Positions 1-64,000 of a stretch of 64,000 nucleotides of DNA are shown in pieces (within the stretch, counting starts at the first letter, position 1; the number at the start of each line of letters is the position of its first letter). The position numbers and the translations under genes are program-made. Source of the stretch: an uncultured Acidobacteriota bacterium (GTDB taxonomy: Bacteria; Acidobacteriota; Vicinamibacteria; Fen-336). Below the pieces are notes generated by a model, which was not told where the DNA came from, made no database searches, and saw only the letters and a program-made list of their open reading frames with translations. The stretch is taken from contig CADEEV010000010.1 in NCBI GenBank assembly GCA_902826455.1, forward strand, positions 54,387-118,386, given 5' to 3'.

Positions 1-1
1 C

Positions 2-679
2 TCCTTCAACCTGAAGGACGGCGTCGCGCTCTCGGAGGCCGTGGACGCGGTGCGGCGCGAAGCCGCGGCGCTGCTGCCGGCCACGATCACCACCAGTTTC
101 CAGGGCACGGCCCAGGCGTTCCAGGCCTCGTCGAAGGGCCTCGGCGGCCTGCTCATCCTCGCGATCCTGGTCATCTACATCGTGCTGGGGATCCTCTACG
201 AGAGCTTCATCCACCCGCTCACGATCCTGTCGGGCCTGCCGGCCGCCGGCATCGGCGCGCTCCTCACGCTGATGGCCTTCGGCAAGCCCCTCGACATCTA
301 CGGCTTCGTCGGCGTAATCATGCTGGTCGGCATCGTGAAGAAGAACGCGATCATGATGATCGACTTCGCCCTGGAGGCGCAGCGCAAGGAAGGCAAGAGC
401 CCGGCCGAGGCGATCTACGAAGGCTGCGTGGTGCGCTTCCGGCCGATCATGATGACGACGCTAGCGGCGCTCATGGGCACCCTGCCGATCGCGATCGGGC
501 TGGGCGCCGGCGCCGAAGCGCGGCGCTCCCTGGGCCTCGCGGTCGTGGGCGGGCTGCTGTTCTCGCAACTGCTCACGCTCTACATCACGCCCGTGATCTA
601 CACGGCCCTCGAGGATGCCCGGGCCTGGTTCGGCAAGGGCCGGGGCGGCAAGCCCGAGGCGGCGGCCCAGGCCGCCTAG
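2..679 (+). CDS. RND efflux pump inner-membrane subunit, C-terminal part (5' end outside window)
   Basis: This is the C-terminal 225 residues of an AcrB/MdtB-type hydrophobe/amphiphile RND transporter, which exports drugs or other amphiphiles across the envelope using the proton gradient. The frame is open from base 2, so the gene starts upstream of the window. Visible family signatures are the SFNL...SEAVDAV segment of the periplasmic porter domain, then a run of hydrophobic helices containing [15 protein letters not shown] and [18 protein letters not shown], both diagnostic of HAE-1 family members. The tail after the last helix is short and Ala/Gly-rich. A GTG in this frame at 41 is internal, not the real start. 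The stop overlaps the stop of the convergent msrA by four bases. Substrate cannot be told from this fragment. Confidence 0.93.
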
Positions 680-1383
680 GGAGTCGCTCCCACCAGCACC
701 GGCTTCGGCCGGTACGCTCCCGGAAACGCCTGCTTCAGGGCGCGGACCTTGGGCAGGTCGTTGAAGACGATGTAGGGATACGTCGGGTTCCGCTCGAGGA
801 AGTCCTGGTGATAGCCCTCGGCCGGGTAGAACGGCCGCCCGGGCTCCACGGTCGTGACGATCGCCGCGTCGAAGAGCCGCGCCTGGCCGAGCTGGGCGAT
901 GTACGCCCGCGCCACGCGCGCCTGCGCGTCGCTCGTCGGGAAGAGCGCCGAGCGGTACTGCGTGCCGTGGTCCGGGCCCTGGCGTTCGAGTTGGGTCGGG
1001 TCGTGGACGACCGAGAAGAGGATCTGCAGGAGCTGGCCGTAGCTCACGACCCTCGGGTCGAACGTCACCTGCACGGCTTCCGCGTGGCCGGTGCTTCCGC
1101 CGCTGACCGTCTCGTACTCCGCCGTGGCCTGGACGCCGCCGGCGTAGCCCGAGACCGCCCTCGTCACTCCCTGGACGTGCTGGTAGACGCCCTGCACGCC
1201 CCAGAAACAGCCGCCCGCCATGACCGCCACCTCGGAGGTGCGGCCTTCGGCCGCCTCGTCGGCGAGCGGCGGGGGCACGACGAACGCCGTCTCGCGGCCC
1301 GTGGCGCCGGTGAGCACCGCAGAGGCGAGCGCGGCGGCGCTCACGACCCCGAACGCCACCGTCACGCTCGCAATCCTGGACAT
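676..1383 (-). CDS. msrA: Peptide methionine sulfoxide reductase MsrA, exported, single-cysteine
   Basis: Reduces the S-epimer of methionine sulfoxide in proteins. The catalytic motif GGCFWG is present with the nucleophile at Cys59, followed by the GYAGG and GHAEAV segments and the C-terminal [11 protein letters not shown] motif typical of MsrA. The first 30 residues are hydrophobic and Ala-rich, suggesting a signal peptide and a periplasmic enzyme. Cys59 is the only cysteine in the 235-residue protein, so the C-terminal resolving cysteines of E. coli-type MsrA are missing; it may be regenerated directly by a thiol reductant. The gene is convergent with the RND gene and divergent from the YdeI-family gene. 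Confidence 0.93.
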
Positions 1384-1462
1384 GATGTCGCTCCGCTATG
1401 GACAACGCCCGCCGCCTCACGGCATTCCCGACCCGAGCCCGCCGCGGTACAGTGTCGGGATC

Positions 1463-2041
1463 GTGGCGACCCCCGACGCGGCCGAGATCCGGGCCTTCAA
1501 GACCGTCAAGGCGTGGGAGGCGTTCCTGTCGAAGCCGGGCACTTTGTCGAAGGGCGTCTGGCTCCGCATCTACAAGAAGGGCTCCGGGGTGCCCTCCATC
1601 ACCTACGCGGAGGCCCTCGACGGCGCCCTGTGCCACGGCTGGATCGACAGCCTGAAGCGGTCCTTCGACGCGAGCTCCTGGATCCAGCGCTTCAGCCCCC
1701 GGAAGCCCCGGAGCCTGTGGTCGAAGATCAACACCGGACATGTCGAGCGCCTGACCCAGGCCGGCCGCATGAAGGCCGGCGGGCTCCGCGAGGTGGAGGC
1801 CGCCAGGAGCGACGGCCGCTGGCAGAAGGCCTACGTCGGCTCCAAGGAGACGGAGATCCCGCAGGATTTCCTGGCCGCCGTCGCGAAGCACAAGACGGCC
1901 AAGGCGTTCTTCGGCACGCTGAACCGCGCCAACATCTACGCGATCGCGTGGCGTCTGCAGACGGCCAAGAAGCCGGAGACCCGGCAGAAGCGCTTCGACG
2001 TGCTCCTCGAGATGCTGAAGGCGGGCCGCAAGATCCACTGA
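1463..2041 (+). CDS. YdeI/OmpD-associated family protein (bacteriocin-protection-like)
   Basis: A roughly 192-residue cytoplasmic protein resembling the YdeI/OmpD-associated family. Family-like segments include the early F..AWEAFLSK, the GVWLRIYKKGSG stretch, ALCHGWIDS and the QRFSPRKPRSLWSKIN segment with regularly spaced basic and aromatic residues; the C-terminus carries the AFFGTLNRANIYAIAWRLQTA helix usual in these proteins. In-frame codons upstream extend antisense to msrA and read as low-complexity sequence, so I chose the GTG at 1463, where similarity begins. Members have been linked to antimicrobial peptide or bacteriocin tolerance, but the biochemical activity is not established. 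No operon partner is clear apart from the tiny downstream gene. Confidence 0.8.
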   Translation: MATPDAAEIRAFKTVKAWEAFLSKPGTLSKGVWLRIYKKGSGVPSITYAEALDGALCHGWIDSLKRSFDASSWIQRFSPRKPRSLWSKINTGHVERLTQAGRMKAGGLREVEAARSDGRWQKAYVGSKETEIPQDFLAAVAKHKTAKAFFGTLNRANIYAIAWRLQTAKKPETRQKRFDVLLEMLKAGRKIH

Positions 2042-2052
2042 GGGAAGAGCCC

Positions 2053-2187
2053 ATGGCCCAGCGCGCCGTCGACAACGCGATCACGCCCCGCTGTCCCGCC
2101 TGTCACCTGCTCGTGACCTTCCAGGGCGAAGGCCTCATCCTCGACCGCCGCACTCGGTCCCAGCCGGAGCGGCCGCCCGCCCACTAG
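2053..2187 (+). CDS. Truncated small zinc-ribbon protein, paralogue of the pair near 18.2-18.7 kb
   Basis: A 44-residue ORF just downstream of the YdeI-family gene, preceded by GGGAAGAG eight bases before the ATG. It contains one CPAC knuckle followed by a G-E-G-L-I-L-D-R-R motif. The same ending (GPGLLVDRRR, GPGLIVDRRS) closes the two small proteins at 18197-18424 and 18484-18681, which have two CxxC knuckles each. Here only one knuckle remains, so it cannot form a four-cysteine zinc site alone. It may be a decayed copy, a dimerising single-knuckle form, or not expressed. Function is unknown. Confidence 0.5.
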   Translation: MAQRAVDNAITPRCPACHLLVTFQGEGLILDRRTRSQPERPPAH

Positions 2188-2336
2188 CGGCGGCGGCCCG
2201 CTTCGGGGTCGTTTTCCGCTTGACACATACTGTATCGTTTTGACTCTCTAGCTGTCAGCCTTGGTCCGGATCCCGTTCCTGCGCATTCGCACGTGCTCGA
2301 GGAATGCGCGGAGCGTTGCGGCTGCAGGAGGGTGTC

Positions 2337-3539
2337 ATGCGAGTGCCGTCGCGCCGGCCTGTCGTGCCGCTCGTCGCTCTCTTCGCCGTCGTCGCCGCGG
2401 GCTGTGCGTATCGCAGGACCTGCATCCGGCCCGAAGACCCGACGGCGCCGTCTCGAGAAGCGGTCTACGTCAAGTTCCTCGGTGTCGGCGGATTCCTCAT
2501 CCGGCTCGGCGACGATGCGATCCTGACGGCGCCGCTCTACACGAACCCGACGATCGGCGAGATCGCGCTCCAGAAGGTCCACCCCGACCATCGGCTGATC
2601 GAAGCGCTCCTGCCGCCCGTCGACGACGTCGAGGCGATCCTCTCCGGGCATTCCCACTTCGACCACCTGATGGACGTGCCGTACGTCGCGGTTCACCGGG
2701 CGCAGCGGGCGGTGATCTACGGCAACGACGAGATGCCCAAGCTGCTCGGGTCCCTGGCCACGCCGAAGGGCCCGCTCGAGAACCGGCTAGTGAGCCTCGA
2801 GACGCTCGCCAGGGACAAGGTCGAGTCCCTGCGCTGTCTGGCCGACTGCACGAACGTCCAGGCCTACACGCAGGTCGGCAACGTGCGGATCTGGCCGATC
2901 GTTTCCGAGCACTCGCCCCAGTTCAAGGTCTCGATCCCATTCGTCGGACGCCTGCCGGACGTGCACCTCTGGCGGGGCACGCTGATGGAGCCGCCCGGCA
3001 GGCTGCCCGACAGCGTGAGCGGCTGGGTGGAGGGCACGGCGCTCGCCTATCTGATCGACTTCATGGACGGCGATCGCGTCGCCTTCCGCGTGTACTACCA
3101 GGACTCGGGCACGCGCGACCCCTACGGATTTCCCCCGAAGTGCCTGCTGAAGCAGAAGGCGGTCGATCTCGCGCTCCTCTGTGCCGGCGGGACCGACTTC
3201 GAGGAGTCCCACCCCGGCGCGATCGTCGAGGAGCTGAAGCCGCGACACGTCATCGCGGGGCACTGGGAGAGCTTCCTCAATCCCCGCACGCTTCCTCTTC
3301 CCAACCCGCGATGGTCCCCGAAAGACGGCCAGTGCAAGCGCTTCGACGAGGCCGAGGAACGCATCGAGGGCATTCCGTTCACCAAGCCCCGCAACTTCGC
3401 CAAGCGACTTCGCAAGGCGCTCCCACCCGGAGGCGCGTACTCGATGCCCTGCCCCGATGCCTGGACCCAATTTGCGAAGGACGGCGACCACTGGTCGCTC
3501 CAGAGCTGGAGTGAAGAGTGGACACCGGGCAAGAAATGA
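2337..3539 (+). CDS. MBL-fold metallohydrolase lipoprotein
   Basis: A 400-residue protein starting at the ATG at 2337 with a lipoprotein signal peptide (hydrophobic core, then V-A-A-G-Cys23), so it is probably anchored in an envelope membrane. The metallo-beta-lactamase signature H-S-H-F-D-H is at residues 105-110 after strands reading VYVKFLGVGGFLIRLGDDAILTAP, the layout of UlaG/NAPE-PLD-like hydrolases; a later AGHWESF segment may supply another ligand. An in-frame codon at 2304 adds residues ahead of a clear signal peptide, so I rejected it. It overlaps the next gene by four bases (ATGA), which suggests translational coupling with the phospholipase C-like gene. The substrate is unknown; a phosphodiester lipid is plausible because of the neighbour. 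Confidence 0.85.
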   Translation: MRVPSRRPVVPLVALFAVVAAGCAYRRTCIRPEDPTAPSREAVYVKFLGVGGFLIRLGDDAILTAPLYTNPTIGEIALQKVHPDHRLIEALLPPVDDVEAILSGHSHFDHLMDVPYVAVHRAQRAVIYGNDEMPKLLGSLATPKGPLENRLVSLETLARDKVESLRCLADCTNVQAYTQVGNVRIWPIVSEHSPQFKVSIPFVGRLPDVHLWRGTLMEPPGRLPDSVSGWVEGTALAYLIDFMDGDRVAFRVYYQDSGTRDPYGFPPKCLLKQKAVDLALLCAGGTDFEESHPGAIVEELKPRHVIAGHWESFLNPRTLPLPNPRWSPKDGQCKRFDEAEERIEGIPFTKPRNFAKRLRKALPPGGAYSMPCPDAWTQFAKDGDHWSLQSWSEEWTPGKK

Positions 3540-5014
3540 CACGCGATCCTCGGCCCATCGCTCGACTCGCGTGGCTCGCGCTCGTCTCCTGCCTCACGAT
3601 GGCAGGCACCGCCCACGCCTTCGAGTTCGACGAGCACTGCCAGGTCTCCAACGACGCCCTGCGCATCGCCACGTCGTACGCGGAGCGGACTTCGTCCAAG
3701 TCTCAGTATCCCCTGACTGCGGAAGAGATCGCGGGCCTCCGGGGCCGCACGCTGGGTTGCGGGCGAGAGGGCCCCACGAGCTACGGCGAGTGGGTCGCGC
3801 TCGTCGACAACGCCACGTCGCCCTCGGACTTCTACGCCGGTCCTCGCGAGAGCCTCTCGAGCGACCCCGTGCTCAAGGGCCTGATCAACGACAAAGCCCT
3901 CCGCCAGCTGCGGCGCAACTTCGTCATGGGTCTGTTCGCCGCCCACCTCAACGTCGACCACTTCCAGGACCGCGGCCTGTTCGCGTTCGTCTCCTGGCAT
4001 CGGGAGGCGGTGGCGCTGGCGGCTGGCGGCAACCTCTGGTCCGCCCTGCTCGTGAACGCCTTCGGCGACCACCTGCTCCAGGACAGCTTCGCGCCGGGAC
4101 ACCTGAGGACGCCGCGGCGCGAGCTCCACGACGCCGCGGCCGTGGCCATGCACGACTACTACAACCGGTATGGCGCCGAGTACCAGATCACGGCGCCGCA
4201 GGAGCTCGCCGAGCTGGTATCGGTCGAAGAAAGGCGCGCTGCTCCAGACCTGTTCGCTGGCGTGAACGGCTCGCTCGCCGAGTACCTGCGCGCGCACTCA
4301 CGGATCCTGATGAAGGGCGACGGACGGCTCCACGAGAGTTGCGATCAGCAGATCGTGATGGCACTGACGGTGGCCCGATCGATCGCCGACATCCTCGAGT
4401 CCTATCAGGGGCGCGTCAGCGTCAATTCCTTCTCGACGTTCACCTGGAAGGGATACCACCGAGAGCCGTCGAAGACCGGCACGCTCTTCACTCCGCGCGC
4501 GGGAACGAGGTTTGGCGAGTTCGAGTCCCGTGCGGCCCCTGGACCCTTGCGCCTCAACCCGGCGTTCGCGCTGAACCTCGGCGCCGAGTCCTTCTTCGGC
4601 GCCCCGATCGGTTCCCGGTGGAACGTCGGTCCCGAGATCATGATTGGCGGATCTCCGGGCCGGGCCTGGGTCGACGACGTGTTGACGCCTCCCCAGTTCG
4701 GCCTGCTCGCCGGCTACACGTACTCCCACGCGCAGGACCTGACGAGCCACGCGGCGACGATGCGGGTCGTGGTGCCGATGACGCGTCTGGACCTCCAAGT
4801 AAGCGCCATCGGCAAGCACACCTGGTACCGCAGCGATGAGGCCAACCAGGCGAAGTGGGGATTCGGTGGCCGATTCGAGATGGGCTTCGGCATGGTCTTC
4901 GTCGGTGTCGGCGTCGAGCGGCAATACCTGTTCGTCGGCGGCCGTCTTCGGCCACGGACGGCGACCACCGTGAACCTCAGCCTGGTCGGGCGGGGGACTT
5001 GGTTGGGCTTCTGA
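3536..5014 (+). CDS. Secreted zinc-dependent phospholipase C/nuclease-like protein with C-terminal barrel-like region
   Basis: A 492-residue exported protein; the signal peptide probably ends at A-H-A after residue 28. The first half is helical and carries the zinc-site hallmark of the phospholipase C / S1-P1 nuclease fold: a conserved helix with H137 and D141-H142, then F-G-D-H-L-L-Q-D-S-F-A-P-G-H (D178, H179, D183, H189). The second half (about 330-492) is rich in alternating hydrophobic/aromatic residues and Gly and resembles a small outer-membrane barrel or beta-sandwich; it ends RGTWLGF. I chose the ATG at 3536 over 3518 because it directly precedes the signal peptide and overlaps the upstream stop. 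Whether it hydrolyses phospholipid or nucleic acid is not decidable here. Confidence 0.75.
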   Translation: MTRDPRPIARLAWLALVSCLTMAGTAHAFEFDEHCQVSNDALRIATSYAERTSSKSQYPLTAEEIAGLRGRTLGCGREGPTSYGEWVALVDNATSPSDFYAGPRESLSSDPVLKGLINDKALRQLRRNFVMGLFAAHLNVDHFQDRGLFAFVSWHREAVALAAGGNLWSALLVNAFGDHLLQDSFAPGHLRTPRRELHDAAAVAMHDYYNRYGAEYQITAPQELAELVSVEERRAAPDLFAGVNGSLAEYLRAHSRILMKGDGRLHESCDQQIVMALTVARSIADILESYQGRVSVNSFSTFTWKGYHREPSKTGTLFTPRAGTRFGEFESRAAPGPLRLNPAFALNLGAESFFGAPIGSRWNVGPEIMIGGSPGRAWVDDVLTPPQFGLLAGYTYSHAQDLTSHAATMRVVVPMTRLDLQVSAIGKHTWYRSDEANQAKWGFGGRFEMGFGMVFVGVGVERQYLFVGGRLRPRTATTVNLSLVGRGTWLGF

Positions 5015-5024
5015 GGAGGTAGAG

Positions 5025-6653
5025 ATGACTGGAGCACTGTTCTTCGCTGCGATGGTCCTCGCCCAGGCGCAGATGCCGGCCAAGTCCCTGGAGGCCGAGG
5101 GCACTCCGTGTGAGACGCTCCAGAAGCAGATCGACGACAAGGTGCGCTGGTGCGGGTCGGACAAGGTTCCCTTGGCCGAGATCGCGAGACGGTTTGCCCC
5201 CATCCTCTGGTTCTCGCCGAACGAGCCGTTGCTCGCAGCGAATCCCAGAGCGATCGAGGCCGCCTGGAAGGACGCCGCCAGTCCCGGCAAGCGATCCTGC
5301 AGTCTAGAGAACATCCCTGGCACCGGCACGATCAGCATCCCGCATCGGCTGCCTGGTGATGATGGACGCGCGGACGGGAAGGACCCCGCCGTCTACTACC
5401 AGCTCGTCGAGTTCGATCGTGGCCCGCAGCCGTTCGCCGGGAACGCCGCCGACGAGCTCGTCGACCTCACGGCAGTGCGACAGCTTCACCTGCGCTTCTT
5501 CTTCTACTACCTCTGCGACATCGGAACCAATGCCCACGCGGACGATCTCGAGGCGACTCAGTTCACCTTGGATGTCGTCGACGAGGGCAAGGACTGCCGG
5601 CGCCTGGAGGTGAACAAGATCACCGGATTCGCCCATGGACTCGAGTGGGTCTACAACACTCTCGAGGTCGAAGGTCGGGCGCGCCGCAAGGATCCCAACA
5701 AAGCCCGCCTCCTCAAGGCAAGTGATCTCCTCTTGCCGGCGACGGTTCTCGTGGAGGAAGGCAAGCACGCGAGCAGCCCCGACCGCAACGGCGATGGCGC
5801 GTTCACGCCGGGGTACGACGTGAACAAGAACGTCGCCGAAGCCTGGGGCGTGCGCGACAACTTCGGCTCAGGACTTGTCGTGACGCGATATCACGCGGAA
5901 GACACGAAGGATCGGGTCGCCAAGCATCGGATCTTTCCCGCCGGAATCAGCCAGGACGATCCCTTGCACGACTACTACACCCAGTGCTCGTCGCCGAAAG
6001 AGTCTTGGGATGCCGGGGAGCCGACCTACGACCTCCTCTCGGCCCGCCTGAGCAAGGCGAAGGAGAAGGCGCATGGACTCGGCGACGGCGACTTCGGGGA
6101 CGACCCGAATCGTCATAGCTGGGCCCGGGAGAAGTTCAGCATGATGGTGCATCGCGCCTCGATCACGGCGCGCTGGGACCAGCCCGAGAAGTTCGCCGTC
6201 GGCGATCGTCACCGGGGCGTGCGCGCCCGCTGGCCGAACCAACTGACCCTGACGTTGCCCGGCTTCCACCCGGGTCCCATACCCGTGTGGCTTGCGGCCA
6301 GAGGCACCTTCAACATCGATCGCACGCTGGACAGGCCGAACCGGTTCCAACAGGTCGACGTGCTCCTCATGCCATCGGCAGCGCGTTGGTTCGACCCTTA
6401 CGTTTCCCTGTGGGGCTACACGAACGGCGAGAACGCGCAGATGCTCCCCGAGATCGGCTACCGCATCCGGCTCGTCTCCAAGGAGCCCCCGTTCCGCTTC
6501 CCACGGCCGCTGGCCCGCGTGGTTCCCCTGTTGGGTCTGCGGGTCGGACTTCGCTTGCCGCCCCTGCAGCGCATCCTCGGCATCGACAAGCCGAGCCAGG
6601 ATGGTGCGCGTGCCGTGAGGCTCGTCGTGGAGTTCGGAGGCGGCGCCTTCTAG
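5025..6653 (+). CDS. Large secreted protein of unknown function, possibly Vps62-like
   Basis: A 542-residue protein preceded by a strong ribosome-binding site (GAGGAGG) ten bases after the upstream stop. The N-terminus (MTGALFFAAMVLAQAQ) is a short hydrophobic export signal. RRFAPILWFSPNEPLL near residue 60, a central HADDLEATQF segment and VEEGKHAS recall Vps62/DUF946-type proteins, but I hold this only loosely. Around residues 249-261 there is a D-R-N-G-D-G-A-F-T-P-G-Y-D stretch resembling a calcium-binding DxNxDG loop. The C-terminal 150 residues look beta-rich. It lies in the same run as the MBL lipoprotein and phospholipase C-like gene, so a shared extracytoplasmic role is likely. Confidence 0.55.
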   Translation: MTGALFFAAMVLAQAQMPAKSLEAEGTPCETLQKQIDDKVRWCGSDKVPLAEIARRFAPILWFSPNEPLLAANPRAIEAAWKDAASPGKRSCSLENIPGTGTISIPHRLPGDDGRADGKDPAVYYQLVEFDRGPQPFAGNAADELVDLTAVRQLHLRFFFYYLCDIGTNAHADDLEATQFTLDVVDEGKDCRRLEVNKITGFAHGLEWVYNTLEVEGRARRKDPNKARLLKASDLLLPATVLVEEGKHASSPDRNGDGAFTPGYDVNKNVAEAWGVRDNFGSGLVVTRYHAEDTKDRVAKHRIFPAGISQDDPLHDYYTQCSSPKESWDAGEPTYDLLSARLSKAKEKAHGLGDGDFGDDPNRHSWAREKFSMMVHRASITARWDQPEKFAVGDRHRGVRARWPNQLTLTLPGFHPGPIPVWLAARGTFNIDRTLDRPNRFQQVDVLLMPSAARWFDPYVSLWGYTNGENAQMLPEIGYRIRLVSKEPPFRFPRPLARVVPLLGLRVGLRLPPLQRILGIDKPSQDGARAVRLVVEFGGGAF

Positions 6654-6677
6654 GGGCAGAACCCAGAGGCTCGAAGA

Positions 6678-7142
6678 GTGTCCGAACTCGACGCAGACGA
6701 CGACCCCTCCGCGACCATCTTGCGGAACCTCGGCTGGACGTGTGTCCTGATTTCGTTACTGCTCTTCCTGTTCGTGGCCTTCAACGCCGAGCGGAACGCG
6801 CTCCGAGGCCTTGACCCGGCCCGGCCGGCCTGGCTCGTGGCTGCCGGTATCGCGATCGGTGTCGGAGTCGTCCTTCGTGACGGCTATGCGGCTGCCCTGT
6901 TAGCACTCGCATCGGGCGCCGTTGCCAGCTTCCTGGGCTGGCAGCTTCTTCGGGACGTTCATCGCCTGCAGTCGGCTCCTCCGGCCGTCGTGTTGCCCGG
7001 CATTCTGATGGCGATGCTCTTCTTGATCCCCACGGCCATCGTGGCCTTGAAGTGGCGGCTCTTGTTGTGGCGGTTGGAGTGGGTCCCCGGACGATCACGC
7101 GGGAGCGATGCGGAGAGACGCAGTAGGCGACCCTGCCCGTAG
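6678..7142 (+). CDS. Small integral membrane protein of unknown function
   Basis: A 154-residue protein starting at GTG with GAGG nine bases upstream. Hydropathy by eye gives four membrane segments, around residues 18-36, 50-66, 69-88 and 106-124, followed by a basic, Arg-rich cytoplasmic-like tail. There is no recognisable catalytic motif. It is the last gene of the run beginning at 2337 and is followed by about 150 bases without a gene before the two tRNA genes. It may anchor or export the neighbouring secreted proteins, but nothing in the sequence shows that. Confidence 0.6.
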   Translation: MSELDADDDPSATILRNLGWTCVLISLLLFLFVAFNAERNALRGLDPARPAWLVAAGIAIGVGVVLRDGYAAALLALASGAVASFLGWQLLRDVHRLQSAPPAVVLPGILMAMLFLIPTAIVALKWRLLLWRLEWVPGRSRGSDAERRSRRPCP

Positions 7143-7289
7143 AAGTGCTCGGGCGTGGAACGACGACCGACGCGCAGTACAGGATCCCGACTACGATCCG
7201 GACGCTCATGCGGTCCTGCCGACCGTAGCCAGGGACATGGCTGGAAGTCCTGGCCGGATTCGGGGTGCTCGCGCACGGGCTGGAAAAAT

Positions 7290-7368
7290 TGGGGTGGATG
7301 ACGGGACTCGAACCCGCGGCCTCCAGGGCCACAACCTGGCGCTCTAACCAGACTGAGCTACACCCACC
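7290..7368 (-). tRNA. tRNA-His (anticodon GTG)
   Basis: The minus strand folds as a full cloverleaf. The acceptor GTGGGTG pairs with CATCCAC, a TAGCTCAG D-arm follows, the anticodon stem CCAGG encloses a loop with GTG, and the T-arm is GCGGG-TTCGAGT-CCCGT. The extra G at -1 opposite a C73 discriminator is the histidine identity element. The CCA end is encoded in the genome. It lies 16 bases downstream of tRNA-Arg on the same strand, so the two are probably cotranscribed. Confidence 0.97.
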
Positions 7369-7384
7369 ACTGTCCTGCAGGCTG

Positions 7385-7461
7385 TGGCGCGCCTGAAGGG
7401 ATTCGAACCCCTGACCAACAGCTTAGAAGGCTGCCGCTCTATCCATCTGAGCTACAGGCGC
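7385..7461 (-). tRNA. tRNA-Arg (anticodon TCT)
   Basis: Minus-strand cloverleaf with acceptor GCGCCTG pairing with CAGGCGC, anticodon stem GCAGC/GCTGT around a loop CTTCTAA (anticodon TCT, reading AGA/AGG), and a T-arm with GGTTCGAATCC. CCA is encoded. A TACACT hexamer on the minus strand (7473-7478) sits at the right distance for a -10 element, but no good -35 is visible. It precedes tRNA-His in transcription order. Confidence 0.97.
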
Positions 7462-7509
7462 CGAACGCACGGAGTGTAGCACGACAAGCCGCATGGTAGG
7501 CTCCCGGCC

Positions 7510-9270
7510 ATGCTCATCCTGCCCGCCGTAGCACTGCTCGCCGTGGCCCAGGCGACCCCGATCCAGGACCGGGCCGACCGCTTTCTGGAGATCGTCAACG
7601 CGTCCTACAAGTCGCTGGTCTACGTCACGAGCCAGGCGCAGTGGGACGCGGCGACCGACGTGACGCCCGAGCACGACGCGGCGTCGGAGACGGCCAGCCG
7701 CTCCCTGGCGGCGTTCACCGGCAACCCGGCGCTCATCAACGAGGCGAAGGCCTTGCTGGCGCAGAAAGCCGAGCTCAAGCCGATCACCGTCCGGCAGCTC
7801 GAGCGCGTGCTCCTGAACGCGGCCGAGGCGCCGATGACGAACCCCGACCTCGTGAAGGCGCGCATCGCCGCCGAGACCGCGCAGTCGTCGACCCTCAACA
7901 GCTTCGAGTTCAAGCTCGACGGCAAGAAGATCACGACCAACGAGATCGACAGCCTGCTCGAGACCAGCAAGGACCTGAAGCAGCGCCAGGCGATCTGGGA
8001 GGCCTCGAAGCTCTCGGGGGTCGCCCTCAAGCCCGGCCTCGTGAAGCTGCGCGGCCTGCGCAACGGCGTCGCGAAGGAGCTGGGGCACCCGGACTACTTC
8101 GCGCTCCAGGTCGCGAACTACGGGATGACCACCGACGAGATGGTCAAGCTGCAAGATCAATTCATGAAGGAGCTGCGGCCGCTCTATCTGCAGCTCCACA
8201 CCTACGTGAAGTACGAGCTCGCGAAGAAGTACGGGCAGCCCGTGCCGAAGCGCATCCCGGCCCACTGGCTCACGAACCGCTGGAGCCAGAACTGGACCGG
8301 CCTCGTCGACGGCGCCAACATCGACGACCGGTTCGCCGGACGATCGCCCGAGTGGGTCGTGAAGTCGGCCGAGGAGTTCTACAAGGGCTTGGGCTTCCCG
8401 GCGCTGCCGGCGACGTTCTGGGAGCGCTCCGATCTCTACCCGCTCAAGCCCGGTGACCCACGCAAGAAGAACACCCACGCGTCGTGCTGGCATCTCGACC
8501 TCGAGAACGACATCCGCTCGCTGATGAGCGTCGAGCCCAACAGCCGCTGGTTCGAGACGACGCACCACGAGCTCGGCCACGGCTACTACTTCATGAGCTA
8601 CACCCGGCCCGAGGTGCCGCCGCTGCTGCGCACGGGGGCCAACCCGGCGTTCCACGAGGCCATGGGCTCGCTGATCGGCCTCGCGGCTGGCCAGGTTCCC
8701 TACCTGCAGCAGGTCGGGATCCTGCCGGGCGACTACAAGGCCGACAAGATCGCGTTCCTGCTGAACGACGCGCTGTCGAACGCGGTGCCCTTCATCTATT
8801 GGTCGTCGGGCACGATGACCCACTGGGAGGCCGACGTGTACGCGAAGGGCCTGCCCGAGGACCAGTGGAACGCGCGCTGGTGGCAGTACGTGCGCGAGCT
8901 GCAGGGTGTCGAGCCGCCGAGCGATCGGGCCGAGACCTTCTGCGACGCCTGCACCAAGACCCACATCAACGACAACCCGGCGTACTACTACTCCTACGCG
9001 ATCGCCAACGTGCTCGTGTTCCAGATGCACGATCACATCGCCCGCAAGATCCTGCACCAGGACCCGCGCAGCTGTAACTACGCGAACAACAAGGAAGTCG
9101 GCGCGTGGCTCAAGGGCGTCATGGAGAAGGGCGGCACCGAGGACTGGCGCAAGGTGCTGCGCGAGGCGACGGGCGAGGATCTCTCGACGCGGGCCATGGT
9201 CGCTTACTTCGCGCCGCTCATGACGTGGCTGCAGGAACAGAACAAGGGGCGTCCGATCGGCTGGGAGTAG
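7510..9270 (+). CDS. M2 family peptidyl-dipeptidase (bacterial ACE homologue), exported
   Basis: A 586-residue zinc metallopeptidase of the angiotensin-converting-enzyme family, which removes C-terminal dipeptides from oligopeptides. The N-terminal LPAVALLAVAQA stretch is a signal peptide, giving a periplasmic or secreted enzyme. The zinc motif H-E-L-G-H is at residues 353-357, with the downstream N-P-A-F-H-E-A-M-G segment supplying the third ligand glutamate. The length fits single-domain bacterial members. Family features include WNARWWQYVRELQGV and the region with conserved acidic and Tyr residues near YYSYAIANVLVFQMH. It begins 48 bases beyond tRNA-Arg in the opposite direction and its 3' end overlaps the convergent TPR gene by 53 bases. 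Confidence 0.93.
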   Translation: MLILPAVALLAVAQATPIQDRADRFLEIVNASYKSLVYVTSQAQWDAATDVTPEHDAASETASRSLAAFTGNPALINEAKALLAQKAELKPITVRQLERVLLNAAEAPMTNPDLVKARIAAETAQSSTLNSFEFKLDGKKITTNEIDSLLETSKDLKQRQAIWEASKLSGVALKPGLVKLRGLRNGVAKELGHPDYFALQVANYGMTTDEMVKLQDQFMKELRPLYLQLHTYVKYELAKKYGQPVPKRIPAHWLTNRWSQNWTGLVDGANIDDRFAGRSPEWVVKSAEEFYKGLGFPALPATFWERSDLYPLKPGDPRKKNTHASCWHLDLENDIRSLMSVEPNSRWFETTHHELGHGYYFMSYTRPEVPPLLRTGANPAFHEAMGSLIGLAAGQVPYLQQVGILPGDYKADKIAFLLNDALSNAVPFIYWSSGTMTHWEADVYAKGLPEDQWNARWWQYVRELQGVEPPSDRAETFCDACTKTHINDNPAYYYSYAIANVLVFQMHDHIARKILHQDPRSCNYANNKEVGAWLKGVMEKGGTEDWRKVLREATGEDLSTRAMVAYFAPLMTWLQEQNKGRPIGWE

Positions 9271-10351
9271 CCCCGGCGTCGGCCAGCGTGCGCTTCAGCA
9301 GATCGCACGCGGCCTGCGTGGGACGCAGCGTGTAGTTGTGGCGGGCGAGGGCGAGGGCGCGTTGCGCGTCGCCGCCGGGGTTCAGCCAGAACTCGGCCGC
9401 GTGATCGGCGAACGCGTCGGGGTGCGCCGCTAGCAGCTCCTCGAAGCGCGCCGCGGCCTTGGCCTTCCAGGCGTCGGACTCGGCCTTGCGGCCGACCTCG
9501 GCGAGCACGCGGGCCAGGTGGCCCGCCGGGTCCGGATCGTCGGACTCGCTGGCGGCTTCGGTCAGTAGCGCAATGGCCACGTCCTTGTGGCCGAGCGCCG
9601 CCTCGGTCTCGCCCAGATGGCCCGTCGCGGCGGCGTACTGAGGCAGCCGGTCGTGGGCGGCCTGGAAATGGTCGCGCGCTTCGGCCATGCGTCCGCGCTG
9701 CATGAGCTGCCGGCCTTCCTGGAAGTCGAGCCAGGCGAGCGGGAACGGCGAGACGTCGCGGTACACCGTGCGCGCCTGCGCGAAGAGCCGTGCCGCCTCG
9801 ACCGCGTCGCCCTCCTCGCCGCGGAACGTCGCGAGGTTGCCGATCGTCAGGATGCCTGGACGGCCCTCGGCCGCGGCCCGGCGCGTGGCAAGGGCCTCGG
9901 CGTAGCGGCCCCGGGCCTGGGCGACGCCGGCACGCACGCCAGCCACGGCCGAACGATCGGCGCCGCACTGCTCGGCCCTTGCCGCGTCGGACAGCGCGTC
10001 GTCGAAGCGGTGGAACGTCGAGCGGGTGCGGGCGCGCGCGAGCCAGGCCGCGGCGTCCTTCGGGTGCTGGGCCACCAGGCGCTCCGCCAGCGCGTCGGCC
10101 TTCTCGTAGTCGGCGATGCGCCCCAGGAACTGTCCGCGCATCGAGACCTGGTCGATGAGGCCGGAGATCTCGCCGACCGACGCGGTGCCGGCGGCGACGA
10201 GCTCCTCCACGCTCGCGATGCCCTGGATCAGGTTGCCGACGGCGATCGCGGGATCGGTCGTGGCCGGGACGGGAGAGGAAACGACCGCAGGCTCCGGAGC
10301 GGGCCGGCAGCCTGCGGCGAGAACGACGAGGGCCAGCGTCAGGCGCCGCAT
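9218..10351 (-). CDS. TPR lipoprotein, cassette A third gene
   Basis: A 377-residue predicted lipoprotein (signal LVVLAAG then Cys15). After a Pro-rich linker it holds about five to seven tetratricopeptide-like helical pairs between residues 60 and 330 (for example LAERLVAQHPKDAAAWLARA and RDHFQAAHDRLPQYAAATGH), so it is likely a protein-protein interaction scaffold facing the periplasm. It starts one base after the stop of the DUF4331 C-half gene and closes cassette A. Its paralogue at 11818-12969 has the same architecture and much identical sequence (GLIDQVSMRGQFLGRIADYE is shared exactly). The 3' end overlaps the M2 peptidase gene by 53 bases. Partner and function are unknown; genetic linkage points to the DUF4331 proteins. 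Confidence 0.85.
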   Translation of the reverse strand: MRRLTLALVVLAAGCRPAPEPAVVSSPVPATTDPAIAVGNLIQGIASVEELVAAGTASVGEISGLIDQVSMRGQFLGRIADYEKADALAERLVAQHPKDAAAWLARARTRSTFHRFDDALSDAARAEQCGADRSAVAGVRAGVAQARGRYAEALATRRAAAEGRPGILTIGNLATFRGEEGDAVEAARLFAQARTVYRDVSPFPLAWLDFQEGRQLMQRGRMAEARDHFQAAHDRLPQYAAATGHLGETEAALGHKDVAIALLTEAASESDDPDPAGHLARVLAEVGRKAESDAWKAKAAARFEELLAAHPDAFADHAAEFWLNPGGDAQRALALARHNYTLRPTQAACDLLKRTLADAGATPSRSDAPCSVPAATS

Positions 10352-10352
10352 G

Positions 10353-10967
10353 CTACGGGTTGGGAGTCGCGAGGTAGGGGAACGCGGTGAGGGAGGCCGT
10401 GCCGTCCTCGTCCTTCGCGACGCCGTCGGTCACGCCCGAGAGCGCGCCGGCCGCGAGCAGGGAATAGGTCTCGTCGATCGTGTCCTCGAGGGGCGTGCGG
10501 CCGCCGCAGTCGGTGTTCGTGATGCCCAGCGCGTCGGCTTCCACCGCGAGGTACGTCGTGCAGGTGCCCGAGCTCGTGTTCACGTAGAGCTGGTCGTCGG
10601 CGAGCACGCCGCTCAGGGCGTCGTAGCGGCCGGCACGGGGACTGCCGGCGGCCAGCAACTGGTTGCCGCACACGGTATCGAGGCTGTCGAGGATCGCCAG
10701 GTTCGGCGTCATCGTGGGCACGAACTGCGCCCACTGCGTCGACGACGCCGAGGCGTTGTACGTGTCCTGGGCGCGGCCATGGCTCGTGGCGTCGGGGTTG
10801 AAGGGATCCGTGACGGCGGTGTTCACGCCGGCGCGGCCCATGCGGTCGATCTGAGTGCCCAGGGACGGCGGGTTCGCACGCCGGTCGTCGTCGCTCTCGG
10901 AGCTGCAGGCGCCCAGGGCCAGCAGGCACGTCACGCTCGTCAGGGTCAGGAGTCGTGTCATGGTCAT
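10353..10967 (-). CDS. DUF4331 C-terminal half as a separate lipoprotein, cassette A second gene
   Basis: A 204-residue protein with a lipoprotein signal (LLALGA then Cys21). The mature part begins with IDRMGRAGVNTAV, which in ordinary DUF4331 proteins lies in the middle of one longer polypeptide, and ends with TPLEDTIDETYSLLAAG. Conserved cysteines occur in DTVCGNQLLA, SSGTCTTYL and TDCGGRTP. The whole domain is thus split between this gene and the one before it, each with its own export signal. The same split exists in cassette B. The gene starts three bases after the DUF4331 N-half gene ends, and a single base separates it from the TPR gene, so the three are very probably one operon. DUF4331 has no assigned biochemical function. 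Confidence 0.8.
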   Translation of the reverse strand: MTMTRLLTLTSVTCLLALGACSSESDDDRRANPPSLGTQIDRMGRAGVNTAVTDPFNPDATSHGRAQDTYNASASSTQWAQFVPTMTPNLAILDSLDTVCGNQLLAAGSPRAGRYDALSGVLADDQLYVNTSSGTCTTYLAVEADALGITNTDCGGRTPLEDTIDETYSLLAAGALSGVTDGVAKDEDGTASLTAFPYLATPNP

Positions 10968-10970
10968 CTC

Positions 10971-11687
10971 CTAGGACTTCCGGTTGGTGCTGCCCCAGAC
11001 GGAGAGCACCGGGCCGTTGGCAGTGAGCAGGCTCTTGTCGACGTCGACCACGATCGACAGGACGTTCAAGCGCCCGAAGTCGTCGCGGGCCGGGGTGCCG
11101 CCGGCGCCGGACTTGAGCTGGCTCACGAGCACGCCCGAGGTCGCCTTGTCGAGGGCCGGGCAGCCGGCCGCGTCGAAGTCTAGAGAAGCCGCGGCGCCCT
11201 CCACGATCTTGGCGGTCTCCTTGAAGCCCGTGAGGTTGAAGAAGAACGGGTCGTTGCGCAGGCCCGCGTAGACCTTGAGGCGTCCGTCCTCCGACGCGAG
11301 GCCGGCGGTCGGGCTCGCGTCGCCCTTCACGAAGGCCTGGTTCCCGACCCAGCAGGACACGAGCCCCACCCGATCGAACTCGCAGATCACGTTCACTTCG
11401 CTGCCGGCGGCGGCGCCGAAGGCGGACCGGCTGCTCGTGTGGAACACGTACTGCACCTGGTTCGAGAACCGGGACTCCGGACCCGCGGCCCGGACGAGAT
11501 CCATCACGAGGTGCACGTCGTTGGCGTCGGGGGACATCCACGCGAACACGTCGGTGATATCCGCGGCTGGATCGGCCGAGGCGGCGGGGCCGTCGGCGTG
11601 ATCGGCGGCCTCTACGGTCGGCCTATGCGAGACGAGGAGCCCGACGAGGGCGGCGGCCGCGAGTCCGAGCGGCAAGGCTTTCTTCAT
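10971..11687 (-). CDS. DUF4331 N-terminal half, exported, cassette A first gene
   Basis: A 238-residue protein with a Sec-type signal peptide ending near V-E-A before ADHADGP. The mature N-terminus shows the DUF4331 hallmark: an ADHxDGP opening, DPAADITDVFAW and SPD. It continues with SRFSNQVQYVFHTSS, cysteines in NVICEF and VSCWVG, and a GLRNDPFFFNLTGF segment. A textbook ribosome-binding site (AGGAGGTGA) stands just ahead of the ATG. It ends in the RDDFGRLNVLSIVV strand, where a full-length DUF4331 protein would continue into the part coded by the next gene. It is the first gene of cassette A; the paralogue is 13577-14290. Confidence 0.85.
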   Translation of the reverse strand: MKKALPLGLAAAALVGLLVSHRPTVEAADHADGPAASADPAADITDVFAWMSPDANDVHLVMDLVRAAGPESRFSNQVQYVFHTSSRSAFGAAAGSEVNVICEFDRVGLVSCWVGNQAFVKGDASPTAGLASEDGRLKVYAGLRNDPFFFNLTGFKETAKIVEGAAASLDFDAAGCPALDKATSGVLVSQLKSGAGGTPARDDFGRLNVLSIVVDVDKSLLTANGPVLSVWGSTNRKS

Positions 11688-11817
11688 GTCACCTCCTGAT
11701 CAAAGCGGTGCCGCGCGACAGGACGGTTTGCACGCGCTCGTGCGCGAACCCGTGGCGGTCGGCCCACGACAACGTCTTTGGTCGGGCTACGCGATCGGGA
11801 GGGGATTCAGATTGGAA

Positions 11818-12969
11818 CTATTCGCGGGCGTGAGATCCGTCACGTTCTCGAGCGGCGCACGGGGCGTCCGATCGGTCGGGAGCCGCGTCGGCCGCGGCCA
11901 GCGCCCGCTTGAGCAGATCGCACGCGAAGGCGGTCGGCCGCAGCGCGTAGTTGTGGCGCGCCAGCCGGAGCGCCCGCGGCGGATCGCCGCCCGGGTCGAT
12001 CCAGAACTCGGCGCCGTGGTCGGCGAAGGCGTCCTTGTGCTTGCCCAGGAGCTCGTCGAAGCGGCGCGCGGCGCGGCCCGTCCAGGCCGCGGCATCGCCC
12101 GTGCGCCCCGCCTGGCGCAGCGCGCGCGCCAGGTGCCCGGCCGGATCCGGGTCGTCCGAGGTCGTGGCGGCCTGCGTGAGCAGGGCGATCGCCGCGTCCG
12201 TGCGGCCGAGCGCGGCCTCGGCCTCGCCCAGGTGTCCCGTGGCCGCCGCGTACTGAGGCAGACGATCGTGGGCGGCCTGGAAGAACGCGCGGGCCTCCGG
12301 CCACTTCTGCCGCTGCATGAGCATCCGGCCCTGCTGGAAGTCGAGCCAGGCGAGGGCGAAGGGCGACACGTCGCGATACGACGCGCGGGCCTCCGCGAAC
12401 AGCCGCGTGGCTTCGGCGAGCTCGCCCTGTTCGCCGCGCAGGGCCGCCAGGGCGCCGAGGCTCAGGATGCCGGGCCGGCCCGTGGCCGCCGCCTGGCGTT
12501 GCGGCAGGGCCTCGTCGTATCGGCCGCGGGCCTGGGCGACGCCGGCCCGTACGGCCGTGAGCGCGGCGGCGTCGGCGCCGCGCGACTCGGCCTCCGCCGT
12601 GTCGGCGAGCGCGTCGGCGAAGCGATGGAACGTGGCACGCGTACGGGCGCGGGCGAGCCAGGCCGCCGCGTCCTCCGGATGCGCGCTCACCAGGGACTCG
12701 GCGAGGGCGTCGGCCTTCTCGTAGTCCGCGATGCGGCCGAGGAACTGGCCGCGCATCGAGACCTGGTCGATCAGCCCCGAGATCTCGTGGACCGAGGCTT
12801 GTCCCCGCGCGACGACGGCCTCGATGCTCGCGATGCCCTGGTCGAGGTTGCCGACGGCGATCCCGGGATCGGTGGTCGCTGGCTTCAGCGGCGGCGGCGC
12901 CAGGGCTACGGGCTCCGCCGCGGGCCGGCAGGCTGCGACCAGCAGCAGTGCGACGGCGAGCCGCCGCAC
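11818..12969 (-). CDS. TPR lipoprotein, cassette B third gene
   Basis: A 383-residue paralogue of the gene at 9218-10351. The signal peptide ends at Cys14 (LLLVAAC), predicting lipidation. TPR-like helix pairs fill residues 60 to 340; segments such as TFHRFADALADTAEAE and FFQAAHDRLPQYAAATGHLGEAEAALG match cassette A closely. The C-terminal DPGGDPPRALRLARHNYALRP repeat-like segment corresponds to NPGGDAQRALALARHNYTLRP in the paralogue. It begins one base after the preceding gene's stop. Presumably it works with the DUF4331 halves of the same cassette; that is inference from linkage. Confidence 0.85.
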   Translation of the reverse strand: MRRLAVALLLVAACRPAAEPVALAPPPLKPATTDPGIAVGNLDQGIASIEAVVARGQASVHEISGLIDQVSMRGQFLGRIADYEKADALAESLVSAHPEDAAAWLARARTRATFHRFADALADTAEAESRGADAAALTAVRAGVAQARGRYDEALPQRQAAATGRPGILSLGALAALRGEQGELAEATRLFAEARASYRDVSPFALAWLDFQQGRMLMQRQKWPEARAFFQAAHDRLPQYAAATGHLGEAEAALGRTDAAIALLTQAATTSDDPDPAGHLARALRQAGRTGDAAAWTGRAARRFDELLGKHKDAFADHGAEFWIDPGGDPPRALRLARHNYALRPTAFACDLLKRALAAADAAPDRSDAPCAARERDGSHARE

Positions 12970-12970
12970 G

Positions 12971-13567
12971 CTAGGGGTTGGGCGGCGCCAGGAACGGGAA
13001 CTCGGTGAGCGAGGCCCGGCCGTCGGCGTCGATGGGCACGCCGTCGTCGACTCCGGAGAGGGCGCCGGCGGCGAAGAGGGAGTAGGTCTCGTCGATCGTG
13101 TCCTCGAGGGGCGTGCGGCCTCCGCAGTCGTTGTTGTCGATGCCGAGGGCGTTGGCCTCGACCCCGAGGTAGAGCTCGCAGGTCCCCGAGCCCGTGTTGA
13201 CCCACAGCTGGTCGTCGGCCAGAACGCCCGCGAGCGCGTCGTAGCGCCCGGGAGTCGCCGTCGGCCCGGCCAGCAACTGGTTGCCGCACACGGTGTCGAG
13301 GCTGTCGAGGATGGCCAGGTTCGCCGCCATCGAGGGCGCGAAGGAGGCGAACTGGCTCTGGGGCGCCGCGTTGAAGCGGTCCTGGACGGCGCCGTGGGTG
13401 GTGGGATCGTGGTTGAAGGGGTTGGTCACCGCCGTGTTCACGCCGGCCCGGCCCATGCGGTCGATCTGCGCCCCGAGAGCCGGGGGAGCCGGGGGCGGCG
13501 CGGCCTCGTCTTCGGAGCCGCAGGCCGGGAGTAGGGCGAGGGCGGCGAGGGTCAGGAGCTTCTTCAT
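12971..13567 (-). CDS. DUF4331 C-terminal half as a separate lipoprotein, cassette B second gene
   Basis: A 198-residue paralogue of 10353-10967. Its short signal peptide ends in LLPA then Cys16, a lipoprotein pattern, followed by a Pro/Ala-rich linker. The core begins IDRMGRAGVNTAVTNPF and keeps the cysteine-bearing motifs DTVCGNQLLAG, GSGTCELYLG and NDCGGRTPLEDTIDETYSL. It follows the N-half gene after nine bases and is preceded by an AGGAGG-like site. Keeping the same split point and two different signal peptides in both cassettes argues that the fission is functional and not a sequencing frameshift. Confidence 0.8.
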   Translation of the reverse strand: MKKLLTLAALALLPACGSEDEAAPPPAPPALGAQIDRMGRAGVNTAVTNPFNHDPTTHGAVQDRFNAAPQSQFASFAPSMAANLAILDSLDTVCGNQLLAGPTATPGRYDALAGVLADDQLWVNTGSGTCELYLGVEANALGIDNNDCGGRTPLEDTIDETYSLFAAGALSGVDDGVPIDADGRASLTEFPFLAPPNP

Positions 13568-13576
13568 GGGAGCCTC

Positions 13577-14290
13577 CTAGACCTTCCGGTGGGTGCTGGC
13601 CCACACCGACACGATGCGGCCGGTCTGGGTGAGCAAGGTCTTGTCGAGGACGACGACGATGGCCAGCACGTTGAGGCGGCCGAAGTCGTCCCGCACCGGG
13701 GCGCCGTGGACCCCGGCCTTCAACTGCCTGCCCAACGCGGCGGCGGTAGCGGCACTCAGCGCCGGGCACCCCGCCGCGTCGAAGTCGAGGGACGGAGCCG
13801 CCTCCTCCACGAGCTTCGCCGTCTCCTTGAAGCCGGTCAGGTTGAAGAAGAACGGGTCGTTGCGCAGGCCGGTGAACACCTTGACCCGGCCGTCGGCGGA
13901 CTCGAGGCCGGTCGTGGCACTCGCGTTGCCGTGCACGTAGGCGGCGTTGCCGACCCAGCACGACACCTCCTGGGCCGCGTCGAACTCGCAGATCACGTTG
14001 ACTTCGGGGCTCGCTGGCATGCCGAAGCCCGTGTGGCTCGTGGTGTGGAAGACGTACTGCACCTGGTTCGAGAAGCGCGAGGCGGCGCCGGCGGCGCGCA
14101 CCACGTCCAGGACCAGATAGACCTGGTTGCTGTCGGGCGACGTCCACGCGAAGACGTCGGTGATGTCGGCGGCAGGATCCGCCGAGGCGCTGGGGCCGTC
14201 GATGTGGTCGGCGGCGCGGACGACGGGCCGGGCGATCGCGAGGGCGGAGACGATGGCGACGGCTCCGAGGCCGAGCGTGGCTTTCTTCAT
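13577..14290 (-). CDS. DUF4331 N-terminal half, exported, cassette B first gene
   Basis: A 237-residue paralogue of 10971-11687 with a Sec signal peptide ending near V-V-R-A, then ADHIDGPSASADPAADITDV. The GLRNDPFFFNLTGFKETAKL block and RDDFGRLNVLAIVV end are shared with cassette A. A strong ribosome-binding site (TGGAGGTGAC) precedes the ATG, and immediately upstream lies an 11-pair hairpin (14303-14333). It is the first gene of cassette B and therefore the likely entry point for transcription of this cassette, perhaps of both. Confidence 0.85.
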   Translation of the reverse strand: MKKATLGLGAVAIVSALAIARPVVRAADHIDGPSASADPAADITDVFAWTSPDSNQVYLVLDVVRAAGAASRFSNQVQYVFHTTSHTGFGMPASPEVNVICEFDAAQEVSCWVGNAAYVHGNASATTGLESADGRVKVFTGLRNDPFFFNLTGFKETAKLVEEAAPSLDFDAAGCPALSAATAAALGRQLKAGVHGAPVRDDFGRLNVLAIVVVLDKTLLTQTGRIVSVWASTHRKV

Positions 14291-14302
14291 GTCACCTCCA
14301 GG

Positions 14303-14333
14303 CCGGCCCGTCCGTTAGTCCCCGGACGGCCGG
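14303..14333 (-). promoter_or_regulatory. Inverted repeat directly upstream of the cassette B ribosome-binding site
   Basis: The left arm at 14303-14314 (CCGGCCCGTCCG) pairs with 14323-14333 (CGGACGGCCGG) over 11 base pairs with one bulged C and an 8-base loop. On the minus strand this hairpin ends two bases before the TGGAGGTGA ribosome-binding site of the DUF4331 N-half gene. It could affect translation or mRNA stability, or serve as an operator. It has no T-tract and so is not an intrinsic terminator. Confidence 0.45.
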
Positions 14334-14452
14334 CACTCTGGGCGGATTCGAGGGAGCGGCTTCGGGTGAGACATATCACACCTGGACCGGAACGGATCCG
14401 GCACGTGGATCGTCTCTAGTCGAAGCGTGGCCTGGTCGCGAGACGAGGGACG

Positions 14453-15985
14453 ATGAAGGCCCGGGCCGCGCGGCTCGTCCGGCTCCTCCCGTACGCCCTG
14501 TTCCTTGCGCTCACGCTCCCCTGGCTCCGGGCCATGCCGATCTGGGACGGCATGTACTACTTCGACTGCGTACTGCGGGCCACCGCCCCTCCGTACCCGT
14601 TCTCGGCCCTCTCGTGCGCCGACCACCCTCCGGGCTACCTGTTGCTCGCGGGCTTTCCGCAATACCTCCTCCACGGCAACGCGGTCGCTCTCAATCTTGC
14701 GAACGTCGCCTGGATGCTCGTCGGCATCGCCGGCGTCGCGCGCCTCGTGGCGCTCGTCGGCGCCGAGCTCGCCCCGGGGCTCGAGCAGGCCCTCGCCGTC
14801 GCCGTGTTCGCGAGCGCGCCGCTCGTCGTGGCAGTGACCTACCACTTCTCGGCGGACGCGGGCATTCTCGCTTTCTTCCCCTGGGCCCTCGACGCGCTCC
14901 TGCGGCGTCGCACCGTGCAGGCCCTGATCGCAGGCACGCTCCTCGTCCTCGCGAAGGAGCCGGGCCTCGGGCTCTATGCCATCGCGTGGACGGCGGCCGT
15001 CGCGCTCGACTGGCGCGGGATCCGGAACGGCGATCGCGGGCTGCTCCGCCGAGCCCTGGTGCTCGCCTGGCCGTTCCTCGCCGCCGTCGTCTACGTGGCG
15101 ATTCGCGCCGACCGCGGCTTCCGGGTGATCAACGAGGACGCGCAGTTCAACGCGGGAATCGGCGCCGCCACCTGGGGCGGCCTCGGCATCATGCTGGTGC
15201 TCAACTTCACCTGGCTGCTCTGGAGCGTGCCGCTCCTCGCGTGGCTTGTGCAGCGCGCGCGGCGCCTGCCGGGGACGCGCCTCGCGCCGAGGGAATGGGG
15301 CCTCGTCTTCGTGCTCGTCGCGGTCGTGGCCGCGCTCACGCGCTTCGTGCCCTTCCGCAACCCGCGCTACTTCGCGAGCGCCTTCGTCCCGCTGCTGGTC
15401 GTGGCCTTCGTGCTGCTCGCGCGCTCGACGCCGAAGACGTTCCGGATCGCGTTCCTCTCCGGGCTGATCGCCCTCAACCTGGCGGCCAACGACCGGACTT
15501 TCGACCCGCTCTCGATCGCCGCCTTCGGGGCCGCGAAATACGGAGCGATGCCCATGCACTGCCGCTACTGGGAATCCGACAGGGGGTGCTGGGGCCGGGA
15601 CCAGATCGTATACAACCGTCAGTTTCTCGAGGTCCAGGCCGCGCAGACCGCGCTGTTCCGGACGCTGCGGCCGACCTCGGACACGACGTTCGTCGTGGCT
15701 CCGGACGCGACGTACTTCATGCACGGGCCGCTGGACGGCGACAGCTTCGAGAGGACCGCGGGCAGCGGACACGTCGTGACGCCCCGTTTCGTCACGACGG
15801 CCGAGCTGCTCGAGCAGCCCGTGCTGCCCGACACCGTCTACGTCCTCAGCTACCCGCGGCTGGGCTTCACCGGCATCCCGCGCCTGGAGAGCCGCTATCA
15901 CGTCGTCGACCGGGCGGCCCATGGAACGCCCAGGCTCGCGATTCCCGTGACGGTGATGCGTCTCGACGATCCCGCGCAGCGGTAG
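14453..15985 (+). CDS. GT-C fold membrane glycosyltransferase (ArnT/PMT-like)
   Basis: A 510-residue protein with about ten predicted membrane helices in the first 345 residues and a soluble C-terminal region. The first periplasmic loop contains an acidic I-W-D-G-M-Y-Y-F motif (Asp32), and D57-H58-P59-P60-G61 matches the DHPPG motif of the dolichyl-phosphate-mannose/ArnT transferase family, which moves a sugar from a polyprenyl-phosphate donor on the periplasmic face. The acceptor cannot be read from sequence; lipid A or a protein are possibilities. It is divergent from cassette B with 162 bases between. The small exported protein gene starts 13 bases downstream and may be cotranscribed. Confidence 0.75.
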   Translation: MKARAARLVRLLPYALFLALTLPWLRAMPIWDGMYYFDCVLRATAPPYPFSALSCADHPPGYLLLAGFPQYLLHGNAVALNLANVAWMLVGIAGVARLVALVGAELAPGLEQALAVAVFASAPLVVAVTYHFSADAGILAFFPWALDALLRRRTVQALIAGTLLVLAKEPGLGLYAIAWTAAVALDWRGIRNGDRGLLRRALVLAWPFLAAVVYVAIRADRGFRVINEDAQFNAGIGAATWGGLGIMLVLNFTWLLWSVPLLAWLVQRARRLPGTRLAPREWGLVFVLVAVVAALTRFVPFRNPRYFASAFVPLLVVAFVLLARSTPKTFRIAFLSGLIALNLAANDRTFDPLSIAAFGAAKYGAMPMHCRYWESDRGCWGRDQIVYNRQFLEVQAAQTALFRTLRPTSDTTFVVAPDATYFMHGPLDGDSFERTAGSGHVVTPRFVTTAELLEQPVLPDTVYVLSYPRLGFTGIPRLESRYHVVDRAAHGTPRLAIPVTVMRLDDPAQR

Positions 15986-15998
15986 ACTGGAGCACGCC

Positions 15999-16418
15999 AT
16001 GCGGATGAGAACCCTCTGGCTCGCCATCGCCCTCGTGCTCACGGCGCTTCCCGCCCGAGCCGCCGTGAAGCGCTTCGTGTCTCTCGTGTCCCGCGACGAG
16101 AAGGACCACTGGCTGCATCCCGGCGTGCGCAACGTGACGTTCGCGACCGGGCGCGAGCTGAACGCCGAGGCCAGGACCGACCGGTTCAAGCCGCGGCTCG
16201 TCTACGCGTCCATCCCCGCGGACTCGGGGGAGGTGACGATCGTCGCGCTGGAGCACTTCGAGCTCGAGGGCGCGGAGCCGTTCGGAGCCGCCGACTTCAA
16301 ACGGCTGTTCCGGGTTTCCAGCCGGTCCGGCGTCGAGCTCAGGCCCCATCGCGGGCGGCTCTGGATGATCGCCGCGCAGCTCGACGGGAAGTGGATCGAT
16401 CCGGGCGTCGAGGACTAG
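15999..16418 (+). CDS. Small exported protein of unknown function
   Basis: A 139-residue protein with an N-terminal signal peptide (TLWLAIALVLTALPARA) and a mature part of mixed polar and hydrophobic character without cysteines or recognisable motifs. It follows the GT-C glycosyltransferase by 13 bases, so an operon is likely. Its stop codon directly abuts the stop of the convergent PagL-like gene, with no base between them. No family recognised. Confidence 0.6.
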   Translation: MRMRTLWLAIALVLTALPARAAVKRFVSLVSRDEKDHWLHPGVRNVTFATGRELNAEARTDRFKPRLVYASIPADSGEVTIVALEHFELEGAEPFGAADFKRLFRVSSRSGVELRPHRGRLWMIAAQLDGKWIDPGVED

Positions 16419-17618
16419 CTACGGGAACGTGTAGCCGAGGTTGAAGGTCAGCGGGATCGCGACGCCGGCGTTTCGCGGGAACAGGTTGCCGTTGGAATAG
16501 TGGCCGATCCTGGCCTCGGCGTTCAGGCGCCGGCCCTCGCCGACGTAGGCGCCGAGCCCCATGAAGTCCTGGAACGTGAAGTGCGAGCCCGTGTCCCAGC
16601 CGTCGATCGTGACGCGTGACAGCGTCGTGGGTCCGGCGAGGGAGTAGTTCAGGTATACGTCCAGGGGCTTCGATCGGATCAGCGTGAAGCGGAACAACGG
16701 GAACGCCGAGAGGGACGTGAACCTCTCGCCGTTCTCGCGGCTCTTCCAGGTGCCGACGCTCGCGCCGACGTCGAGGGAGAAGGTGCGGCGCGTGTGGAAG
16801 ACGTTGCGCTGGACGGTGAGCATCCCGCCGTTGCGCACCTGCGCCTCGCCGCCCCAGAACACCGGCACCTTGCCCCCCGCGAAGAAGCGGTTGACGCCGA
16901 AGCCGAGGTTGTCGGTCGCGTAGCCGGCCTGGACCAGGGTGCGCGGGAAGACGTGGCCGGACGCGGCGTTCTTGACGACGCGCTCCGGCGAGAGCGGCCG
17001 CATGTTGTAGCGGAAGCCGCCCGTCGCCAGCAGCGTGTGGGGCTGGCGCGTCGCGGCGTGGGACGGGGTGTAGAGCGCGTTGGCGGTGAGCTCCCAGCTC
17101 TCGCTCAGCCTGTAGCGCAGGCCGCCGCCCGCGAAGATCGACCAGTAGCTCTCGTCCGTGACGACCGGCGTGCGGGCCTCGTCGTTCGTCTCGAAGCCGC
17201 GGCGCGTGACGAGGCCGGGCCCCGCCTCGACATCGAGGAACAGCGACGAGGACAGGGGCAGGGAGCCGCGCAGCGTGAAGCCGGCCAGGTTCATCCAGAC
17301 GGTGCGCGTCGCGACGACGCCGTTCACGTCCTTGTAGCGCACCCACTCCACCGGTCGCATGTAGTTGATCTGCGCCGAGAGCCGGTCGTTGAAGCGGTAG
17401 CCGAGCAGCACCACGCGCGCCGCGGCGTGGGGCGTCTTGACGGACTCCACCGAGAAGCCGGGCTCGAGCTGCCGCTCGGAGAACGGGTACTGGATGTAGC
17501 CGGGCGCGAACTCGAAATAGGAGCGGGCCAGGAAGCCCGGATACTGGGTACGGTCGTCCTGGGCCTGGCCGAGAGCCGGCACCGCCAACGCAAGGATCGC
17601 GGCGCAGGCCCGCCTCAT
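16419..17618 (-). CDS. Outer-membrane protein with C-terminal PagL-like (lipid A deacylase) domain
   Basis: A 399-residue exported beta-rich protein. The signal peptide (AAILALAVPALGQAQ) starts at the ATG at 17618; longer in-frame extensions run antisense through the upstream gene. The first 200 residues look like an outer-membrane barrel domain. The last 180 residues resemble acyloxyacyl hydrolase/PagL proteins: FTFQDFMGLGAYVG, then the catalytic-type motif R-I-G-H-Y-S-N-G-N-L-F-P (His373, Ser375), ending in an aromatic outer-membrane-type terminus (GYTFP). PagL removes the 3-O acyl chain of lipid A at the cell surface. The start codon overlaps the stop of the upstream PagL-like gene by four bases. 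Confidence 0.72.
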   Translation of the reverse strand: MRRACAAILALAVPALGQAQDDRTQYPGFLARSYFEFAPGYIQYPFSERQLEPGFSVESVKTPHAAARVVLLGYRFNDRLSAQINYMRPVEWVRYKDVNGVVATRTVWMNLAGFTLRGSLPLSSSLFLDVEAGPGLVTRRGFETNDEARTPVVTDESYWSIFAGGGLRYRLSESWELTANALYTPSHAATRQPHTLLATGGFRYNMRPLSPERVVKNAASGHVFPRTLVQAGYATDNLGFGVNRFFAGGKVPVFWGGEAQVRNGGMLTVQRNVFHTRRTFSLDVGASVGTWKSRENGERFTSLSAFPLFRFTLIRSKPLDVYLNYSLAGPTTLSRVTIDGWDTGSHFTFQDFMGLGAYVGEGRRLNAEARIGHYSNGNLFPRNAGVAIPLTFNLGYTFP

Positions 17619-18124
17619 CGACGGCCGAGGAGCGTTCGCACGGGAAGCGCCACGGTCAGCACGAGGCTCTCCTCGCCCGGGTTCAGGTCCTCGAGGCTCG
17701 CGTTCGAGAGGTGATAGAGCTCGAGGCCGATGCGCGCACCGCTCTCGAGGCGCGCGGCCAGCTCGATGCCCGAGCGGAACTGCAGGTGGCCGTGGAGCTC
17801 CTTGCCGTCGCCCTTCGAGTAGTAGCTGGGAGCGAAGCTGGGGCGGATCCCGAAGGTCCGGCCGATGGGGAAGTCCAGGCTGAAGCCGGCGTACGCGTCG
17901 AAGCCGCGATCGGTCGTGGCCATCGCGCCGAGCATCGGGCCGAAGCGCCACCAGCGGCCGCCGCCTCGCCACTGCAGGCCCAGCTCCGCGGCCGAGTTCA
18001 CGTTCTTGTTCGCGTCGAAGGCCCCGCCCGAGAGCATGAGCATGGCGGGCTCTGAGGCGCGCGCAGGAATCGGGGCCAGGGCCACGAGCAGGGCGAGCAC
18101 CGCCCAGGGCCGGGTTCGCGCCAA
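17615..18124 (-). CDS. PagL-like lipid A 3-O-deacylase
   Basis: A 169-residue exported barrel protein, the usual size for PagL. After the signal peptide (VLALLVALAPIPARA) it shows alternating aromatic strands, FRSGIELAARLESGARIGLEL, then the signature Y-H-L-S-N-A-S-L-E-D-L-N-P-G-E-E-S. In PagL the equivalent His and Ser form the catalytic pair (here His138 and Ser140) with a following Glu (Glu151 or Glu152). All three candidate residues are present. It is the first gene of a two-gene unit with a second PagL-like domain protein. The expected effect is surface remodelling of lipopolysaccharide; activity is inferred. Confidence 0.78.
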   Translation of the reverse strand: MARTRPWAVLALLVALAPIPARASEPAMLMLSGGAFDANKNVNSAAELGLQWRGGGRWWRFGPMLGAMATTDRGFDAYAGFSLDFPIGRTFGIRPSFAPSYYSKGDGKELHGHLQFRSGIELAARLESGARIGLELYHLSNASLEDLNPGEESLVLTVALPVRTLLGRR

Positions 18125-18196
18125 CGTCAGGCCTGGCCGCAGGTCATCGCGCGGAGAGCATACCGCAGGGAACGGCCGATTCTACAAAGGCGGAGG

Positions 18197-18424
18197 TCAG
18201 TCGATCCGTGGGCGGCGCCGGTCCACGAGCAGGCCGGGGCCCATGAAGGCCGCCTCCGTCTCGCAGGACGGACAGCGCAGTCGCAGCATGATGTCGCGCT
18301 CCCAGGGAATCGTCACGAGACGGGCCAGGGGCCCGGAACACGCGGGGCAACGGGGCTGCATGCTGCGGTCGAAGACGCGCTCGACCGCAGGGTCCGACGC
18401 AGGTTCCGTGGCCGGATCGATCAT
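18197..18424 (-). CDS. Small zinc-ribbon protein, paralogue of the next gene
   Basis: A 75-residue cytoplasmic protein with two cysteine knuckles, C-P-A-C at about residues 26-29 and C-P-S-C at about 51-54, spaced as in a rubredoxin-like or ribbon zinc site, and ending G-P-G-L-L-V-D-R-R-R. The neighbouring 65-residue gene upstream has the same layout, and a third, truncated member sits at 2053-2187. No catalytic domain is attached. It could be a nucleic-acid or protein-binding adaptor; function unknown. Confidence 0.65.
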   Translation of the reverse strand: MIDPATEPASDPAVERVFDRSMQPRCPACSGPLARLVTIPWERDIMLRLRCPSCETEAAFMGPGLLVDRRRPRID

Positions 18425-18483
18425 CCGCGCTTGCCTCCGGGAGGCAAGGCTGCAAGATCAACGCCAGGGCGACGAGGTCGGCG

Positions 18484-18681
18484 TCAGTGTCCGGCGTTCG
18501 GGGCGGACCGGCGGTCCACGATCAGGCCCGGCCCGACGTAGGAGGCCAGGGTGCCGCAGGCCTGGCACTTCAACTCGATCTTGCGCTCCGTAGCGCTACG
18601 GTCGCTCACGATCCGCTGGAGCTCGGCGTTGCAGGCGCGGCAGCGCGGGGCGACGGCCAGGTCCGGTCCTCGGGTTCCCAT
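18484..18681 (-). CDS. Small zinc-ribbon protein
   Basis: A 65-residue protein with C-R-A-C (residues 14-17) and C-Q-A-C (residues 39-42), then Y-V-G-P-G-L-I-V-D-R-R-S. It is a tandem paralogue of the gene 59 bases downstream on the same strand. Its 5' end is close to the divergently read methyltransferase gene, whose own N-terminus also carries a C-P-A-C...C-A-S-C ribbon. Function unknown. Confidence 0.65.
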   Translation of the reverse strand: MGTRGPDLAVAPRCRACNAELQRIVSDRSATERKIELKCQACGTLASYVGPGLIVDRRSAPNAGH

Positions 18682-18796
18682 TGAACTGCGAGTCTACAAA
18701 CCCTGGTCTCGGACCGTCAAGGTCCCGCGGGCGGTTGTCTGCCCGCGCCGCCTGCGGTTCAATGCTGCGGATGATCGCGAGACGACGGACTCCGCG

Positions 18797-19720
18797 TTGA
18801 GGGACTGGGCCGTCGGACTCTTCCGGTGCCCCGCGTGCGGCGCGGCGCTGCGACGGGAGGCCGAGGGCCTCGCCTGCGCCTCCTGCCCCGCGCGCTATCC
18901 CACCGACGACGATGTCACGAGTTTCCTCGATCGGCCCAACGCCATCGTGGCGCGCGAGGCGTCGGCCGTGTCCACCCTCGACGGCCAGTCGCCCGAAGCC
19001 ACGGAGCGCCTCCGCGTGCTGCTCGGACGCTTCGACGGCGACGGCGTGTCGCCCCAGGACCTGCTCGAGTATCGCTGCCTGCAGCACGCTCTCGACTCGC
19101 GCGGCCAGATCCGGGAGCTGCTGCGCAGCCATCCCCTGAGCCCCGGTGTCGTCCTCGAGATCGGCGCCGACCACTGCTGGGCGAGCAGCGTGTTCCTCGA
19201 CGCCGGCTGCCGCGTGATCGCCCTCGACATCACGGACCACCTGCGGCTCGCGCCGCGGGCGAGCGACCCGGGGCTGTGCCGGATCAAGTCCGACATGAAC
19301 GCGCCGCCGCTGCGCGACGGCAGCGTCGACACGGTGTGGGCCACGGCCGCCGCCCATCACTCCTGGGATCTCGGGCGCACGTTCCGCGAGGCCGCCCGCG
19401 TGCTGCGGCCGGGGGGACGTCTGTACTTCGCCTGCGAGCCGATGCCATCGTGGCTGCGCTATCCCTTCGGGACCGACTTCGGCCACGAGGAGCGGGCCCT
19501 CGGCATCAACGAGACGTGGGTGCCGCGCGGGCGCTGGCTGCGGCTCTGCGCGACCGCGGGCTTCGAGCCGGAGCTGGTGTTCCCGGCCATGGACAGGGAG
19601 ACCGTGGCCAGCCGGCTGCGGAGCCGGCATCTCCCCACGGCTCTGGCACCGCTTGCGCTCCCCTTCCTGCGGACGCTGCAGGTGTCGATCCACCTCGTGG
19701 CGACGAAGCTCGGGAGCTAG
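18797..19720 (+). CDS. SAM-dependent methyltransferase with N-terminal zinc ribbon
   Basis: A roughly 307-residue class I methyltransferase. An N-terminal Trm112-like ribbon (FRCPACGAAL...LACASCPARYP) precedes the Rossmann core: motif I is V-V-L-E-I-G-A-D, followed by an acidic strand end in VIALDITD, the LRDGSVDTVWATAAAHH motif, and VLRPGGRLYF. This is the arrangement of UbiE/Methyltransf_11 proteins acting on small molecules or glycans. The longer open frame upstream is antisense to the zinc-ribbon gene; I placed the start at the TTG at 18797, with less certainty than for other genes. Substrate unknown. Confidence 0.75.
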   Translation: MRDWAVGLFRCPACGAALRREAEGLACASCPARYPTDDDVTSFLDRPNAIVAREASAVSTLDGQSPEATERLRVLLGRFDGDGVSPQDLLEYRCLQHALDSRGQIRELLRSHPLSPGVVLEIGADHCWASSVFLDAGCRVIALDITDHLRLAPRASDPGLCRIKSDMNAPPLRDGSVDTVWATAAAHHSWDLGRTFREAARVLRPGGRLYFACEPMPSWLRYPFGTDFGHEERALGINETWVPRGRWLRLCATAGFEPELVFPAMDRETVASRLRSRHLPTALAPLALPFLRTLQVSIHLVATKLGS

Positions 19721-20376
19721 GCGAAGCCCAGGCGCGCGATCTCGAAGCGGCGCTCGATCCGCGCGGTCGGGACGACCTCGTTGCCCGCGCGGTCGATCCA
19801 GGCGCCCTTCACGTCGAGGCGCGTCACCGCGGGCGCGCTGACCCCGAGCTTCGCCTTCGCCGCTCCGGCGCGCGCGGCCCGCAGCCAGCGGTCGACCGCG
19901 AGCTCCTCGGCGGCCGAGGGCTGGGGCTCGTGGGCCCAGAGGATGGCCGAGGCGGCGCGCAACGAGGCGGCGCGATGCAGGGGCTGCAGCGCGGGCACCT
20001 CGGCGACGTAGGCGCGCAGCGAATCGTCGAGCATGGCGAGCGCCCAGGCGTTCGCGAACTGGCCGAGGTTCGGGTCCTCGAGGAACTGGGCGCGCAGGCC
20101 CACGGCGCTGTTGAAGAACGCGTCGGCCGTGCTCGGGTCCGCGGCGAAGTGGAACTCCGCCCGATGGCAGCCCTGGGCGTGGAGCGCGGGATCGACCGGT
20201 GAGCTGGCCTGGAACTTCACGTCCTTCAGCTGCTCGATCTCCCGGACCAGGTGGTCGACGATGACCTCGAAGGACTTCCAGCTCTGGAGCCGGTCCTGAC
20301 GATCCTGAGGCACGGCGGCCGTGAACTTCCAGCCGGAGGCCTCGACGAAGCGTGATCCGCGGGGTCGTGTGCTCAA
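19717..20376 (-). CDS. Conserved-looking protein of unknown function
   Basis: A 219-residue soluble protein without signal peptide or membrane helices. It is mostly helical by appearance, with a C-terminal segment alternating hydrophobic and charged residues (LDVKGAWIDRAGNEVVP). No catalytic motif or family is recognised. Its stop overlaps that of the convergent methyltransferase by four bases, and the orphan response regulator lies 36 bases downstream on the same strand... the order on the minus strand is this gene after the regulator, so the two may be cotranscribed. Confidence 0.55.
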   Translation of the reverse strand: MSTRPRGSRFVEASGWKFTAAVPQDRQDRLQSWKSFEVIVDHLVREIEQLKDVKFQASSPVDPALHAQGCHRAEFHFAADPSTADAFFNSAVGLRAQFLEDPNLGQFANAWALAMLDDSLRAYVAEVPALQPLHRAASLRAASAILWAHEPQPSAAEELAVDRWLRAARAGAAKAKLGVSAPAVTRLDVKGAWIDRAGNEVVPTARIERRFEIARLGFA

Positions 20377-20411
20377 GCGAGCGCGATCCTAGCCGGACGA
20401 AGGCCGTCTGG

Positions 20412-20795
20412 CTAGTGAGTCCTCTCCGGCAGCGGGCCGTTCGCGAGGGCGAGCAGCTCCTGGGGATCGGCGGGCTTGACGAACAGTCGGTCGAAGCCGC
20501 TGTCGAACGCGCGCTGCTTCGCGGACGCGTGCCCCCAGCCGGTCACGGCCACGAGCAGCACAGGCGAGCGTGCCTCCTCGCGCACCTTGGCCGCGACTTC
20601 GCAGCCATCGAAGAACGGCATGCCGACGTCCAGGAACGCCACGTCGGGCGTGAACTCCTTGAAGGCCTCGAGGGCGGCGTGGCCATCATGGACCACCCGG
20701 ACTTCGTGACCCTGCATCTCGAGCAAGGCCGCGAGGCCTTTTGCGGTGTCCTCGTTGTCGTCGGCGACGAGGATCCGCCGGCCCCTGTTTTCCAC
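20412..20795 (-). CDS. Single-domain response regulator (CheY-like)
   Basis: A 127-residue receiver domain without an output domain. The acidic pair is at D12-D13, the phosphoacceptor is D56 in V-A-F-L-D-V-G-M-P, the switch threonine is T85 and the conserved lysine is K107 in FVKP, so all key residues are present. It starts at a GTG. No histidine kinase gene is adjacent; a hybrid kinase is coded at 59168-61630, but no link between them is shown. It may relay a phosphoryl group or act by protein-protein contact. Confidence 0.92.
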   Translation of the reverse strand: MENRGRRILVADDNEDTAKGLAALLEMQGHEVRVVHDGHAALEAFKEFTPDVAFLDVGMPFFDGCEVAAKVREEARSPVLLVAVTGWGHASAKQRAFDSGFDRLFVKPADPQELLALANGPLPERTH

Positions 20796-20902
20796 TGGTG
20801 CTACGGCCCTGCACGTTCCGCGCCATGCTAAATGGTTGAAACCAAGCCCCTAAGGGTCGTTCAGGGTTCGGCCATTTCTGCAAAGACGAAGCCCAAAACG
20901 GC

Positions 20903-21160
20903 TCAGCGCCTCGGCCCCCGCAGCCATTCGAAGAACCGGCCCACGACGGCGTCGTGCTCTCCGGCCGTCTGGAACACGACCTCGTTGCCCTCCCGCACGG
21001 TCAGGTGGACGTGGGCCTCGCCTTCGACGGAGAGTGCCAGCCGACGAGGCGCGTCCGCGGCGACCCCTTCGAGCCGGGCCATGAGAGCGGCGCGGGCCTG
21101 GCGGCTCTCGGCCGTCGGTGCCGCCTGCGATCCCCGGGTCGGGCGCCGTGGGATGGCCAT
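20903..21160 (-). CDS. Small protein of unknown function
   Basis: An 85-residue ORF between the response regulator and tRNA-Pro. The N-terminal half is basic and Ala-rich; the second half has a beta-strand-like LSVEGEAHVHLTVREGNEVVFQ segment and a GRFFEWLRG helix. Codon use fits the region, but no family is recognised. The real start may be downstream at the internal ATG (ALMARLEG). Confidence 0.45.
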   Translation of the reverse strand: MAIPRRPTRGSQAAPTAESRQARAALMARLEGVAADAPRRLALSVEGEAHVHLTVREGNEVVFQTAGEHDAVVGRFFEWLRGPRR

Positions 21161-21184
21161 GGATCCAGTATGCGCTCGTCGGGC

Positions 21185-21261
21185 TGGTCGGGGCGGCGAG
21201 ATTTGAACTCGCGACCACCTGCGCCCAAGGCAGGTGCGCTACCAGGCTGCGCTACGCCCCG
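21185..21261 (-). tRNA. tRNA-Pro (anticodon TGG)
   Basis: Minus-strand cloverleaf with acceptor CGGGGCG pairing with CGCCCCG, discriminator A73, anticodon stem and loop CACCTGC-CTTGGGC-GCAGGTG (anticodon TGG) and T-arm GCGAG-TTCAAAT-CTCGC. The first base pair is C1-G72, as in bacterial proline tRNAs. CCA is encoded. Confidence 0.97.
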
Positions 21262-21346
21262 ATGGTGCCTCGCCATGGTAACCCGGACCCGCACCGATGC
21301 GAGCGGGCCCGGTTCTTGCTCCGCTGTTCGGCGAGGTGATTTCGCG

Positions 21347-21517
21347 ATGCGATGGCAATACATGGTGTCGACGCTGACGGTCGAGGGACTTCCGAATCTC
21401 GCGGACCTGCTGAACGCCGCGGGCGAGGAAGGCTGGGAGCTGGTCGGCGTCGTGGATCCGCCGGAGTCGCGTCACACCCGGAGCCTGATCTTCAAGCGGC
21501 CCGGGCCCGACGCCTAG
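21347..21517 (+). CDS. Small DUF4177-like protein
   Basis: A 56-residue ORF with the pattern M-R-W-Q-Y-M-V...L-N-A-A-G-E-E-G-W-E-L-V-G-V, which is the compact layout of DUF4177-type proteins (an N-terminal strand with WEY/WQY, a helix ending in GWELV, and a C-terminal strand, here LIFKRP). It lies 85 bases from tRNA-Pro and just upstream of rdgB in the same direction. Function unknown; identification rests on the GWELV motif only. Confidence 0.6.
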   Translation: MRWQYMVSTLTVEGLPNLADLLNAAGEEGWELVGVVDPPESRHTRSLIFKRPGPDA

Positions 21518-21550
21518 CCAGGCGGCGACCCGGATATGATCGGTCCACAG

Positions 21551-22150
21551 ATGCCTCCGACCGATCTGCTGCTCGCGAGCCAGAATCCGGGAAAGCTGGC
21601 GGAGATGCGGGTGCTGGTGGGCGGGCTCCCGTTCCGCATCCTCGGCCCCCACGACGTCGGCATCGACGACGCGCCCGAGGAGACCGGCACGACGTTCGAG
21701 GAGAACGCGGCGCTCAAGGCGCGCCACTATGCCGGGCGCTCCGGTCTCATGGCCGTGGCCGACGACTCGGGCATCTCGGTCGACGCGCTCGATGGGGCGC
21801 CGGGACTCTACTCGAGCCGCTTCGGCGGGGAAGGCGCCGACGATTCCGATCGGAACCGGCTGCTCCTCGCGAAGCTCAAGGACGTCCCGCGCAACGCCCG
21901 GGGCGCGCACTTCACGAGCGCCGTGGCGGTCGCCCGCGGGGGCGATGTCGTCTTCGAGGCGACCGAGACCGTGGACGGGCTCATCGCCGACGCGCCGCGC
22001 GGGCCCAACGGGTTCGGCTACGACCCGCTCTTCTTCTACCCGCCGTTCGGGAAGACCTTCGGCGAGGTGAGCCACTTCGAGAAGGACAAGGTGAGCCACC
22101 GCGGCAAGGCCTTCGCCCGCCTGCGGCGCTTCCTCGAAACCCTGCCCTAG
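21551..22150 (+). CDS. rdgB: XTP/dITP diphosphatase RdgB (HAM1 family)
   Basis: Hydrolyses non-canonical purine triphosphates (dITP, XTP) to monophosphates, keeping them out of DNA and RNA. The family opening LLLASQNPGKLAEMR, the TGTTFEENAALKARHYA helix, the VADDSGISVDALDGAPGLYSSR block with its metal-binding Asp pair, and the C-terminal GPNGFGYDPLFF and VSHRGKAFARL motifs are all present. I start at the ATG at 21551, which puts the conserved strand six residues in; an in-frame ATG at 21536 would add five residues. Its stop directly abuts the stop of rph on the other strand. Confidence 0.96.
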   Translation: MPPTDLLLASQNPGKLAEMRVLVGGLPFRILGPHDVGIDDAPEETGTTFEENAALKARHYAGRSGLMAVADDSGISVDALDGAPGLYSSRFGGEGADDSDRNRLLLAKLKDVPRNARGAHFTSAVAVARGGDVVFEATETVDGLIADAPRGPNGFGYDPLFFYPPFGKTFGEVSHFEKDKVSHRGKAFARLRRFLETLP

Positions 22151-22957
22151 CTACTTCTGCTTCTTGAGGGGAAGGTCGCCGACCACGGCCTTCTGGGCCG
22201 CGATCAGCTGCTGGATGCCCTTGTCGGCCACGGCCATGAGCTGCTGCAGCTCGTCGTCGCTGAAGGGCTTCTGCTCGGCGGTGCCCTGGATCTCGACGAA
22301 CAGCCCCCGCCCGGTCTTGACGATGTTCATGTCGACCTCGGCCTTCGAGTCCTCTTCGTACGCGAGGTCGAGGAGGATCTCGCCGTTCACCTTGCCGACC
22401 GAGGTCGCGGCCACGTAGTCGAGCAGCGGCAGCTCCGTGAAGGAGCCCTGCTTCTTGAGCTGCTGGAGCGCTTCCACCACGGCCACGAACGCGCCGGTGA
22501 TGGACGCCGTGCGCGTGCCGCCGTCGGCCTGGATCACGTCGCAGTCGACCCACAGCGTGCGCTCGCCGAGGGCCTTCATGTCGATGACCGTGCGCAGCGA
22601 GCGTCCGATCAGGCGCTGGATCTCGTAGGTGCGGCCCGAGGGCCGGCCCTTCGTGGCCTCGCGTTGCATGCGCGTGCTGGTGGCGCGGGGGAGCATGCCG
22701 TACTCGGACGTGATCCAGCCCTCGCCCTTGCCCTTCAGGAACGGCGGGACGCGCTCCTCGACGCTGACGGTGCAGATCACCTTCGTGTCGCCGACCTCGA
22801 TCAGCACGGCGCCTTCGGCGTGGCGCGTGAAGTGCGGGGTGATCGCGATCTCGCGCAGCTCGTCGGGGTTGCGCCCGTCGAAGCGCGAGCCGTTGCCCTT
22901 CTTGCCGAGCACGGCCGGGTCGATCTTCAGCTTGAAGTCTCCGATCCGAAAGCTCAC
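22151..22957 (-). CDS. rph: Ribonuclease PH
   Basis: Phosphorolytic 3'-5' exoribonuclease that trims tRNA 3' ends. The 268-residue protein has the family start [32 protein letters not shown], the [17 protein letters not shown] block with RNA/phosphate-contacting arginines, [16 protein letters not shown] and the catalytic region [20 protein letters not shown]. The GTG at 22957 overlaps the stop of the lytic transglycosylase gene (GTGA). The open frame continues far upstream in a shadow of that gene, which I do not count. In many bacteria rph and rdgB are codirectional; here they are adjacent but convergent. Confidence 0.96.
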
Positions 22958-25143
22958 CGGCCCGCGCCCGCGTTGCCCGTGCGCGTGCCGCCGGCGGTGA
23001 GGTCGTAGATGCGGCGATAGTGCTCGCGGTTCGCCAGGATGATCATCACGTACTGCCTCGTCTCGGTGAAGGGAATGCTCTCCACGAATTCCTCGTCTCC
23101 CATGTCCGGGTTGCCGGCCGTCCAGGCGTCCACGCGATGGGGTCCGGCATTGTATGCCGCGAGCACGCGCTCCACACGGCCTCCGAAGCGATCCGAGAGC
23201 TGGCGCAGGTAGCGCGTGCCGAAGTCGAGGCTCACCGCGGGGTCGGTCAGCGCGCTCGACTTGTAGCGCATGCCGAGATCGCGGGCGAGGGAGCGGCCGG
23301 TGGGCGGGATGACCTGCATCAGGCCGCGCGCGCCCGCCGAGCTGACGGCGCCCGCGTTGAACGTCGACTCCTGGCAGATGAGGGCCGCGACCAGCGCCGG
23401 GTCGAGGCCTTCCTCCGCGGCCTTCTCGCGCAGGAGGTCGCCGAACTCGAGGGGATAGAGGATTCGCCACACCTCGGGGGGCAAGCGGTCGCCGGCCTCG
23501 GAGACGTGCTCGGGGTACGCGCGCTTCATGAACGTGATCGCGGGACGCAGCCGGCCCAGGCGGCTCTCGATCCACGCGATCGTGGCCTGGCCCAGCGGCG
23601 AGGGCGGGACGAGCCGCAGCTCCTCCTGGGCCTCGTCGAGCTGGTCGATCAAGAGTAGTTGGCGGACCCGGGTGAACTGCGGCTCGGGAACGTCGGCCCG
23701 CGGGTCGCTCGAGGGCCCGCTGAGCGCGGCCGGCGGCGGCGCGGGGCGCTTCGCGTAGGTCGCGAGGAGGGCCTGGGCCCGCAGGCCGTGGTAGCCGTTC
23801 TTGTAGCGTCGCACGGTCTCCTCGAGGAGCTGCCTCGACTTCTCGGACTCGCCCATCTCGCGTCGCGAGCGCGCCGCCCAGTAGAGCAGCCCGGCCGAGT
23901 ACGTGGTGGCCGGCCGCACCCGCGCCGTCCGCTCGAGGACCTGGGCCGCCTCGGCATAGCGGCCGGCGCGATACAGTCCCCAGCCCACGCGCCAGCCCGC
24001 GCGCTCCACGTAGCGTCCGTCGGGAAATCCTGCGAGCAAGCGCTGGTAGTAGGGCAGCGCCTCCTCGTCGCGCGCGTCCTTCTGGAAGTTGTTCGCGAGG
24101 GCGAGGAGCGCCTCCTCGGCCCACGGCGAGGCCGGGAACGTGGTCGCGACGCCCTCGTAGAGGTCCATCGACTTCGTCCGGAGGGCCGTGAGGCGCGCTC
24201 GGAAGAATGCGGCCTCGGCGCCGTGAGGAGACGTCGCGGCGACGCTCGCGAGCTCGGCCTCGGCTTCGCGCGTGCGGGTGAGGGCCAGGGCGCTGCGGCC
24301 GAGTCGCACGTGCACGAGGTCCATGTCGGCGGGAGACAGCGGTTTCGACTTGAGGGCGCGGAACAGCGGCGCCGCGTCCGCGTGGCGGCCGGCGTCGAAC
24401 AGGGCCAGGGCCTGGCGCAGCTGGCGCGCCAGGAGCTCGTCCGCCTTCGGCGTGCGCAGCAGCGTGCGCAAGGCGGCGAGGCGCTGCTCGACGGAGCGGG
24501 CCTGGGCGGAGGCCGGATAGTCGCGATCGAGCCGGTCGTACGCTTCGGCCGCGGCCTTCAGGTCGCGCCGGAGCTCGTGGAGGCGCGCCAGGTCGAGCAG
24601 CGCGCGCGCGGCCTGGGACGGGCACGCGGCCTGGGCGCGGGTCATGGTCTCGATGGCCTGGGGCAGGGAGCCCGAGCCCTCGAGGGCCTCGCCGGCCCGG
24701 AAGAGCGCGCTGCAGGCCACCGGGCCCTCGGGCCTCAGGTCGACCGCCGCGAGGTACGCGCCGGCCGCGCCGGCCAGCTCCTTCCGTCCCTCGAGGGCCT
24801 GGCCGATCGCGAACTGGACGCGATCGGCGAGGGCGGTGCGCTGCACGTCGGGATGCCGGAGCTCGGCGAGGGCCTGCTCCGGCTTGCGCAGCTCCACGAG
24901 GGCCAGTCCCGCGGCATAGCGGGCGAGCCCGGCCGAGACCGTGCCGGCGTGAGCCGACGCCATGCGGTCGAGGTTGTCGATCGCGCCCTCGGGGCCGGCG
25001 AAGCCGCTGTTGGCGAGGGCCTCGCGCACTGCGGCCTCGGCCGCGTCCTCGGGCGTCGGCGCCAGCCAGAAGCTGCGCGACACCGCAGGCGCGGTCCCGG
25101 CGTAGAGGAGGAACGTGACGAGCGCGGCGGTCCGAGGAACCAC
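22954..25143 (-). CDS. Soluble lytic murein transglycosylase (Slt-like)
   Basis: A 729-residue periplasmic enzyme that cleaves the MurNAc-GlcNAc bond in peptidoglycan to leave a 1,6-anhydro end. An N-terminal signal peptide is followed by about 480 residues of TPR-like helical repeats that form the superhelical U and L domains in Slt70-type proteins. The catalytic SLT domain lies at 575-710, with Glu592 in I-C-Q-E-S-T-F-N, then [13 protein letters not shown] and [15 protein letters not shown]. The product is the substrate for recycling, which fits the MurU/AmgK-like pair at 52.4-54.3 kb. It is translationally coupled to rph. Confidence 0.94.
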
Positions 25144-25178
25144 GATGACGACCGGCGTCTTCCTCTCTGGAGGGACGA

Positions 25179-26468
25179 CTACATCGCGCCGAGAGCGCTG
25201 GCGTCGCCCCCGGCGAGGATACGGACGAGCTCATCGAAGAAGTAGTTCGTGGTGTCGCGGATGCGGGCCGGCACGCGCTCGGCGTACATCTGCCGGCCGC
25301 GCTCGACGTCTTCCTTGAGGCGCTCGTAGAGGTCCTTCTGACGGCGGCCCTCGTTCACCTTCGCCTCGTTGTAGAGCTTGATCTCGCTCACCACCAGGCG
25401 CGCGAAGCGCTTCGCGTCCTCGTGGGCCTTCTGGTCCTCGGGCGCGATCGGCGCGGCCGCGGGCGCCGCGGCCGGAGCCGGAGGCGCCGCGGGGCGCGGG
25501 GCCGCCACCGGAGCCGGCGCCGCAGCGGGCGCGGGAGGCGGAGCGATGACGGGCGCCTTCTGGGGCGTGAAGGTCCCGGCCTTGAACATCACCGTCGACG
25601 ACCCTTCCTCGGCGACGGGGGGCGGCGCGGTGGGGCGGGGCACTCCGGCGCGCTCGCGGATCTCGTCGCCGCCGGCGCGGATCGCGGCCGCGCGCTCGGG
25701 CGTCGAGCCGACGCTCGTGCGCGCCGCGGCGGCCGGGGCCGTCTTCGGGACCAGGGAGAGCAGGTCGATGCTCTTGGCCGCGAACAGCACGAGCACTTCG
25801 ATCAGGTGCGCCTCGGGCCCGGGGACTTCTTCCTTGGAGCTGTCGCAGTACAGGATCGCGGCCAGCTTGTCGCGCAGGATGAGCGGCACGACGAGGACCG
25901 ACTGGGGCCGGCCGCCGAGCCGCGCCACGGCCTGGGCCGTGCCGGGCGAGTGCATGAGCGCGCCGCGCAGGGCCTGGCGCGAGTTCGAGACGTTGCGGAA
26001 GACCGTGTCCGACGCGAGCGGGACGTTCACCTGCCTGACCGCGTCGCCCGGATCGACGCCGCGCGAGTACCAGCCGATGGCGCTCGTGCCCTTCACGATG
26101 AACATCGCGGTGCGGTCGACGTACTGGGAGACCTCGTTCACCAGGTACGTGAGCACCTCGGAGAGGCTCGTGCCCTTCTCGATCTCGGCGATCGAGAGGC
26201 GCAGCTTGTCCATGCCGGGGCCGGCGAACACGGGCGGAGGAGGCAGCGGCGGGGGTTGCGCGGCCACCACTTCGGCCATCGCGGCGGCGATCTCGCCTTC
26301 GTTGATCTTCTCGTCGTAGCGCGCGACGGCCTCGGACAGCTCGTCGAGGGTCTTGACGAAGGTGCCCTGGTGCTCCTGGATCTGGCGCTGGATGTCGACC
26401 ACCCAGTTGGCCATCTGCTGGCTGATCAGCGCGAGCGCCTTCGCCTTGAGGTCGTCTTCCAGGCTCAT
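25179..26468 (-). CDS. GAF-domain protein with Pro/Ala-rich linker
   Basis: A 429-residue cytoplasmic protein. Residues 1-60 form a helical, possibly coiled-coil region; residues 80-245 fit a GAF-type sensor domain ([27 protein letters not shown]...[18 protein letters not shown]). Residues 290-345 are an Ala/Pro-rich linker, and the C-terminal 90 residues are a charged helical segment ([20 protein letters not shown]) common to acidobacterial and myxobacterial proteins of this type. There is no kinase or output domain. The ATG at 26468 is preferred over a longer frame that enters the divergent promoter region. It lies 35 bases upstream of the transglycosylase gene. Ligand unknown. Confidence 0.72.
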
Positions 26469-26571
26469 TCTTCCCTCGATGACTTCGCCGAAACCACGGC
26501 CGTCGATGTACTTAGCTGCCCGGTGATTATGCGGGAAGGCTCGCGGACCTGTCAATCATTTGGGCTCTGCT

Positions 26572-27267
26572 ATGTTGGGCGGCGTGCGGGCGCGGCTGCT
26601 CGAGATCTACGACCGATTGCTCGCCGCCCAGGGTCCCCAGGCCTGGTGGCCGGCCCGGACCGCCTTCGAGGTCTGCCTGGGGGCGATCCTGGTCCAGAAC
26701 ACGTCGTGGACGAACGTCGAGCGGGCGCTCGATGCCCTGCGACGCCGCGGGCTGCTCTCCTATCGGGCGCTTCGCGACCTGCCGCCGGCGCGCCTCGCTC
26801 CCGTCATCCGCTCGTCAGGCTCGTTCAACGTGAAGGCACGGCGCGTGGCGGCGTTCGTCTCGTTCCTGGGCCGCGAGTACGGCGGGCAGGTGGCGCGCAT
26901 GCGGCTCGACGCTCCCGACGCCCTGCGCGCGAAGCTGCTGGCGGTTCCCGGGATCGGACCGGAGACGGCCGACTCCATCGTGCTGTACGCCGCGGGCCGG
27001 CCGACCTTCGTCGTGGACGCCTACACGCGGCGCATCTTCGGACGGCTCGGCATGCTCGCGGGCCGCGAGTCGTACGACGCGGTGCGCGCCTTCTTCATCG
27101 ATGCGTTGCCATCGGACGCTCCGCTCTTCAACGACTACCACGCCCAGCTCGTGCGGCTCGCGAAGGACGCGTGCCGCGCGAAGCCGCGCTGCGAGCGCTG
27201 CCCGCTGGCCGGGCAGTGCCCCAGCCGCCGCGCGTTCACTGACAGCGCTCCATCACGCGCTCGGTGA
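26572..27267 (+). CDS. Endonuclease III-like HhH-GPD DNA glycosylase with 4Fe-4S motif
   Basis: A 231-residue base-excision repair protein. FEVCLGAILVQNTSWTNVERAL is the first-helix signature of HhH-GPD proteins; the hairpin-helix-hairpin reads L-A-V-P-G-I-G-P-E-T-A-D and the catalytic aspartate is in F-V-V-D-A-Y. The lysine used as nucleophile in E. coli Nth (in GxGxKTA) is replaced by glutamate, so it is predicted to be a monofunctional glycosylase without beta-lyase, closer to the 3-methyladenine MagIII branch. A C-terminal C-X5-C-X2-C-X5-C cluster would bind 4Fe-4S. The start at 26572 avoids the non-ATG codon at 26560. The 3' end overlaps the convergent gene by 32 bases. Confidence 0.85.
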   Translation: MLGGVRARLLEIYDRLLAAQGPQAWWPARTAFEVCLGAILVQNTSWTNVERALDALRRRGLLSYRALRDLPPARLAPVIRSSGSFNVKARRVAAFVSFLGREYGGQVARMRLDAPDALRAKLLAVPGIGPETADSIVLYAAGRPTFVVDAYTRRIFGRLGMLAGRESYDAVRAFFIDALPSDAPLFNDYHAQLVRLAKDACRAKPRCERCPLAGQCPSRRAFTDSAPSRAR

Positions 27268-27766
27268 TCTCGAGGCTGGTCGGCGGATTTTCCCCGAGGC
27301 CCAGCGTGTGGAGCATCTCGTGGATCACCATGAACTCGGCGAGCGCGGGGTTGCGTGCCTGGACCTGCGCGAAGCGACTCCCGGGGGTCGCGCCGCCGGC
27401 GGGACAGACGAAGACGGAGGGCAGGCCCACGCTCGTGGCGAGATAGACGGAACCGCGGCGGCAGTCGCCGATCGCCGAGCCATCCTTGAACGCGAGCGCC
27501 TCGAGGTAGTCCGCGGCGTCCAGCCCAAAGGGCTCGAGGTTGCGTTGCAGGGGCTGACCGTCCGCATCGCTGAACTCGTGGAGCAATCCGAGACACTCCG
27601 GCTTCTGCAGGCGCTCTCCGGCGCCGCTGCGGGCTCGATCGAGAGCGCCCTGGTCCCAGGCCGAGAGCATCGCCGGGGCCGACGCGCGCACGAACCCGAC
27701 GGGCGTCATGGACACCGTCACGGCGGCGAAGACAAGACGAGCGACCGGCTTCGAGAGGGAGAACAT
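27236..27766 (-). CDS. Exported small metallopeptidase-like protein (HExxH)
   Basis: A 176-residue exported protein; the signal peptide covers about residues 1-29 (ARLVFAAVTVSMTPVGFVRASA). Near the C-terminus A-E-F-M-V-I-H-E-M-L-H-T-L-G-L-G-E-N-P-P carries an H-E-x-x-H zinc motif followed by LGLGEN, like short metzincin-type or DUF-type secreted proteases. Three cysteines in the mature part (PECLG, GDCRRG, VFVCPAG) plus one at the end (MERCQ) could form disulfides. The protein is too short for a standard family, so catalytic activity is uncertain. It is divergent from the winged-helix/FHA gene. Confidence 0.6.
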   Translation of the reverse strand: MFSLSKPVARLVFAAVTVSMTPVGFVRASAPAMLSAWDQGALDRARSGAGERLQKPECLGLLHEFSDADGQPLQRNLEPFGLDAADYLEALAFKDGSAIGDCRRGSVYLATSVGLPSVFVCPAGGATPGSRFAQVQARNPALAEFMVIHEMLHTLGLGENPPTSLEITERVMERCQ

Positions 27767-27881
27767 GGGCGACTCCTTTCAGCGGAGCCGCCTGGCCAGG
27801 CGCTACCTTGTGCTACCGAAGATGGGCCGCTACGATCACCGAATCCGAAGGGATTCCGGGGGAATTTCAGAGGTCTCGACG

Positions 27882-28523
27882 ATGCGCGCCGCCTTCGGGG
27901 AGTTCGTGCTGGACACCGCTGCGCGTCAGCTCCTGCGCGCCGGCCAGGAGCTGCACGTCGAGCCGAAGGCGTTCGAGTTGCTCTGCCTCTTGCTCGAGCG
28001 CCGGCCCGAGGCGGTGTCGAAGCCGGAGATTCGCGATCGCCTCTGGCCCGAGACGTTCGTCTCCGATGCGAGCCTCACGGGCCTCGTGACGCAGCTTCGA
28101 CAGGCCCTCGGCGACTCGCGCACGCAGCCGCGATTCCTCAGGACGGTTCACGGCTTCGGCTACGCGTTCTGCGGCGAGGTTTCGAGCGAGGACGCTCCAC
28201 CTCGCCCCGGGCGCCATCGCGTGCTGTGGGAGGGTCGCGTCTACGGCCTCACGGAAGGCGAGAACATCCTGGGACGCGAAGACGGCGCGGCGGTCCAGGT
28301 CGATCTTCCCGGCGTCTCACGTCGCCACGCCCGGATCGTCGTCGCGGGGGGGCTCGCGACGCTCGAGGACCTGGGCAGCAAGAACGGCACGTCGCTCAAC
28401 GAGACGGTGCTGAGCGCGCCGGCCACGCTCGCCGACGGCGATGGCTTCCGGCTCGGCCGGTACCTCCTCGTCTATCGGAGCTCGCCCACGTCGGCCGCCA
28501 CGCGCACCGACGGGGCGCCCTGA
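27882..28523 (+). CDS. Transcriptional regulator: winged-helix (OmpR type) fused to FHA domain
   Basis: A 213-residue protein in which residues 1-97 form an OmpR/PhoB-type DNA-binding winged helix (FGEFVLDTAARQLLRAG, then RTVHGFGYAF) and residues 110-205 form a forkhead-associated domain with its phosphothreonine-binding residues: G-R at 131-132, S-R-R-H at 146-149 and G-S-K-N-G-T at 165-170. FHA domains bind phosphothreonine peptides, so the protein is a candidate reader of Ser/Thr kinase signals; two such kinases are coded 3.4 kb away in the same block. I chose the ATG at 27882, right at the first winged-helix strand. The gene is convergent with the TonB-dependent receptor, ten bases apart. 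Confidence 0.88.
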   Translation: MRAAFGEFVLDTAARQLLRAGQELHVEPKAFELLCLLLERRPEAVSKPEIRDRLWPETFVSDASLTGLVTQLRQALGDSRTQPRFLRTVHGFGYAFCGEVSSEDAPPRPGRHRVLWEGRVYGLTEGENILGREDGAAVQVDLPGVSRRHARIVVAGGLATLEDLGSKNGTSLNETVLSAPATLADGDGFRLGRYLLVYRSSPTSAATRTDGAP

Positions 28524-28532
28524 CCGGCGGTC

Positions 28533-31500
28533 TCAGAAGGTCAGGCGGATCCCGAGCTGCACGGTGCGGGCGTCGGTCGTCTGGGTCAGCTGTCCGAAGC
28601 TCGCCGTGGGACGCGCGCTGAGGATCCGCGTCGCCGTCCGCGGATCGCTGGTGTCGTAGACCACGCTTTCCGGGGCATAGAGCGTGTCCTGGTTCGCGAG
28701 GAAGTTGACGGTGTCGAGGACGTTGAAGAGCTCGGCCCGGAGTTGGAGGCGGGCCTTCTTCGAGAGCCGGACGTTCTTGTAGAGCCCGGCATCCCACTGG
28801 AAGAAACCGGGCCCGTCGCAGACGTTGCGGCCCGACGTGCCGTGAGTTCCGATCGCGTAGCCGTCGATCGAGAAGGCGCCGGGATCGAGCCACTGCGTCC
28901 TGGATCCGCCGCGCGCGCGGCACCGCGCGCCCACGACGCGATTCGGCCGTTGGTTGTAGGCATAGCCCGTGCCCGAGAGGCCGGCGTAGCGGTCGAGGCC
29001 GGCCGGCGTCGCGCCGAAGACCGTGATCGGATAGCCCGTCGCCGCCTGGACGATGGAGGTGATCTCCCAGTCGCCCACAACGTGTCGGACGAAACCGGCC
29101 TGGTCTTCGAGTTTCGGCAGGCCGATCACGACGCTGGCCGTGAACGCATGCCGGCGATCGTTCCGGGTCCGGGCACGGTCGAGCCAGGGTTGTCGGCTGT
29201 CGGTATAGGGTTCCGCTTCCGCGTTGCCGATCGCCTTCGCCCACGTGTACGCGAGGCTCGCCTGTGACGCCTGGCCGAACCGGCTGACGAGCCCCGCCTG
29301 GAGCGAGTGGTAGATCGAGGAGCGGTCCTGCGTCCCGATGAGCACGTTGCTGAAGGCGGTCAGGCCCGCGACACCCGCCAAGGGGCGCAGCGCCGCTGCG
29401 CCCGTCCGCGCGAAGGCGAGGCGATCGGCGGGAGCCACCTCGTTCGCGTCGAATGCGCCCCTCAGGTCCTTCCCCCAGCTGCCGACGTAGGCCACTTCCA
29501 GCACGCTGTTGCGGACCAGCTGCTGCTGGGCGCTCAGGTTCCACTGCCAGGTGCGGGGGTTGGCGGCACGCTGCTCGAGGCCCGCGCCCGGCGTTCCCAG
29601 GAAGGGGAAGGGTTCGTCGGCCGCTGGCTCCGCAGCGGAGAGGGTCCGGTAGAGGTACGTCGATGCCGCGAACGGGGGATTGGTCCCGAGCGCGAAGCCG
29701 GGCTTGACGTTGTCGCGTTGATAGAAGAGGCCAAGGCCGCCGCGCAGCGACAGCGTTCCGTCGCCGTGGGCGTCCCAGGCGAGGCCCAGGCGCGGCGCCA
29801 CGTAGAGGAGCTTCATCGGCACGAGCGACCGGTTCGGCCCGTCCGCGCCGCCGGCCACGCCGAGCGCGGGACAGGGGTTCGTGCCGGGAGGAAAGAGCAG
29901 GCCATTGCAGGGCGAGTCGCCCGCCGCCGCGTCGATGGCTGCAGGGTCGAAGCTGGCGAAGGCATCGTCCGCCTCGTAGGGCGCCGTGAGGTGGGTCAGG
30001 CGGAAGCCGTAGTCCGCGGTCAGGCGAGGCGTGAGCTTGTGCGAGTCGGCCGCGTAGAGCTCGATGTCGTTCCAGCGCTGTCGCACCTTCTTGTTCGTGC
30101 GCATCTCGCCCGCGTCCCAGACGGTCTCGGCCAGCAGCCAGTCGGCGATGTGATTGCCGGTGACCGGGCCCCGGACGAAGCCGTTCGGCCCGAGGAAGCC
30201 CACAGCCCCATAGGCGACCATCGATTCCTGGCTCGTGTTGGCCGCCTGCTCATTCTTCTCGTTGTAGCTGAGAAGGAAGCCGGCCTTGAGGAAGTGCCTG
30301 CCGAACACGGCCGAGACGTCGTCCTTGAGCACGAACAGCTGCTGGCTGTTCTTCCAGGGCGCCTGGTTCAGGAGCGCGCCGTCGGCGTACGGGAAGATCG
30401 CGCTTCCGAAGGCCGCCGGCTGGGCCGCTCCCCGCTGCTCCTTGAGGCTGGCCGGGTACAGGGTCGGGATGGCGGCGTTCAGTCGCCGGACGAGGTCGGG
30501 GTCGTCACCGCCGCGCTCGACGGCGATCGCGTTCGACGAGTAGGAGAACGTCAGGGCGTTCACGAGGCTCGCCCCGATGTTCCGGTTCAGCTGCGCGACC
30601 AGCGATCGGCCCGGCTGGTACCAGTCCGACGCCACGACCGGAAACGGATCGTCGCCCCACAGGTTGGTGTTGGCCGCGGCCCAGCGGTCCTGGGTGTAGC
30701 GCAGCATGACGCGCGTGCTGTCGGTGAGCGCGTAGTCGACGCGCCCGTGCCACTGACTCCACTCCACCGGCGTCGGTACGGCCGCGATGTAGTTGGCGCA
30801 ACTCTCGCGTGACGGTGTCGCGTTCGGAAGGGACATGAGCTGCATCATGAGCAAGCCACCCGGACTCAGGCGATCCTCGGGGATCACGTTTCCGGGGAAC
30901 GGCCGGCCTGTCAACGGATCCACGGGCAGCGGGTCCGCGCATTCGGGGCGAGCGCCGTCGAAATCGCCGACGCGCTCCGCCGCCGACGGCACCTGCGAGA
31001 CGCGGATGCTGCTGCGAGCGTCCTCGTTCCGCTCGAAGGACACGAAGATGTGCAACTTCCTCGTGACGACGGGGCCGCCCAGCGTGGCGCCGAAGTCGTC
31101 CCAGTGCAGGGGAGCCGCGCCCTGCTCCTGCCGCTTCCAGAAGTAGTCCGCCGCGTTCCACCGGTCGCGGCGCGCGTAGTAGTAGCCGCTGCCGTGGAAC
31201 TCGTTGCCGCCGCCGCGCGTCACGACGTTGACCTGGGCGGCGCCGGCGCCGCCGAACTCGGCGCCGTAGTTGTTGCGGTGGATCTTGAACTCCTCGATCG
31301 CGTCGAGCGAGGGATACACGAGGATGCTGGTGTTGGAGCCGACGTCGTTGTTGTTCGCGCCGTCGACGAGCCAGAGGTTGCCGGTCGTCTGGCCGCCACC
31401 GACCGAGATGGCCACACCTCCGGAGAGGCCCTTGTCCTTCGTGTTCAGTCCTTGTTGCGCCGTGACGCCCGGTTGGAGAAGGGTGAGCTGCAGGAAGTTC

Positions 31501-31943
31501 CGGCCGTTGAGCGGCAGCTCGCGCGCCTGCTCACCGCTCACGAGGCCGGCGATCTCGGCCCCGACGGTCGTCACGGCCACCGCCGGGACCTCGACCTCGA
31601 CGACCTCGCTGGCCTGGCCCGCCTGCAGCTGCACGTCGACCACCCGCACGTCCGCGACGTTGAGGACGATCCCGCCGCGCGCCTCGGACCTGAAGCCGGC
31701 CGCTGCGACCTCGATCCGATAGTGGCCGACGCGCAACTCCGGGAACGAGTAGATTCCCGACGAGTTCGTGACCGCGGATCGGGTATCGCCGGTGTCCTCG
31801 TTCCTGGCCGTGACGCTGATCGCTGCCATGGCGGCGCCGAGCGGGTCCGTGATGGTGCCGCGGACGGAGGCGGCGATGCGCTGCGCGACGGCGGTCATGG
31901 CCGGGAGAACGAGCACGGCCGCGAGCCACCAGGTCTTCCACAT
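28533..31943 (-). CDS. Oar-like TonB-dependent receptor
   Basis: A 1136-residue outer-membrane protein. A signal peptide (AAVLVLPAMTAVAQ) is followed by a carboxypeptidase-regulatory-like beta-sandwich (about 25-110: VRGTITDPLGAAMAAISV...ELRVGHYRIEV), a plug domain (about 125-240, with ELPLNGRNFLQLTLLQPGV and NVVTRGGGNEFHGSGYYY) and a large barrel ending in LGIRLTF with a terminal Phe. This architecture belongs to the Oar family, expanded in Acidobacteriota and thought to import oligosaccharides or other large substrates. Its ribosome-binding site (TAGGAGGG) includes the stop codon of the upstream kinase gene, nine bases away, so the two are translationally linked. Ligand unknown. Confidence 0.93.
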   Translation of the reverse strand: MWKTWWLAAVLVLPAMTAVAQRIAASVRGTITDPLGAAMAAISVTARNEDTGDTRSAVTNSSGIYSFPELRVGHYRIEVAAAGFRSEARGGIVLNVADVRVVDVQLQAGQASEVVEVEVPAVAVTTVGAEIAGLVSGEQARELPLNGRNFLQLTLLQPGVTAQQGLNTKDKGLSGGVAISVGGGQTTGNLWLVDGANNNDVGSNTSILVYPSLDAIEEFKIHRNNYGAEFGGAGAAQVNVVTRGGGNEFHGSGYYYARRDRWNAADYFWKRQEQGAAPLHWDDFGATLGGPVVTRKLHIFVSFERNEDARSSIRVSQVPSAAERVGDFDGARPECADPLPVDPLTGRPFPGNVIPEDRLSPGGLLMMQLMSLPNATPSRESCANYIAAVPTPVEWSQWHGRVDYALTDSTRVMLRYTQDRWAAANTNLWGDDPFPVVASDWYQPGRSLVAQLNRNIGASLVNALTFSYSSNAIAVERGGDDPDLVRRLNAAIPTLYPASLKEQRGAAQPAAFGSAIFPYADGALLNQAPWKNSQQLFVLKDDVSAVFGRHFLKAGFLLSYNEKNEQAANTSQESMVAYGAVGFLGPNGFVRGPVTGNHIADWLLAETVWDAGEMRTNKKVRQRWNDIELYAADSHKLTPRLTADYGFRLTHLTAPYEADDAFASFDPAAIDAAAGDSPCNGLLFPPGTNPCPALGVAGGADGPNRSLVPMKLLYVAPRLGLAWDAHGDGTLSLRGGLGLFYQRDNVKPGFALGTNPPFAASTYLYRTLSAAEPAADEPFPFLGTPGAGLEQRAANPRTWQWNLSAQQQLVRNSVLEVAYVGSWGKDLRGAFDANEVAPADRLAFARTGAAALRPLAGVAGLTAFSNVLIGTQDRSSIYHSLQAGLVSRFGQASQASLAYTWAKAIGNAEAEPYTDSRQPWLDRARTRNDRRHAFTASVVIGLPKLEDQAGFVRHVVGDWEITSIVQAATGYPITVFGATPAGLDRYAGLSGTGYAYNQRPNRVVGARCRARGGSRTQWLDPGAFSIDGYAIGTHGTSGRNVCDGPGFFQWDAGLYKNVRLSKKARLQLRAELFNVLDTVNFLANQDTLYAPESVVYDTSDPRTATRILSARPTASFGQLTQTTDARTVQLGIRLTF

Positions 31944-31952
31944 GAGGCCCTC

Positions 31953-34499
31953 CTACTTCAGCCCCTCCAGGACAAACAGGTCCTGGGAAACGCGCAGGTA
32001 CGAATAGGCATACGCCTCACCATCGGGAGCTACGGCGGCCCACGGCGGCATCAGCACGACACCGGTCCTGTCGGGGGGCGCGAGATGCTTCCAGACCCCG
32101 CGCGCCCCGCTCTTCAGGTCGATCTTCTCGATCGGCATGGGGATCCCGTCACGCCTCGCGTAGACCCAGCGGCCGTCCAGCGACCCTTGCAGTGTCTCGA
32201 AAGGCCCTGAGACCAGGGCGGCCGTCGGCCGCACGTCCCCACCGTCCAGAGGGCACCACACCAGTCTCCCGTCCGACGCCCGGAGCCCGAGGACAGCGCC
32301 GTCGACGGCAGGTGCGAACAGCGGCGTGATGCCGGCCGGGGTGACGGCGCGGAGCTTTCCCGTAGCGATCTCCTGGAGCAAGCCGCGCACGGCCGAGCCG
32401 GGCGGCTCCTCGGCCATCCAGTAGAAGCGCTCGGAGTCCACGAACATGAAGTTCCGGACCTGCAGGTGGGGCAGCGGCAGGTCCCGTTGTTCTCCCGCGC
32501 CCACCGCGAGGACACGCGCCCGGTTCGACGGGCCGGCGAATTGCGTGAACAGGTCGAGGAGCCAGCGGCCGTCGGGCGAGAGGCGCATCTGCGCCCAGCC
32601 GTCCGACGACTCCTGCATCCTGTGGATGAGAACGGGCTCACTGTCATCCGCCGACAAGAGGTAGGCGTTGTCGAATGCCCTCACCAGGAGGCGAGTACCG
32701 TCGGCGGTGAAGTCGTAGGCGACTCCGACGTAAGGCGAAGCCACTTCGCGCTCCGACGAGGCGCCAGGGAACTTCACGCGGAGGCCCCAGTGTTCGGAGC
32801 CGTGATGGAGCAGGGCGCCTCCCGACGGTCCCACGTCGTGGAGGACGGCCGTGCCGAGCGACCGATACAACTCGCGACGCGAGCCGTCCAGCCCGAGGCG
32901 CCAGACGTGGCCAATGACCGTCACCAGCACGGCATCGCCGTCGGGTGACCAGGCGAGACCCACAACGGTCCACGGCAGTGCACCCAGGCTCTTCTGGTTT
33001 CCTTGGCGATCGACGATCGTGATCGCCTCGTCGACGCTGATCGCCACTTTGTCGCCGCGTGGCGAGACGCGCATCGCGTGGACGCCCGGGCCGAACGACG
33101 AGCGCAGGAGCACCTGTCCGAGCGGGTACTCGAGCTGGTGCTTTCCGTCGACCACGCGGACCACCGCCAGCTCTCGCCCGTCCGGCGACCAGTCCGCGTC
33201 TTCGACGTTCTCCAGCACGGCGCGCGGGGTCCCGCCCGTCAGCGGGACGCGGGCGAGTGTGCCGATGAAGGGATCCCCGACCTCGTCGGGCCGGGTCAAC
33301 AGGATCGCGAGCTCGCCGCGCGACGAGACGCTGAGCAGCTTGGCGGGTGGCAGGCCCAGCGAGCGCGAGCCCGGGCTGTCCAGGTGGATCGAGAAGATCT
33401 CGTTTGGCTTGCCGTCCCATGAGGCGCTGTACACGACGGTGCGGTCGTCGCCGGGCAGGAAGCGCGCCCCGCTGAGGCTGCCTCGTCCCGAAGTCAGGCT
33501 ACGGATGGTCGGCAGCGGGCGCTCGAAGAAGGGCCGCCCCGCGTAAGGCCCGATGGCGGCGAACGCAGCACAGGCCACGACCGCGGCTCCCAGCCATGCG
33601 AGGCGCATCCTCCATGCGGCGGCGGGAGCCACGACCGCCTGGGCGCCGGTGCTGCCCTGCGCCTCGAGTGCGAAGGCCACGTCGCGCGCGGACTGGAAGC
33701 GCTCCTCGGGATCCTTCTCGAGGCAGCGCCGGATGATCCGGTCGAGGCCTGAGGACACGTTCTCACGGCCGCTCGCGACGAGCTCGGGCGGATCGTGGCT
33801 CAGGATCGCCGAGACCCGATCGGCGGAGGAGTCGCCGCCGAACGCCGGTCTTCCCGCGACCATCTCGTACAGGACGGCGCCCAGGGCGAAGATGTCGGAG
33901 CGAGCGTCGGCCTTCCGGCCTCTCGCCTGCTCGGGGGAGAGATAGCCGGCTGTGCCAAGGACGAGGCCGCTGTCCGTCGCCGTGCGGCCGTCGGCGTCGT
34001 GCGCCTCGTCGCTGTCGACGGGTTCGTTGAGCTTCGCCAGGCCGAAGTCGAGGATCTTGATCGGGCCGCCCCGCGTCACGAACAGGTTGGCCGGCTTCAG
34101 GTCGCGGTGGATGATCCCACGCGCATGGGCCGCGGCCAGGCCGCGTGCGATCTGGGCGCCGTACTCCACCGCCTTGCGCGGCGGTATCTCCCCGGCATCC
34201 AGGCGCTCGCGGAGCGTCTGGCCCTCGAGCAGCTCGAAGACAACATAGGCAGTGCCGTCGGTCGAGCCCACATCGAAGACGGCCAGGATGTGCGGGTGGT
34301 TGAGCGCCGCGACGGCCTGGGCTTCCTGCTCGAAGCGTCGGAGGCGGTCGTGGCCGTGGTCGCCGGCCGCCACGATCTTCAATGCGACGTCGCGATCCAG
34401 GCGCGGATCGTGCGCGCGATACACCTCGCCCATGCCGCCGGCGCCGACGGCTCCGAGGATCTCGTAGGGGCCGAGGCGGGCGCCCGGAACGAGTTTCAT
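31953..34499 (-). CDS. Membrane Ser/Thr protein kinase with extracytoplasmic WD40-like beta-propeller
   Basis: An 848-residue sensor kinase. Residues 10-270 form a Pkn-type kinase: glycine loop G-A-G-G-M-G-E-V-Y, Lys41 in VALKIV, catalytic loop H-R-D-L-K-P-A-N (Asp133) and D-F-G at 151-153, all intact. One membrane helix near 300-320 (LAWLGAAVVACAAFAAIG) leads to about 500 residues of PD40/WD40-like blades (for example DWSPDGRELAVV, AWSPDGDAVLVTV, RLSPDGRWLLDLF), placed outside the cytoplasm. The gene lies between a paralogous kinase (64 bases upstream) and the TonB receptor. The propeller probably senses a ligand or partner protein; the substrate is not shown. Confidence 0.92.
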   Translation of the reverse strand: MKLVPGARLGPYEILGAVGAGGMGEVYRAHDPRLDRDVALKIVAAGDHGHDRLRRFEQEAQAVAALNHPHILAVFDVGSTDGTAYVVFELLEGQTLRERLDAGEIPPRKAVEYGAQIARGLAAAHARGIIHRDLKPANLFVTRGGPIKILDFGLAKLNEPVDSDEAHDADGRTATDSGLVLGTAGYLSPEQARGRKADARSDIFALGAVLYEMVAGRPAFGGDSSADRVSAILSHDPPELVASGRENVSSGLDRIIRRCLEKDPEERFQSARDVAFALEAQGSTGAQAVVAPAAAWRMRLAWLGAAVVACAAFAAIGPYAGRPFFERPLPTIRSLTSGRGSLSGARFLPGDDRTVVYSASWDGKPNEIFSIHLDSPGSRSLGLPPAKLLSVSSRGELAILLTRPDEVGDPFIGTLARVPLTGGTPRAVLENVEDADWSPDGRELAVVRVVDGKHQLEYPLGQVLLRSSFGPGVHAMRVSPRGDKVAISVDEAITIVDRQGNQKSLGALPWTVVGLAWSPDGDAVLVTVIGHVWRLGLDGSRRELYRSLGTAVLHDVGPSGGALLHHGSEHWGLRVKFPGASSEREVASPYVGVAYDFTADGTRLLVRAFDNAYLLSADDSEPVLIHRMQESSDGWAQMRLSPDGRWLLDLFTQFAGPSNRARVLAVGAGEQRDLPLPHLQVRNFMFVDSERFYWMAEEPPGSAVRGLLQEIATGKLRAVTPAGITPLFAPAVDGAVLGLRASDGRLVWCPLDGGDVRPTAALVSGPFETLQGSLDGRWVYARRDGIPMPIEKIDLKSGARGVWKHLAPPDRTGVVLMPPWAAVAPDGEAYAYSYLRVSQDLFVLEGLK

Positions 34500-34563
34500 A
34501 TCAAGGGTGAACGGATTGTAAACCCATCCGGGGCAGCGGCCCGCGGCGGTTGTAGCCTGAAGG

Positions 34564-37095
34564 CTAGCGGAGGCCTTCCACCAGGAACAGGTCCTGGAAC
34601 GCCCGCAGGTAGCTGTACGCGTACGCCTCGCCGTCGAACGTCATCGGCACCCAGGGGTCCATGAAGGCGAGCCCGGTGACGTCGGGCGGGCCGAGCTTCC
34701 GCCAGGCCGTGCGCTCGCCCGTGCGCAGGTCGATGCGGTCGATGTTCATCGGGAAGCCGGCGACGTTGACGAACGTGTAGCGACCGTCGCGGGTGGTCTG
34801 CAGCGGGAAGCCGTTCGGCGGAAAGCGCGCGCGCGTGGGCCGCGGCTCGCCTCCCGCGAGCGGGCACCACACGATCGTGCCGTCGCTGCGCAGCCCGAGG
34901 ACGGCCCCGTCCACCTCGGGCGACCAGAGCGGCTGGATCCCGGGCGGCGTCACGGGACGCATCGCGCCGGTGGCGACGTCCTGGACGAATCCCCGGTACG
35001 GCCCTCCGGGCGTTTCGCGCGCATGCCAGAGGAGCCGGCCGTCGTCGAGGAACGACGCGACGACGTCGGTCAGGTGTCCGAGAGGGAGCCGCCGCGGGTC
35101 GCCCGGCCCAATCGGCGCCAGGCGCGCGTTGTTGTTCTTGTCGACGACACCGTCGACCACGAAGCGGCCGTCCGGCGAGAGGCGCGCCGGGCCGTAGTCG
35201 GGCGCCTGGCCCTGCGTTCGGAGCAGCAGCCGCGAGCTGGCGTCCGCGGTGGAGAAAAGCGACAGGTCGTGGTCGGAGACGATCAGTACCTGGCGCCCGT
35301 CGCGTGAGATGTCGACGGCTCCGCCGCCGGCCGTGACGATCTCGCGCTCGACCGCGTCGCCGGGGCCCTTGCCGCGCACGAAGCCGCGCTCGAAGCCGTG
35401 GTGGATGAGGACGGTGCCCGACGCCGAGACGTCGTGGAGGACGTAGACGCCCGGGCCTCCGAAGACCTGGCGGCGCGACCCGTCGAGGCCGAGACGCCAC
35501 AGGGCTTTCGTGGCGTTCGTCGGCCCCGTCGTGGCCAGCACCGCGTCGCCTGCCGGCGTCCAGGCCAGCCCGACCTGCAGCGGCGTCGCGCCGCTCAGCG
35601 TCTGCTGCGTGCCCGAGCGATCCACCACCACGAGCCGGCCGGACATCTCGATCGCGATCTTGTCGCCCCTCGGCGAGAGCCGCATGCTGTGGGTGTTGCC
35701 GAACGCCGGCAGCGGCCGGATCAGGACGTTGCCGACCGGGTACTCGAGCTGGCGCACGCCGTTCACCCAGCGCACCACGGCCAGCTCCTCGCCGTCGGGA
35801 GCCCAGCTCGCGTCCTCGACGAAGTCGAGCACGGGACGCGGCACGCCGCCGCCCAGCGGCACGCGGGCGAGGGTTCCCATGAACGGGTCGCCCACCTCGT
35901 CCGGGCGCGTGAGCAGGATCGCGAGCTCGCTGCGCGACGAGATCCCGAGCAGCTTGGCCGGGGGCAGGCCGAGGGAGCGCGACTCGGGCCCGTCGGAGCG
36001 CGTCATGTAGATCTCGTTGGCGCGGCCGCTCCACGACGCGCTGTACACGACCGTGTGCTCGTCGTTGGGCAGGAAGCGGGCGCCCGTGACGATGCCCTGC
36101 CCGAACGTGAGCTGGTGGATCACGGGAGGCGCCGCCGGCTCGGGGCGCTTCAGCCCCAGCACTCCCGCCAGCAGGGCGAGGGCGCCGGCCAGCAGCGCGA
36201 CGGCGATCCACCACGGGCGCCGGGACGTGGCCGCCGCGGCCTCCGAGAGGCTGGCGCCCTCCGCGGCCTCCAGGGCGAACGCCACGTCGCGCGCCGACTG
36301 GAAGCGCTCGGCCTGGTCCTTCTCCAGGCAGCGCGCCAGGACACGGCGCACGGGTGGCGCCACCGGCGCGGTCAGCTCGGGCGGATCGCGATGCAGGACC
36401 GCCGCGAGCCGATCCGCGGGGCTCGCGCCGCCGAAGGCGGGCCGACCGGCCAGCATCTCGTAGAGCACGGCGCCGAGGGCGAAGATGTCGGAGCGCGAGT
36501 CCGCGGGCGTGCCGCGCGCCTGCTCGGGCGACATGTAGCCGGCGGTGCCGACCACGAGGCCGCTCTGGGTGCGGGTCGAGGCGCCCGCCGGCTCCGGGGC
36601 TCCGTCCTCGGCGGCTTCGTCGAAGCGGGCCAGGCCGAAGTCGAGGATCTTGAGGTGCCCCTCGCGCGTGAGGAAGACGTTGTCCGGCTTGAGATCGCGA
36701 TGCACGACGCCGCGGGAGTGGGCCGCGGCCAGGCCGCTCGCGAGGCGCACCGCGTACTCGATCGCCTTGCGCGGCGACAGCGCGCCGGCGTCGAGGCGCT
36801 CGCGCAGCGTCTGGCCTTCCAGGAGCTCGAAGACCACGAACACCGTGCCGTCTTCGACGCCCACGTCGTACACGGAGCGGATGTTCGGATCGTTGAGGGC
36901 CGCGACGGCCCGAGCCTCCTGTTCGAAGCGCCTCAGGCGGTCGGGCCGTCCCTCGGCATGCTCGGCGACGATCTTGAGGGCGACGTCACGTCGGAGACGC
37001 CCGTCGCGGGCGCGGTACACCTCGCCCATTCCTCCCGCGCCGAGCGGGCCGAGGATCTCGTACGGCCCGAGACGATCGCCCGTGGCGAGCTGCAT
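34564..37095 (-). CDS. Membrane Ser/Thr protein kinase with WD40-like beta-propeller, paralogue
   Basis: An 843-residue protein with the same plan as its downstream neighbour. The kinase domain has G-A-G-G-M-G-E-V-Y, Lys41, H-R-D-L-K-P-D-N (Asp134) and D-F-G at 152-154; a membrane helix at about 287-308 (WWIAVALLAGALALLAGVL) and a C-terminal propeller follow. Sequence identity to the other kinase is high across the full length, including the last segment (AYSYLRAFQDLFLVEGL against AYSYLRVSQDLFVLEGL), so this is a tandem gene duplication. The ATG at 37095 matches the paralogue's start; upstream in-frame sequence runs into tmRNA on the other strand. It is the first gene of a kinase-kinase-receptor unit. 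Confidence 0.92.
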   Translation of the reverse strand: MQLATGDRLGPYEILGPLGAGGMGEVYRARDGRLRRDVALKIVAEHAEGRPDRLRRFEQEARAVAALNDPNIRSVYDVGVEDGTVFVVFELLEGQTLRERLDAGALSPRKAIEYAVRLASGLAAAHSRGVVHRDLKPDNVFLTREGHLKILDFGLARFDEAAEDGAPEPAGASTRTQSGLVVGTAGYMSPEQARGTPADSRSDIFALGAVLYEMLAGRPAFGGASPADRLAAVLHRDPPELTAPVAPPVRRVLARCLEKDQAERFQSARDVAFALEAAEGASLSEAAAATSRRPWWIAVALLAGALALLAGVLGLKRPEPAAPPVIHQLTFGQGIVTGARFLPNDEHTVVYSASWSGRANEIYMTRSDGPESRSLGLPPAKLLGISSRSELAILLTRPDEVGDPFMGTLARVPLGGGVPRPVLDFVEDASWAPDGEELAVVRWVNGVRQLEYPVGNVLIRPLPAFGNTHSMRLSPRGDKIAIEMSGRLVVVDRSGTQQTLSGATPLQVGLAWTPAGDAVLATTGPTNATKALWRLGLDGSRRQVFGGPGVYVLHDVSASGTVLIHHGFERGFVRGKGPGDAVEREIVTAGGGAVDISRDGRQVLIVSDHDLSLFSTADASSRLLLRTQGQAPDYGPARLSPDGRFVVDGVVDKNNNARLAPIGPGDPRRLPLGHLTDVVASFLDDGRLLWHARETPGGPYRGFVQDVATGAMRPVTPPGIQPLWSPEVDGAVLGLRSDGTIVWCPLAGGEPRPTRARFPPNGFPLQTTRDGRYTFVNVAGFPMNIDRIDLRTGERTAWRKLGPPDVTGLAFMDPWVPMTFDGEAYAYSYLRAFQDLFLVEGLR

Positions 37096-37173
37096 GACTG
37101 GGCATCGGATTCTCGCCGGGAATCCCGACACGGGGCAAACCGCGCGGGCGCGCGTGGTAAGCTTTCGTCGTGT

Positions 37174-37534
37174 GGGGGCGTCACGGTTTCGACGGGAACG
37201 GTGACCCCGGTAGAGGCAAGCCGAGCGTGCTACCGGCTCGTAAATCCGGTGGAAAGACATACCTGCCAACGACAACTTGGCACTGGCCGCCTAACTTAAC
37301 CGTTAGGTAGCCCGCTCCCCCCGGTGCTCGCCCATGGCGTCGGGACGGAGCGTCATTAATGTGGGCTGGCCCGGAGGCTTCGGTCCGTAGCCGAAGGGCG
37401 AGATCAATCGGACTAGCCAGCGCCGGTCTTGTCCGGCCTTCACGGCGCTGGCGAAATTTCAGGTCGGACTAAGCTTGTAGAATCTACCGCAGGCGCGCTT
37501 CCGGACGCGGGTTCAACTCCCGCCGCCTCCACCA
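37174..37534 (+). ncRNA. ssrA: Transfer-messenger RNA (tmRNA)
   Basis: Rescues stalled ribosomes and tags the unfinished protein. The 5' end GGGGGCG pairs with the 3' CGCCTCC just before ACCA, and the T-arm reads GCGGG-TTCAACT-CCCGC. The tag frame begins at 37265 (GCC) and codes A-N-D-N-L-A-L-A-A followed by TAA at 37292-37294, a standard proteolysis tag ending LAA. The length of 361 bases is normal for a one-piece tmRNA. The CCA end is encoded. The 78 bases before it separate it from the divergent kinase gene and should hold both promoters. Confidence 0.97.
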
Positions 37535-37561
37535 TTTTCGACCCTGCGAGGAGACGTCACG

Positions 37562-38497
37562 ATGACCCGACCCATGGCCGTTGTGCTGGCGGCGTGCCTG
37601 GCGGCCCCGACGCTCCTCGGCGCGCAACAGAAGGCCACCTTCCCGGCCGACGTCGAGCTCGTCTACGTGACGGTCACGGTGGTCGACGACAAGGGCGGCC
37701 CCGTCCACGACCTCACCCAGGCCGACTTCACGATCGCCGAGGACGGCAAGCCGCGGCCCGTGGAGCGCTTCGCGGCGGGCGACGACGACCAGGCGGCGCC
37801 CGACGTCTCGCTGCTCGTGGACACCAGCGGCAGCGTGTCGACCTTCACCGAGAAGATGACGTTCTCGGCCCTCAAGATCCTCGAGCGCATTCCGAAGGTG
37901 AAGCGGGCGCTCGTGCTGTCCTTCGACAACGACGTGCGGGTCTGGCGCGCCGACGCGGGGCCGAGCCTGGTGCGCGACATGATGGCCGCGCGCCGCGAGA
38001 ACGGCGCGACGGCGCTCAACACGGCGCTCGTGACCGCGCTGCAGCAGGTCGAGGACCCGGCTCCCCGCAGCACGATGATCCTGCTCTCGGACGGCGAGGA
38101 CGTCGGCAGCCGCATCACGCAGAACCAGGCGATCGAGGCGCTCAAGCGCTCCCGCGTCACGATCTACCCGCTCACCCACGGCGTCGAGACGCCGCTCTCG
38201 ATGCCCCACGGCCTGGGCGTGCAGAACTGGGGCCAGCAGCATCGTCACAACGGCGGGGACTTCCTGAAGCGCCTCGCCGAGCTCACGGGCGGCCGCGTGT
38301 TCACCCCCGACGACGGCGACGTCGAGCGCTCGATCGACGCGATCCTGGGCGAGGTACAGGCGCAGTACGTGCTGGGCTTCGCGCCCGGCAACCCGGGGAA
38401 GGCCGGCAGCCGGAAGCTGAAGATCCAGGTGAACCGGCCCAGCGTGAAGCCGCGCTACCGGTCCGCCTACGTGGTGGAGCCCCAGAGCAAGGGATGA
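37562..38497 (+). CDS. Secreted VWFA-related protein
   Basis: A 311-residue exported protein (signal peptide VVLAACLAAPTLLGA). A beta-sandwich segment with DLTQADFTIAEDGKPRPV precedes a von Willebrand A domain whose metal-site motif D-T-S-G-S is intact at residues 87-91, followed by LVLSFDNDV and MILLSDGEDVGSR. The combination is the VWFA-related type described in Acidobacteriota, usually involved in metal-dependent protein binding. The stop overlaps the start of the solute-binding protein gene by four bases (ATGA). Binding partner unknown. Confidence 0.85.
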   Translation: MTRPMAVVLAACLAAPTLLGAQQKATFPADVELVYVTVTVVDDKGGPVHDLTQADFTIAEDGKPRPVERFAAGDDDQAAPDVSLLVDTSGSVSTFTEKMTFSALKILERIPKVKRALVLSFDNDVRVWRADAGPSLVRDMMAARRENGATALNTALVTALQQVEDPAPRSTMILLSDGEDVGSRITQNQAIEALKRSRVTIYPLTHGVETPLSMPHGLGVQNWGQQHRHNGGDFLKRLAELTGGRVFTPDDGDVERSIDAILGEVQAQYVLGFAPGNPGKAGSRKLKIQVNRPSVKPRYRSAYVVEPQSKG

Positions 38498-39279
38498 AGG
38501 TCGCGACGCTGCTGCTGACGGCGGCCTTCGCCGTCGGCGCCCGGCCCGGCGCGGCCGCGGACCTCACGGCGCTCAAGGCCAGGGGCGTGCTGCGCGTGAT
38601 CGTCGCGAGCGACGAGCAGCCCGAGATGTTCGCGCTCAAGCCGGGCGTCGAGCCCGGCTTCGACAGGGAACTGCTCGAGGGCTTCGCGCGGCTCAATCGG
38701 ATCCGGCTGGAGCCCGTCGTGCTGCCCTTCGACGACAGCATCCCGGCCCTGCTCCGCGAGGACGGCGACGTGATCATCGGCCTCGTGGACACGGAGGCGC
38801 GCCGCAAGAAGATCGACTTCACGACCGAGATCCTGCCGACGCGGACGATCGTCCTGACGCGCAGGCCGCAGCCCTCGATCACCACTCTCGACGCCCTGCG
38901 CGCCGCCCGTGTCGGCGTCGTCGCGGGCACGAGCTGGGTGGACGCGACGCTCGCAGCCGGCGTGCCCCAGGCGCGCCTCGAGAGCTACGACGATCTCGCC
39001 TCGGCGCTGGCGGCGCTCAAGGCGAAGAAGATCGCCGCGACCGTCGTCTCCCTCGTCGACGCGACCCTGGCGATCCGCAAGGACCCGGAGCTGCAGGCCG
39101 GCGTCGCGCTCGGAACGCCGGGCCGCGCCTGCTACGGCCTGCGCAAGGGCGACGTCGAGCTGCGGCAGGCCCTCGACACCTACGTGGACAGCATGCGCAA
39201 GGCCGGCACGTGGAGCCGGCTCGTCGTGAAGTACTTCGGCGACCGTGCCCTCGCCGTGCTGGGCAAGGCGAAGGAGTAG
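38494..39279 (+). CDS. Periplasmic solute-binding protein, family 3 (amino-acid type)
   Basis: A 261-residue protein with a signal peptide (LLLTAAFAVGARPGAAA) and a bilobal family 3 solute-binding fold: LKARGVLRVIVASDEQPEMF, EPGFDRELLEGFA, GDVIIGLVDTEARRKKIDFT, then the second-lobe start LDALRAARVGVVAGTS. Such proteins bind amino acids or similar small molecules for an ABC transporter, but no permease or ATPase gene is adjacent. It is coupled to the VWFA gene by a four-base overlap, so it may instead act as a sensor or lipid-free scavenger with that protein. Ligand not predictable. Confidence 0.82.
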   Translation: MKVATLLLTAAFAVGARPGAAADLTALKARGVLRVIVASDEQPEMFALKPGVEPGFDRELLEGFARLNRIRLEPVVLPFDDSIPALLREDGDVIIGLVDTEARRKKIDFTTEILPTRTIVLTRRPQPSITTLDALRAARVGVVAGTSWVDATLAAGVPQARLESYDDLASALAALKAKKIAATVVSLVDATLAIRKDPELQAGVALGTPGRACYGLRKGDVELRQALDTYVDSMRKAGTWSRLVVKYFGDRALAVLGKAKE

Positions 39280-39288
39280 CGCCCCGGC

Positions 39289-40533
39289 TCACGCCCGGAT
39301 CACGCCCGGGAAGCGCTCCGGCCCGACCGGGTGCCCCGGGAACACCGGCGCGAGGTCGTGCACGCCCAGGTGTCGCGACAGGATCTCGCCGACCAGGTCG
39401 CGGAAGTCGGTCGTGAGCGCCAGGTCGCGTCCTTCGTAGAGCGCGTCCTCGCCGAGCCCGGGCCAGCGGCCGTGGACCTTGCCGCCGCGCACCGCTCCAC
39501 CGAGCGCGAGCGCGACGCTGGCATGGCCGTGGTCGGTGCCCCGGTTGCCGTTCTCGCGGGCGGTCCGGCCGAACTCCGTGAGCGTGACGACGACCACGTC
39601 CTGCAGGCGCGTTCCGAGATCCCGCGCGAAGGCGGCGAGGCCGCCTCCCAGCTCCCGCAAGCGCGTCGCGAGCTGGCCCTGGACCCCGCCCTCGGCCGCG
39701 TGATGGTCCCAGCCGCCGACCTCCACGAACGCGAGCTCGACGCCCACGTCGGCTTTCACGAGCTGCGCCACCTGGCGCAGGCTGTCGCCGAAGGCGCCGC
39801 GCGGGTACTGGACGCCCGGCGCGGGCGCGTAGCGCCCCGGGTTCGCCTTCTTCAGGAAGTCGATGGCCTCGAAGGTTTCGCGTCCCGCGCCGTGCAGGGC
39901 GTCGCGCACCGCCGTCTCGTACATCGACTCGAAGCCGGAGGCAGCGGTCCCACCCGAGGTCTCGCGGATTCCGAAGCTCTTCAGGTTCGCGAGAGCCACT
40001 GCCGGCGCCGGGCCGGCGAAGGAGCGCGGCAGCGTGGGCGTGAGGGCGACGCCGCGGAACGGCGTCGCCGCGGGATCGGCCGAGGCCTGCAGGCACCGGT
40101 TCATCCAGCCGTCGTCGGTCGCCTTGCGTCCCGGCGTGCCGCTCTCCATGAAATCCTGGGCGTCGAAGTGGGAACGGGTCGGATCGGGACTGCCGACCGC
40201 CTGGATCGCGGCGAGGCTGCCCTCCTTCCAGAAAGGAAGGAGGGGCTCGAGGGCGGGGTGCAGGCCGAAGTAGCCGTCCAGGTCGAGGGCCGTCTCGCGG
40301 CTGCCTCCGGCGGGCCGCGGCACCGCGATGGCGGGCCGCAGCCGGGCGTAGCTCGGGTCCGCGTACGGAACGACGGTGTTGAGGCCGTCGCAGGCCCCCC
40401 TCTGGAACACCACGACGACCGTCTTGCGCTTTCCGCCCTGGAGGGCGGCGGCGCGCACCAGCGCGCGGGGCACGAGGCCGTACGCCACGAGTGCCAGGCC
40501 GCCGGACTTGAGGAACACGCGGCGTGTCGTCAT
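39289..40533 (-). CDS. DUF1501 protein with twin-arginine signal
   Basis: A 414-residue protein starting M-T-T-R-R-V-F-L-K, a twin-arginine motif, so it is likely exported folded. The core resembles the alkaline-phosphatase-like DUF1501 family: VVVFQRGACDGLNTVVPYADP, FVEVGGWDHHAAEGG, VVTLTEFGRTARENGNRGTDHGH with candidate metal-binding residues, and FPGHPVGPERFPGVI near the end. It is followed upstream by a DUF1800 gene five bases away, the usual partner. The pair is frequent in Planctomycetota, Acidobacteriota and Proteobacteria; its biochemical role is not known. Confidence 0.9.
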   Translation of the reverse strand: MTTRRVFLKSGGLALVAYGLVPRALVRAAALQGGKRKTVVVVFQRGACDGLNTVVPYADPSYARLRPAIAVPRPAGGSRETALDLDGYFGLHPALEPLLPFWKEGSLAAIQAVGSPDPTRSHFDAQDFMESGTPGRKATDDGWMNRCLQASADPAATPFRGVALTPTLPRSFAGPAPAVALANLKSFGIRETSGGTAASGFESMYETAVRDALHGAGRETFEAIDFLKKANPGRYAPAPGVQYPRGAFGDSLRQVAQLVKADVGVELAFVEVGGWDHHAAEGGVQGQLATRLRELGGGLAAFARDLGTRLQDVVVVTLTEFGRTARENGNRGTDHGHASVALALGGAVRGGKVHGRWPGLGEDALYEGRDLALTTDFRDLVGEILSRHLGVHDLAPVFPGHPVGPERFPGVIRA

Positions 40534-40538
40534 GAGAC

Positions 40539-42167
<1,629 letters not shown>

Positions 42168-42222
42168 GTGAGCTTGGACCGCAGGCCGGGGCGGGCGGTT
42201 GAACGTGCTAACATCCGCCCGG

Positions 42223-43722
42223 GTGACGCGCTCCCTGCTCGCCGCCGCGCTCGTCTTGCTCCCCGCCATCGCCCGCGGCGCGACTCCCGAGCCCGTGGTC
42301 CTCCTCACCGAGAGCCAGCGCCGCGAGATCGCCGTCGTCGTGCGCGCGGAGGCGGAGCTCGTTCCCCTCGAGCCCCTGATCGCCGGCCTCGGCGTCCAGC
42401 TGCGCCCGAACGCGGCGAATGCATCGCTCGGCCTCTCCTTCCAGGGCCGCGACGCGACCCTCTACCACAAGAAGAGCCTCGCCTCCGTCGGCGGGGACCT
42501 GCGCCTGCTCTCGTCGCCCACGCTCCTGGAGAACGGCAGCTGGCTCATCCCGGTGGACGCGGTCCCGCGCCTGCTCGGTCCCCTGCTGGGCGTGCGGAGC
42601 GAGTGGCGCGCGGCCTCGCGCGTGCTGATCCTGGGCAACGTGACGGCGCCGCGCATCACGGTGAGCACGTTCGTGTCGGGAGACGCCGTCCGCGTCGTGT
42701 TCGAGGCCAGCGAGAAGGTCCCCTTCAAGGTCGAGCAGGAGGCGGGCCGCGTCACGGTCTCGGTGGCGCGCGACATCGTCGACACGGCTTTCACCCAGCA
42801 GCGTCTCACGGGCGGCATCGTCGATTGGGTGCAGTGGGTGGGGGGGCGCGGCAACGTGTTCACCGTGACCCCGGGCCGGCGCTTCGGCGAGGTCCAGTAC
42901 CAGGAGCAGGAATCTCCCGCCCGCCTGATCCTCGACTTCAAGGCCCCTGCCACCGCGGCCGCGGCGACACCCCCGCCGGCGGCCACGAAGCCGGGAGCCG
43001 CCACGCCTGCCGTGCCCAGCCCCACGTCGCCGGAGGCGCCCTCGTCGCGCACGATCGTCATCGATCCCGGCCACGGCGGGGACGAGGTGGGGGCGATCGG
43101 CGCGGGCGGCACGATGGAGAAGGACGTCACTCTCTCGATCGCCCGCAAGCTCCGCGCCCTCGTGCAGAACAGCCTGGGCTACCAGGTGTTCCTGACCCGC
43201 GACAAGGACGACGTCGTGGCCCTCGACGACCGCACCGCCGTGGCGAACAACTACAAGGCGGACCTGTTCGTCTCGATCCACGCGAACGCGAGCCGGGCCA
43301 AGGGCGCTCACGGCAGCGAGGTGTACTTCCTCTCGTACCAGGCCTCGGACGACGACTCGCGGCGCGTGGCGCAGGCGGAGGGAGCGATCGCCGCGCCGCC
43401 CGCGGACGCGCCCCTCGGAACCGACCTGTCCCTGATCCTGTGGGACATGGCCCAGGCCGAGCACCTCGAGGCGTCGTCGGCCCTGGCGTCTCGCATCCAG
43501 GAGGAGATCGCGACCGTGACGGGGAGCGAGGGGCGCGGGATCAAGCAGGCGCCGTTCCGGGTGCTGGTGGGCGCGGCGATGCCGGCCGTGCTGGTCGAGG
43601 TGGGCTTCATCACCAACAGCGAAGAGGAGAAGCAGCTCCTCTCGGACGCCTGGCAGTCGAAGGTGGCCGCCGCGCTGCTCCGGGGCATCTCGCGCTTCGA
43701 GCAGGGGCGCGGCGACCGGTGA
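42223..43722 (+). CDS. N-acetylmuramoyl-L-alanine amidase (AMIN-like plus Amidase_3)
   Basis: A roughly 499-residue periplasmic enzyme that cuts the bond between MurNAc and the stem peptide. The GTG at 42223 leads straight into a signal peptide (SLLAAALVLLPAIARG). A copper-amine-oxidase-N/AMIN-like envelope domain spans about 30-250, a Pro/Ala linker about 250-285, and the zinc amidase 285-495, with IVIDPGHGGDEVGAIG, TMEKDVTLSIARKL, VFLTRDKDDVVALDDRTAVAN, FVSIHANAS and VLVEVGFITN supplying the zinc ligands and catalytic Glu. It begins a chain of overlapping genes, the first being the GerMN lipoprotein-like gene. Confidence 0.93.
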   Translation: MTRSLLAAALVLLPAIARGATPEPVVLLTESQRREIAVVVRAEAELVPLEPLIAGLGVQLRPNAANASLGLSFQGRDATLYHKKSLASVGGDLRLLSSPTLLENGSWLIPVDAVPRLLGPLLGVRSEWRAASRVLILGNVTAPRITVSTFVSGDAVRVVFEASEKVPFKVEQEAGRVTVSVARDIVDTAFTQQRLTGGIVDWVQWVGGRGNVFTVTPGRRFGEVQYQEQESPARLILDFKAPATAAAATPPPAATKPGAATPAVPSPTSPEAPSSRTIVIDPGHGGDEVGAIGAGGTMEKDVTLSIARKLRALVQNSLGYQVFLTRDKDDVVALDDRTAVANNYKADLFVSIHANASRAKGAHGSEVYFLSYQASDDDSRRVAQAEGAIAAPPADAPLGTDLSLILWDMAQAEHLEASSALASRIQEEIATVTGSEGRGIKQAPFRVLVGAAMPAVLVEVGFITNSEEEKQLLSDAWQSKVAAALLRGISRFEQGRGDR

Positions 43723-44402
43723 CGCGCCGCGCCGCGAACCTGCTGACGGCCCTCGTCCTGCTGGCGTTGTTCGTCGGCGTGTCGCTCACGGCGCCGCGCT
43801 GGGCCCGCCGCTTCCGCGAGCCCGTGCCTGTCGCCGTCGAGGACACGCTGCCTGCCGATCCCCAGGACGGCCCGACGCCCGAGACGGTGGCGGCCGAGGC
43901 GCAGCGCACGATCAGCGTGAAGCTCTTCTTCAGCGCCAAGGACTCCGCCGGGCTGGTGATGGAGGACCGCGAGGTCGCCTTCTCGCCCGATCTCGCGCGG
44001 CAGCTGCGCACGGTCCTCGAGGAGCTCGTGCGCGGGCCGAAGAGCGACCTGCTCGCGACCTACTCCAAGGAGACCAAGGTCCTCGAGGTCTTCGTCACGG
44101 CCCGTGGCGTCGCCTACGTGGACTTCTCCAAGGAGGTCACCCAGGGCCACTCCGGAGGCTCGGACGAGGAGCTGCGCAGCGTCTACTCCGTCGTCAACAC
44201 CGTCACGGCCAACTTCCCGGCGATTCACCGGGTGCAGATCCTCGTGGACGACCGACCCGCGGTCACCCTCGCCGGCCACGTGGACCTCTCGCGCCCCCTT
44301 CCACAGGACATGACCTTGCTTGCTGCCTCGACGCTCACGCCCATCGACAGCTCCGAACCCGGCGCGCCCGCCCCGGCGCCTTCGCCGACGCCCGCCTCGT
44401 GA
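43719..44402 (+). CDS. GerMN-domain envelope protein
   Basis: A 227-residue protein with an N-terminal membrane anchor (LLTALVLLALFVGVSLTA) and a GerMN domain (ISVKLFFSAKDSAGLVMEDREV...LVRGPKSDLLATYSKETKVLEVFV...YSVVNTVTANFPAIHRVQILVDD). GerM proteins act at the envelope in sporulation in Bacillus, but in Gram-negatives the domain is common downstream of amidases, as here, with a four-base overlap (GTGA). A role in peptidoglycan processing is likely. The C-terminus is a Pro/Ala-rich tail. Confidence 0.88.
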   Translation: MTRRAANLLTALVLLALFVGVSLTAPRWARRFREPVPVAVEDTLPADPQDGPTPETVAAEAQRTISVKLFFSAKDSAGLVMEDREVAFSPDLARQLRTVLEELVRGPKSDLLATYSKETKVLEVFVTARGVAYVDFSKEVTQGHSGGSDEELRSVYSVVNTVTANFPAIHRVQILVDDRPAVTLAGHVDLSRPLPQDMTLLAASTLTPIDSSEPGAPAPAPSPTPAS

Positions 44403-45565
44403 GCGCCCGCCCGTCGCTGAAGGCCGAGCGCTTCACCGAGTCGGTGATCCGCGAGATGACGCGCCTCGCGGCCAAGCACCGGGCCGTGAACCTGTCCCAG
44501 GGCTTCCCGGACTTCGCGGCCCCCGAAGAGGTGAAGGAGGCGGCGCGCCGGGCCATCACGGCCGACGTCAACCAGTACGCGATCACCTGGGGCGCCAAGT
44601 CCCTGCGCGACGCGATCGCGGCGAAATTCGAGCGGCTCTACGGCGTGCCCGTGGATCCCGAGCGCGAGATCACGGTCACCTGCGGCTCGACCGAGGCGAT
44701 GATCGCGGCGCTGCTCGCGATCCTCGACCCCGGCGACGAGGTCGTGGTGTTCGAGCCGTTCTACGAGAACTACGGGCCCGACGCGATCCTGTCGAGTGCG
44801 ACGCCGCGCTTCGTGCGGCTGCGGGCGCCCGACTGGTCCTTCGATCCGGCGGAGCTCGCCGCGGCCTTCAACGACAAGACGCGGGCCATCATCGTGAACT
44901 CGCCCAACAACCCCACGGGCAAGGTGTTCAGCCCCGCGGAGCTCAAGAGCATCGCGGACCTGTGCCAGAAGCACGACGTCGTGGCGGTGACCGACGAGAT
45001 CTACGAGCACATCCTGTACGACGGCGCGGAACACGTGCCGATGGCGACGCTGCCCGGCATGAAGGACCGGACGATCACGATCAACGGCATGAGCAAGACC
45101 TACAGCGTGACCGGCTGGCGCGTGGGCTGGACGATCGCGCCGCCCCGGGTCACGGACGCGATCCGCAAGGTGCACGACTTCCTCACGGTCGGCGCCGCGG
45201 CGCCCCTCCAGGAGGCGGGCGCCCTCGCCCTCGCGCTGCCCGACTCGTACTACTCCGAGATGGCGGCCGGCTACGCCCGGCGCCGCGACAGGCTCGTCGC
45301 CATGGTCGAGAAGGTGGGCTTCCGCGTGCACCGGCCCAAGGGCGCCTACTACGTGATGACCGAGATCGACGGCTTCGGCTGGGACGACGACGTGGCCTTC
45401 GCGCGCCACCTCGTCGAGGAGATCGGGGTCGCGGTCGTCCCGGGCTCCTCGTTCTACCGCGATCCGAGGGACGGGCGCTTCCAGGTGCGCTTCGCGTTCT
45501 GCAAGAAGGACACGACCTTCGACGAGGCGGAGCGCCGTCTCGCGAAGCTCGGGCGGCGCGCGTGA
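44399..45565 (+). CDS. PLP-dependent class I/II aminotransferase
   Basis: A 388-residue fold-type I aminotransferase. VNLSQGFPDFAAPEEV at the start, TCGSTEAMIAALLAILDPGDEV, NSPNNPTGKVFS and the PLP-lysine motif S-K-T-Y-S-V-T-G-W-R-V-G-W (Lys233) are all present. The opening and the lysine region resemble kynurenine/glutamine or methionine aminotransferases (YbdL group). It starts at a GTG that overlaps the GerMN gene stop by four bases. Amino donor and acceptor cannot be fixed from sequence; amino-acid salvage is a reasonable guess. Confidence 0.9.
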   Translation: MSARPSLKAERFTESVIREMTRLAAKHRAVNLSQGFPDFAAPEEVKEAARRAITADVNQYAITWGAKSLRDAIAAKFERLYGVPVDPEREITVTCGSTEAMIAALLAILDPGDEVVVFEPFYENYGPDAILSSATPRFVRLRAPDWSFDPAELAAAFNDKTRAIIVNSPNNPTGKVFSPAELKSIADLCQKHDVVAVTDEIYEHILYDGAEHVPMATLPGMKDRTITINGMSKTYSVTGWRVGWTIAPPRVTDAIRKVHDFLTVGAAAPLQEAGALALALPDSYYSEMAAGYARRRDRLVAMVEKVGFRVHRPKGAYYVMTEIDGFGWDDDVAFARHLVEEIGVAVVPGSSFYRDPRDGRFQVRFAFCKKDTTFDEAERRLAKLGRRA

Positions 45566-46431
45566 GGGCCAACTTCGACCGCCTCGGTCCGCCCCCGCGC
45601 ACGCTGCCGTCGAGCCTGGGCCTCACGCTGCGCATCGGCGGGCGCTTCTCGGTCATCGGCGGCGCGATCCTGCTGTTCCTGACGCCCTTCGTCTGGTTGA
45701 TGGCCAGCCATGCCGACGTCTCGAGCACGTGGCTCTTCCGTGGCGAGCTGCAGAAGGTTGCGGGCGTCGTGACGGCGGTCAAGAAGACGGCGGCGTCCGA
45801 GGGACGCTCGCCGATCTCGGCGGTCACCGCGACCTACACGGCCGAAGGGCGGGCGCTGAGCAGTCGCTCCTATGTCCGCGGCTTCTCGCGCGAGGTCGGA
45901 GCGGCGGTCGACCTCGAGTACCCGACGGGCAAGCCGGAGGTCGCCCGGATCGTCGGCGGCCGCCGAGACATGTTCGGTCCCGGCGCGCTCGTGGTGTTCC
46001 TGGCGGCGCTGCCGTGCGTGGGCCTGATCCTCTGGGGCGTGCGCACCGGGGCGCGTGACGAGCGCCTGCTGCGCGACGGGCATCTTGCGAAGGCGAGGTT
46101 CGTGGGCTCCGAGGACACGGGCTCGAGCGACGACCGGCGTCCGGTCATGGCCGTCAAGTTCGCGTTCCGCGCCGTCGACGGCTCCGAGCACACGCTGGTC
46201 CACGAGACGAGCCGGCCCGAGGACCTGACCGACGACAAGCACGAGCTCGTCCTCTACCTGCCCGAGGCGCCGGAACAGGGCCGCGCCGTCGACGGCCTGC
46301 CGGACAGCGTCGTGGCCGACGAGAACGGGGCGCTGGCGGTCTCCGGCTCGGGCCTGAGGGCGGCCTTGATCCTCGCGCTCCTCCTCGTGGTCGGCAATGT
46401 CGCCTGCGGGGCGATCCGGATCGCGGGTTGA
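45562..46431 (+). CDS. DUF3592-like membrane protein
   Basis: A 289-residue membrane protein with helices near residues 29-49, 137-158 and 263-282. The two extramembrane segments each contain a short strand-rich domain (VTAVKKTAASEG...TATYTAEGRALSS, then KARFVGSEDTGSS...AVKFAFRAVDGSEHTL), resembling DUF3592 proteins of unknown function. It starts at a GTG overlapping the aminotransferase stop (GTGA). No catalytic motif. Confidence 0.7.
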   Translation: MRANFDRLGPPPRTLPSSLGLTLRIGGRFSVIGGAILLFLTPFVWLMASHADVSSTWLFRGELQKVAGVVTAVKKTAASEGRSPISAVTATYTAEGRALSSRSYVRGFSREVGAAVDLEYPTGKPEVARIVGGRRDMFGPGALVVFLAALPCVGLILWGVRTGARDERLLRDGHLAKARFVGSEDTGSSDDRRPVMAVKFAFRAVDGSEHTLVHETSRPEDLTDDKHELVLYLPEAPEQGRAVDGLPDSVVADENGALAVSGSGLRAALILALLLVVGNVACGAIRIAG

Positions 46432-47747
46432 TCGCGGCAACGGTCCTCGGCTTGTTGCTGGCCGCGGCTACGCCGACCCAGCAGGCCGAGCAGCTCGCGA
46501 GCGAAGCGCTGCGGCTGTCGGCCTCGCAGCCCGCGCAGGCCCTGACCGCGGCGCGCCAGGCGCTGAAGCTCACCGCCGATTTCGAGCCGCTCGCCTACGT
46601 CAAGGCCGGCCGCAAGGGCGAGGTCGTCGAGGACGCCTACCTCGAGGCGCGCGCCGAGTACCGGCGCCACCGCTCCCGCGTGTACGAGGCGATGGGGGAG
46701 GCTCTCGCCCGCAGCGGCAATCCCGTGGCGGGCGCGCGGCACCTGCGGCGAGCCGTCGATCTCGATCCCCAGGGCAGCGCCGTGCCCCGGCTGGGGCGCG
46801 TCCTCGCGGCCCAGGGCCGCGGCCGCGAGGCGCTCGACGTGCTGCTCGGCGGCCGGCCCGCCGCGCCCTCGCCCGAGCTCTTGAGCGCGGCCGGCGAAGC
46901 GGCGGACATGGCGGGCCTCCCGAGCCTCCAGACGGAGTTCGACCGGCTCCGGCTCCTGGCCCTGAGCCCCGCGCCGGAGTTCCGCGACGGGCCGCTGCGC
47001 TGGCCCGAGCGCACCCGCCTTTCGACGGGGGAGACGCTGCGCTTCGACGCGGCGCTCAGCCTGCTCTACGTGGCGGAGCCTTCGTGCCGCAGCTGCTCGG
47101 CCGACATCGAGACCCTCGCGCGCGCCGCGCCCGCCGGGTCGCGTGTCCTCTTGATGGGCGCCGAGCCCGATCGGGACCAGGGACTGAGGAGCGTCGCCAC
47201 GAGCTATCGGCGCAACTGGCCGTACGTCGTGGGCGCGGGCAGCGCCGCGTCCCTCGGCCTCCCGGCGCCGTCGCTGGTGCTGATCGCGCGCGGCGGGTTC
47301 TCGATCGCGATCGTCAGCCCGCCGACGGCCGATCGCCTGGCGCCCGCCCTCGAGGTCCTGGCGAAGCACGAGGTCGCCGAGATCCTGCCTCGAGCCTCGT
47401 GGAACCGCGTGACCGTGACGCGCACGGCGGCGGCGTCCCGGCCGACGCTGCTGCCGGACGGCCTCGCGCCGGGCGAGGACACGCCGGCCCCCGAGGCCTT
47501 CGCGGCCGCGGTGGCCGCTTTCGACGCCGGGAAACCCGCGGAGGCCCTCAAGCTCTTCGACGCCCTGGGCGCCGCCGAAGACGGCTGGCTCCTCGGGCCC
47601 GAACTGCGCCTCGACCGAGCGCTGTGTCTCGCCGCGCTCGGCCGGCGCGAGGAGGCCCGCCTGATGCTGTTGAAGACAGGCGACAGCCGTTTCCAGGAGG
47701 CCGTCGACGCGTCTCTCGAGAGGGTGGGCTCGGCGCGCCGTCGCTAG
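46428..47747 (+). CDS. TPR protein with central thioredoxin-like domain
   Basis: A 439-residue exported protein (signal VLGLLLAAATPTQ). TPR-like helices cover about 20-165 and again 350-430. Between them, about 205-310, is a thioredoxin-like segment with L-L-Y-V-A-E-P-S-C-R-S-C, a CxxC pair in the right place for an oxidoreductase or redox sensor. A strand LVLIARGGFSIAIVSPP follows. The start is a TTG overlapping the preceding stop. Helices around a CxxC suggest a scaffold that handles disulfides or thiol-dependent partners; not tested by sequence. Confidence 0.7.
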   Translation: MIAATVLGLLLAAATPTQQAEQLASEALRLSASQPAQALTAARQALKLTADFEPLAYVKAGRKGEVVEDAYLEARAEYRRHRSRVYEAMGEALARSGNPVAGARHLRRAVDLDPQGSAVPRLGRVLAAQGRGREALDVLLGGRPAAPSPELLSAAGEAADMAGLPSLQTEFDRLRLLALSPAPEFRDGPLRWPERTRLSTGETLRFDAALSLLYVAEPSCRSCSADIETLARAAPAGSRVLLMGAEPDRDQGLRSVATSYRRNWPYVVGAGSAASLGLPAPSLVLIARGGFSIAIVSPPTADRLAPALEVLAKHEVAEILPRASWNRVTVTRTAAASRPTLLPDGLAPGEDTPAPEAFAAAVAAFDAGKPAEALKLFDALGAAEDGWLLGPELRLDRALCLAALGRREEARLMLLKTGDSRFQEAVDASLERVGSARRR

Positions 47748-47810
47748 CCGCGCACTCGCATTGGGGCGTGGCGTCTAGTACAGTCCGGTGGATCGCAAGG
47801 AGGCTGGTTC

Positions 47811-48296
47811 ATGGCCGGTAACGCCATCATCGAGACGAAGTTCGGAGAGATCGAAGTGGAGTTCCTCGACGCCAAGGCGCCGGGGCACGTGAAGAACTTC
47901 AAGGATCTCGCCAACAAGGGTTTCTACGACGGAACGACGTTCCATCGCGTCATCCCTGGGTTCATGATCCAGGGCGGCGACCCCAACACCAAGGACCTCA
48001 AGAAGCCGCGCGAGCAGCACGGCACCGGCGGTCCCGGCTACAACATCGACGCCGAGTTCAACGACACGCCCCACAAGCGCGGCGTGCTCTCCATGGCGCG
48101 CGCGGCGAGCCCCAACAGCGCCGGCTGCCAGTTCTTCATCTGCGTCGCCGACTCGGGCTTCCTGGACCGCCAGTACACCGCCTTCGGGAAGGTGGTGCGC
48201 GGGATCGAGGTCGCGGACAAGATCGTGGCGGCGCCCCGGGACGGTCGCGACAATCCCAACGAGCGCATCGACATGAAGGTCCGCATCGCCGGCTAG
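47811..48296 (+). CDS. Cyclophilin-type peptidyl-prolyl cis-trans isomerase
   Basis: A 161-residue cytoplasmic enzyme (no signal peptide) that speeds proline isomerisation in folding proteins. Cyclophilin motifs are FKDLANKGFYDGTTFHRVIPGF (with the catalytic Arg in FHRV), MIQGGDP, NSAGCQFFIC and YTAFGKVVRG. An AGGAGG-like site (AAGGAGGCTGG) lies before the ATG. The 63-base gap before it contains no clear sigma-70 promoter, so it may still belong to the upstream operon. Confidence 0.95.
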   Translation: MAGNAIIETKFGEIEVEFLDAKAPGHVKNFKDLANKGFYDGTTFHRVIPGFMIQGGDPNTKDLKKPREQHGTGGPGYNIDAEFNDTPHKRGVLSMARAASPNSAGCQFFICVADSGFLDRQYTAFGKVVRGIEVADKIVAAPRDGRDNPNERIDMKVRIAG

Positions 48297-48309
48297 GGAG
48301 GGGCACATC

Positions 48310-50070
48310 GTGCCTGGGGAGCGCCGCGCCGCGGCCATCGTACTCGTCGCGGCGCTTCCGTTCGCCTCCTGCGGGGGACGCGACACGGCCGCGCCCGTCG
48401 CGGTCGACCGGGACGCTCCCCTCGTCAGCCGGTTGACCACCGAGCTCGGGGCGCCCGTCGAATGGGCGATGGAGGGCGAGCAGCAGCGCGCGGCGCTCCT
48501 GGCGCCCGGCGAGATCCGCGACGTGGTCCTCGACGCTCCCCCCGGGAGCCGCCTGGACTTCGCTCTCGCGGCCCTCAAGGGCGGCCTGCCTCGCGGGCGC
48601 GTGGCGCTCGAGGTGGCGGGCGACGGTCGCACGCTCGCGTCGGCCGAGATTTCCTCGGCCCGGAGCCGGGAATGGCGGCCCTTCTCCGTGCCCCTCGGCG
48701 CCCCCGCCCCGCGCCGGCTGACGTTCCGGGTGAGCGGGCTCGACGCGCGCGGCAACGCTCTCGGTGCCAATCGCGGGCGCTGGCTGGCCCTCGGGGCCCC
48801 GCGCGTCGTGACGCCGGTGGCTCCCCGGGATCGCAAGGTCCTGGTATGGATCTCGGTCGACACGCTGCGCGCCGATCACCTCGGAGCCTACGGCTACGGC
48901 CGCGCCACGTCGCCGGTCGTCGACCGGCTCTCGCGGGACGGGGCGCTCTTCGAGAACATGTTCTCGGCGGCGCCCTGGACGCTGCCGTCCCTGACGTCGC
49001 AGTTCACGTCGCGCTACCCGAGCGAGCACGGCAACCGCATCGAGCGCAACCGCCGCGATCCGAGCCAGAAGACCCTGTTCCAGGTCCTGGCCGACGAGGG
49101 CTTCAACGTGCTGGGCGTGACCGCCAACCGGTTCGTCGCGCCGAGCTTCGGGACGGCCGACGGCTTCGACGTGCTCTGGCAGACCGACAAGAACGCCGAC
49201 GAGGTGACCCGCCTCGCCCTCGAGGCCCTGTCGCGCTGGAACGGCGGCCATCTCGCGCTCTTCGTCCACTACATGGATCCCCACGCCTACTACGATCCTC
49301 CCGCGCCGTTCGGGGCGCTCTTCGCGAGCGGCTACCGCGGGCCGATCGACGGCCACAACTTCGAGGGCGCGCGTCGCGTGGACGCGGCGGCCGTCGGCCA
49401 CGTCGTGAGCCTCTACGACGGGGAGATCGCGTTCACCGACGACCAGGTCGGGCGCCTGCTGGAGGGGCTCGGCGCGCGCGGCCTCCTGAAGGACGCCGTG
49501 GTCGTCTTCAGTGCGGACCACGGCGAGGAGTTCCAGGAGCACGGTGGCTGGACCCACAAGCGCACGCTCTACCAGGAGGTGCTGCACGTGCCGTTCGCGT
49601 TGCGCGTCCCCGGCATCGCCCGCCGGCGCGTGGCGGACGTCGTCTCCTCCCTCGACATCGCCCCGACGCTCCTGGCCGCGCTGGGACTCGAGGCGCCCGC
49701 CTCGTTCCAGGGCCGCGATCTCCTGCCGCTGCTCCGCGGAGGGACGTCGCCGGAACGCGGGCTGATCGCCGAGACGGGCCGCGGCCGCGACACCGACCCG
49801 TTGGTGGCCCTGCGGCGCGGGCGCTTCAAGTACATCGCCGCCGTGGCACCTGCGGCCGACGAGCCAACGCTCCTGCGCGAAGCCGCGTACGACCTCGAGG
49901 CCGACCCCGGCGAGCGCCATCCCATCGGCGCCCCCGCCATCCTCGAGCCGCTGCGGCTGGAGGTGCTGCTGTACCTCGCGAGCGTGCGGAAGCGCCGGCC
50001 GACCGAGTACGCTTCCGAGCTGAGCGAGGAGCAAAGCGAGCGCCTGAAGGCGCTCGGATACCTGCAATGA
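48310..50070 (+). CDS. Sulfatase-fold lipoprotein with Thr at the nucleophile position
   Basis: A 586-residue lipoprotein (signal ending FAS-Cys21). Residues 30-175 form a lectin-like beta region; residues 178-510 form a PF00884-type alkaline-phosphatase-fold domain with metal residues D184 (VDTLRADH) and D403-H404 (FSADHGEEFQEHGGW). The segment P-W-T-L-P-S-L-T-S aligns with the sulfatase C/S-x-P-x-R motif, with Thr224 where a formylglycine-forming Cys/Ser would stand. That fits a phosphotransferase- or phosphodiesterase-type activity better than a true sulfatase. The protein ends RLKALGYLQ, a tail shared with its paralogue. It overlaps the CYTH gene by four bases. Confidence 0.82.
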   Translation: MPGERRAAAIVLVAALPFASCGGRDTAAPVAVDRDAPLVSRLTTELGAPVEWAMEGEQQRAALLAPGEIRDVVLDAPPGSRLDFALAALKGGLPRGRVALEVAGDGRTLASAEISSARSREWRPFSVPLGAPAPRRLTFRVSGLDARGNALGANRGRWLALGAPRVVTPVAPRDRKVLVWISVDTLRADHLGAYGYGRATSPVVDRLSRDGALFENMFSAAPWTLPSLTSQFTSRYPSEHGNRIERNRRDPSQKTLFQVLADEGFNVLGVTANRFVAPSFGTADGFDVLWQTDKNADEVTRLALEALSRWNGGHLALFVHYMDPHAYYDPPAPFGALFASGYRGPIDGHNFEGARRVDAAAVGHVVSLYDGEIAFTDDQVGRLLEGLGARGLLKDAVVVFSADHGEEFQEHGGWTHKRTLYQEVLHVPFALRVPGIARRRVADVVSSLDIAPTLLAALGLEAPASFQGRDLLPLLRGGTSPERGLIAETGRGRDTDPLVALRRGRFKYIAAVAPAADEPTLLREAAYDLEADPGERHPIGAPAILEPLRLEVLLYLASVRKRRPTEYASELSEEQSERLKALGYLQ

Positions 50071-50615
50071 AGAAATCCGCCGTCGAGAGCGAGATCAAGC
50101 TGCGCGTGGCCTCGGGCGGCGCGGCGCGGGAGCTCTTGACGCGGGCCGGGGCCGAGCTCGTCGGGCCGCGTCACTTCGAGGACAACCAGGTCTACGACGA
50201 CGCAGGGTTCATCCTGAGGGGCCGTGGCGCGACCCTGCGCCTGCGTCGGACCGTGAACGGGGCGACGCTCACCTACAAGGGAGCGCGCCGCATGCTCGAG
50301 GGCATCAAGACGCGCGAGGAGCGCGAGACCGGCGTCGGCGATCCCGACGCGGTCGAGGCCCTGCTCGTGGCCCTGGGCTTCTCCGTCGTGTTCCGCTACC
50401 AGAAGTATCGCGAGACGTGGGCCCTGGGCGGCGCCGAGGTGGTGGTGGACGAGACGCCGATCGGCACGTTCATCGAGGTCGAGGGCGAGCTCCCGGTCAT
50501 CCACGCCGTCGCGCTCCGGCTGGGCTTCACCCCGGGCGACTACCTCGCCGACTCCTACGTCGCGTTGTTCTTCGCGGGGGGCGGTAGCGGGGACATGACG
50601 TTCGGCAAGGACTGA
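50067..50615 (+). CDS. CYTH-domain protein (class IV adenylate cyclase/triphosphatase-like)
   Basis: A 182-residue triphosphate tunnel metalloenzyme. The ExExK motif is E7-x-E9-x-K11 in the first strand, followed by a basic strand series (ATLRLRRT, TLTYKG, EERET) and VDETPIGTFIEVEGE, which together line the tunnel for a metal-bound triphosphate. CYTH proteins act as adenylate cyclases or as ATP/polyphosphate/thiamine-triphosphate phosphatases, and this sequence does not decide which. The ATG overlaps the stop of the preceding sulfatase-fold gene (ATGA) and a second paralogous sulfatase-fold gene follows after five bases. Confidence 0.9.
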   Translation: MKKSAVESEIKLRVASGGAARELLTRAGAELVGPRHFEDNQVYDDAGFILRGRGATLRLRRTVNGATLTYKGARRMLEGIKTREERETGVGDPDAVEALLVALGFSVVFRYQKYRETWALGGAEVVVDETPIGTFIEVEGELPVIHAVALRLGFTPGDYLADSYVALFFAGGGSGDMTFGKD

Positions 50616-50620
50616 CGGCC

Positions 50621-52366
50621 GTGCGCAGCCGACGCCGGGCGTCGAGGGTCGCCGCAGTCCTCGGCCTGCTCGTCCTCGGGTGGAGCCGGCAGACGTTCCC
50701 GGCTCCGCCCGAGACCGCGGTCGTGCGCCTCGCGCCGCTGCTCGCGCCGCGCTCGCACTGGCTCATGCGTGGGGAGCAGTCGCCCGGAGTGGTCCTGAAG
50801 CAGGATCACACCAGTGTCGTCGCCGTCTCTGCGGTCGCGAACAGCCGCCTGAGCTTCAGTCTGGGAACGCTCCGCGGGGCGCCACGCCACGGCCAGCTCG
50901 AGCTCGAGATCCGGGCGGACGGCGCCCGCATCGCGACGATTCGCGTGCCGGCGCGGAGGGCGAACGCCTGGAGGAAATACTCCTTCCCGCTGCCAATGGG
51001 CGTGCAGGCCAAGCTCGAGTTCGCGACGCGCCTGGTCAGGGACGGCGGCCCCCGACCGCGTCGCTCGCAGCCCGAGCCCTGGATCGCCCTCGGCGCCCCG
51101 CGCATCGTGGCTCCCGTCGTCGTGGAGGCGCGCAGGGTGCTCGTGTGGATCTCGGTGGACACGCTGCGGGCCGATCACCTGGGGGCCTACGGCTACCGAC
51201 ACCCCACGTCGCCGAACATCGACCGCTTCCTGCGTTCCGCGGCGCGATTCACCGACGCGTTCTCGGCCTCGTCGTGGACCCTGCCGTCGCTCTCGTCGCA
51301 GTTCACCTCGAGGCCCCCGAGCCTGCACGGGGCCGTGGCCGGTTCCCGCAAGCGCGACCCGGCGAACGCCACGGTGTTCCAGGCCCTGGCGAGCCACGGG
51401 TTCACCGTCCTCGGGGTGACCGCGAACAGCTTCGTCTCGCCGAAGTTCGAGACGGCCTCGGGCTTCGACGCGCTGTGGGACACCGACGGCGACGCCGGCG
51501 AGGTCACGCGGCTCGCCTTGAACGCCCTCGAGCGCTGGGACGGCGGCCACCTCGCGCTCTTCGTGCACTACCTCGACCCCCACGCGTACTACGAGCCCCC
51601 GCAGCCCTTCAAGGACCTCTTCCAACCCGCCTACCAGGGGCCGATGACCACTCGGAACTTCCAAGCGATCCGGAACCTCCATCCCGCCGGCCTGCGCTTC
51701 CTGCGAGGCGGCTACGACGGTGAGATCGCCTTCACCGACGCGAAGGTCGGCGAGCTCCTCGCGGGTCTCGACGAGCGCGGCCTGCTCGAGCGCGCGGTCG
51801 TCGTGTTCTCGGCCGACCACGGCGAGGAGTTCCAGGAGCACGGGGGCTGGGGGCACGGCCACACCCTGTATCAGGAGATGCTCCACGTGCCGCTCGGGGT
51901 GCGCGTGCCGGGTCTGCCGGCCCTGACGATCACTGCTCCCGTCTCCACCGTCGATCTCGCTCCGACGCTCCTCGACGCGCTCGGCGTGCCGCCGCCCGCG
52001 TCGTTCCTGGGCCGCACCCTGATGCCGCTCCTGCGTCGAGGAGTGCCGCCCACGCAAACCTTGATCGCCGAGACCGAGCGCACCCTGGACGGGACCCGCC
52101 ACCTCGCCCTGCGTCGCGGCTCCTTGAAGTACGTGCGCGTCCTCGACGCGCGGGCCGACGACGCGACGCTGCGCGAGTCGATCTACGATCTCGCCGACGA
52201 TCCCGGCGAGCTCCGCCCGCTCGGGGCATCGCCGGAGCGCGATGCCCTTGGGCGCGAAGCGGAGGCCTACCTCGCCCGGGTTCGCGCCGAGGCGCGCGCC
52301 TCGCTCCCGGCGGAGCTCTCGGCGGAGGAGCGCGAGCGCCTCCAGGCGCTGGGGTACCTGCAATGA
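50621..52366 (+). CDS. Sulfatase-fold exported protein with Thr at the nucleophile position, paralogue
   Basis: A 581-residue paralogue of the gene at 48310-50070. A hydrophobic N-terminus (RVAAVLGLLVLGW) probably exports or anchors it, without the lipobox of its sister. D180 (VDTLRADHLGAYGY), Thr220 in S-S-W-T-L-P-S-L-S-S and ADHGEEFQEHGGW make the same active-site pattern. N-terminal beta region and C-terminal E-R-L-Q-A-L-G-Y-L-Q tail match the sister. The start is a GTG. It overlaps the MurU-like gene by four bases, placing the pair within a cell-wall precursor context. Confidence 0.82.
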   Translation: MRSRRRASRVAAVLGLLVLGWSRQTFPAPPETAVVRLAPLLAPRSHWLMRGEQSPGVVLKQDHTSVVAVSAVANSRLSFSLGTLRGAPRHGQLELEIRADGARIATIRVPARRANAWRKYSFPLPMGVQAKLEFATRLVRDGGPRPRRSQPEPWIALGAPRIVAPVVVEARRVLVWISVDTLRADHLGAYGYRHPTSPNIDRFLRSAARFTDAFSASSWTLPSLSSQFTSRPPSLHGAVAGSRKRDPANATVFQALASHGFTVLGVTANSFVSPKFETASGFDALWDTDGDAGEVTRLALNALERWDGGHLALFVHYLDPHAYYEPPQPFKDLFQPAYQGPMTTRNFQAIRNLHPAGLRFLRGGYDGEIAFTDAKVGELLAGLDERGLLERAVVVFSADHGEEFQEHGGWGHGHTLYQEMLHVPLGVRVPGLPALTITAPVSTVDLAPTLLDALGVPPPASFLGRTLMPLLRRGVPPTQTLIAETERTLDGTRHLALRRGSLKYVRVLDARADDATLRESIYDLADDPGELRPLGASPERDALGREAEAYLARVRAEARASLPAELSAEERERLQALGYLQ

Positions 52367-53310
52367 AGGCCATGATCCTGGCGGCGGGCCTCGGCGAACG
52401 GATGCGGCCCCTCAGCGGCCTGCTCGCCAAGCCCGTCCTGCCCGTCCTCAACCGTCCCCTCATCCATTGGACGCTCGAGAGACTGCGCCGGGCCGGCGTG
52501 CGGGAAGTGTTGATCAACACGCATCACCTGCCTCGAACCGTGCGGCGGGCCGCCGCCGACGTCGCCGCATCGGGCGTCGCGATCTCGTGGTCCCACGAGG
52601 CCGAGATCCTGGGCACCGGCGGCGGGCCGCGAGCCGTGCGCCGCTTCTTCGGCGACGCCCCCGCCCTGCTCGTGAACGGCGATGCCTGGTTCGACTTCGA
52701 CCTGCGCGACCTGCTGCGGCGGCATCGCGAGAGTGGGGCCCGGGCGACGCTCGCCTTGCGGCCCAACCCCGATCCGCTGCGGTACGGGCCGGTCGTGACG
52801 GGTCCCCGAGGCTTGATCCGCTCGCTGGCGGGACTGCCCGAGCCGGCGCGCGGCACCGTGTCTCTCTTCACCGGCATCCACATCCTCGAGCCGCGGATCC
52901 TGGAGCGGCTCCCGCCCGGTCCCTCCGACAGCGTGCGGCAGCTCTATGCCCCTCTCGTGGCCGAAGGCGGGCGCCTGCTGGGAGTCCGGGTGCGGGGCGC
53001 GTGGTACGATTTCGGCGTCCCGTCGACCTACCTCGCGTCGCAGATGGCCCTCCTACGCGGACGCGGCCGGAACCTCGTGGATCCAACGGCGCGAGTCGAG
53101 CGTGGCGCGCGCCTGCGCGGCGCCGTGGTGGGGGCGCGGTCGCGCGTCGCGGCGGAAGCCGTCGTGCGAGGCAGCGTCCTGTGGGACGGCGTGCGGGTGG
53201 GCGCCGGAGCCCACGTCGAGGGCAGCGTGCTGGCCAGCGGAGTGCGCATCGAGGCAGGGGAGCGGATCGTGGGGCAGGTGTTGACGGCCAGGGAGCGACG
53301 GCCGCTGTGA
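52363..53310 (+). CDS. MurU-like nucleotidyltransferase with C-terminal beta-helix repeats
   Basis: A 315-residue sugar-1-phosphate nucleotidyltransferase. The nucleotide-binding signature is M-I-L-A-A-G-L-G-E-R-M-R-P with K24 in LAKPVLPV, then ETGGG-type ILGTGGGPRAV and the metal site VNGDAWFDFDL. It is linked to an AmgK-like kinase, as MurU is in Pseudomonas, where the two convert MurNAc to UDP-MurNAc for peptidoglycan recycling. Unlike the about 220-residue Pseudomonas enzyme it has an extra C-terminal region (230-305) of hexapeptide-like repeats (LVDPTARVERGARLRGAVVG), as in GDP-mannose pyrophosphorylases, so a different sugar remains possible. Confidence 0.85.
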   Translation: MKAMILAAGLGERMRPLSGLLAKPVLPVLNRPLIHWTLERLRRAGVREVLINTHHLPRTVRRAAADVAASGVAISWSHEAEILGTGGGPRAVRRFFGDAPALLVNGDAWFDFDLRDLLRRHRESGARATLALRPNPDPLRYGPVVTGPRGLIRSLAGLPEPARGTVSLFTGIHILEPRILERLPPGPSDSVRQLYAPLVAEGGRLLGVRVRGAWYDFGVPSTYLASQMALLRGRGRNLVDPTARVERGARLRGAVVGARSRVAAEAVVRGSVLWDGVRVGAGAHVEGSVLASGVRIEAGERIVGQVLTARERRPL

Positions 53311-54293
53311 GCGCCAGGGTCGAGGCCTTCCTCGGCGAGCGCTTCGGCAGCCGCGCCGCCGCCCTGCGCGTGTCGGCTCTCGCCGGAGACGCGTCGACCC
53401 GCCGCTATTTCCGGGTCCAGGACGATGCCGGCACCTCGGTCCTGGCGCTCTATCCCGAGGCCTTCGACGCGACGGCCAGTCCCTTCGTCGTGGTCCGGGA
53501 CCTCTTCGCGAGCTTCGGCCTGCCCGTGCCGCGGATCCTCGACCACGACGCCGACCGCGGCATCCTCCTGCTCGAGGACCTCGGCGACACCACGCTCCAG
53601 GAGGCGCTCCAGACCGCGAGCCCGGAGCGTCGCAGCGACTTCTACCGGGAGGCCCTGGCGCAGCTGGCCCAGCTCCAGGCCGAGGCGGCTCGCGCCGACC
53701 AGCGGGCGGCCTGCTTCCGCATCGCCTTCGACATCGAGAAGCTCTCGTGGGAGCTCCACTACTTCCTCAAGCACTTCGTCGAGGGCTTGCGAGGCGCCGA
53801 CTTGTCCGTCGAGGATCGCTCGACCCTGTCCGAGGCCTTCCATCGGCTGTGCGAGGAGATCGCCTCGTGGCCGCGCGTGCTCACCCATCGCGACTTCCAC
53901 AGCCGCAACCTCATGCTGCACCGGGGCGGCCTCCACTGGATCGACTTCCAGGACGCCCGCATGGGGCCCGCGACCTACGATCTCGTGTCGCTCCTGCGCG
54001 ACTCCTACGTGGCGCTGCCCGAGGCGTTCGTCGCGGAGCGCCTCGAGGAGTTCCGCCAGAAGGCCGCGCCGGGCGAGGCCCGGGAGACCTTCGAGCGGCG
54101 TTTCGATCTCATGTCGGTGCAGAGGAACCTGAAGGCCCTCGGCACCTTCGGCTACATGGCCACGGTGCGGGGCAACGAGGTGTACCTGCCGTACATACCC
54201 GTCACCCTGGCCCACGCGCGACGCAACCTGGAGCGCCACCCCGAGCTCGCCCCGCTGCGACGGGTCCTGGCGCGCCACATCGAGGAGCTCTAG
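53307..54293 (+). CDS. AmgK-like sugar kinase (aminoglycoside phosphotransferase fold)
   Basis: A 328-residue kinase of the APH/choline kinase fold. SALAGDASTRRYFRV is the N-lobe opening seen in AmgK; the catalytic loop is L-T-H-R-D-F-H-S-R-N-L-M and the metal-binding segment is I-D-F-Q-D-A-R-M-G-P, followed by YDLVSLLRDSYV. AmgK phosphorylates MurNAc (and GlcNAc) at C1 before MurU activates it. The start GTG overlaps the MurU-like stop, supporting a shared pathway. It lies next to amidase and transglycosylase genes on the same chromosome region, whose products generate the substrate. No dedicated MurNAc importer gene is visible here. Confidence 0.87.
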   Translation: MSARVEAFLGERFGSRAAALRVSALAGDASTRRYFRVQDDAGTSVLALYPEAFDATASPFVVVRDLFASFGLPVPRILDHDADRGILLLEDLGDTTLQEALQTASPERRSDFYREALAQLAQLQAEAARADQRAACFRIAFDIEKLSWELHYFLKHFVEGLRGADLSVEDRSTLSEAFHRLCEEIASWPRVLTHRDFHSRNLMLHRGGLHWIDFQDARMGPATYDLVSLLRDSYVALPEAFVAERLEEFRQKAAPGEARETFERRFDLMSVQRNLKALGTFGYMATVRGNEVYLPYIPVTLAHARRNLERHPELAPLRRVLARHIEEL

Positions 54294-54296
54294 CGG

Positions 54297-55592
54297 ATGA
54301 AGACAGTGAGGATCGCGGACTTCAAGGCGCACGTCGGAGAGGAGGTCCTCGTCCAGGGCTGGCTCCACAACAAGCGCTCGAGCGGCAAGCTGCAGTTCCT
54401 GATCGTGCGCGACGGCAGCGGCTTCGCCCAGGCGGTGGTGGCGAAGGCCGGCGTGCCGCCCGAGGCCTGGGAAGCAGGCGACGCCATGGGCCAGGAGTCG
54501 TCTCTCGAGCTGACCGGCAAGGTGAAGGAAGACAAGCGGGCTCCCGGAGGCTTCGAGGTCGAGGTCACGGGGCTGAAGGCGATCCACGTCACCCACGACT
54601 TCCCGATCACGCCGAAGGAGCACGGCACCGCGTTCCTCATGGAGAACCGGCACCTCTGGCTGCGCTCCCAGAGGCAGCACGCGATCCTGCGCATCCGGCA
54701 CGCGGTGGTGAAGGCCACCCGCGACTTCCTCGACGACCAGGGCCTGACCCTCGTCGACACGCCGATCTTCACGCCCGCGGCCTGCGAGGGCACGACGACG
54801 CTGTTCGGGGTCCCGTACTTCGACGAGGGCACGGCGTACCTGACCCAGAGCGGCCAGCTCTACAACGAGGCGAACGCGGCGGCCCACGGCAAGGTCTACT
54901 GCTTCGGACCGACCTTCCGCGCGGAGAAGTCCAAGACCCGCCGCCATCTCACCGAGTTCTGGATGGTCGAGCCCGAGCTCGCCTTCGCCCACCTCGAGGA
55001 CGCGCTGAAGCTCGCGGAGGGGCTCATCTGCTCCGTCGTGCGGCGCGTGCTGGAGACGCGCAAGGAGGAGCTCAAGACCCTCGAGCGCGACGTCGCGCAG
55101 CTCGAGAAGATCCAGTCCCCGTTCCCATGGCTGCACTACGACGACGCGATCAAGCTGATCCAGTCCAAGGGCTCGCAGACCCAGTGGGGGAGCGACTTCG
55201 GCGGTACGGACGAGACGGTGATCGCGCAGGCCTACGACCGGCCCGTGGTCGTCCACCGCTTCCCGTCCGCCATCAAGGCCTTCTACATGGAGCCGGATCC
55301 CGACAACCCCGTGTACTCGCTCTCGGCCGACATCCTGGCGCCTGAGGGCTACGGCGAGATCGTGGGCGGCGGCGAGCGCATGTCGAGCGCCGAGAGCCTG
55401 CTCGCGCGCATCCACGAGCACGACCTGCCCGAGGAGGCGTTCCGCTGGTACATCGACCTGCGGCGCTTCGGCAGCGTGCCCCACGCCGGCTTCGGCATGG
55501 GCATCGAGCGCGTGGTGACGTGGATCTGCGGCATCGACCACCTGCGCGAGACGAGCGCGTTCCCGCGCACGCTCTACCGCATCTACCCCTGA
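54297..55592 (+). CDS. asnS: Asparaginyl-tRNA synthetase
   Basis: Charges tRNA-Asn. The 431-residue class IIb enzyme has an N-terminal OB-fold ([24 protein letters not shown]) and a class II catalytic core: motif 2 in [21 protein letters not shown] and motif 3 in [10 protein letters not shown]. The start is the ATG at 54297, four bases after the AmgK-like stop. Its presence implies direct Asn-tRNA charging. The stop shares one base with the start of the glycosyltransferase gene (TGATG). Confidence 0.97.
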
Positions 55593-56680
55593 TGCTCGTC
55601 GCCTACGTCTCCGGTCACGGCTACGGTCACGCGACTCGCGTTGGCGAGGTGCTCCGGCGCGTTCGCGAGATGCAGCCGAACCTCCCGATCACGGTCGTGA
55701 CCTCGGGTCCGGAGCCGTTGTACCGCCGCGCCATCCCGGGGGAGTTCGCCTTTCGCGCCCTCGAGTGCGACCTCGGCCTGGTGCAGAAGGGCGCCCTCGT
55801 CATCGACGAAGCGGCCACGGTCGCGGAATGGAAGCGCTTCAACCGCGAGTGGCCCGACCGCGTCGACGCCGAGTGGCGCTGGCTGCGGCACTCGGGAGCG
55901 AAGGCCGTGCTCGGCGACATCCCGCCCCTCGCCTTCCAGGCCGCCCACGAGGCGGGAGTGCCGAGCATCGGCCTCGCGAACTTCTCGTGGGACTGGATCT
56001 ACAGGCACCTCGGCCACCGTCACACGGCGCTGCGGACGGCCGCGGAGAAGTGCGCCGCGGCCTATCGCCACGCGGGCCTGCTCTTGAAGCTTCCCTTCGC
56101 GGGCGATCTCTCGGTCTTTCCGCGCGTCGAAGAGATTCCCCTCGTGGCGCGCCGGCCGCGCATCGCCCGGGAGGACGCGCGTCGGCGCCTCGACCTCGGC
56201 GGCGCCCCAGTGGTGCTGTTCTCCTTCGGCGGCCTGGGTCTGCCCGGCTTCGACTACTCGGTCCTGGGGCGCCTCACGCGCTACCGCTTCGTGCTGACCG
56301 GGATGATCCCCGAGACGCCGCCGAACGTGAAGGCGTTGATCGGGACGGAGCTCGAGGACCTGGGCCTCGCCTACGAGGACCTGGTCGGGGCGTCCGACGT
56401 GGTGGTCACGAAGCCGGGCTACGGAATCGTGAGCGACGCGATCGGAGCCCGCACGCGCCTCGTCTACACCGATCGCGGCGACTTCCCGGAGTACCCGATC
56501 CTGGTCCGGGAGATGCCGAAGTTCCTGCCCGTGGAGCACATCACAGGCAACGAGCTGTTCGGCGGACAGCTCGAGCGGGCGATCGAGGCGGTGCTCGCGA
56601 AGCCGATGCCGGATCCTCCCGACGCCGGCGGGGCGGACATCGCCGCGTTCCGCCTGCTGGAGACGATCGCCCGGCGCTAA
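55592..56680 (+). CDS. GT-B glycosyltransferase-like protein (arabinokinase N-terminal-like)
   Basis: A 362-residue cytoplasmic protein. [16 protein letters not shown] at the N-terminus is the GHGHATR-type opening of GT-B proteins (MurG/GT28 relatives) also found fused to L-arabinokinase in plants. The C-lobe has VLFSFGGLG, LTGMIPETPPNV and a donor-binding-type V-T-K-P-G-Y-G-I-V-S-D-A. No kinase domain is attached. It overlaps asnS by one base at the start and the convergent gene by four at the end. Sugar donor and acceptor unknown. Confidence 0.75.
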   Translation: MLVAYVSGHGYGHATRVGEVLRRVREMQPNLPITVVTSGPEPLYRRAIPGEFAFRALECDLGLVQKGALVIDEAATVAEWKRFNREWPDRVDAEWRWLRHSGAKAVLGDIPPLAFQAAHEAGVPSIGLANFSWDWIYRHLGHRHTALRTAAEKCAAAYRHAGLLLKLPFAGDLSVFPRVEEIPLVARRPRIAREDARRRLDLGGAPVVLFSFGGLGLPGFDYSVLGRLTRYRFVLTGMIPETPPNVKALIGTELEDLGLAYEDLVGASDVVVTKPGYGIVSDAIGARTRLVYTDRGDFPEYPILVREMPKFLPVEHITGNELFGGQLERAIEAVLAKPMPDPPDAGGADIAAFRLLETIARR

Positions 56681-57393
56681 AGGCCGATCATCTCCAGGCC
56701 GCCCATCGCGTACTTCTTGATGTCGGCCTCGTACTTGTTGAAGAGATCGATGTTGGCCTGCGGCACGTCCATCTGCTTCGCGTTCTCCTGGCTCTCGGCG
56801 GCGGCGGCCCGCATCTGATCGAGGGCTTTCTGGGCCTCGGGCGAGGTGCTGCCGGAGGCCTTCATGGCTTCGGCCATCTGCTCGAAAGCGGCGCCGGTCG
56901 CCTCGGACACGCTCTTGCCCCCGGTCGACTTCGCGACCTCGGTGGCCCACATCGACTTGTAGACCTGGCCGATGAGGTACTGGTACTCGCTCGTGCTCAT
57001 GCCGAGATCGGCGAGGGCCTCGGCCTGGGCCGTGCGCACGTCGTTGATGACGTTGTAGGCCTTGCGCACGTCCCCGAGATCCCCCTGCTTCTTCTCCTGG
57101 AGCTGCTCGAAGTCCGCCTTGTGCTGTTCGTAGACCGCGAAGACGCGCTTGCGCACGTCCAGGAACTTGACGAGCCGGTCCTCGGTGATGAGGCCGTCGG
57201 TCGGGGCGACGAAGGGGATCGCGTCGGCCCTCTTCTGGGCCGCCTCGAGGCGCGACTGATCGTTCTTGATCTCCTCGAGCTTGCTCTCGATCTTGCCCTT
57301 GCCCCACCAGGCGAGGCCGCCCAGGGCCACGACGCCGAGCACTCCGACGATGAACACGGCCGCAACGCAGCCGATCGCGATCTTGCCGGCCAT
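56677..57393 (-). CDS. Membrane-anchored helical protein of unknown function
   Basis: A 238-residue protein with one N-terminal membrane helix (IAIGCVAAVFIVGVLGVVALGGLAWW) and a mature part that is almost entirely helical and rich in Glu, Lys, Gln and Ala (KIESKLEEIKNDQSRLEAAQKR, then long amphipathic stretches), suggesting a coiled-coil periplasmic or cytoplasmic stalk. The ATG at 57393 sits at the membrane helix; a longer frame would enter the divergent small gene. No family recognised. The segment GMSTSEYQYLIGQVYKS may mark it for searching. Confidence 0.65.
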   Translation of the reverse strand: MAGKIAIGCVAAVFIVGVLGVVALGGLAWWGKGKIESKLEEIKNDQSRLEAAQKRADAIPFVAPTDGLITEDRLVKFLDVRKRVFAVYEQHKADFEQLQEKKQGDLGDVRKAYNVINDVRTAQAEALADLGMSTSEYQYLIGQVYKSMWATEVAKSTGGKSVSEATGAAFEQMAEAMKASGSTSPEAQKALDQMRAAAAESQENAKQMDVPQANIDLFNKYEADIKKYAMGGLEMIGL

Positions 57394-57442
57394 GCCCACT
57401 GTGGAAGCCTCCGAAAGTGGGCGCATGTTATCATCGTCGGCT

Positions 57443-57712
57443 ATGGAACCGACGTGGCACGACGGCCTGAGCCGCAAGGCGCTCGTGGAACTGGTGGAGG
57501 GCCTCCTGCTCTCCGTGGACAAGGCCGTGCCGAAGCTCGACGCCGTGGCCCATCACCTCAACCTGATGGCGAGCCAAGGCGAGGAGTTCGAGGTACTTGG
57601 CGGGATCTGTGACCAGATCGCGGACATCGGTGACGAGCTCCACGCGATCAGCGACCGGGACAAGCTCCGCGACTGGGGCAACGAGATCGACACGCCCGAA
57701 AAGGCGCACTGA
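57443..57712 (+). CDS. Small helical protein of unknown function
   Basis: An 89-residue, strongly helical, acidic protein (LVELVEGLLLSVDKAVPKLDAVAHHLN and ICDQIADIGDELHAISDRD). It starts at an ATG 50 bases from the divergent helical membrane-protein gene and its stop is one base before the rimO GTG, so it is likely cotranscribed with rimO. No signal peptide or catalytic residue pattern. Confidence 0.6.
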   Translation: MEPTWHDGLSRKALVELVEGLLLSVDKAVPKLDAVAHHLNLMASQGEEFEVLGGICDQIADIGDELHAISDRDKLRDWGNEIDTPEKAH

Positions 57713-57713
57713 C

Positions 57714-59126
57714 GTGGCCGGTCCGGACAACGCGCCCGGCTGGGCGCCCGTCGCCTTCGCGCCCCGCAAGCCACCCGCCGCGCCGGTCGCGGCCAACGGG
57801 CAGACGGTCGGTCTCGTGAGCCTCGGCTGTCCCAAGAACCTCGTGGACAGCGAGGTCATGCTGGGGCAGCTGCGGGCCCAGGGCTACGAGATCGCCGCGG
57901 ACGCCAAGGCCGCCGACGTCATCGTCGTGAACACCTGCGCGTTCATCGACCGGGCCAAGCAGGAATCGATCGACACGATCCTGGAGATGGCGCGCGAGAA
58001 GGAGAGCGGACGAGCCCGGCGCCTGGTGGTCACGGGCTGCCTCTCGCAGCGCTACGACGCCGAGCTCCGCCGCGAGATCCCCGAGATCGACGCGACCCTG
58101 GGCACCGGCCAGGTGGCGGACATCGTGCGCGCCGTCTCGGGGGAAGCGACGGTCACCGACGCCGACGCGCTGCCCCAGTGGGTCTACGACCACACGGCGC
58201 CGCGCACGCTCTCGACGCCCTCGTACATGGCCTACGTGAAGATCAGCGAGGGCTGCGACTACACGTGCAGCTTCTGCATCATCCCCACGCTGCGCGGCAA
58301 GCACCGGAGCCGCCGCCAGGACGACATCGTTGCCGAAGCCCGCGCCCTCGCCGCGCGCGGCGTGAAGGAGCTGGTCCTGGTCGCCCAGGACTCGACCCGC
58401 TACGGCCTCGACCTCGGCATCCGCGACGGCCTGGCCCCGCTCCTGCGCGCCCTGGGCCAGGTGGAAGGCGTCGAGTGGATCCGCGTCATGTACGCCTATC
58501 CCGCGACCATGAGCGACGCGATCCTCGACGCGATCGCGACCGAGGACAAGGTCGTGAAGTACATCGACATCCCGCTCCAGCACGCGAGCGAATCGGTGCT
58601 GAAGCGCATGAAGCGCCCGACCGGCAAGGGCAACCTCCTCGGGCTCGTGCAGAAGATGCGCGAGCGCGTGCCCGGCGTCGCGGTGCGGACCTCGTTCATC
58701 GTGGGATTCCCGGGCGAGACGGAGGCCGACTTCCAGGAGCTCCTGGAGTTCGTCGAGGCCGGCCAGTTCGACAACGTCGGCGTGTTCACGTTCTCGGACG
58801 AGGAGGGCACCACGTCCTTCGACCTCGACGGCCGGGTCTCGCCGGCCGTGAAGGAAGCCCGCCGGCGCAAGGTGATGGCCCTCCAGAAGCGCATCGCGAC
58901 GCGCAGGAACAAGCGCCGCGTCGGCGAGCGCGCCCTCGTATTGGTGGAGGGGCCCCACCCCGACAGCGACCTGCTCCTCAAGGGACGCCTCGCCTCCCAG
59001 GCCCCGGAGATCGACGGCGCCGTGATGATCACCGACACCGGCGATCGTGCGCTCGCTCCCGGCGATCTCGTGGCCTGCGAGATCACGAAAGCGCATCCCT
59101 ACGACCTCGAAGTCCGCGTGGTATAG
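57714..59126 (+). CDS. rimO: Ribosomal protein S12 methylthiotransferase RimO
   Basis: Radical-SAM enzyme that adds a methylthio group to Asp of ribosomal protein S12. The N-terminal MTTase domain has the three cysteines of the auxiliary 4Fe-4S cluster (SLGCPKN, VNTCAF, VTGCLSQRY); the radical-SAM core contains C-D-Y-T-C-S-F-C, and a TRAM-like C-terminal segment begins after EEARRRKV (RNKRRVGERALVLVEG). The length of 470 residues fits. It starts at a GTG one base after the stop of the small helical protein. An extended -10 element for the next gene overlaps its stop codon. Confidence 0.95.
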   Translation: MAGPDNAPGWAPVAFAPRKPPAAPVAANGQTVGLVSLGCPKNLVDSEVMLGQLRAQGYEIAADAKAADVIVVNTCAFIDRAKQESIDTILEMAREKESGRARRLVVTGCLSQRYDAELRREIPEIDATLGTGQVADIVRAVSGEATVTDADALPQWVYDHTAPRTLSTPSYMAYVKISEGCDYTCSFCIIPTLRGKHRSRRQDDIVAEARALAARGVKELVLVAQDSTRYGLDLGIRDGLAPLLRALGQVEGVEWIRVMYAYPATMSDAILDAIATEDKVVKYIDIPLQHASESVLKRMKRPTGKGNLLGLVQKMRERVPGVAVRTSFIVGFPGETEADFQELLEFVEAGQFDNVGVFTFSDEEGTTSFDLDGRVSPAVKEARRRKVMALQKRIATRRNKRRVGERALVLVEGPHPDSDLLLKGRLASQAPEIDGAVMITDTGDRALAPGDLVACEITKAHPYDLEVRVV

Positions 59127-59127
59127 T
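59119..59127 (+). promoter_or_regulatory. Extended -10 promoter candidate overlapping the rimO stop
   Basis: The sequence TG-G-TATAGT at 59119-59127 matches the extended -10 element (TGn plus hexamer) of sigma-70 promoters, in a GC-rich setting where such a match stands out. No -35 box is seen, which extended -10 promoters do not need. The predicted start near 59134 leaves a 34-base leader to the hybrid kinase ATG at 59168, which has GAGGT just before it. Confidence 0.4.
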
Positions 59128-59167
59128 TTTTAGCCGACCCTCCGGGGAGCGCGAAACTCGAGGTAGC

Positions 59168-61630
59168 ATGCCGGCCGATACCAAGGGTAGTCCGCCGGAA
59201 TCGCCCGATCCCCGCGAACAGCCTGGACGTCCGCCACCGTCGGTCGCTTCGGACCGCCGCTTCTTCGATGCGTCTCCGGCTCTCCTGTGCACCCTCGATG
59301 CCGGCGGACGCTTCACCGAGTTGAACCCCGCCGCCCAGGCGTGCTTCGGCTACGGACCCGGCGACCTGCGCGGTGTGTCGTGCCTGGACCTGCTGCATCC
59401 CGACGATCTCTTGGAAGCGAGGCCGATGCTCGCGCGCGTGCTGGCGGGCGAGCCTCGCGTGAACCTGGAAGCACGCTTCCGGACCAGGGAGGGCAGGTAT
59501 CGCTGGCTGCTCTTTTCCATGGTGCCGGAGCAGGACGGCTTCATCTACGGCGCGGGAGTCGACGTGAGCTCCCGCCGTGACATCGAGACGGCGCTGGCCG
59601 CGCGCCTGCGGCAGCAGACGGCGGTGGCCCAGCTCGGGGAGATCGCCCTGCGCGAGCATGCCCTCGGCCCGGTGGCCGACGCGGCCACCAAGGCCGCAGC
59701 GGCGGCGCTCGACGCCGAGTTTGCGGCCCTGCTGTGGCTCTCCCAGGACGGGGAGATGCTGCGCTTGATCGCCGAGCACGGCCTGCCGCCGCTGACGACG
59801 GAAGAGCGCGACGTCTCCGTCGGCAACGCGTCGCTCTCGGGGTATACGTTGTTCGCCGACGGGCCCGTCATCGTCGGTGACCTCGGCGACACCCGGCTCT
59901 TCACGCCCGGGCCGCTCCTGGAGAAGCTTCAGGTCCGCAGCAGCCTGAGTGTGGCGATCGTGGGTCGCTCGCGGCCGTTCGGTGTCTTCGTCGTGCTGAC
60001 GCGCCGGCCGCGGCAGTTCAGCGACGACGATGCGCGCTTCCTGCAGGCCCTCGCCCACGTCATCGGGGCCGCCGGCGACGAGGACCGCTCCGCCGCCGAG
60101 CTGCGCGAGCGCCAGGCGCATCTCGCCCTGGCCAGGCGTGTGGCGCGCATCGGCACCTGGCAGGTCGAGCTCGGACCTCTCACGACGCCGCACATGACGT
60201 GGTCCGACGAGGTGTTCCGGATCTTCGGCGTGCAGCCCGACGAGTTCGCACCCACCCACGACCGCTTCCTCGAACGCGTGCATCCCGACGACCGCGAGCG
60301 TGTGGCGGCGACGAGCCAGAGCATCCGCGAAGGTCGGACGGGGTTCGACATGGACTTCCGCATCGTGCGGCCCGACGGGAGCATCCGCGTCGTCCACGAG
60401 GAGGCGATCACCGAGGGGGGCGGGGCCGCGGCGGCCCTGCGCCTCATCGGCACGATCGAGGACATCACGGAGCGTAGTCGCGAGGAGGAAGCGCGCCACG
60501 CGACGGACGAGCTGCGGCGCCAGGCCCAGAAGATGGAGGCCGTCGGACGCCTCGCCGGCGGCGTCGCCCACGACTTCAACAACCTGCTCGCCGTGATCTC
60601 GGGCTACGCGCAGATGCTGCGCAACGAAATCGAGCCCGCCGACCCGCGGCTGCGCCGGCTCGAGCAGATCGAGCGGGCCGCCCAGCGCGCCACCGACCTG
60701 ACCCGGCGCCTGTTGACCTTCAGCCGGCAGCAGCCGGTCGAGCCACGCACGATCGATCTCAACGCCGTCGTGACCGAGCTCGAGCCGATGCTGCGCCGGC
60801 TGATCGGCGAGGACATCCGCCTCGTCATCGGCCTCGACCACGCCGCGTGCCGGGTCCGCGCCGATCCCGGCCAGGTGGAGCAGGCGATCATGAACCTGGT
60901 CGTGAACTCGCGTGATGCCATGCCCCGGGGCGGGCGTATCGCGATCGAGACGAGCCTCCACGCGACGTCCGCCGCTGCGGCGGGAAGCGTCGAGCTGCGG
61001 GTCGCCGACACCGGGGAGGGCATGCCGCCCGAGGTGCAGGCCCGAGTGTTCGAGCCGTTCTTCACCACCAAGGAGAAGGGGAAGGGAACCGGGCTCGGGC
61101 TGCCCATGGTCTTCGGCATCGTCGAGCAGGCCTCGGGCAGGATCGAGCTCGCGAGCGCCGTCGGCAAGGGAACCACGTTCCGCATCCGCTTCCCCGAGTC
61201 GCGGGAGGACGATGTCGCGGAGGCTGCCGAGCCCGACGCGCCCGTCGAGCCCGCGCGCGCCGGCGTCACGATCCTCGTCGTGGAGGACGAGAACGCCCTG
61301 CGCGAGATGGTGAGCGAGATCCTGAGGGAGCACGGTTACGCGATCCTCGAGGCGAGCGATCCCGCCGCGGCCCTGGCGAGCGCCAGGGGCCACGTCGGAC
61401 CCATCGACCTGATCCTGAGCGACGTCGTGATGCCCGGCGGTACCGGTCCCGAGGTGGCCGCCCGCATCTGCGACGAACGTCCCGGCACACGGGTGCTCTT
61501 CATGTCCGGATACTCCGACGACGCGCTCCAGAACGGGCGCCTCGAGCCCGGCACGGTCATGCTGACGAAGCCCTTTTCGACCGAGCGGCTGCTGACGGCG
61601 GTGCAAGACGTGCTGCGCGCGCCCGTCTAG
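59168..61630 (+). CDS. Hybrid sensor histidine kinase with PAS, GAF, PAS and receiver domains
   Basis: A 820-residue cytoplasmic sensor. Domains in order: PAS (28-140, with [16 protein letters not shown] and [15 protein letters not shown]), GAF-like (150-310), PAS (325-445, [10 protein letters not shown] as its end), histidine-kinase core with phosphoacceptor His468 in [11 protein letters not shown], an ATPase domain with [39 protein letters not shown], and a C-terminal receiver with phosphoacceptor Asp752 in S-D-V-V-M-P-G-G. No membrane helix is seen. The HDFNNLL signature is typical of the PAS-hybrid kinases of Acidobacteriota and Proteobacteria. Signal unknown. Confidence 0.93.
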
Positions 61631-61645
61631 CCGCGTCCGGGAGGG

Positions 61646-61674
61646 TTGCCCGGCCCGCAAGTCCCTGTTACACT
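61646..61674 (+). promoter_or_regulatory. Sigma-70-type promoter for the rimP-nusA-infB operon
   Basis: A TTGCCC box at 61646-61651 is separated by exactly 17 bases from TACACT at 61669-61674, both close to the sigma-70 consensus. The predicted transcription start (about 61681) lies 20 bases before the leader hairpin at 61701-61722. It is the best promoter match I see in the window. Confidence 0.6.
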
Positions 61675-61700
61675 GTCCGTTCCAACTCGGGCATTCACAC

Positions 61701-61729
61701 GAGAGTGGGTTCGCCCCACTCTTTTTTTT
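61701..61729 (+). terminator. Intrinsic-terminator-like hairpin in the rimP leader (possible attenuator)
   Basis: GAGTGGG at 61703-61709 pairs perfectly with CCCACTC at 61715-61721 (extendable by an A-T pair) around a 5-base TTCGC loop, and is followed directly by eight T residues. This is a complete Rho-independent terminator. It lies after the likely promoter and before rimP, so transcription would have to pass it to reach the operon. It could also end the upstream hybrid kinase transcript. Terminator-like rimP leaders have been described in alphaproteobacteria. Confidence 0.75.
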
Positions 61730-61767
61730 GGGGAGAAGACGGGCTGAAACAGGGGGGCATCGACGCA

Positions 61768-62211
61768 GTGAGGGCGATTGCCGAGCGGGTCGTGGCCAGC
61801 CGGGGATACGAGCTGGTCGACGCGGAACTGAAACGCCAGCCCGGCGGCACCCTCGTGCGCCTCTACGTCGACAAGCCCGGCGGTATCGGCCTCGACGACC
61901 TGCAGTCCGTCTCGCAGGAGGTCTCCGCGATCCTCGATGCCGAGGATCCCATCGCCGCCTCCTTCACCCTCGAAGTCTCCTCGCCGGGTCTCGACCGACC
62001 GCTCAAGACCGAGGCTGATTACAAGCGTTTCGTGGGGAAGCTCGCGAAAGTCTCGAGCTACGAGCCGGTCGACGGCCGGCGTCACTGGACGGGGCGGCTC
62101 GCCTCGGCCGACGCGGGCGTCGTCGAGATCGTCCTCGAGAGCGAGGGCGGCAAGCGCTGCCGCGTGCCCTACGACAAGATCTCCCACGGCCGCCTCGAAG
62201 TGGAATTCTAG
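61768..62211 (+). CDS. rimP: Ribosome maturation factor RimP
   Basis: Needed for maturation of the 30S subunit. The 147-residue protein shows GYELVDAELKRQPGGTLVRLYVDKPGGIGLDDLQSVSQEV and ILDAEDPIAASFTLEVSSPGLDRPLK, the family's ribosome-contacting core, followed by the Sm-like C-terminal domain. The GTG at 61768 has AGGGGGG ten bases ahead. An upstream in-frame GTG at 61705 lies inside the terminator hairpin and is not a credible start. The N-terminus is somewhat shorter than in E. coli, so a non-standard start codon slightly upstream is possible. First gene of the rimP-nusA-infB operon. Confidence 0.9.
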   Translation: MRAIAERVVASRGYELVDAELKRQPGGTLVRLYVDKPGGIGLDDLQSVSQEVSAILDAEDPIAASFTLEVSSPGLDRPLKTEADYKRFVGKLAKVSSYEPVDGRRHWTGRLASADAGVVEIVLESEGGKRCRVPYDKISHGRLEVEF

Positions 62212-62220
62212 GGATAAGCC

Positions 62221-63682
<1,462 letters not shown>

Positions 63683-63696
<14 letters not shown>

Positions 63697-64000
63697 GGTC
63701 TTCCAGCTCGCCCGAGATCTCGGGATCCCGAGCCAGGAAGTCATCGACCGCCTCAAGAAGCTCGGCATGGAGGTGAAGACCGCCTCGAGCTCCATCGACG
63801 AGGACACCGCCGACAAGCTGAAGCGCGCCCTCAAGATCGACGCCCTCACGGCGAAGAAGCGCCGCCTCTACGGCAGCGAAGAGGAGGACGCCGAGCGCGA
63901 AGAGCAGGAGCGCGCCCGGGCCGCCCAGATCGCCGAGGAGAAGGCCGCCCGCGACGCCGCGGCGGCCGCCGCCAAGGCCGCCGCCGAGGAGCGCAAGGCC
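63683..64000 (+). CDS. infB: Translation initiation factor IF-2, N-terminal fragment (3' end outside window)
   Basis: The first 106 codons of infB. The IF2 N-terminal domain opens V-R-V-F-Q-L-A-R-D-L-G-I-P-S-Q-E-V-I-D-R-L and is followed by a Lys/Ala/Glu-rich linker (ERARAAQIAEEKAARDAAAA), normal for large bacterial IF-2. The ATG lies inside the end of nusA (14-base overlap), preceded by AGGAGGGA. The GTPase domain is beyond the window. Confidence 0.95.

Follow-up and report, generated by a model that had tools for sequence, protein, structure and literature searches.

A split, duplicated DUF4331 protein with a predicted N-terminal X-X-His sequence as a candidate metal-capture device of the bacterial envelope

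Why a single domain should be encoded by two consecutive genes, and what the resulting pair of proteins might do in the envelope, are questions raised by a 64,000-nucleotide stretch of DNA from an uncultured Acidobacteriota bacterium (contig CADEEV010000010.1; "the window" refers to this whole stretch). The original prediction, made from the letters alone, held that two tandem three-gene cassettes each encode a split DUF4331 domain followed by a TPR lipoprotein, that the fission preceded the duplication, and that the products form an envelope complex in which a TPR scaffold holds the two halves, with the two versions perhaps serving two ligands. Here we ask whether the split is genuine and what function its conserved features suggest.

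Results

Two Tandem Cassettes Encode Complementary Halves of DUF4331

The predicted layout was borne out: both cassettes, here called A and B, have the order half 1–half 2–TPR, and all six genes lie on the minus strand. The features are as follows.

13577..14290, minus strand: cassette A half 1 of DUF4331, 237 aa, Sec-type signal; PF14224, 67.3 bits
14204..14212, minus strand: cassette A half 1 codons for the predicted mature N-terminus, Ala-Asp-His (X-X-His)
12971..13567, minus strand: cassette A half 2 of DUF4331, 198 aa, lipobox; no Pfam match alone
13520..13522, minus strand: cassette A half 2 lipobox cysteine codon
11818..12969, minus strand: cassette A TPR lipoprotein, 383 aa, GTG start
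10971..11687, minus strand: cassette B half 1 of DUF4331, 238 aa, Sec-type signal; PF14224, 73.1 bits
11598..11606, minus strand: cassette B half 1 codons for the predicted mature N-terminus, Ala-Asp-His (X-X-His)
10353..10967, minus strand: cassette B half 2 of DUF4331, 204 aa, lipobox; PF14224 positions 252-421, 27.4 bits
10905..10907, minus strand: cassette B half 2 lipobox cysteine codon
9218..10351, minus strand: cassette B TPR lipoprotein, 377 aa; TPR_19 match
11830..11843, no strand: GTGA-N6-TCAC palindrome upstream of cassette B, inside the 3' end of the cassette A TPR gene; a lead only
14366..14379, no strand: GTGA-N6-TCAC palindrome upstream of cassette A; a lead only

The palindrome occurs three times in the window compared to 0.61 expected, and at least three copies were present in 3 of 100 shuffles. 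In both cassettes a single base separates half 2 from the TPR gene, half 1 has a Sec-type signal and half 2 a lipobox-like cysteine (judged by eye), all as originally described. The lipobox of cassette A half 2, LPAC, is noncanonical; its cysteine is kept in 118 of the 119 half-2 proteins with a residue at that position. Both TPR lipoproteins also have a lipobox-like cysteine by eye and score above the TPR_19 Pfam cut-off of 25 (29.2 and 33.4 bits). Between cassettes A and B, sequence identity is 70% for half 1 and 70-71% for half 2.

Half 1 of both cassettes lies above the PF14224 cut-off of 27, and the cassette B half 2 match exceeds that cut-off by 0.4 bits. In a profile comparison with 19 one-chain DUF4331 proteins, half 1 aligned to columns 10-255 (99.7%) and half 2 to columns 273-443 (96.0%). 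Thus, the two proteins correspond to the N-terminal and C-terminal parts of DUF4331, in agreement with the expectation that they would be complementary. A PDB sequence search with cassette B half 1 revealed no relative (best E value, 0.69), NCBIfam contained no family for either half of cassette B, and a fold search gave no clear match. When half 1 and half 2 were joined as a read-through chain, AlphaFold2 predicted one domain with a pTM of 0.89, and the model of a natural one-chain member (pTM 0.90) has its main elements in the same order; mean pLDDT over the first ten residues of the models was 74-75. The two chains are therefore predicted to form one domain, in which the final strand and the helical portion come from half 2. 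This supports the proposed envelope complex as far as the two halves are concerned.

The Split Is Genuine and Predates the Duplication

In both window cassettes the two halves are in frame across a single TAG, as would be expected if the split were an assembly error, a pseudogene or programmed read-through, but the same pair was found at 12 of 12 loci elsewhere, with three different half-1 stop codons (TGA at 10, TAA at 1 and TAG at 1) and the halves in frame at only four of them, about chance level, and half 2 has its own signal and lipobox cysteine as well as 1486 homologs of its size, which leaves that explanation with almost no probability. Read-through and frameshifting were thus rejected as the cause of the split, which is real and conserved, as the survey of other genomes had been expected to reveal. 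In the window, the half-1 TAG overlaps an AGGAG-type ribosome site in both cassettes. Additional split pairs were present at loci L218, L219, L243 and L249. Fourteen split pairs together with three fused proteins formed one clade, inside which the two window copies are sisters, indicating that the fission is indeed older than the duplication.

Conservation of the gene set extends beyond the split form, since one-chain DUF4331 genes with a TPR neighbor, some with a permease as well, are the commoner form in our samples. One-chain members belong to the same family as the window proteins and share the N-terminal X-X-His described below, the frequent TPR neighbor and, in the models, the order of main elements; they differ in being single polypeptides with no second signal between the halves. 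DUF4331 was present in 63 of 396, 56 of 195 and 22 of 398 genomes in three samples. DUF4331 and TPR genes that are in frame with a single stop between them were seen only at L021, L022 and the truncated L076.

The Predicted Mature N-Terminus Carries X-X-His Across the Family

Cleavage sites were assigned by a simple −3/−1 rule, rather than by SignalP. When any acceptable site was allowed, 116 of 117 half-1 and 47 of 52 one-chain proteins for which a site could be scored had X-X-His at the predicted mature N-terminus. The count was 23 of 297 for other genes, 1 of 40 for TPR proteins and 3 of 115 for half-2 proteins. This rule replaced a first-site rule, which picked early sites and placed His at +3 in 20 of 68 DUF4331 or half-1 proteins versus 8 of 203 others. 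The His itself is kept in 120 of 120 half-1 proteins. Among motif-bearing proteins, an acceptable site puts X-X-His at +3 in 117 of 118 half-1 and 42 of 45 one-chain proteins. The motif-pattern count omitted 2 of the 120 half-1 proteins, which are too short before the motif, and 2 of 11 half-1 proteins from split loci, L011 (internal start) and L013 (a variant after ADH). It also gave no match in 12 of 57 one-chain proteins; by eye, a good site is followed by SSH or ADH in six of these, four lack a signal (MSDH twice, MADH and MSHH), L055 is cut at its start and L016 is a half 2. In SSH-type members, cleavage after SS, which would expose His at position 1, passes the −3/−1 rule too and counts against the X-X-His reading.

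Other samples gave a similar picture. X-X-His was present in 30 of 30 Myxococcota loci of a later sample and, by eye, in 10 of 10 plasmid records fetched. The 30 Pseudomonadota loci comprised 25 distinct genes (L245 repeats the gene of L006), 23 of which had X-X-His by eye, with L240 fitting only as Ser-His-His; the other two, L241 and L244, were unreadable. DUF4331 proteins without a signal begin with M-(S/A)-X-H (e.g., MSDH, MADH, MSHH or MSNH), so that removal of the Met would give the same tag.

NH2-X-X-His is the Cu(II)/Ni(II) motif known as ATCUN, found for example in serum albumin (PMC7701195), and DUF4331 proteins share this tag at the level of sequence. By the −3/−1 rule, half 1 of both window cassettes would likewise present a free NH2-X-X-His. 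The same rule places the His at position 3 and not at position 1, where the anglerases Ang-1 and Ang-2, which are fused to HupE/UreJ-2, have it; in those proteins signal peptidase exposes an N-terminal His proposed to fish for Cu or Ni (PMC12537917, Nat Commun 2025). The anglerases further differ in that an Ig-like domain is fused to a membrane permease, whereas DUF4331 is a separate, larger protein (PMC12537917); for the window halves, Pfam gave only PF14224 or nothing, with no fused HupE/UreJ-2 domain. Neither the name DUF4331 nor the accession PF14224 was found in the literature searched, PMC12537917 included.

Other Conserved Residues Might Form a Different Site and Cysteines a Disulfide

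Conservation was counted on an alignment of 40 full-length rows, split and one-chain. His3 was present in 40 of 40 rows and is the sole invariant His across both forms; H3, D19, G369 and R370 are invariant and present in the window proteins. The conservation of Asp16, Asp19, Arg255, Arg370, Asp375 and Asp378 (37 to 40 of 40) is close to that of His3; judging from the alignment, these residues could form a site other than X-X-His, which counts against the ATCUN reading. We think it unlikely that these residues, contributed by both halves, constitute a catalytic or Ca-type metal site in which the N-terminal His is one ligand and not a free ATCUN tag. Their near-invariance and their division between two chains would suit such a site, but positions 1 (A/S) and 2 (mostly D/S/N) of the tag vary and no tallied tag has a proline at position 2, which fits ATCUN; an ATCUN site requires that position 2 not be proline. 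Equally improbable, in our estimation, is that DUF4331 is a β-sandwich of the CBM9 or DOMON type that binds a sugar, haem or other organic ligand, the role of its conserved His and Asp being limited to building the fold or that pocket.

The split form has three invariant cysteines in each half, and nearly all one-chain members lack these six. L016, an early-branching split locus, lacks one half-1 cysteine in the aligned columns and all three of half 2. As three cysteines per half leave at least one odd cysteine, an interchain disulfide may staple the chains together.

Some DUF4331 Loci Encode Nickel/Copper-Type Permeases

HupE/UreJ and NicO are Ni/Co permease families (PMC2667541). One-chain DUF4331 genes often adjoin TPR genes, and some loci also contain HupE/UreJ or NicO permeases. 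Of 64 DUF4331 loci fetched from the window's phylum, 11 contain HupE_UreJ_2, compared to 0.19 expected, as do 7 of 19 Myxococcota loci, a number that excludes L211, which has no called DUF4331 gene. Within this Myxococcota sample L202 has a HupE fragment of 77 residues only; in the sample of 30 Myxococcota loci a HupE match counted at L185 was judged spurious. All 12 HupE_UreJ_2 copies from the neighborhood survey begin with His1, as do the Cu/Ni-binding anglerase permeases (PMC12537917); permeases of this type neighbor DUF4331 in a share of loci. The start HKPSDSYL was seen in 14 of 17 loci with HupE matches. The NicO neighbors in Streptomyces and Nostoc and the HupE_UreJ neighbor in Rhizobium also begin with His1.

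Several observations count against metal capture. The other 53 of the 64 fetched loci in the phylum have no HupE in the sequence stretch examined, none was found in the short flanks of the 30 Pseudomonadota loci, and no permease adjoins either window cassette. Of the two importer families looked for in the window's genome, HupE_UreJ_2 is absent and NicO gives only a subthreshold match. This genome does encode a NiFe-hydrogenase large subunit, which counts for a metal role.

Discussion

The near-constant X-X-His at the predicted N-terminus, together with the many relatives encoded beside nickel/copper-type importers, argues for a metal-capturing DUF4331. On balance, we favor the reading that the two-chain protein captures Cu(II) or Ni(II) in the envelope via the X-X-His of half 1, as suggested by the conservation of that sequence. 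The original prediction had noted that DUF4331 has no known activity; the tag and the permease neighbors narrow this to a predicted metal-binding role.

In the mechanism that we envisage, signal peptidase would cut half 1 to expose X-X-His at the mature N-terminus, where the metal would be coordinated in the ATCUN manner by His3, the N-terminal amine and two backbone amides. Half 1 would be tethered by the lipid anchor of half 2, such that the N-terminal site and the anchor reside on separate chains, and an interchain disulfide may staple the two. The TPR protein might aid assembly or hand-over, and the metal would then move on to a permease of the inner membrane; in the window's genome this permease would be one other than HupE_UreJ_2.

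More tentatively, DUF4331 as a whole may be a widespread envelope and cytosolic metal-capture family built around a conserved N-terminal ATCUN tag, exposed either by signal peptidase or through loss of the initial Met, and acting with TPR proteins and His1-tipped HupE/UreJ or NicO permeases. The window's lineage would then represent a disulfide-stapled two-chain device with tag and lipid anchor on different chains. If correct, a family-wide conserved bacterial ATCUN tag beside permeases would be new, and this N-terminal X-X-His class would join the newly described N-terminal-His metal-capture proteins. The so far unexplained TPR partner would be linked to HupE/UreJ-type permeases. The split form offers a natural two-chain version that is open to reconstitution, and the X-X-His rule provides a precise and cheap test for the family. 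If true, this proposal would give the large, nameless family DUF4331 its first testable function.

Two tandem cassettes encode complementary halves of DUF4331

Our analyses bore out the original prediction of a duplicated three-gene set in the window, in which DUF4331 (PF14224; presumably InterPro IPR025566) is encoded as half 1, with a Sec-type signal, and half 2, with a lipobox, accompanied by a TPR lipoprotein gene:

9218-11687, minus strand: cassette B (half 1, half 2, TPR), in tandem with cassette A
11818-14290, minus strand: cassette A (half 1, half 2, TPR), in tandem with cassette B

The halves had been proposed to cover complementary parts of the domain. In Pfam searches, half 1 of both cassettes passed the PF14224 cut-off and half 2 of cassette B exceeded it by 0.4 bits, whereas half 2 of cassette A had no match. 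The uneven assignment of half 2 was decided by profile comparison with 19 one-chain (single-polypeptide) DUF4331 proteins, on which the half-1 family aligned to columns 10-255 (99.7% probability) and the half-2 family to columns 273-443 (96.0% probability); the halves are thus complementary.

A genome search found no DUF4331 genes beyond the two cassettes. Both flanking genes, one for an M2 peptidase and, at the other end, an ORF with no Pfam match, lie on the opposite strand, and the cassettes are therefore isolated units. The peptidase M2 gene (angiotensin-converting-enzyme family; 7510-9270, plus strand) runs tail-to-tail into the TPR gene of cassette B, sharing 53 bases at the latter's 3' end. 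GTGA-N6-TCAC palindromes, which we take to be possible CRP/FNR-type operators, occur three times in the window (0.61 expected); those at 11830-11843 and 14366-14379 precede the half-1 genes of the two cassettes by ~143 and ~76 bases. Elsewhere in the window, a 1027-codon ORF (22151-25234, minus strand) has an RNase PH match confined to residues 792-1005 and no Pfam match at 1e-5 in its first 790 residues, and is either a frame called too long or an unusual fusion. The product of the gene at 28533-31943 (minus strand) is a large beta-barrel protein of the outer membrane that carries a carboxypeptidase-regulatory-like domain (PF25183, PF13620).

The split is genuine and older than the duplication

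The same arrangement recurs elsewhere, as anticipated. At 12 loci in other genomes found by a search with half 2, half 1 always immediately precedes half 2, and a TPR gene immediately follows in 8 of the 12 (at L008 the TPR gene is on the opposite strand). Half 1 ends in TGA at 10 of these loci, TAA at one and TAG at one, and half 2 is in frame with half 1 in 4/12, which excludes read-through or a frameshift as the source of the split. Additional split pairs are present at L243 and L249 and, each with a TPR gene, at L218 and L219; homologs of matching length numbered 948 among 7998 candidates scored for half 1 and 1486 among 4699 for half 2.

In a midpoint-rooted tree of 78 proteins, 14 split pairs and three fused proteins (L115-L117) form a single clade, with support of 0.86, or 1.0 without L016. 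The fused proteins are nested inside this clade, which implies either re-fusion or multiple fissions; L115-L117 are apparently one-chain re-fusions in which the internal lipoprotein signal was lost. By eye, an alpha/beta-hydrolase-like gene lies immediately upstream of each. Among the sequences of this tree the two window copies are sisters (support 1.0) within the split clade, indicating that fission preceded duplication, as had been proposed.

The two chains are predicted to form one domain

AlphaFold2 modeling of mature half 1 and half 2 read through as one chain (40 rows) gave a pTM of 0.89 and a mean pLDDT of 85.6, with ten-residue pLDDT means of 54-62 in the linker containing the half-2 signal and 61-63 in two other blocks. 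The natural one-chain member L102 (pTM 0.90) has its main strands and helices in the same order. Thus, the two chains are predicted to form one domain. The split point falls in a loop between strands 200-209 and 251-256 of the model, so the final strand and the helical portion would come from half 2. Each half has three invariant cysteines (120/120 proteins each); the split and fused members of a 40-row full-length alignment share them, except divergent L016, and nearly all one-chain rows lack them. The odd count in each half hints at a possible disulfide between the chains.

Mature DUF4331 proteins are predicted to begin with X-X-His

The sole invariant histidine across the 40 diverse full-length rows occupies position 3 of the predicted mature protein, its N-terminus being placed by the -3/-1 signal-peptidase rule. 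Among proteins with the motif, histidine is at +3 in 117/118 half-1 proteins, 9/9 half-1 proteins of split loci and 42/45 one-chain proteins; 2, 2 and 12 proteins, respectively, did not match the pattern and lie outside these counts. A uniform cleavage rule gave X-X-His in 116/117 half-1 and 47/52 one-chain proteins, against 23/297 other genes of the same loci, 1/40 TPR and 3/115 half-2 proteins, and a cruder preceding rule gave 20/68 versus 8/203 others. X-X-His also occurs in 30/30 Myxococcota loci, many of them close relatives, and, by eye, in 23/25 Pseudomonadota genes (one duplicating L006; the other two unreadable) and all 10 plasmid records fetched, from Actinomycetota, Pseudomonadota, Cyanobacteriota and Bacteroidota (Rhizobium start taken at an internal Met). 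Signal-less members start MSDH, MADH, MSHH or MSNH, and Met removal would likewise yield X-X-His. For SSH-type members the -3/-1 rule also allows cleavage behind SS, which would leave His1; in ADH-type members, the window's included, such a cut is impossible. The predicted N-terminus corresponds to the Cu(II)/Ni(II)-binding ATCUN sequence, NH2-X-X-His (PMC7701195, PMC12509749).

TPR genes often, and permease genes at some loci, adjoin DUF4331

A same-strand TPR gene lies within 300 bases of 32/55 one-chain DUF4331 genes versus 23/523 other genes of the same loci. HupE_UreJ_2 (PF13795) permease genes occur at 11 of the 64 DUF4331 loci fetched from the window's phylum (0.19 expected from density in the same genomes), in 36/63 genomes with DUF4331 versus 83/333 without, and at split locus L005. 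Of 20 Myxococcota long-flank loci, 19 had a called DUF4331 gene; 16/19 had a TPR gene nearby on either strand and 7/19 a full-length HupE_UreJ_2, in orders including TPR-HupE-DUF4331 and DUF4331-TPR-HupE. Within the short flanks of 30 Pseudomonadota loci, 15 had TPR matches and none HupE. Plasmid arrangements were as follows:

Streptomyces: DUF4331-TPR-NicO
Nostoc: DUF4331-TPR-NicO
Rhizobium: DUF4331-HupE_UreJ
Marinobacter: DUF4331-small gene-TPR-HupE
Pseudoalteromonas: DUF4331-small gene-TPR-HupE
Adhaeribacter, Miltoncostaea: DUF4331-TPR
Jannaschia, Methylocystis, Streptomyces NBC_01497: neither TPR nor permease beside DUF4331

In twelve HupE copies from DUF4331 loci, and likewise in the five plasmid permeases, the residue following the signal is a histidine (His1). 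Such a start characterizes the anglerase permeases, in which the domain bearing His1 binds Cu and Ni (PMC12537917).

ECF sigma and anti-sigma-type genes adjoin split loci L007 and L014 and the Pseudoalteromonas DUF4331 operon, suggesting envelope or metal-stress control. ECF sigma plus anti-sigma-type genes (ChrR-like cupin, RskA or annotated anti-sigma factor) are at:

L014:3325-4436
L007:313-1718
L161:2636-3852

A putative metal-capture system

Half 1 would present the ATCUN tag, half 2 would complete the fold and anchor it to the membrane, and the TPR protein may assist assembly or hand-over; metal would then pass to a permease. Counting against this mechanism, HupE is absent within the stretch examined at 53/64 loci of the window's phylum, and a search of the window's genome for HupE_UreJ_2 and NicO gave no HupE_UreJ_2 and a sub-threshold NicO match. 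The genome does encode a NiFe-hydrogenase large subunit, a likely use for nickel. The real site could instead be other Asp/Arg residues, which are strongly conserved in the 40-row alignment. Fold searches yielded nothing beyond weak matches to beta-sandwich folds, including CBM9, so DUF4331 may instead bind sugar or haem.

DUF4331, PF14224 and IPR025566 are unnamed in the open literature searched, a scope excluding most subscription papers and all supplements, and the term "tetratricopeptide" is absent from the only anglerase paper listed there. The DUF4331 family itself is already known; its split form is new, and metal capture through the X-X-His terminus is a new hypothesis for its role, one with strong support from sequence.
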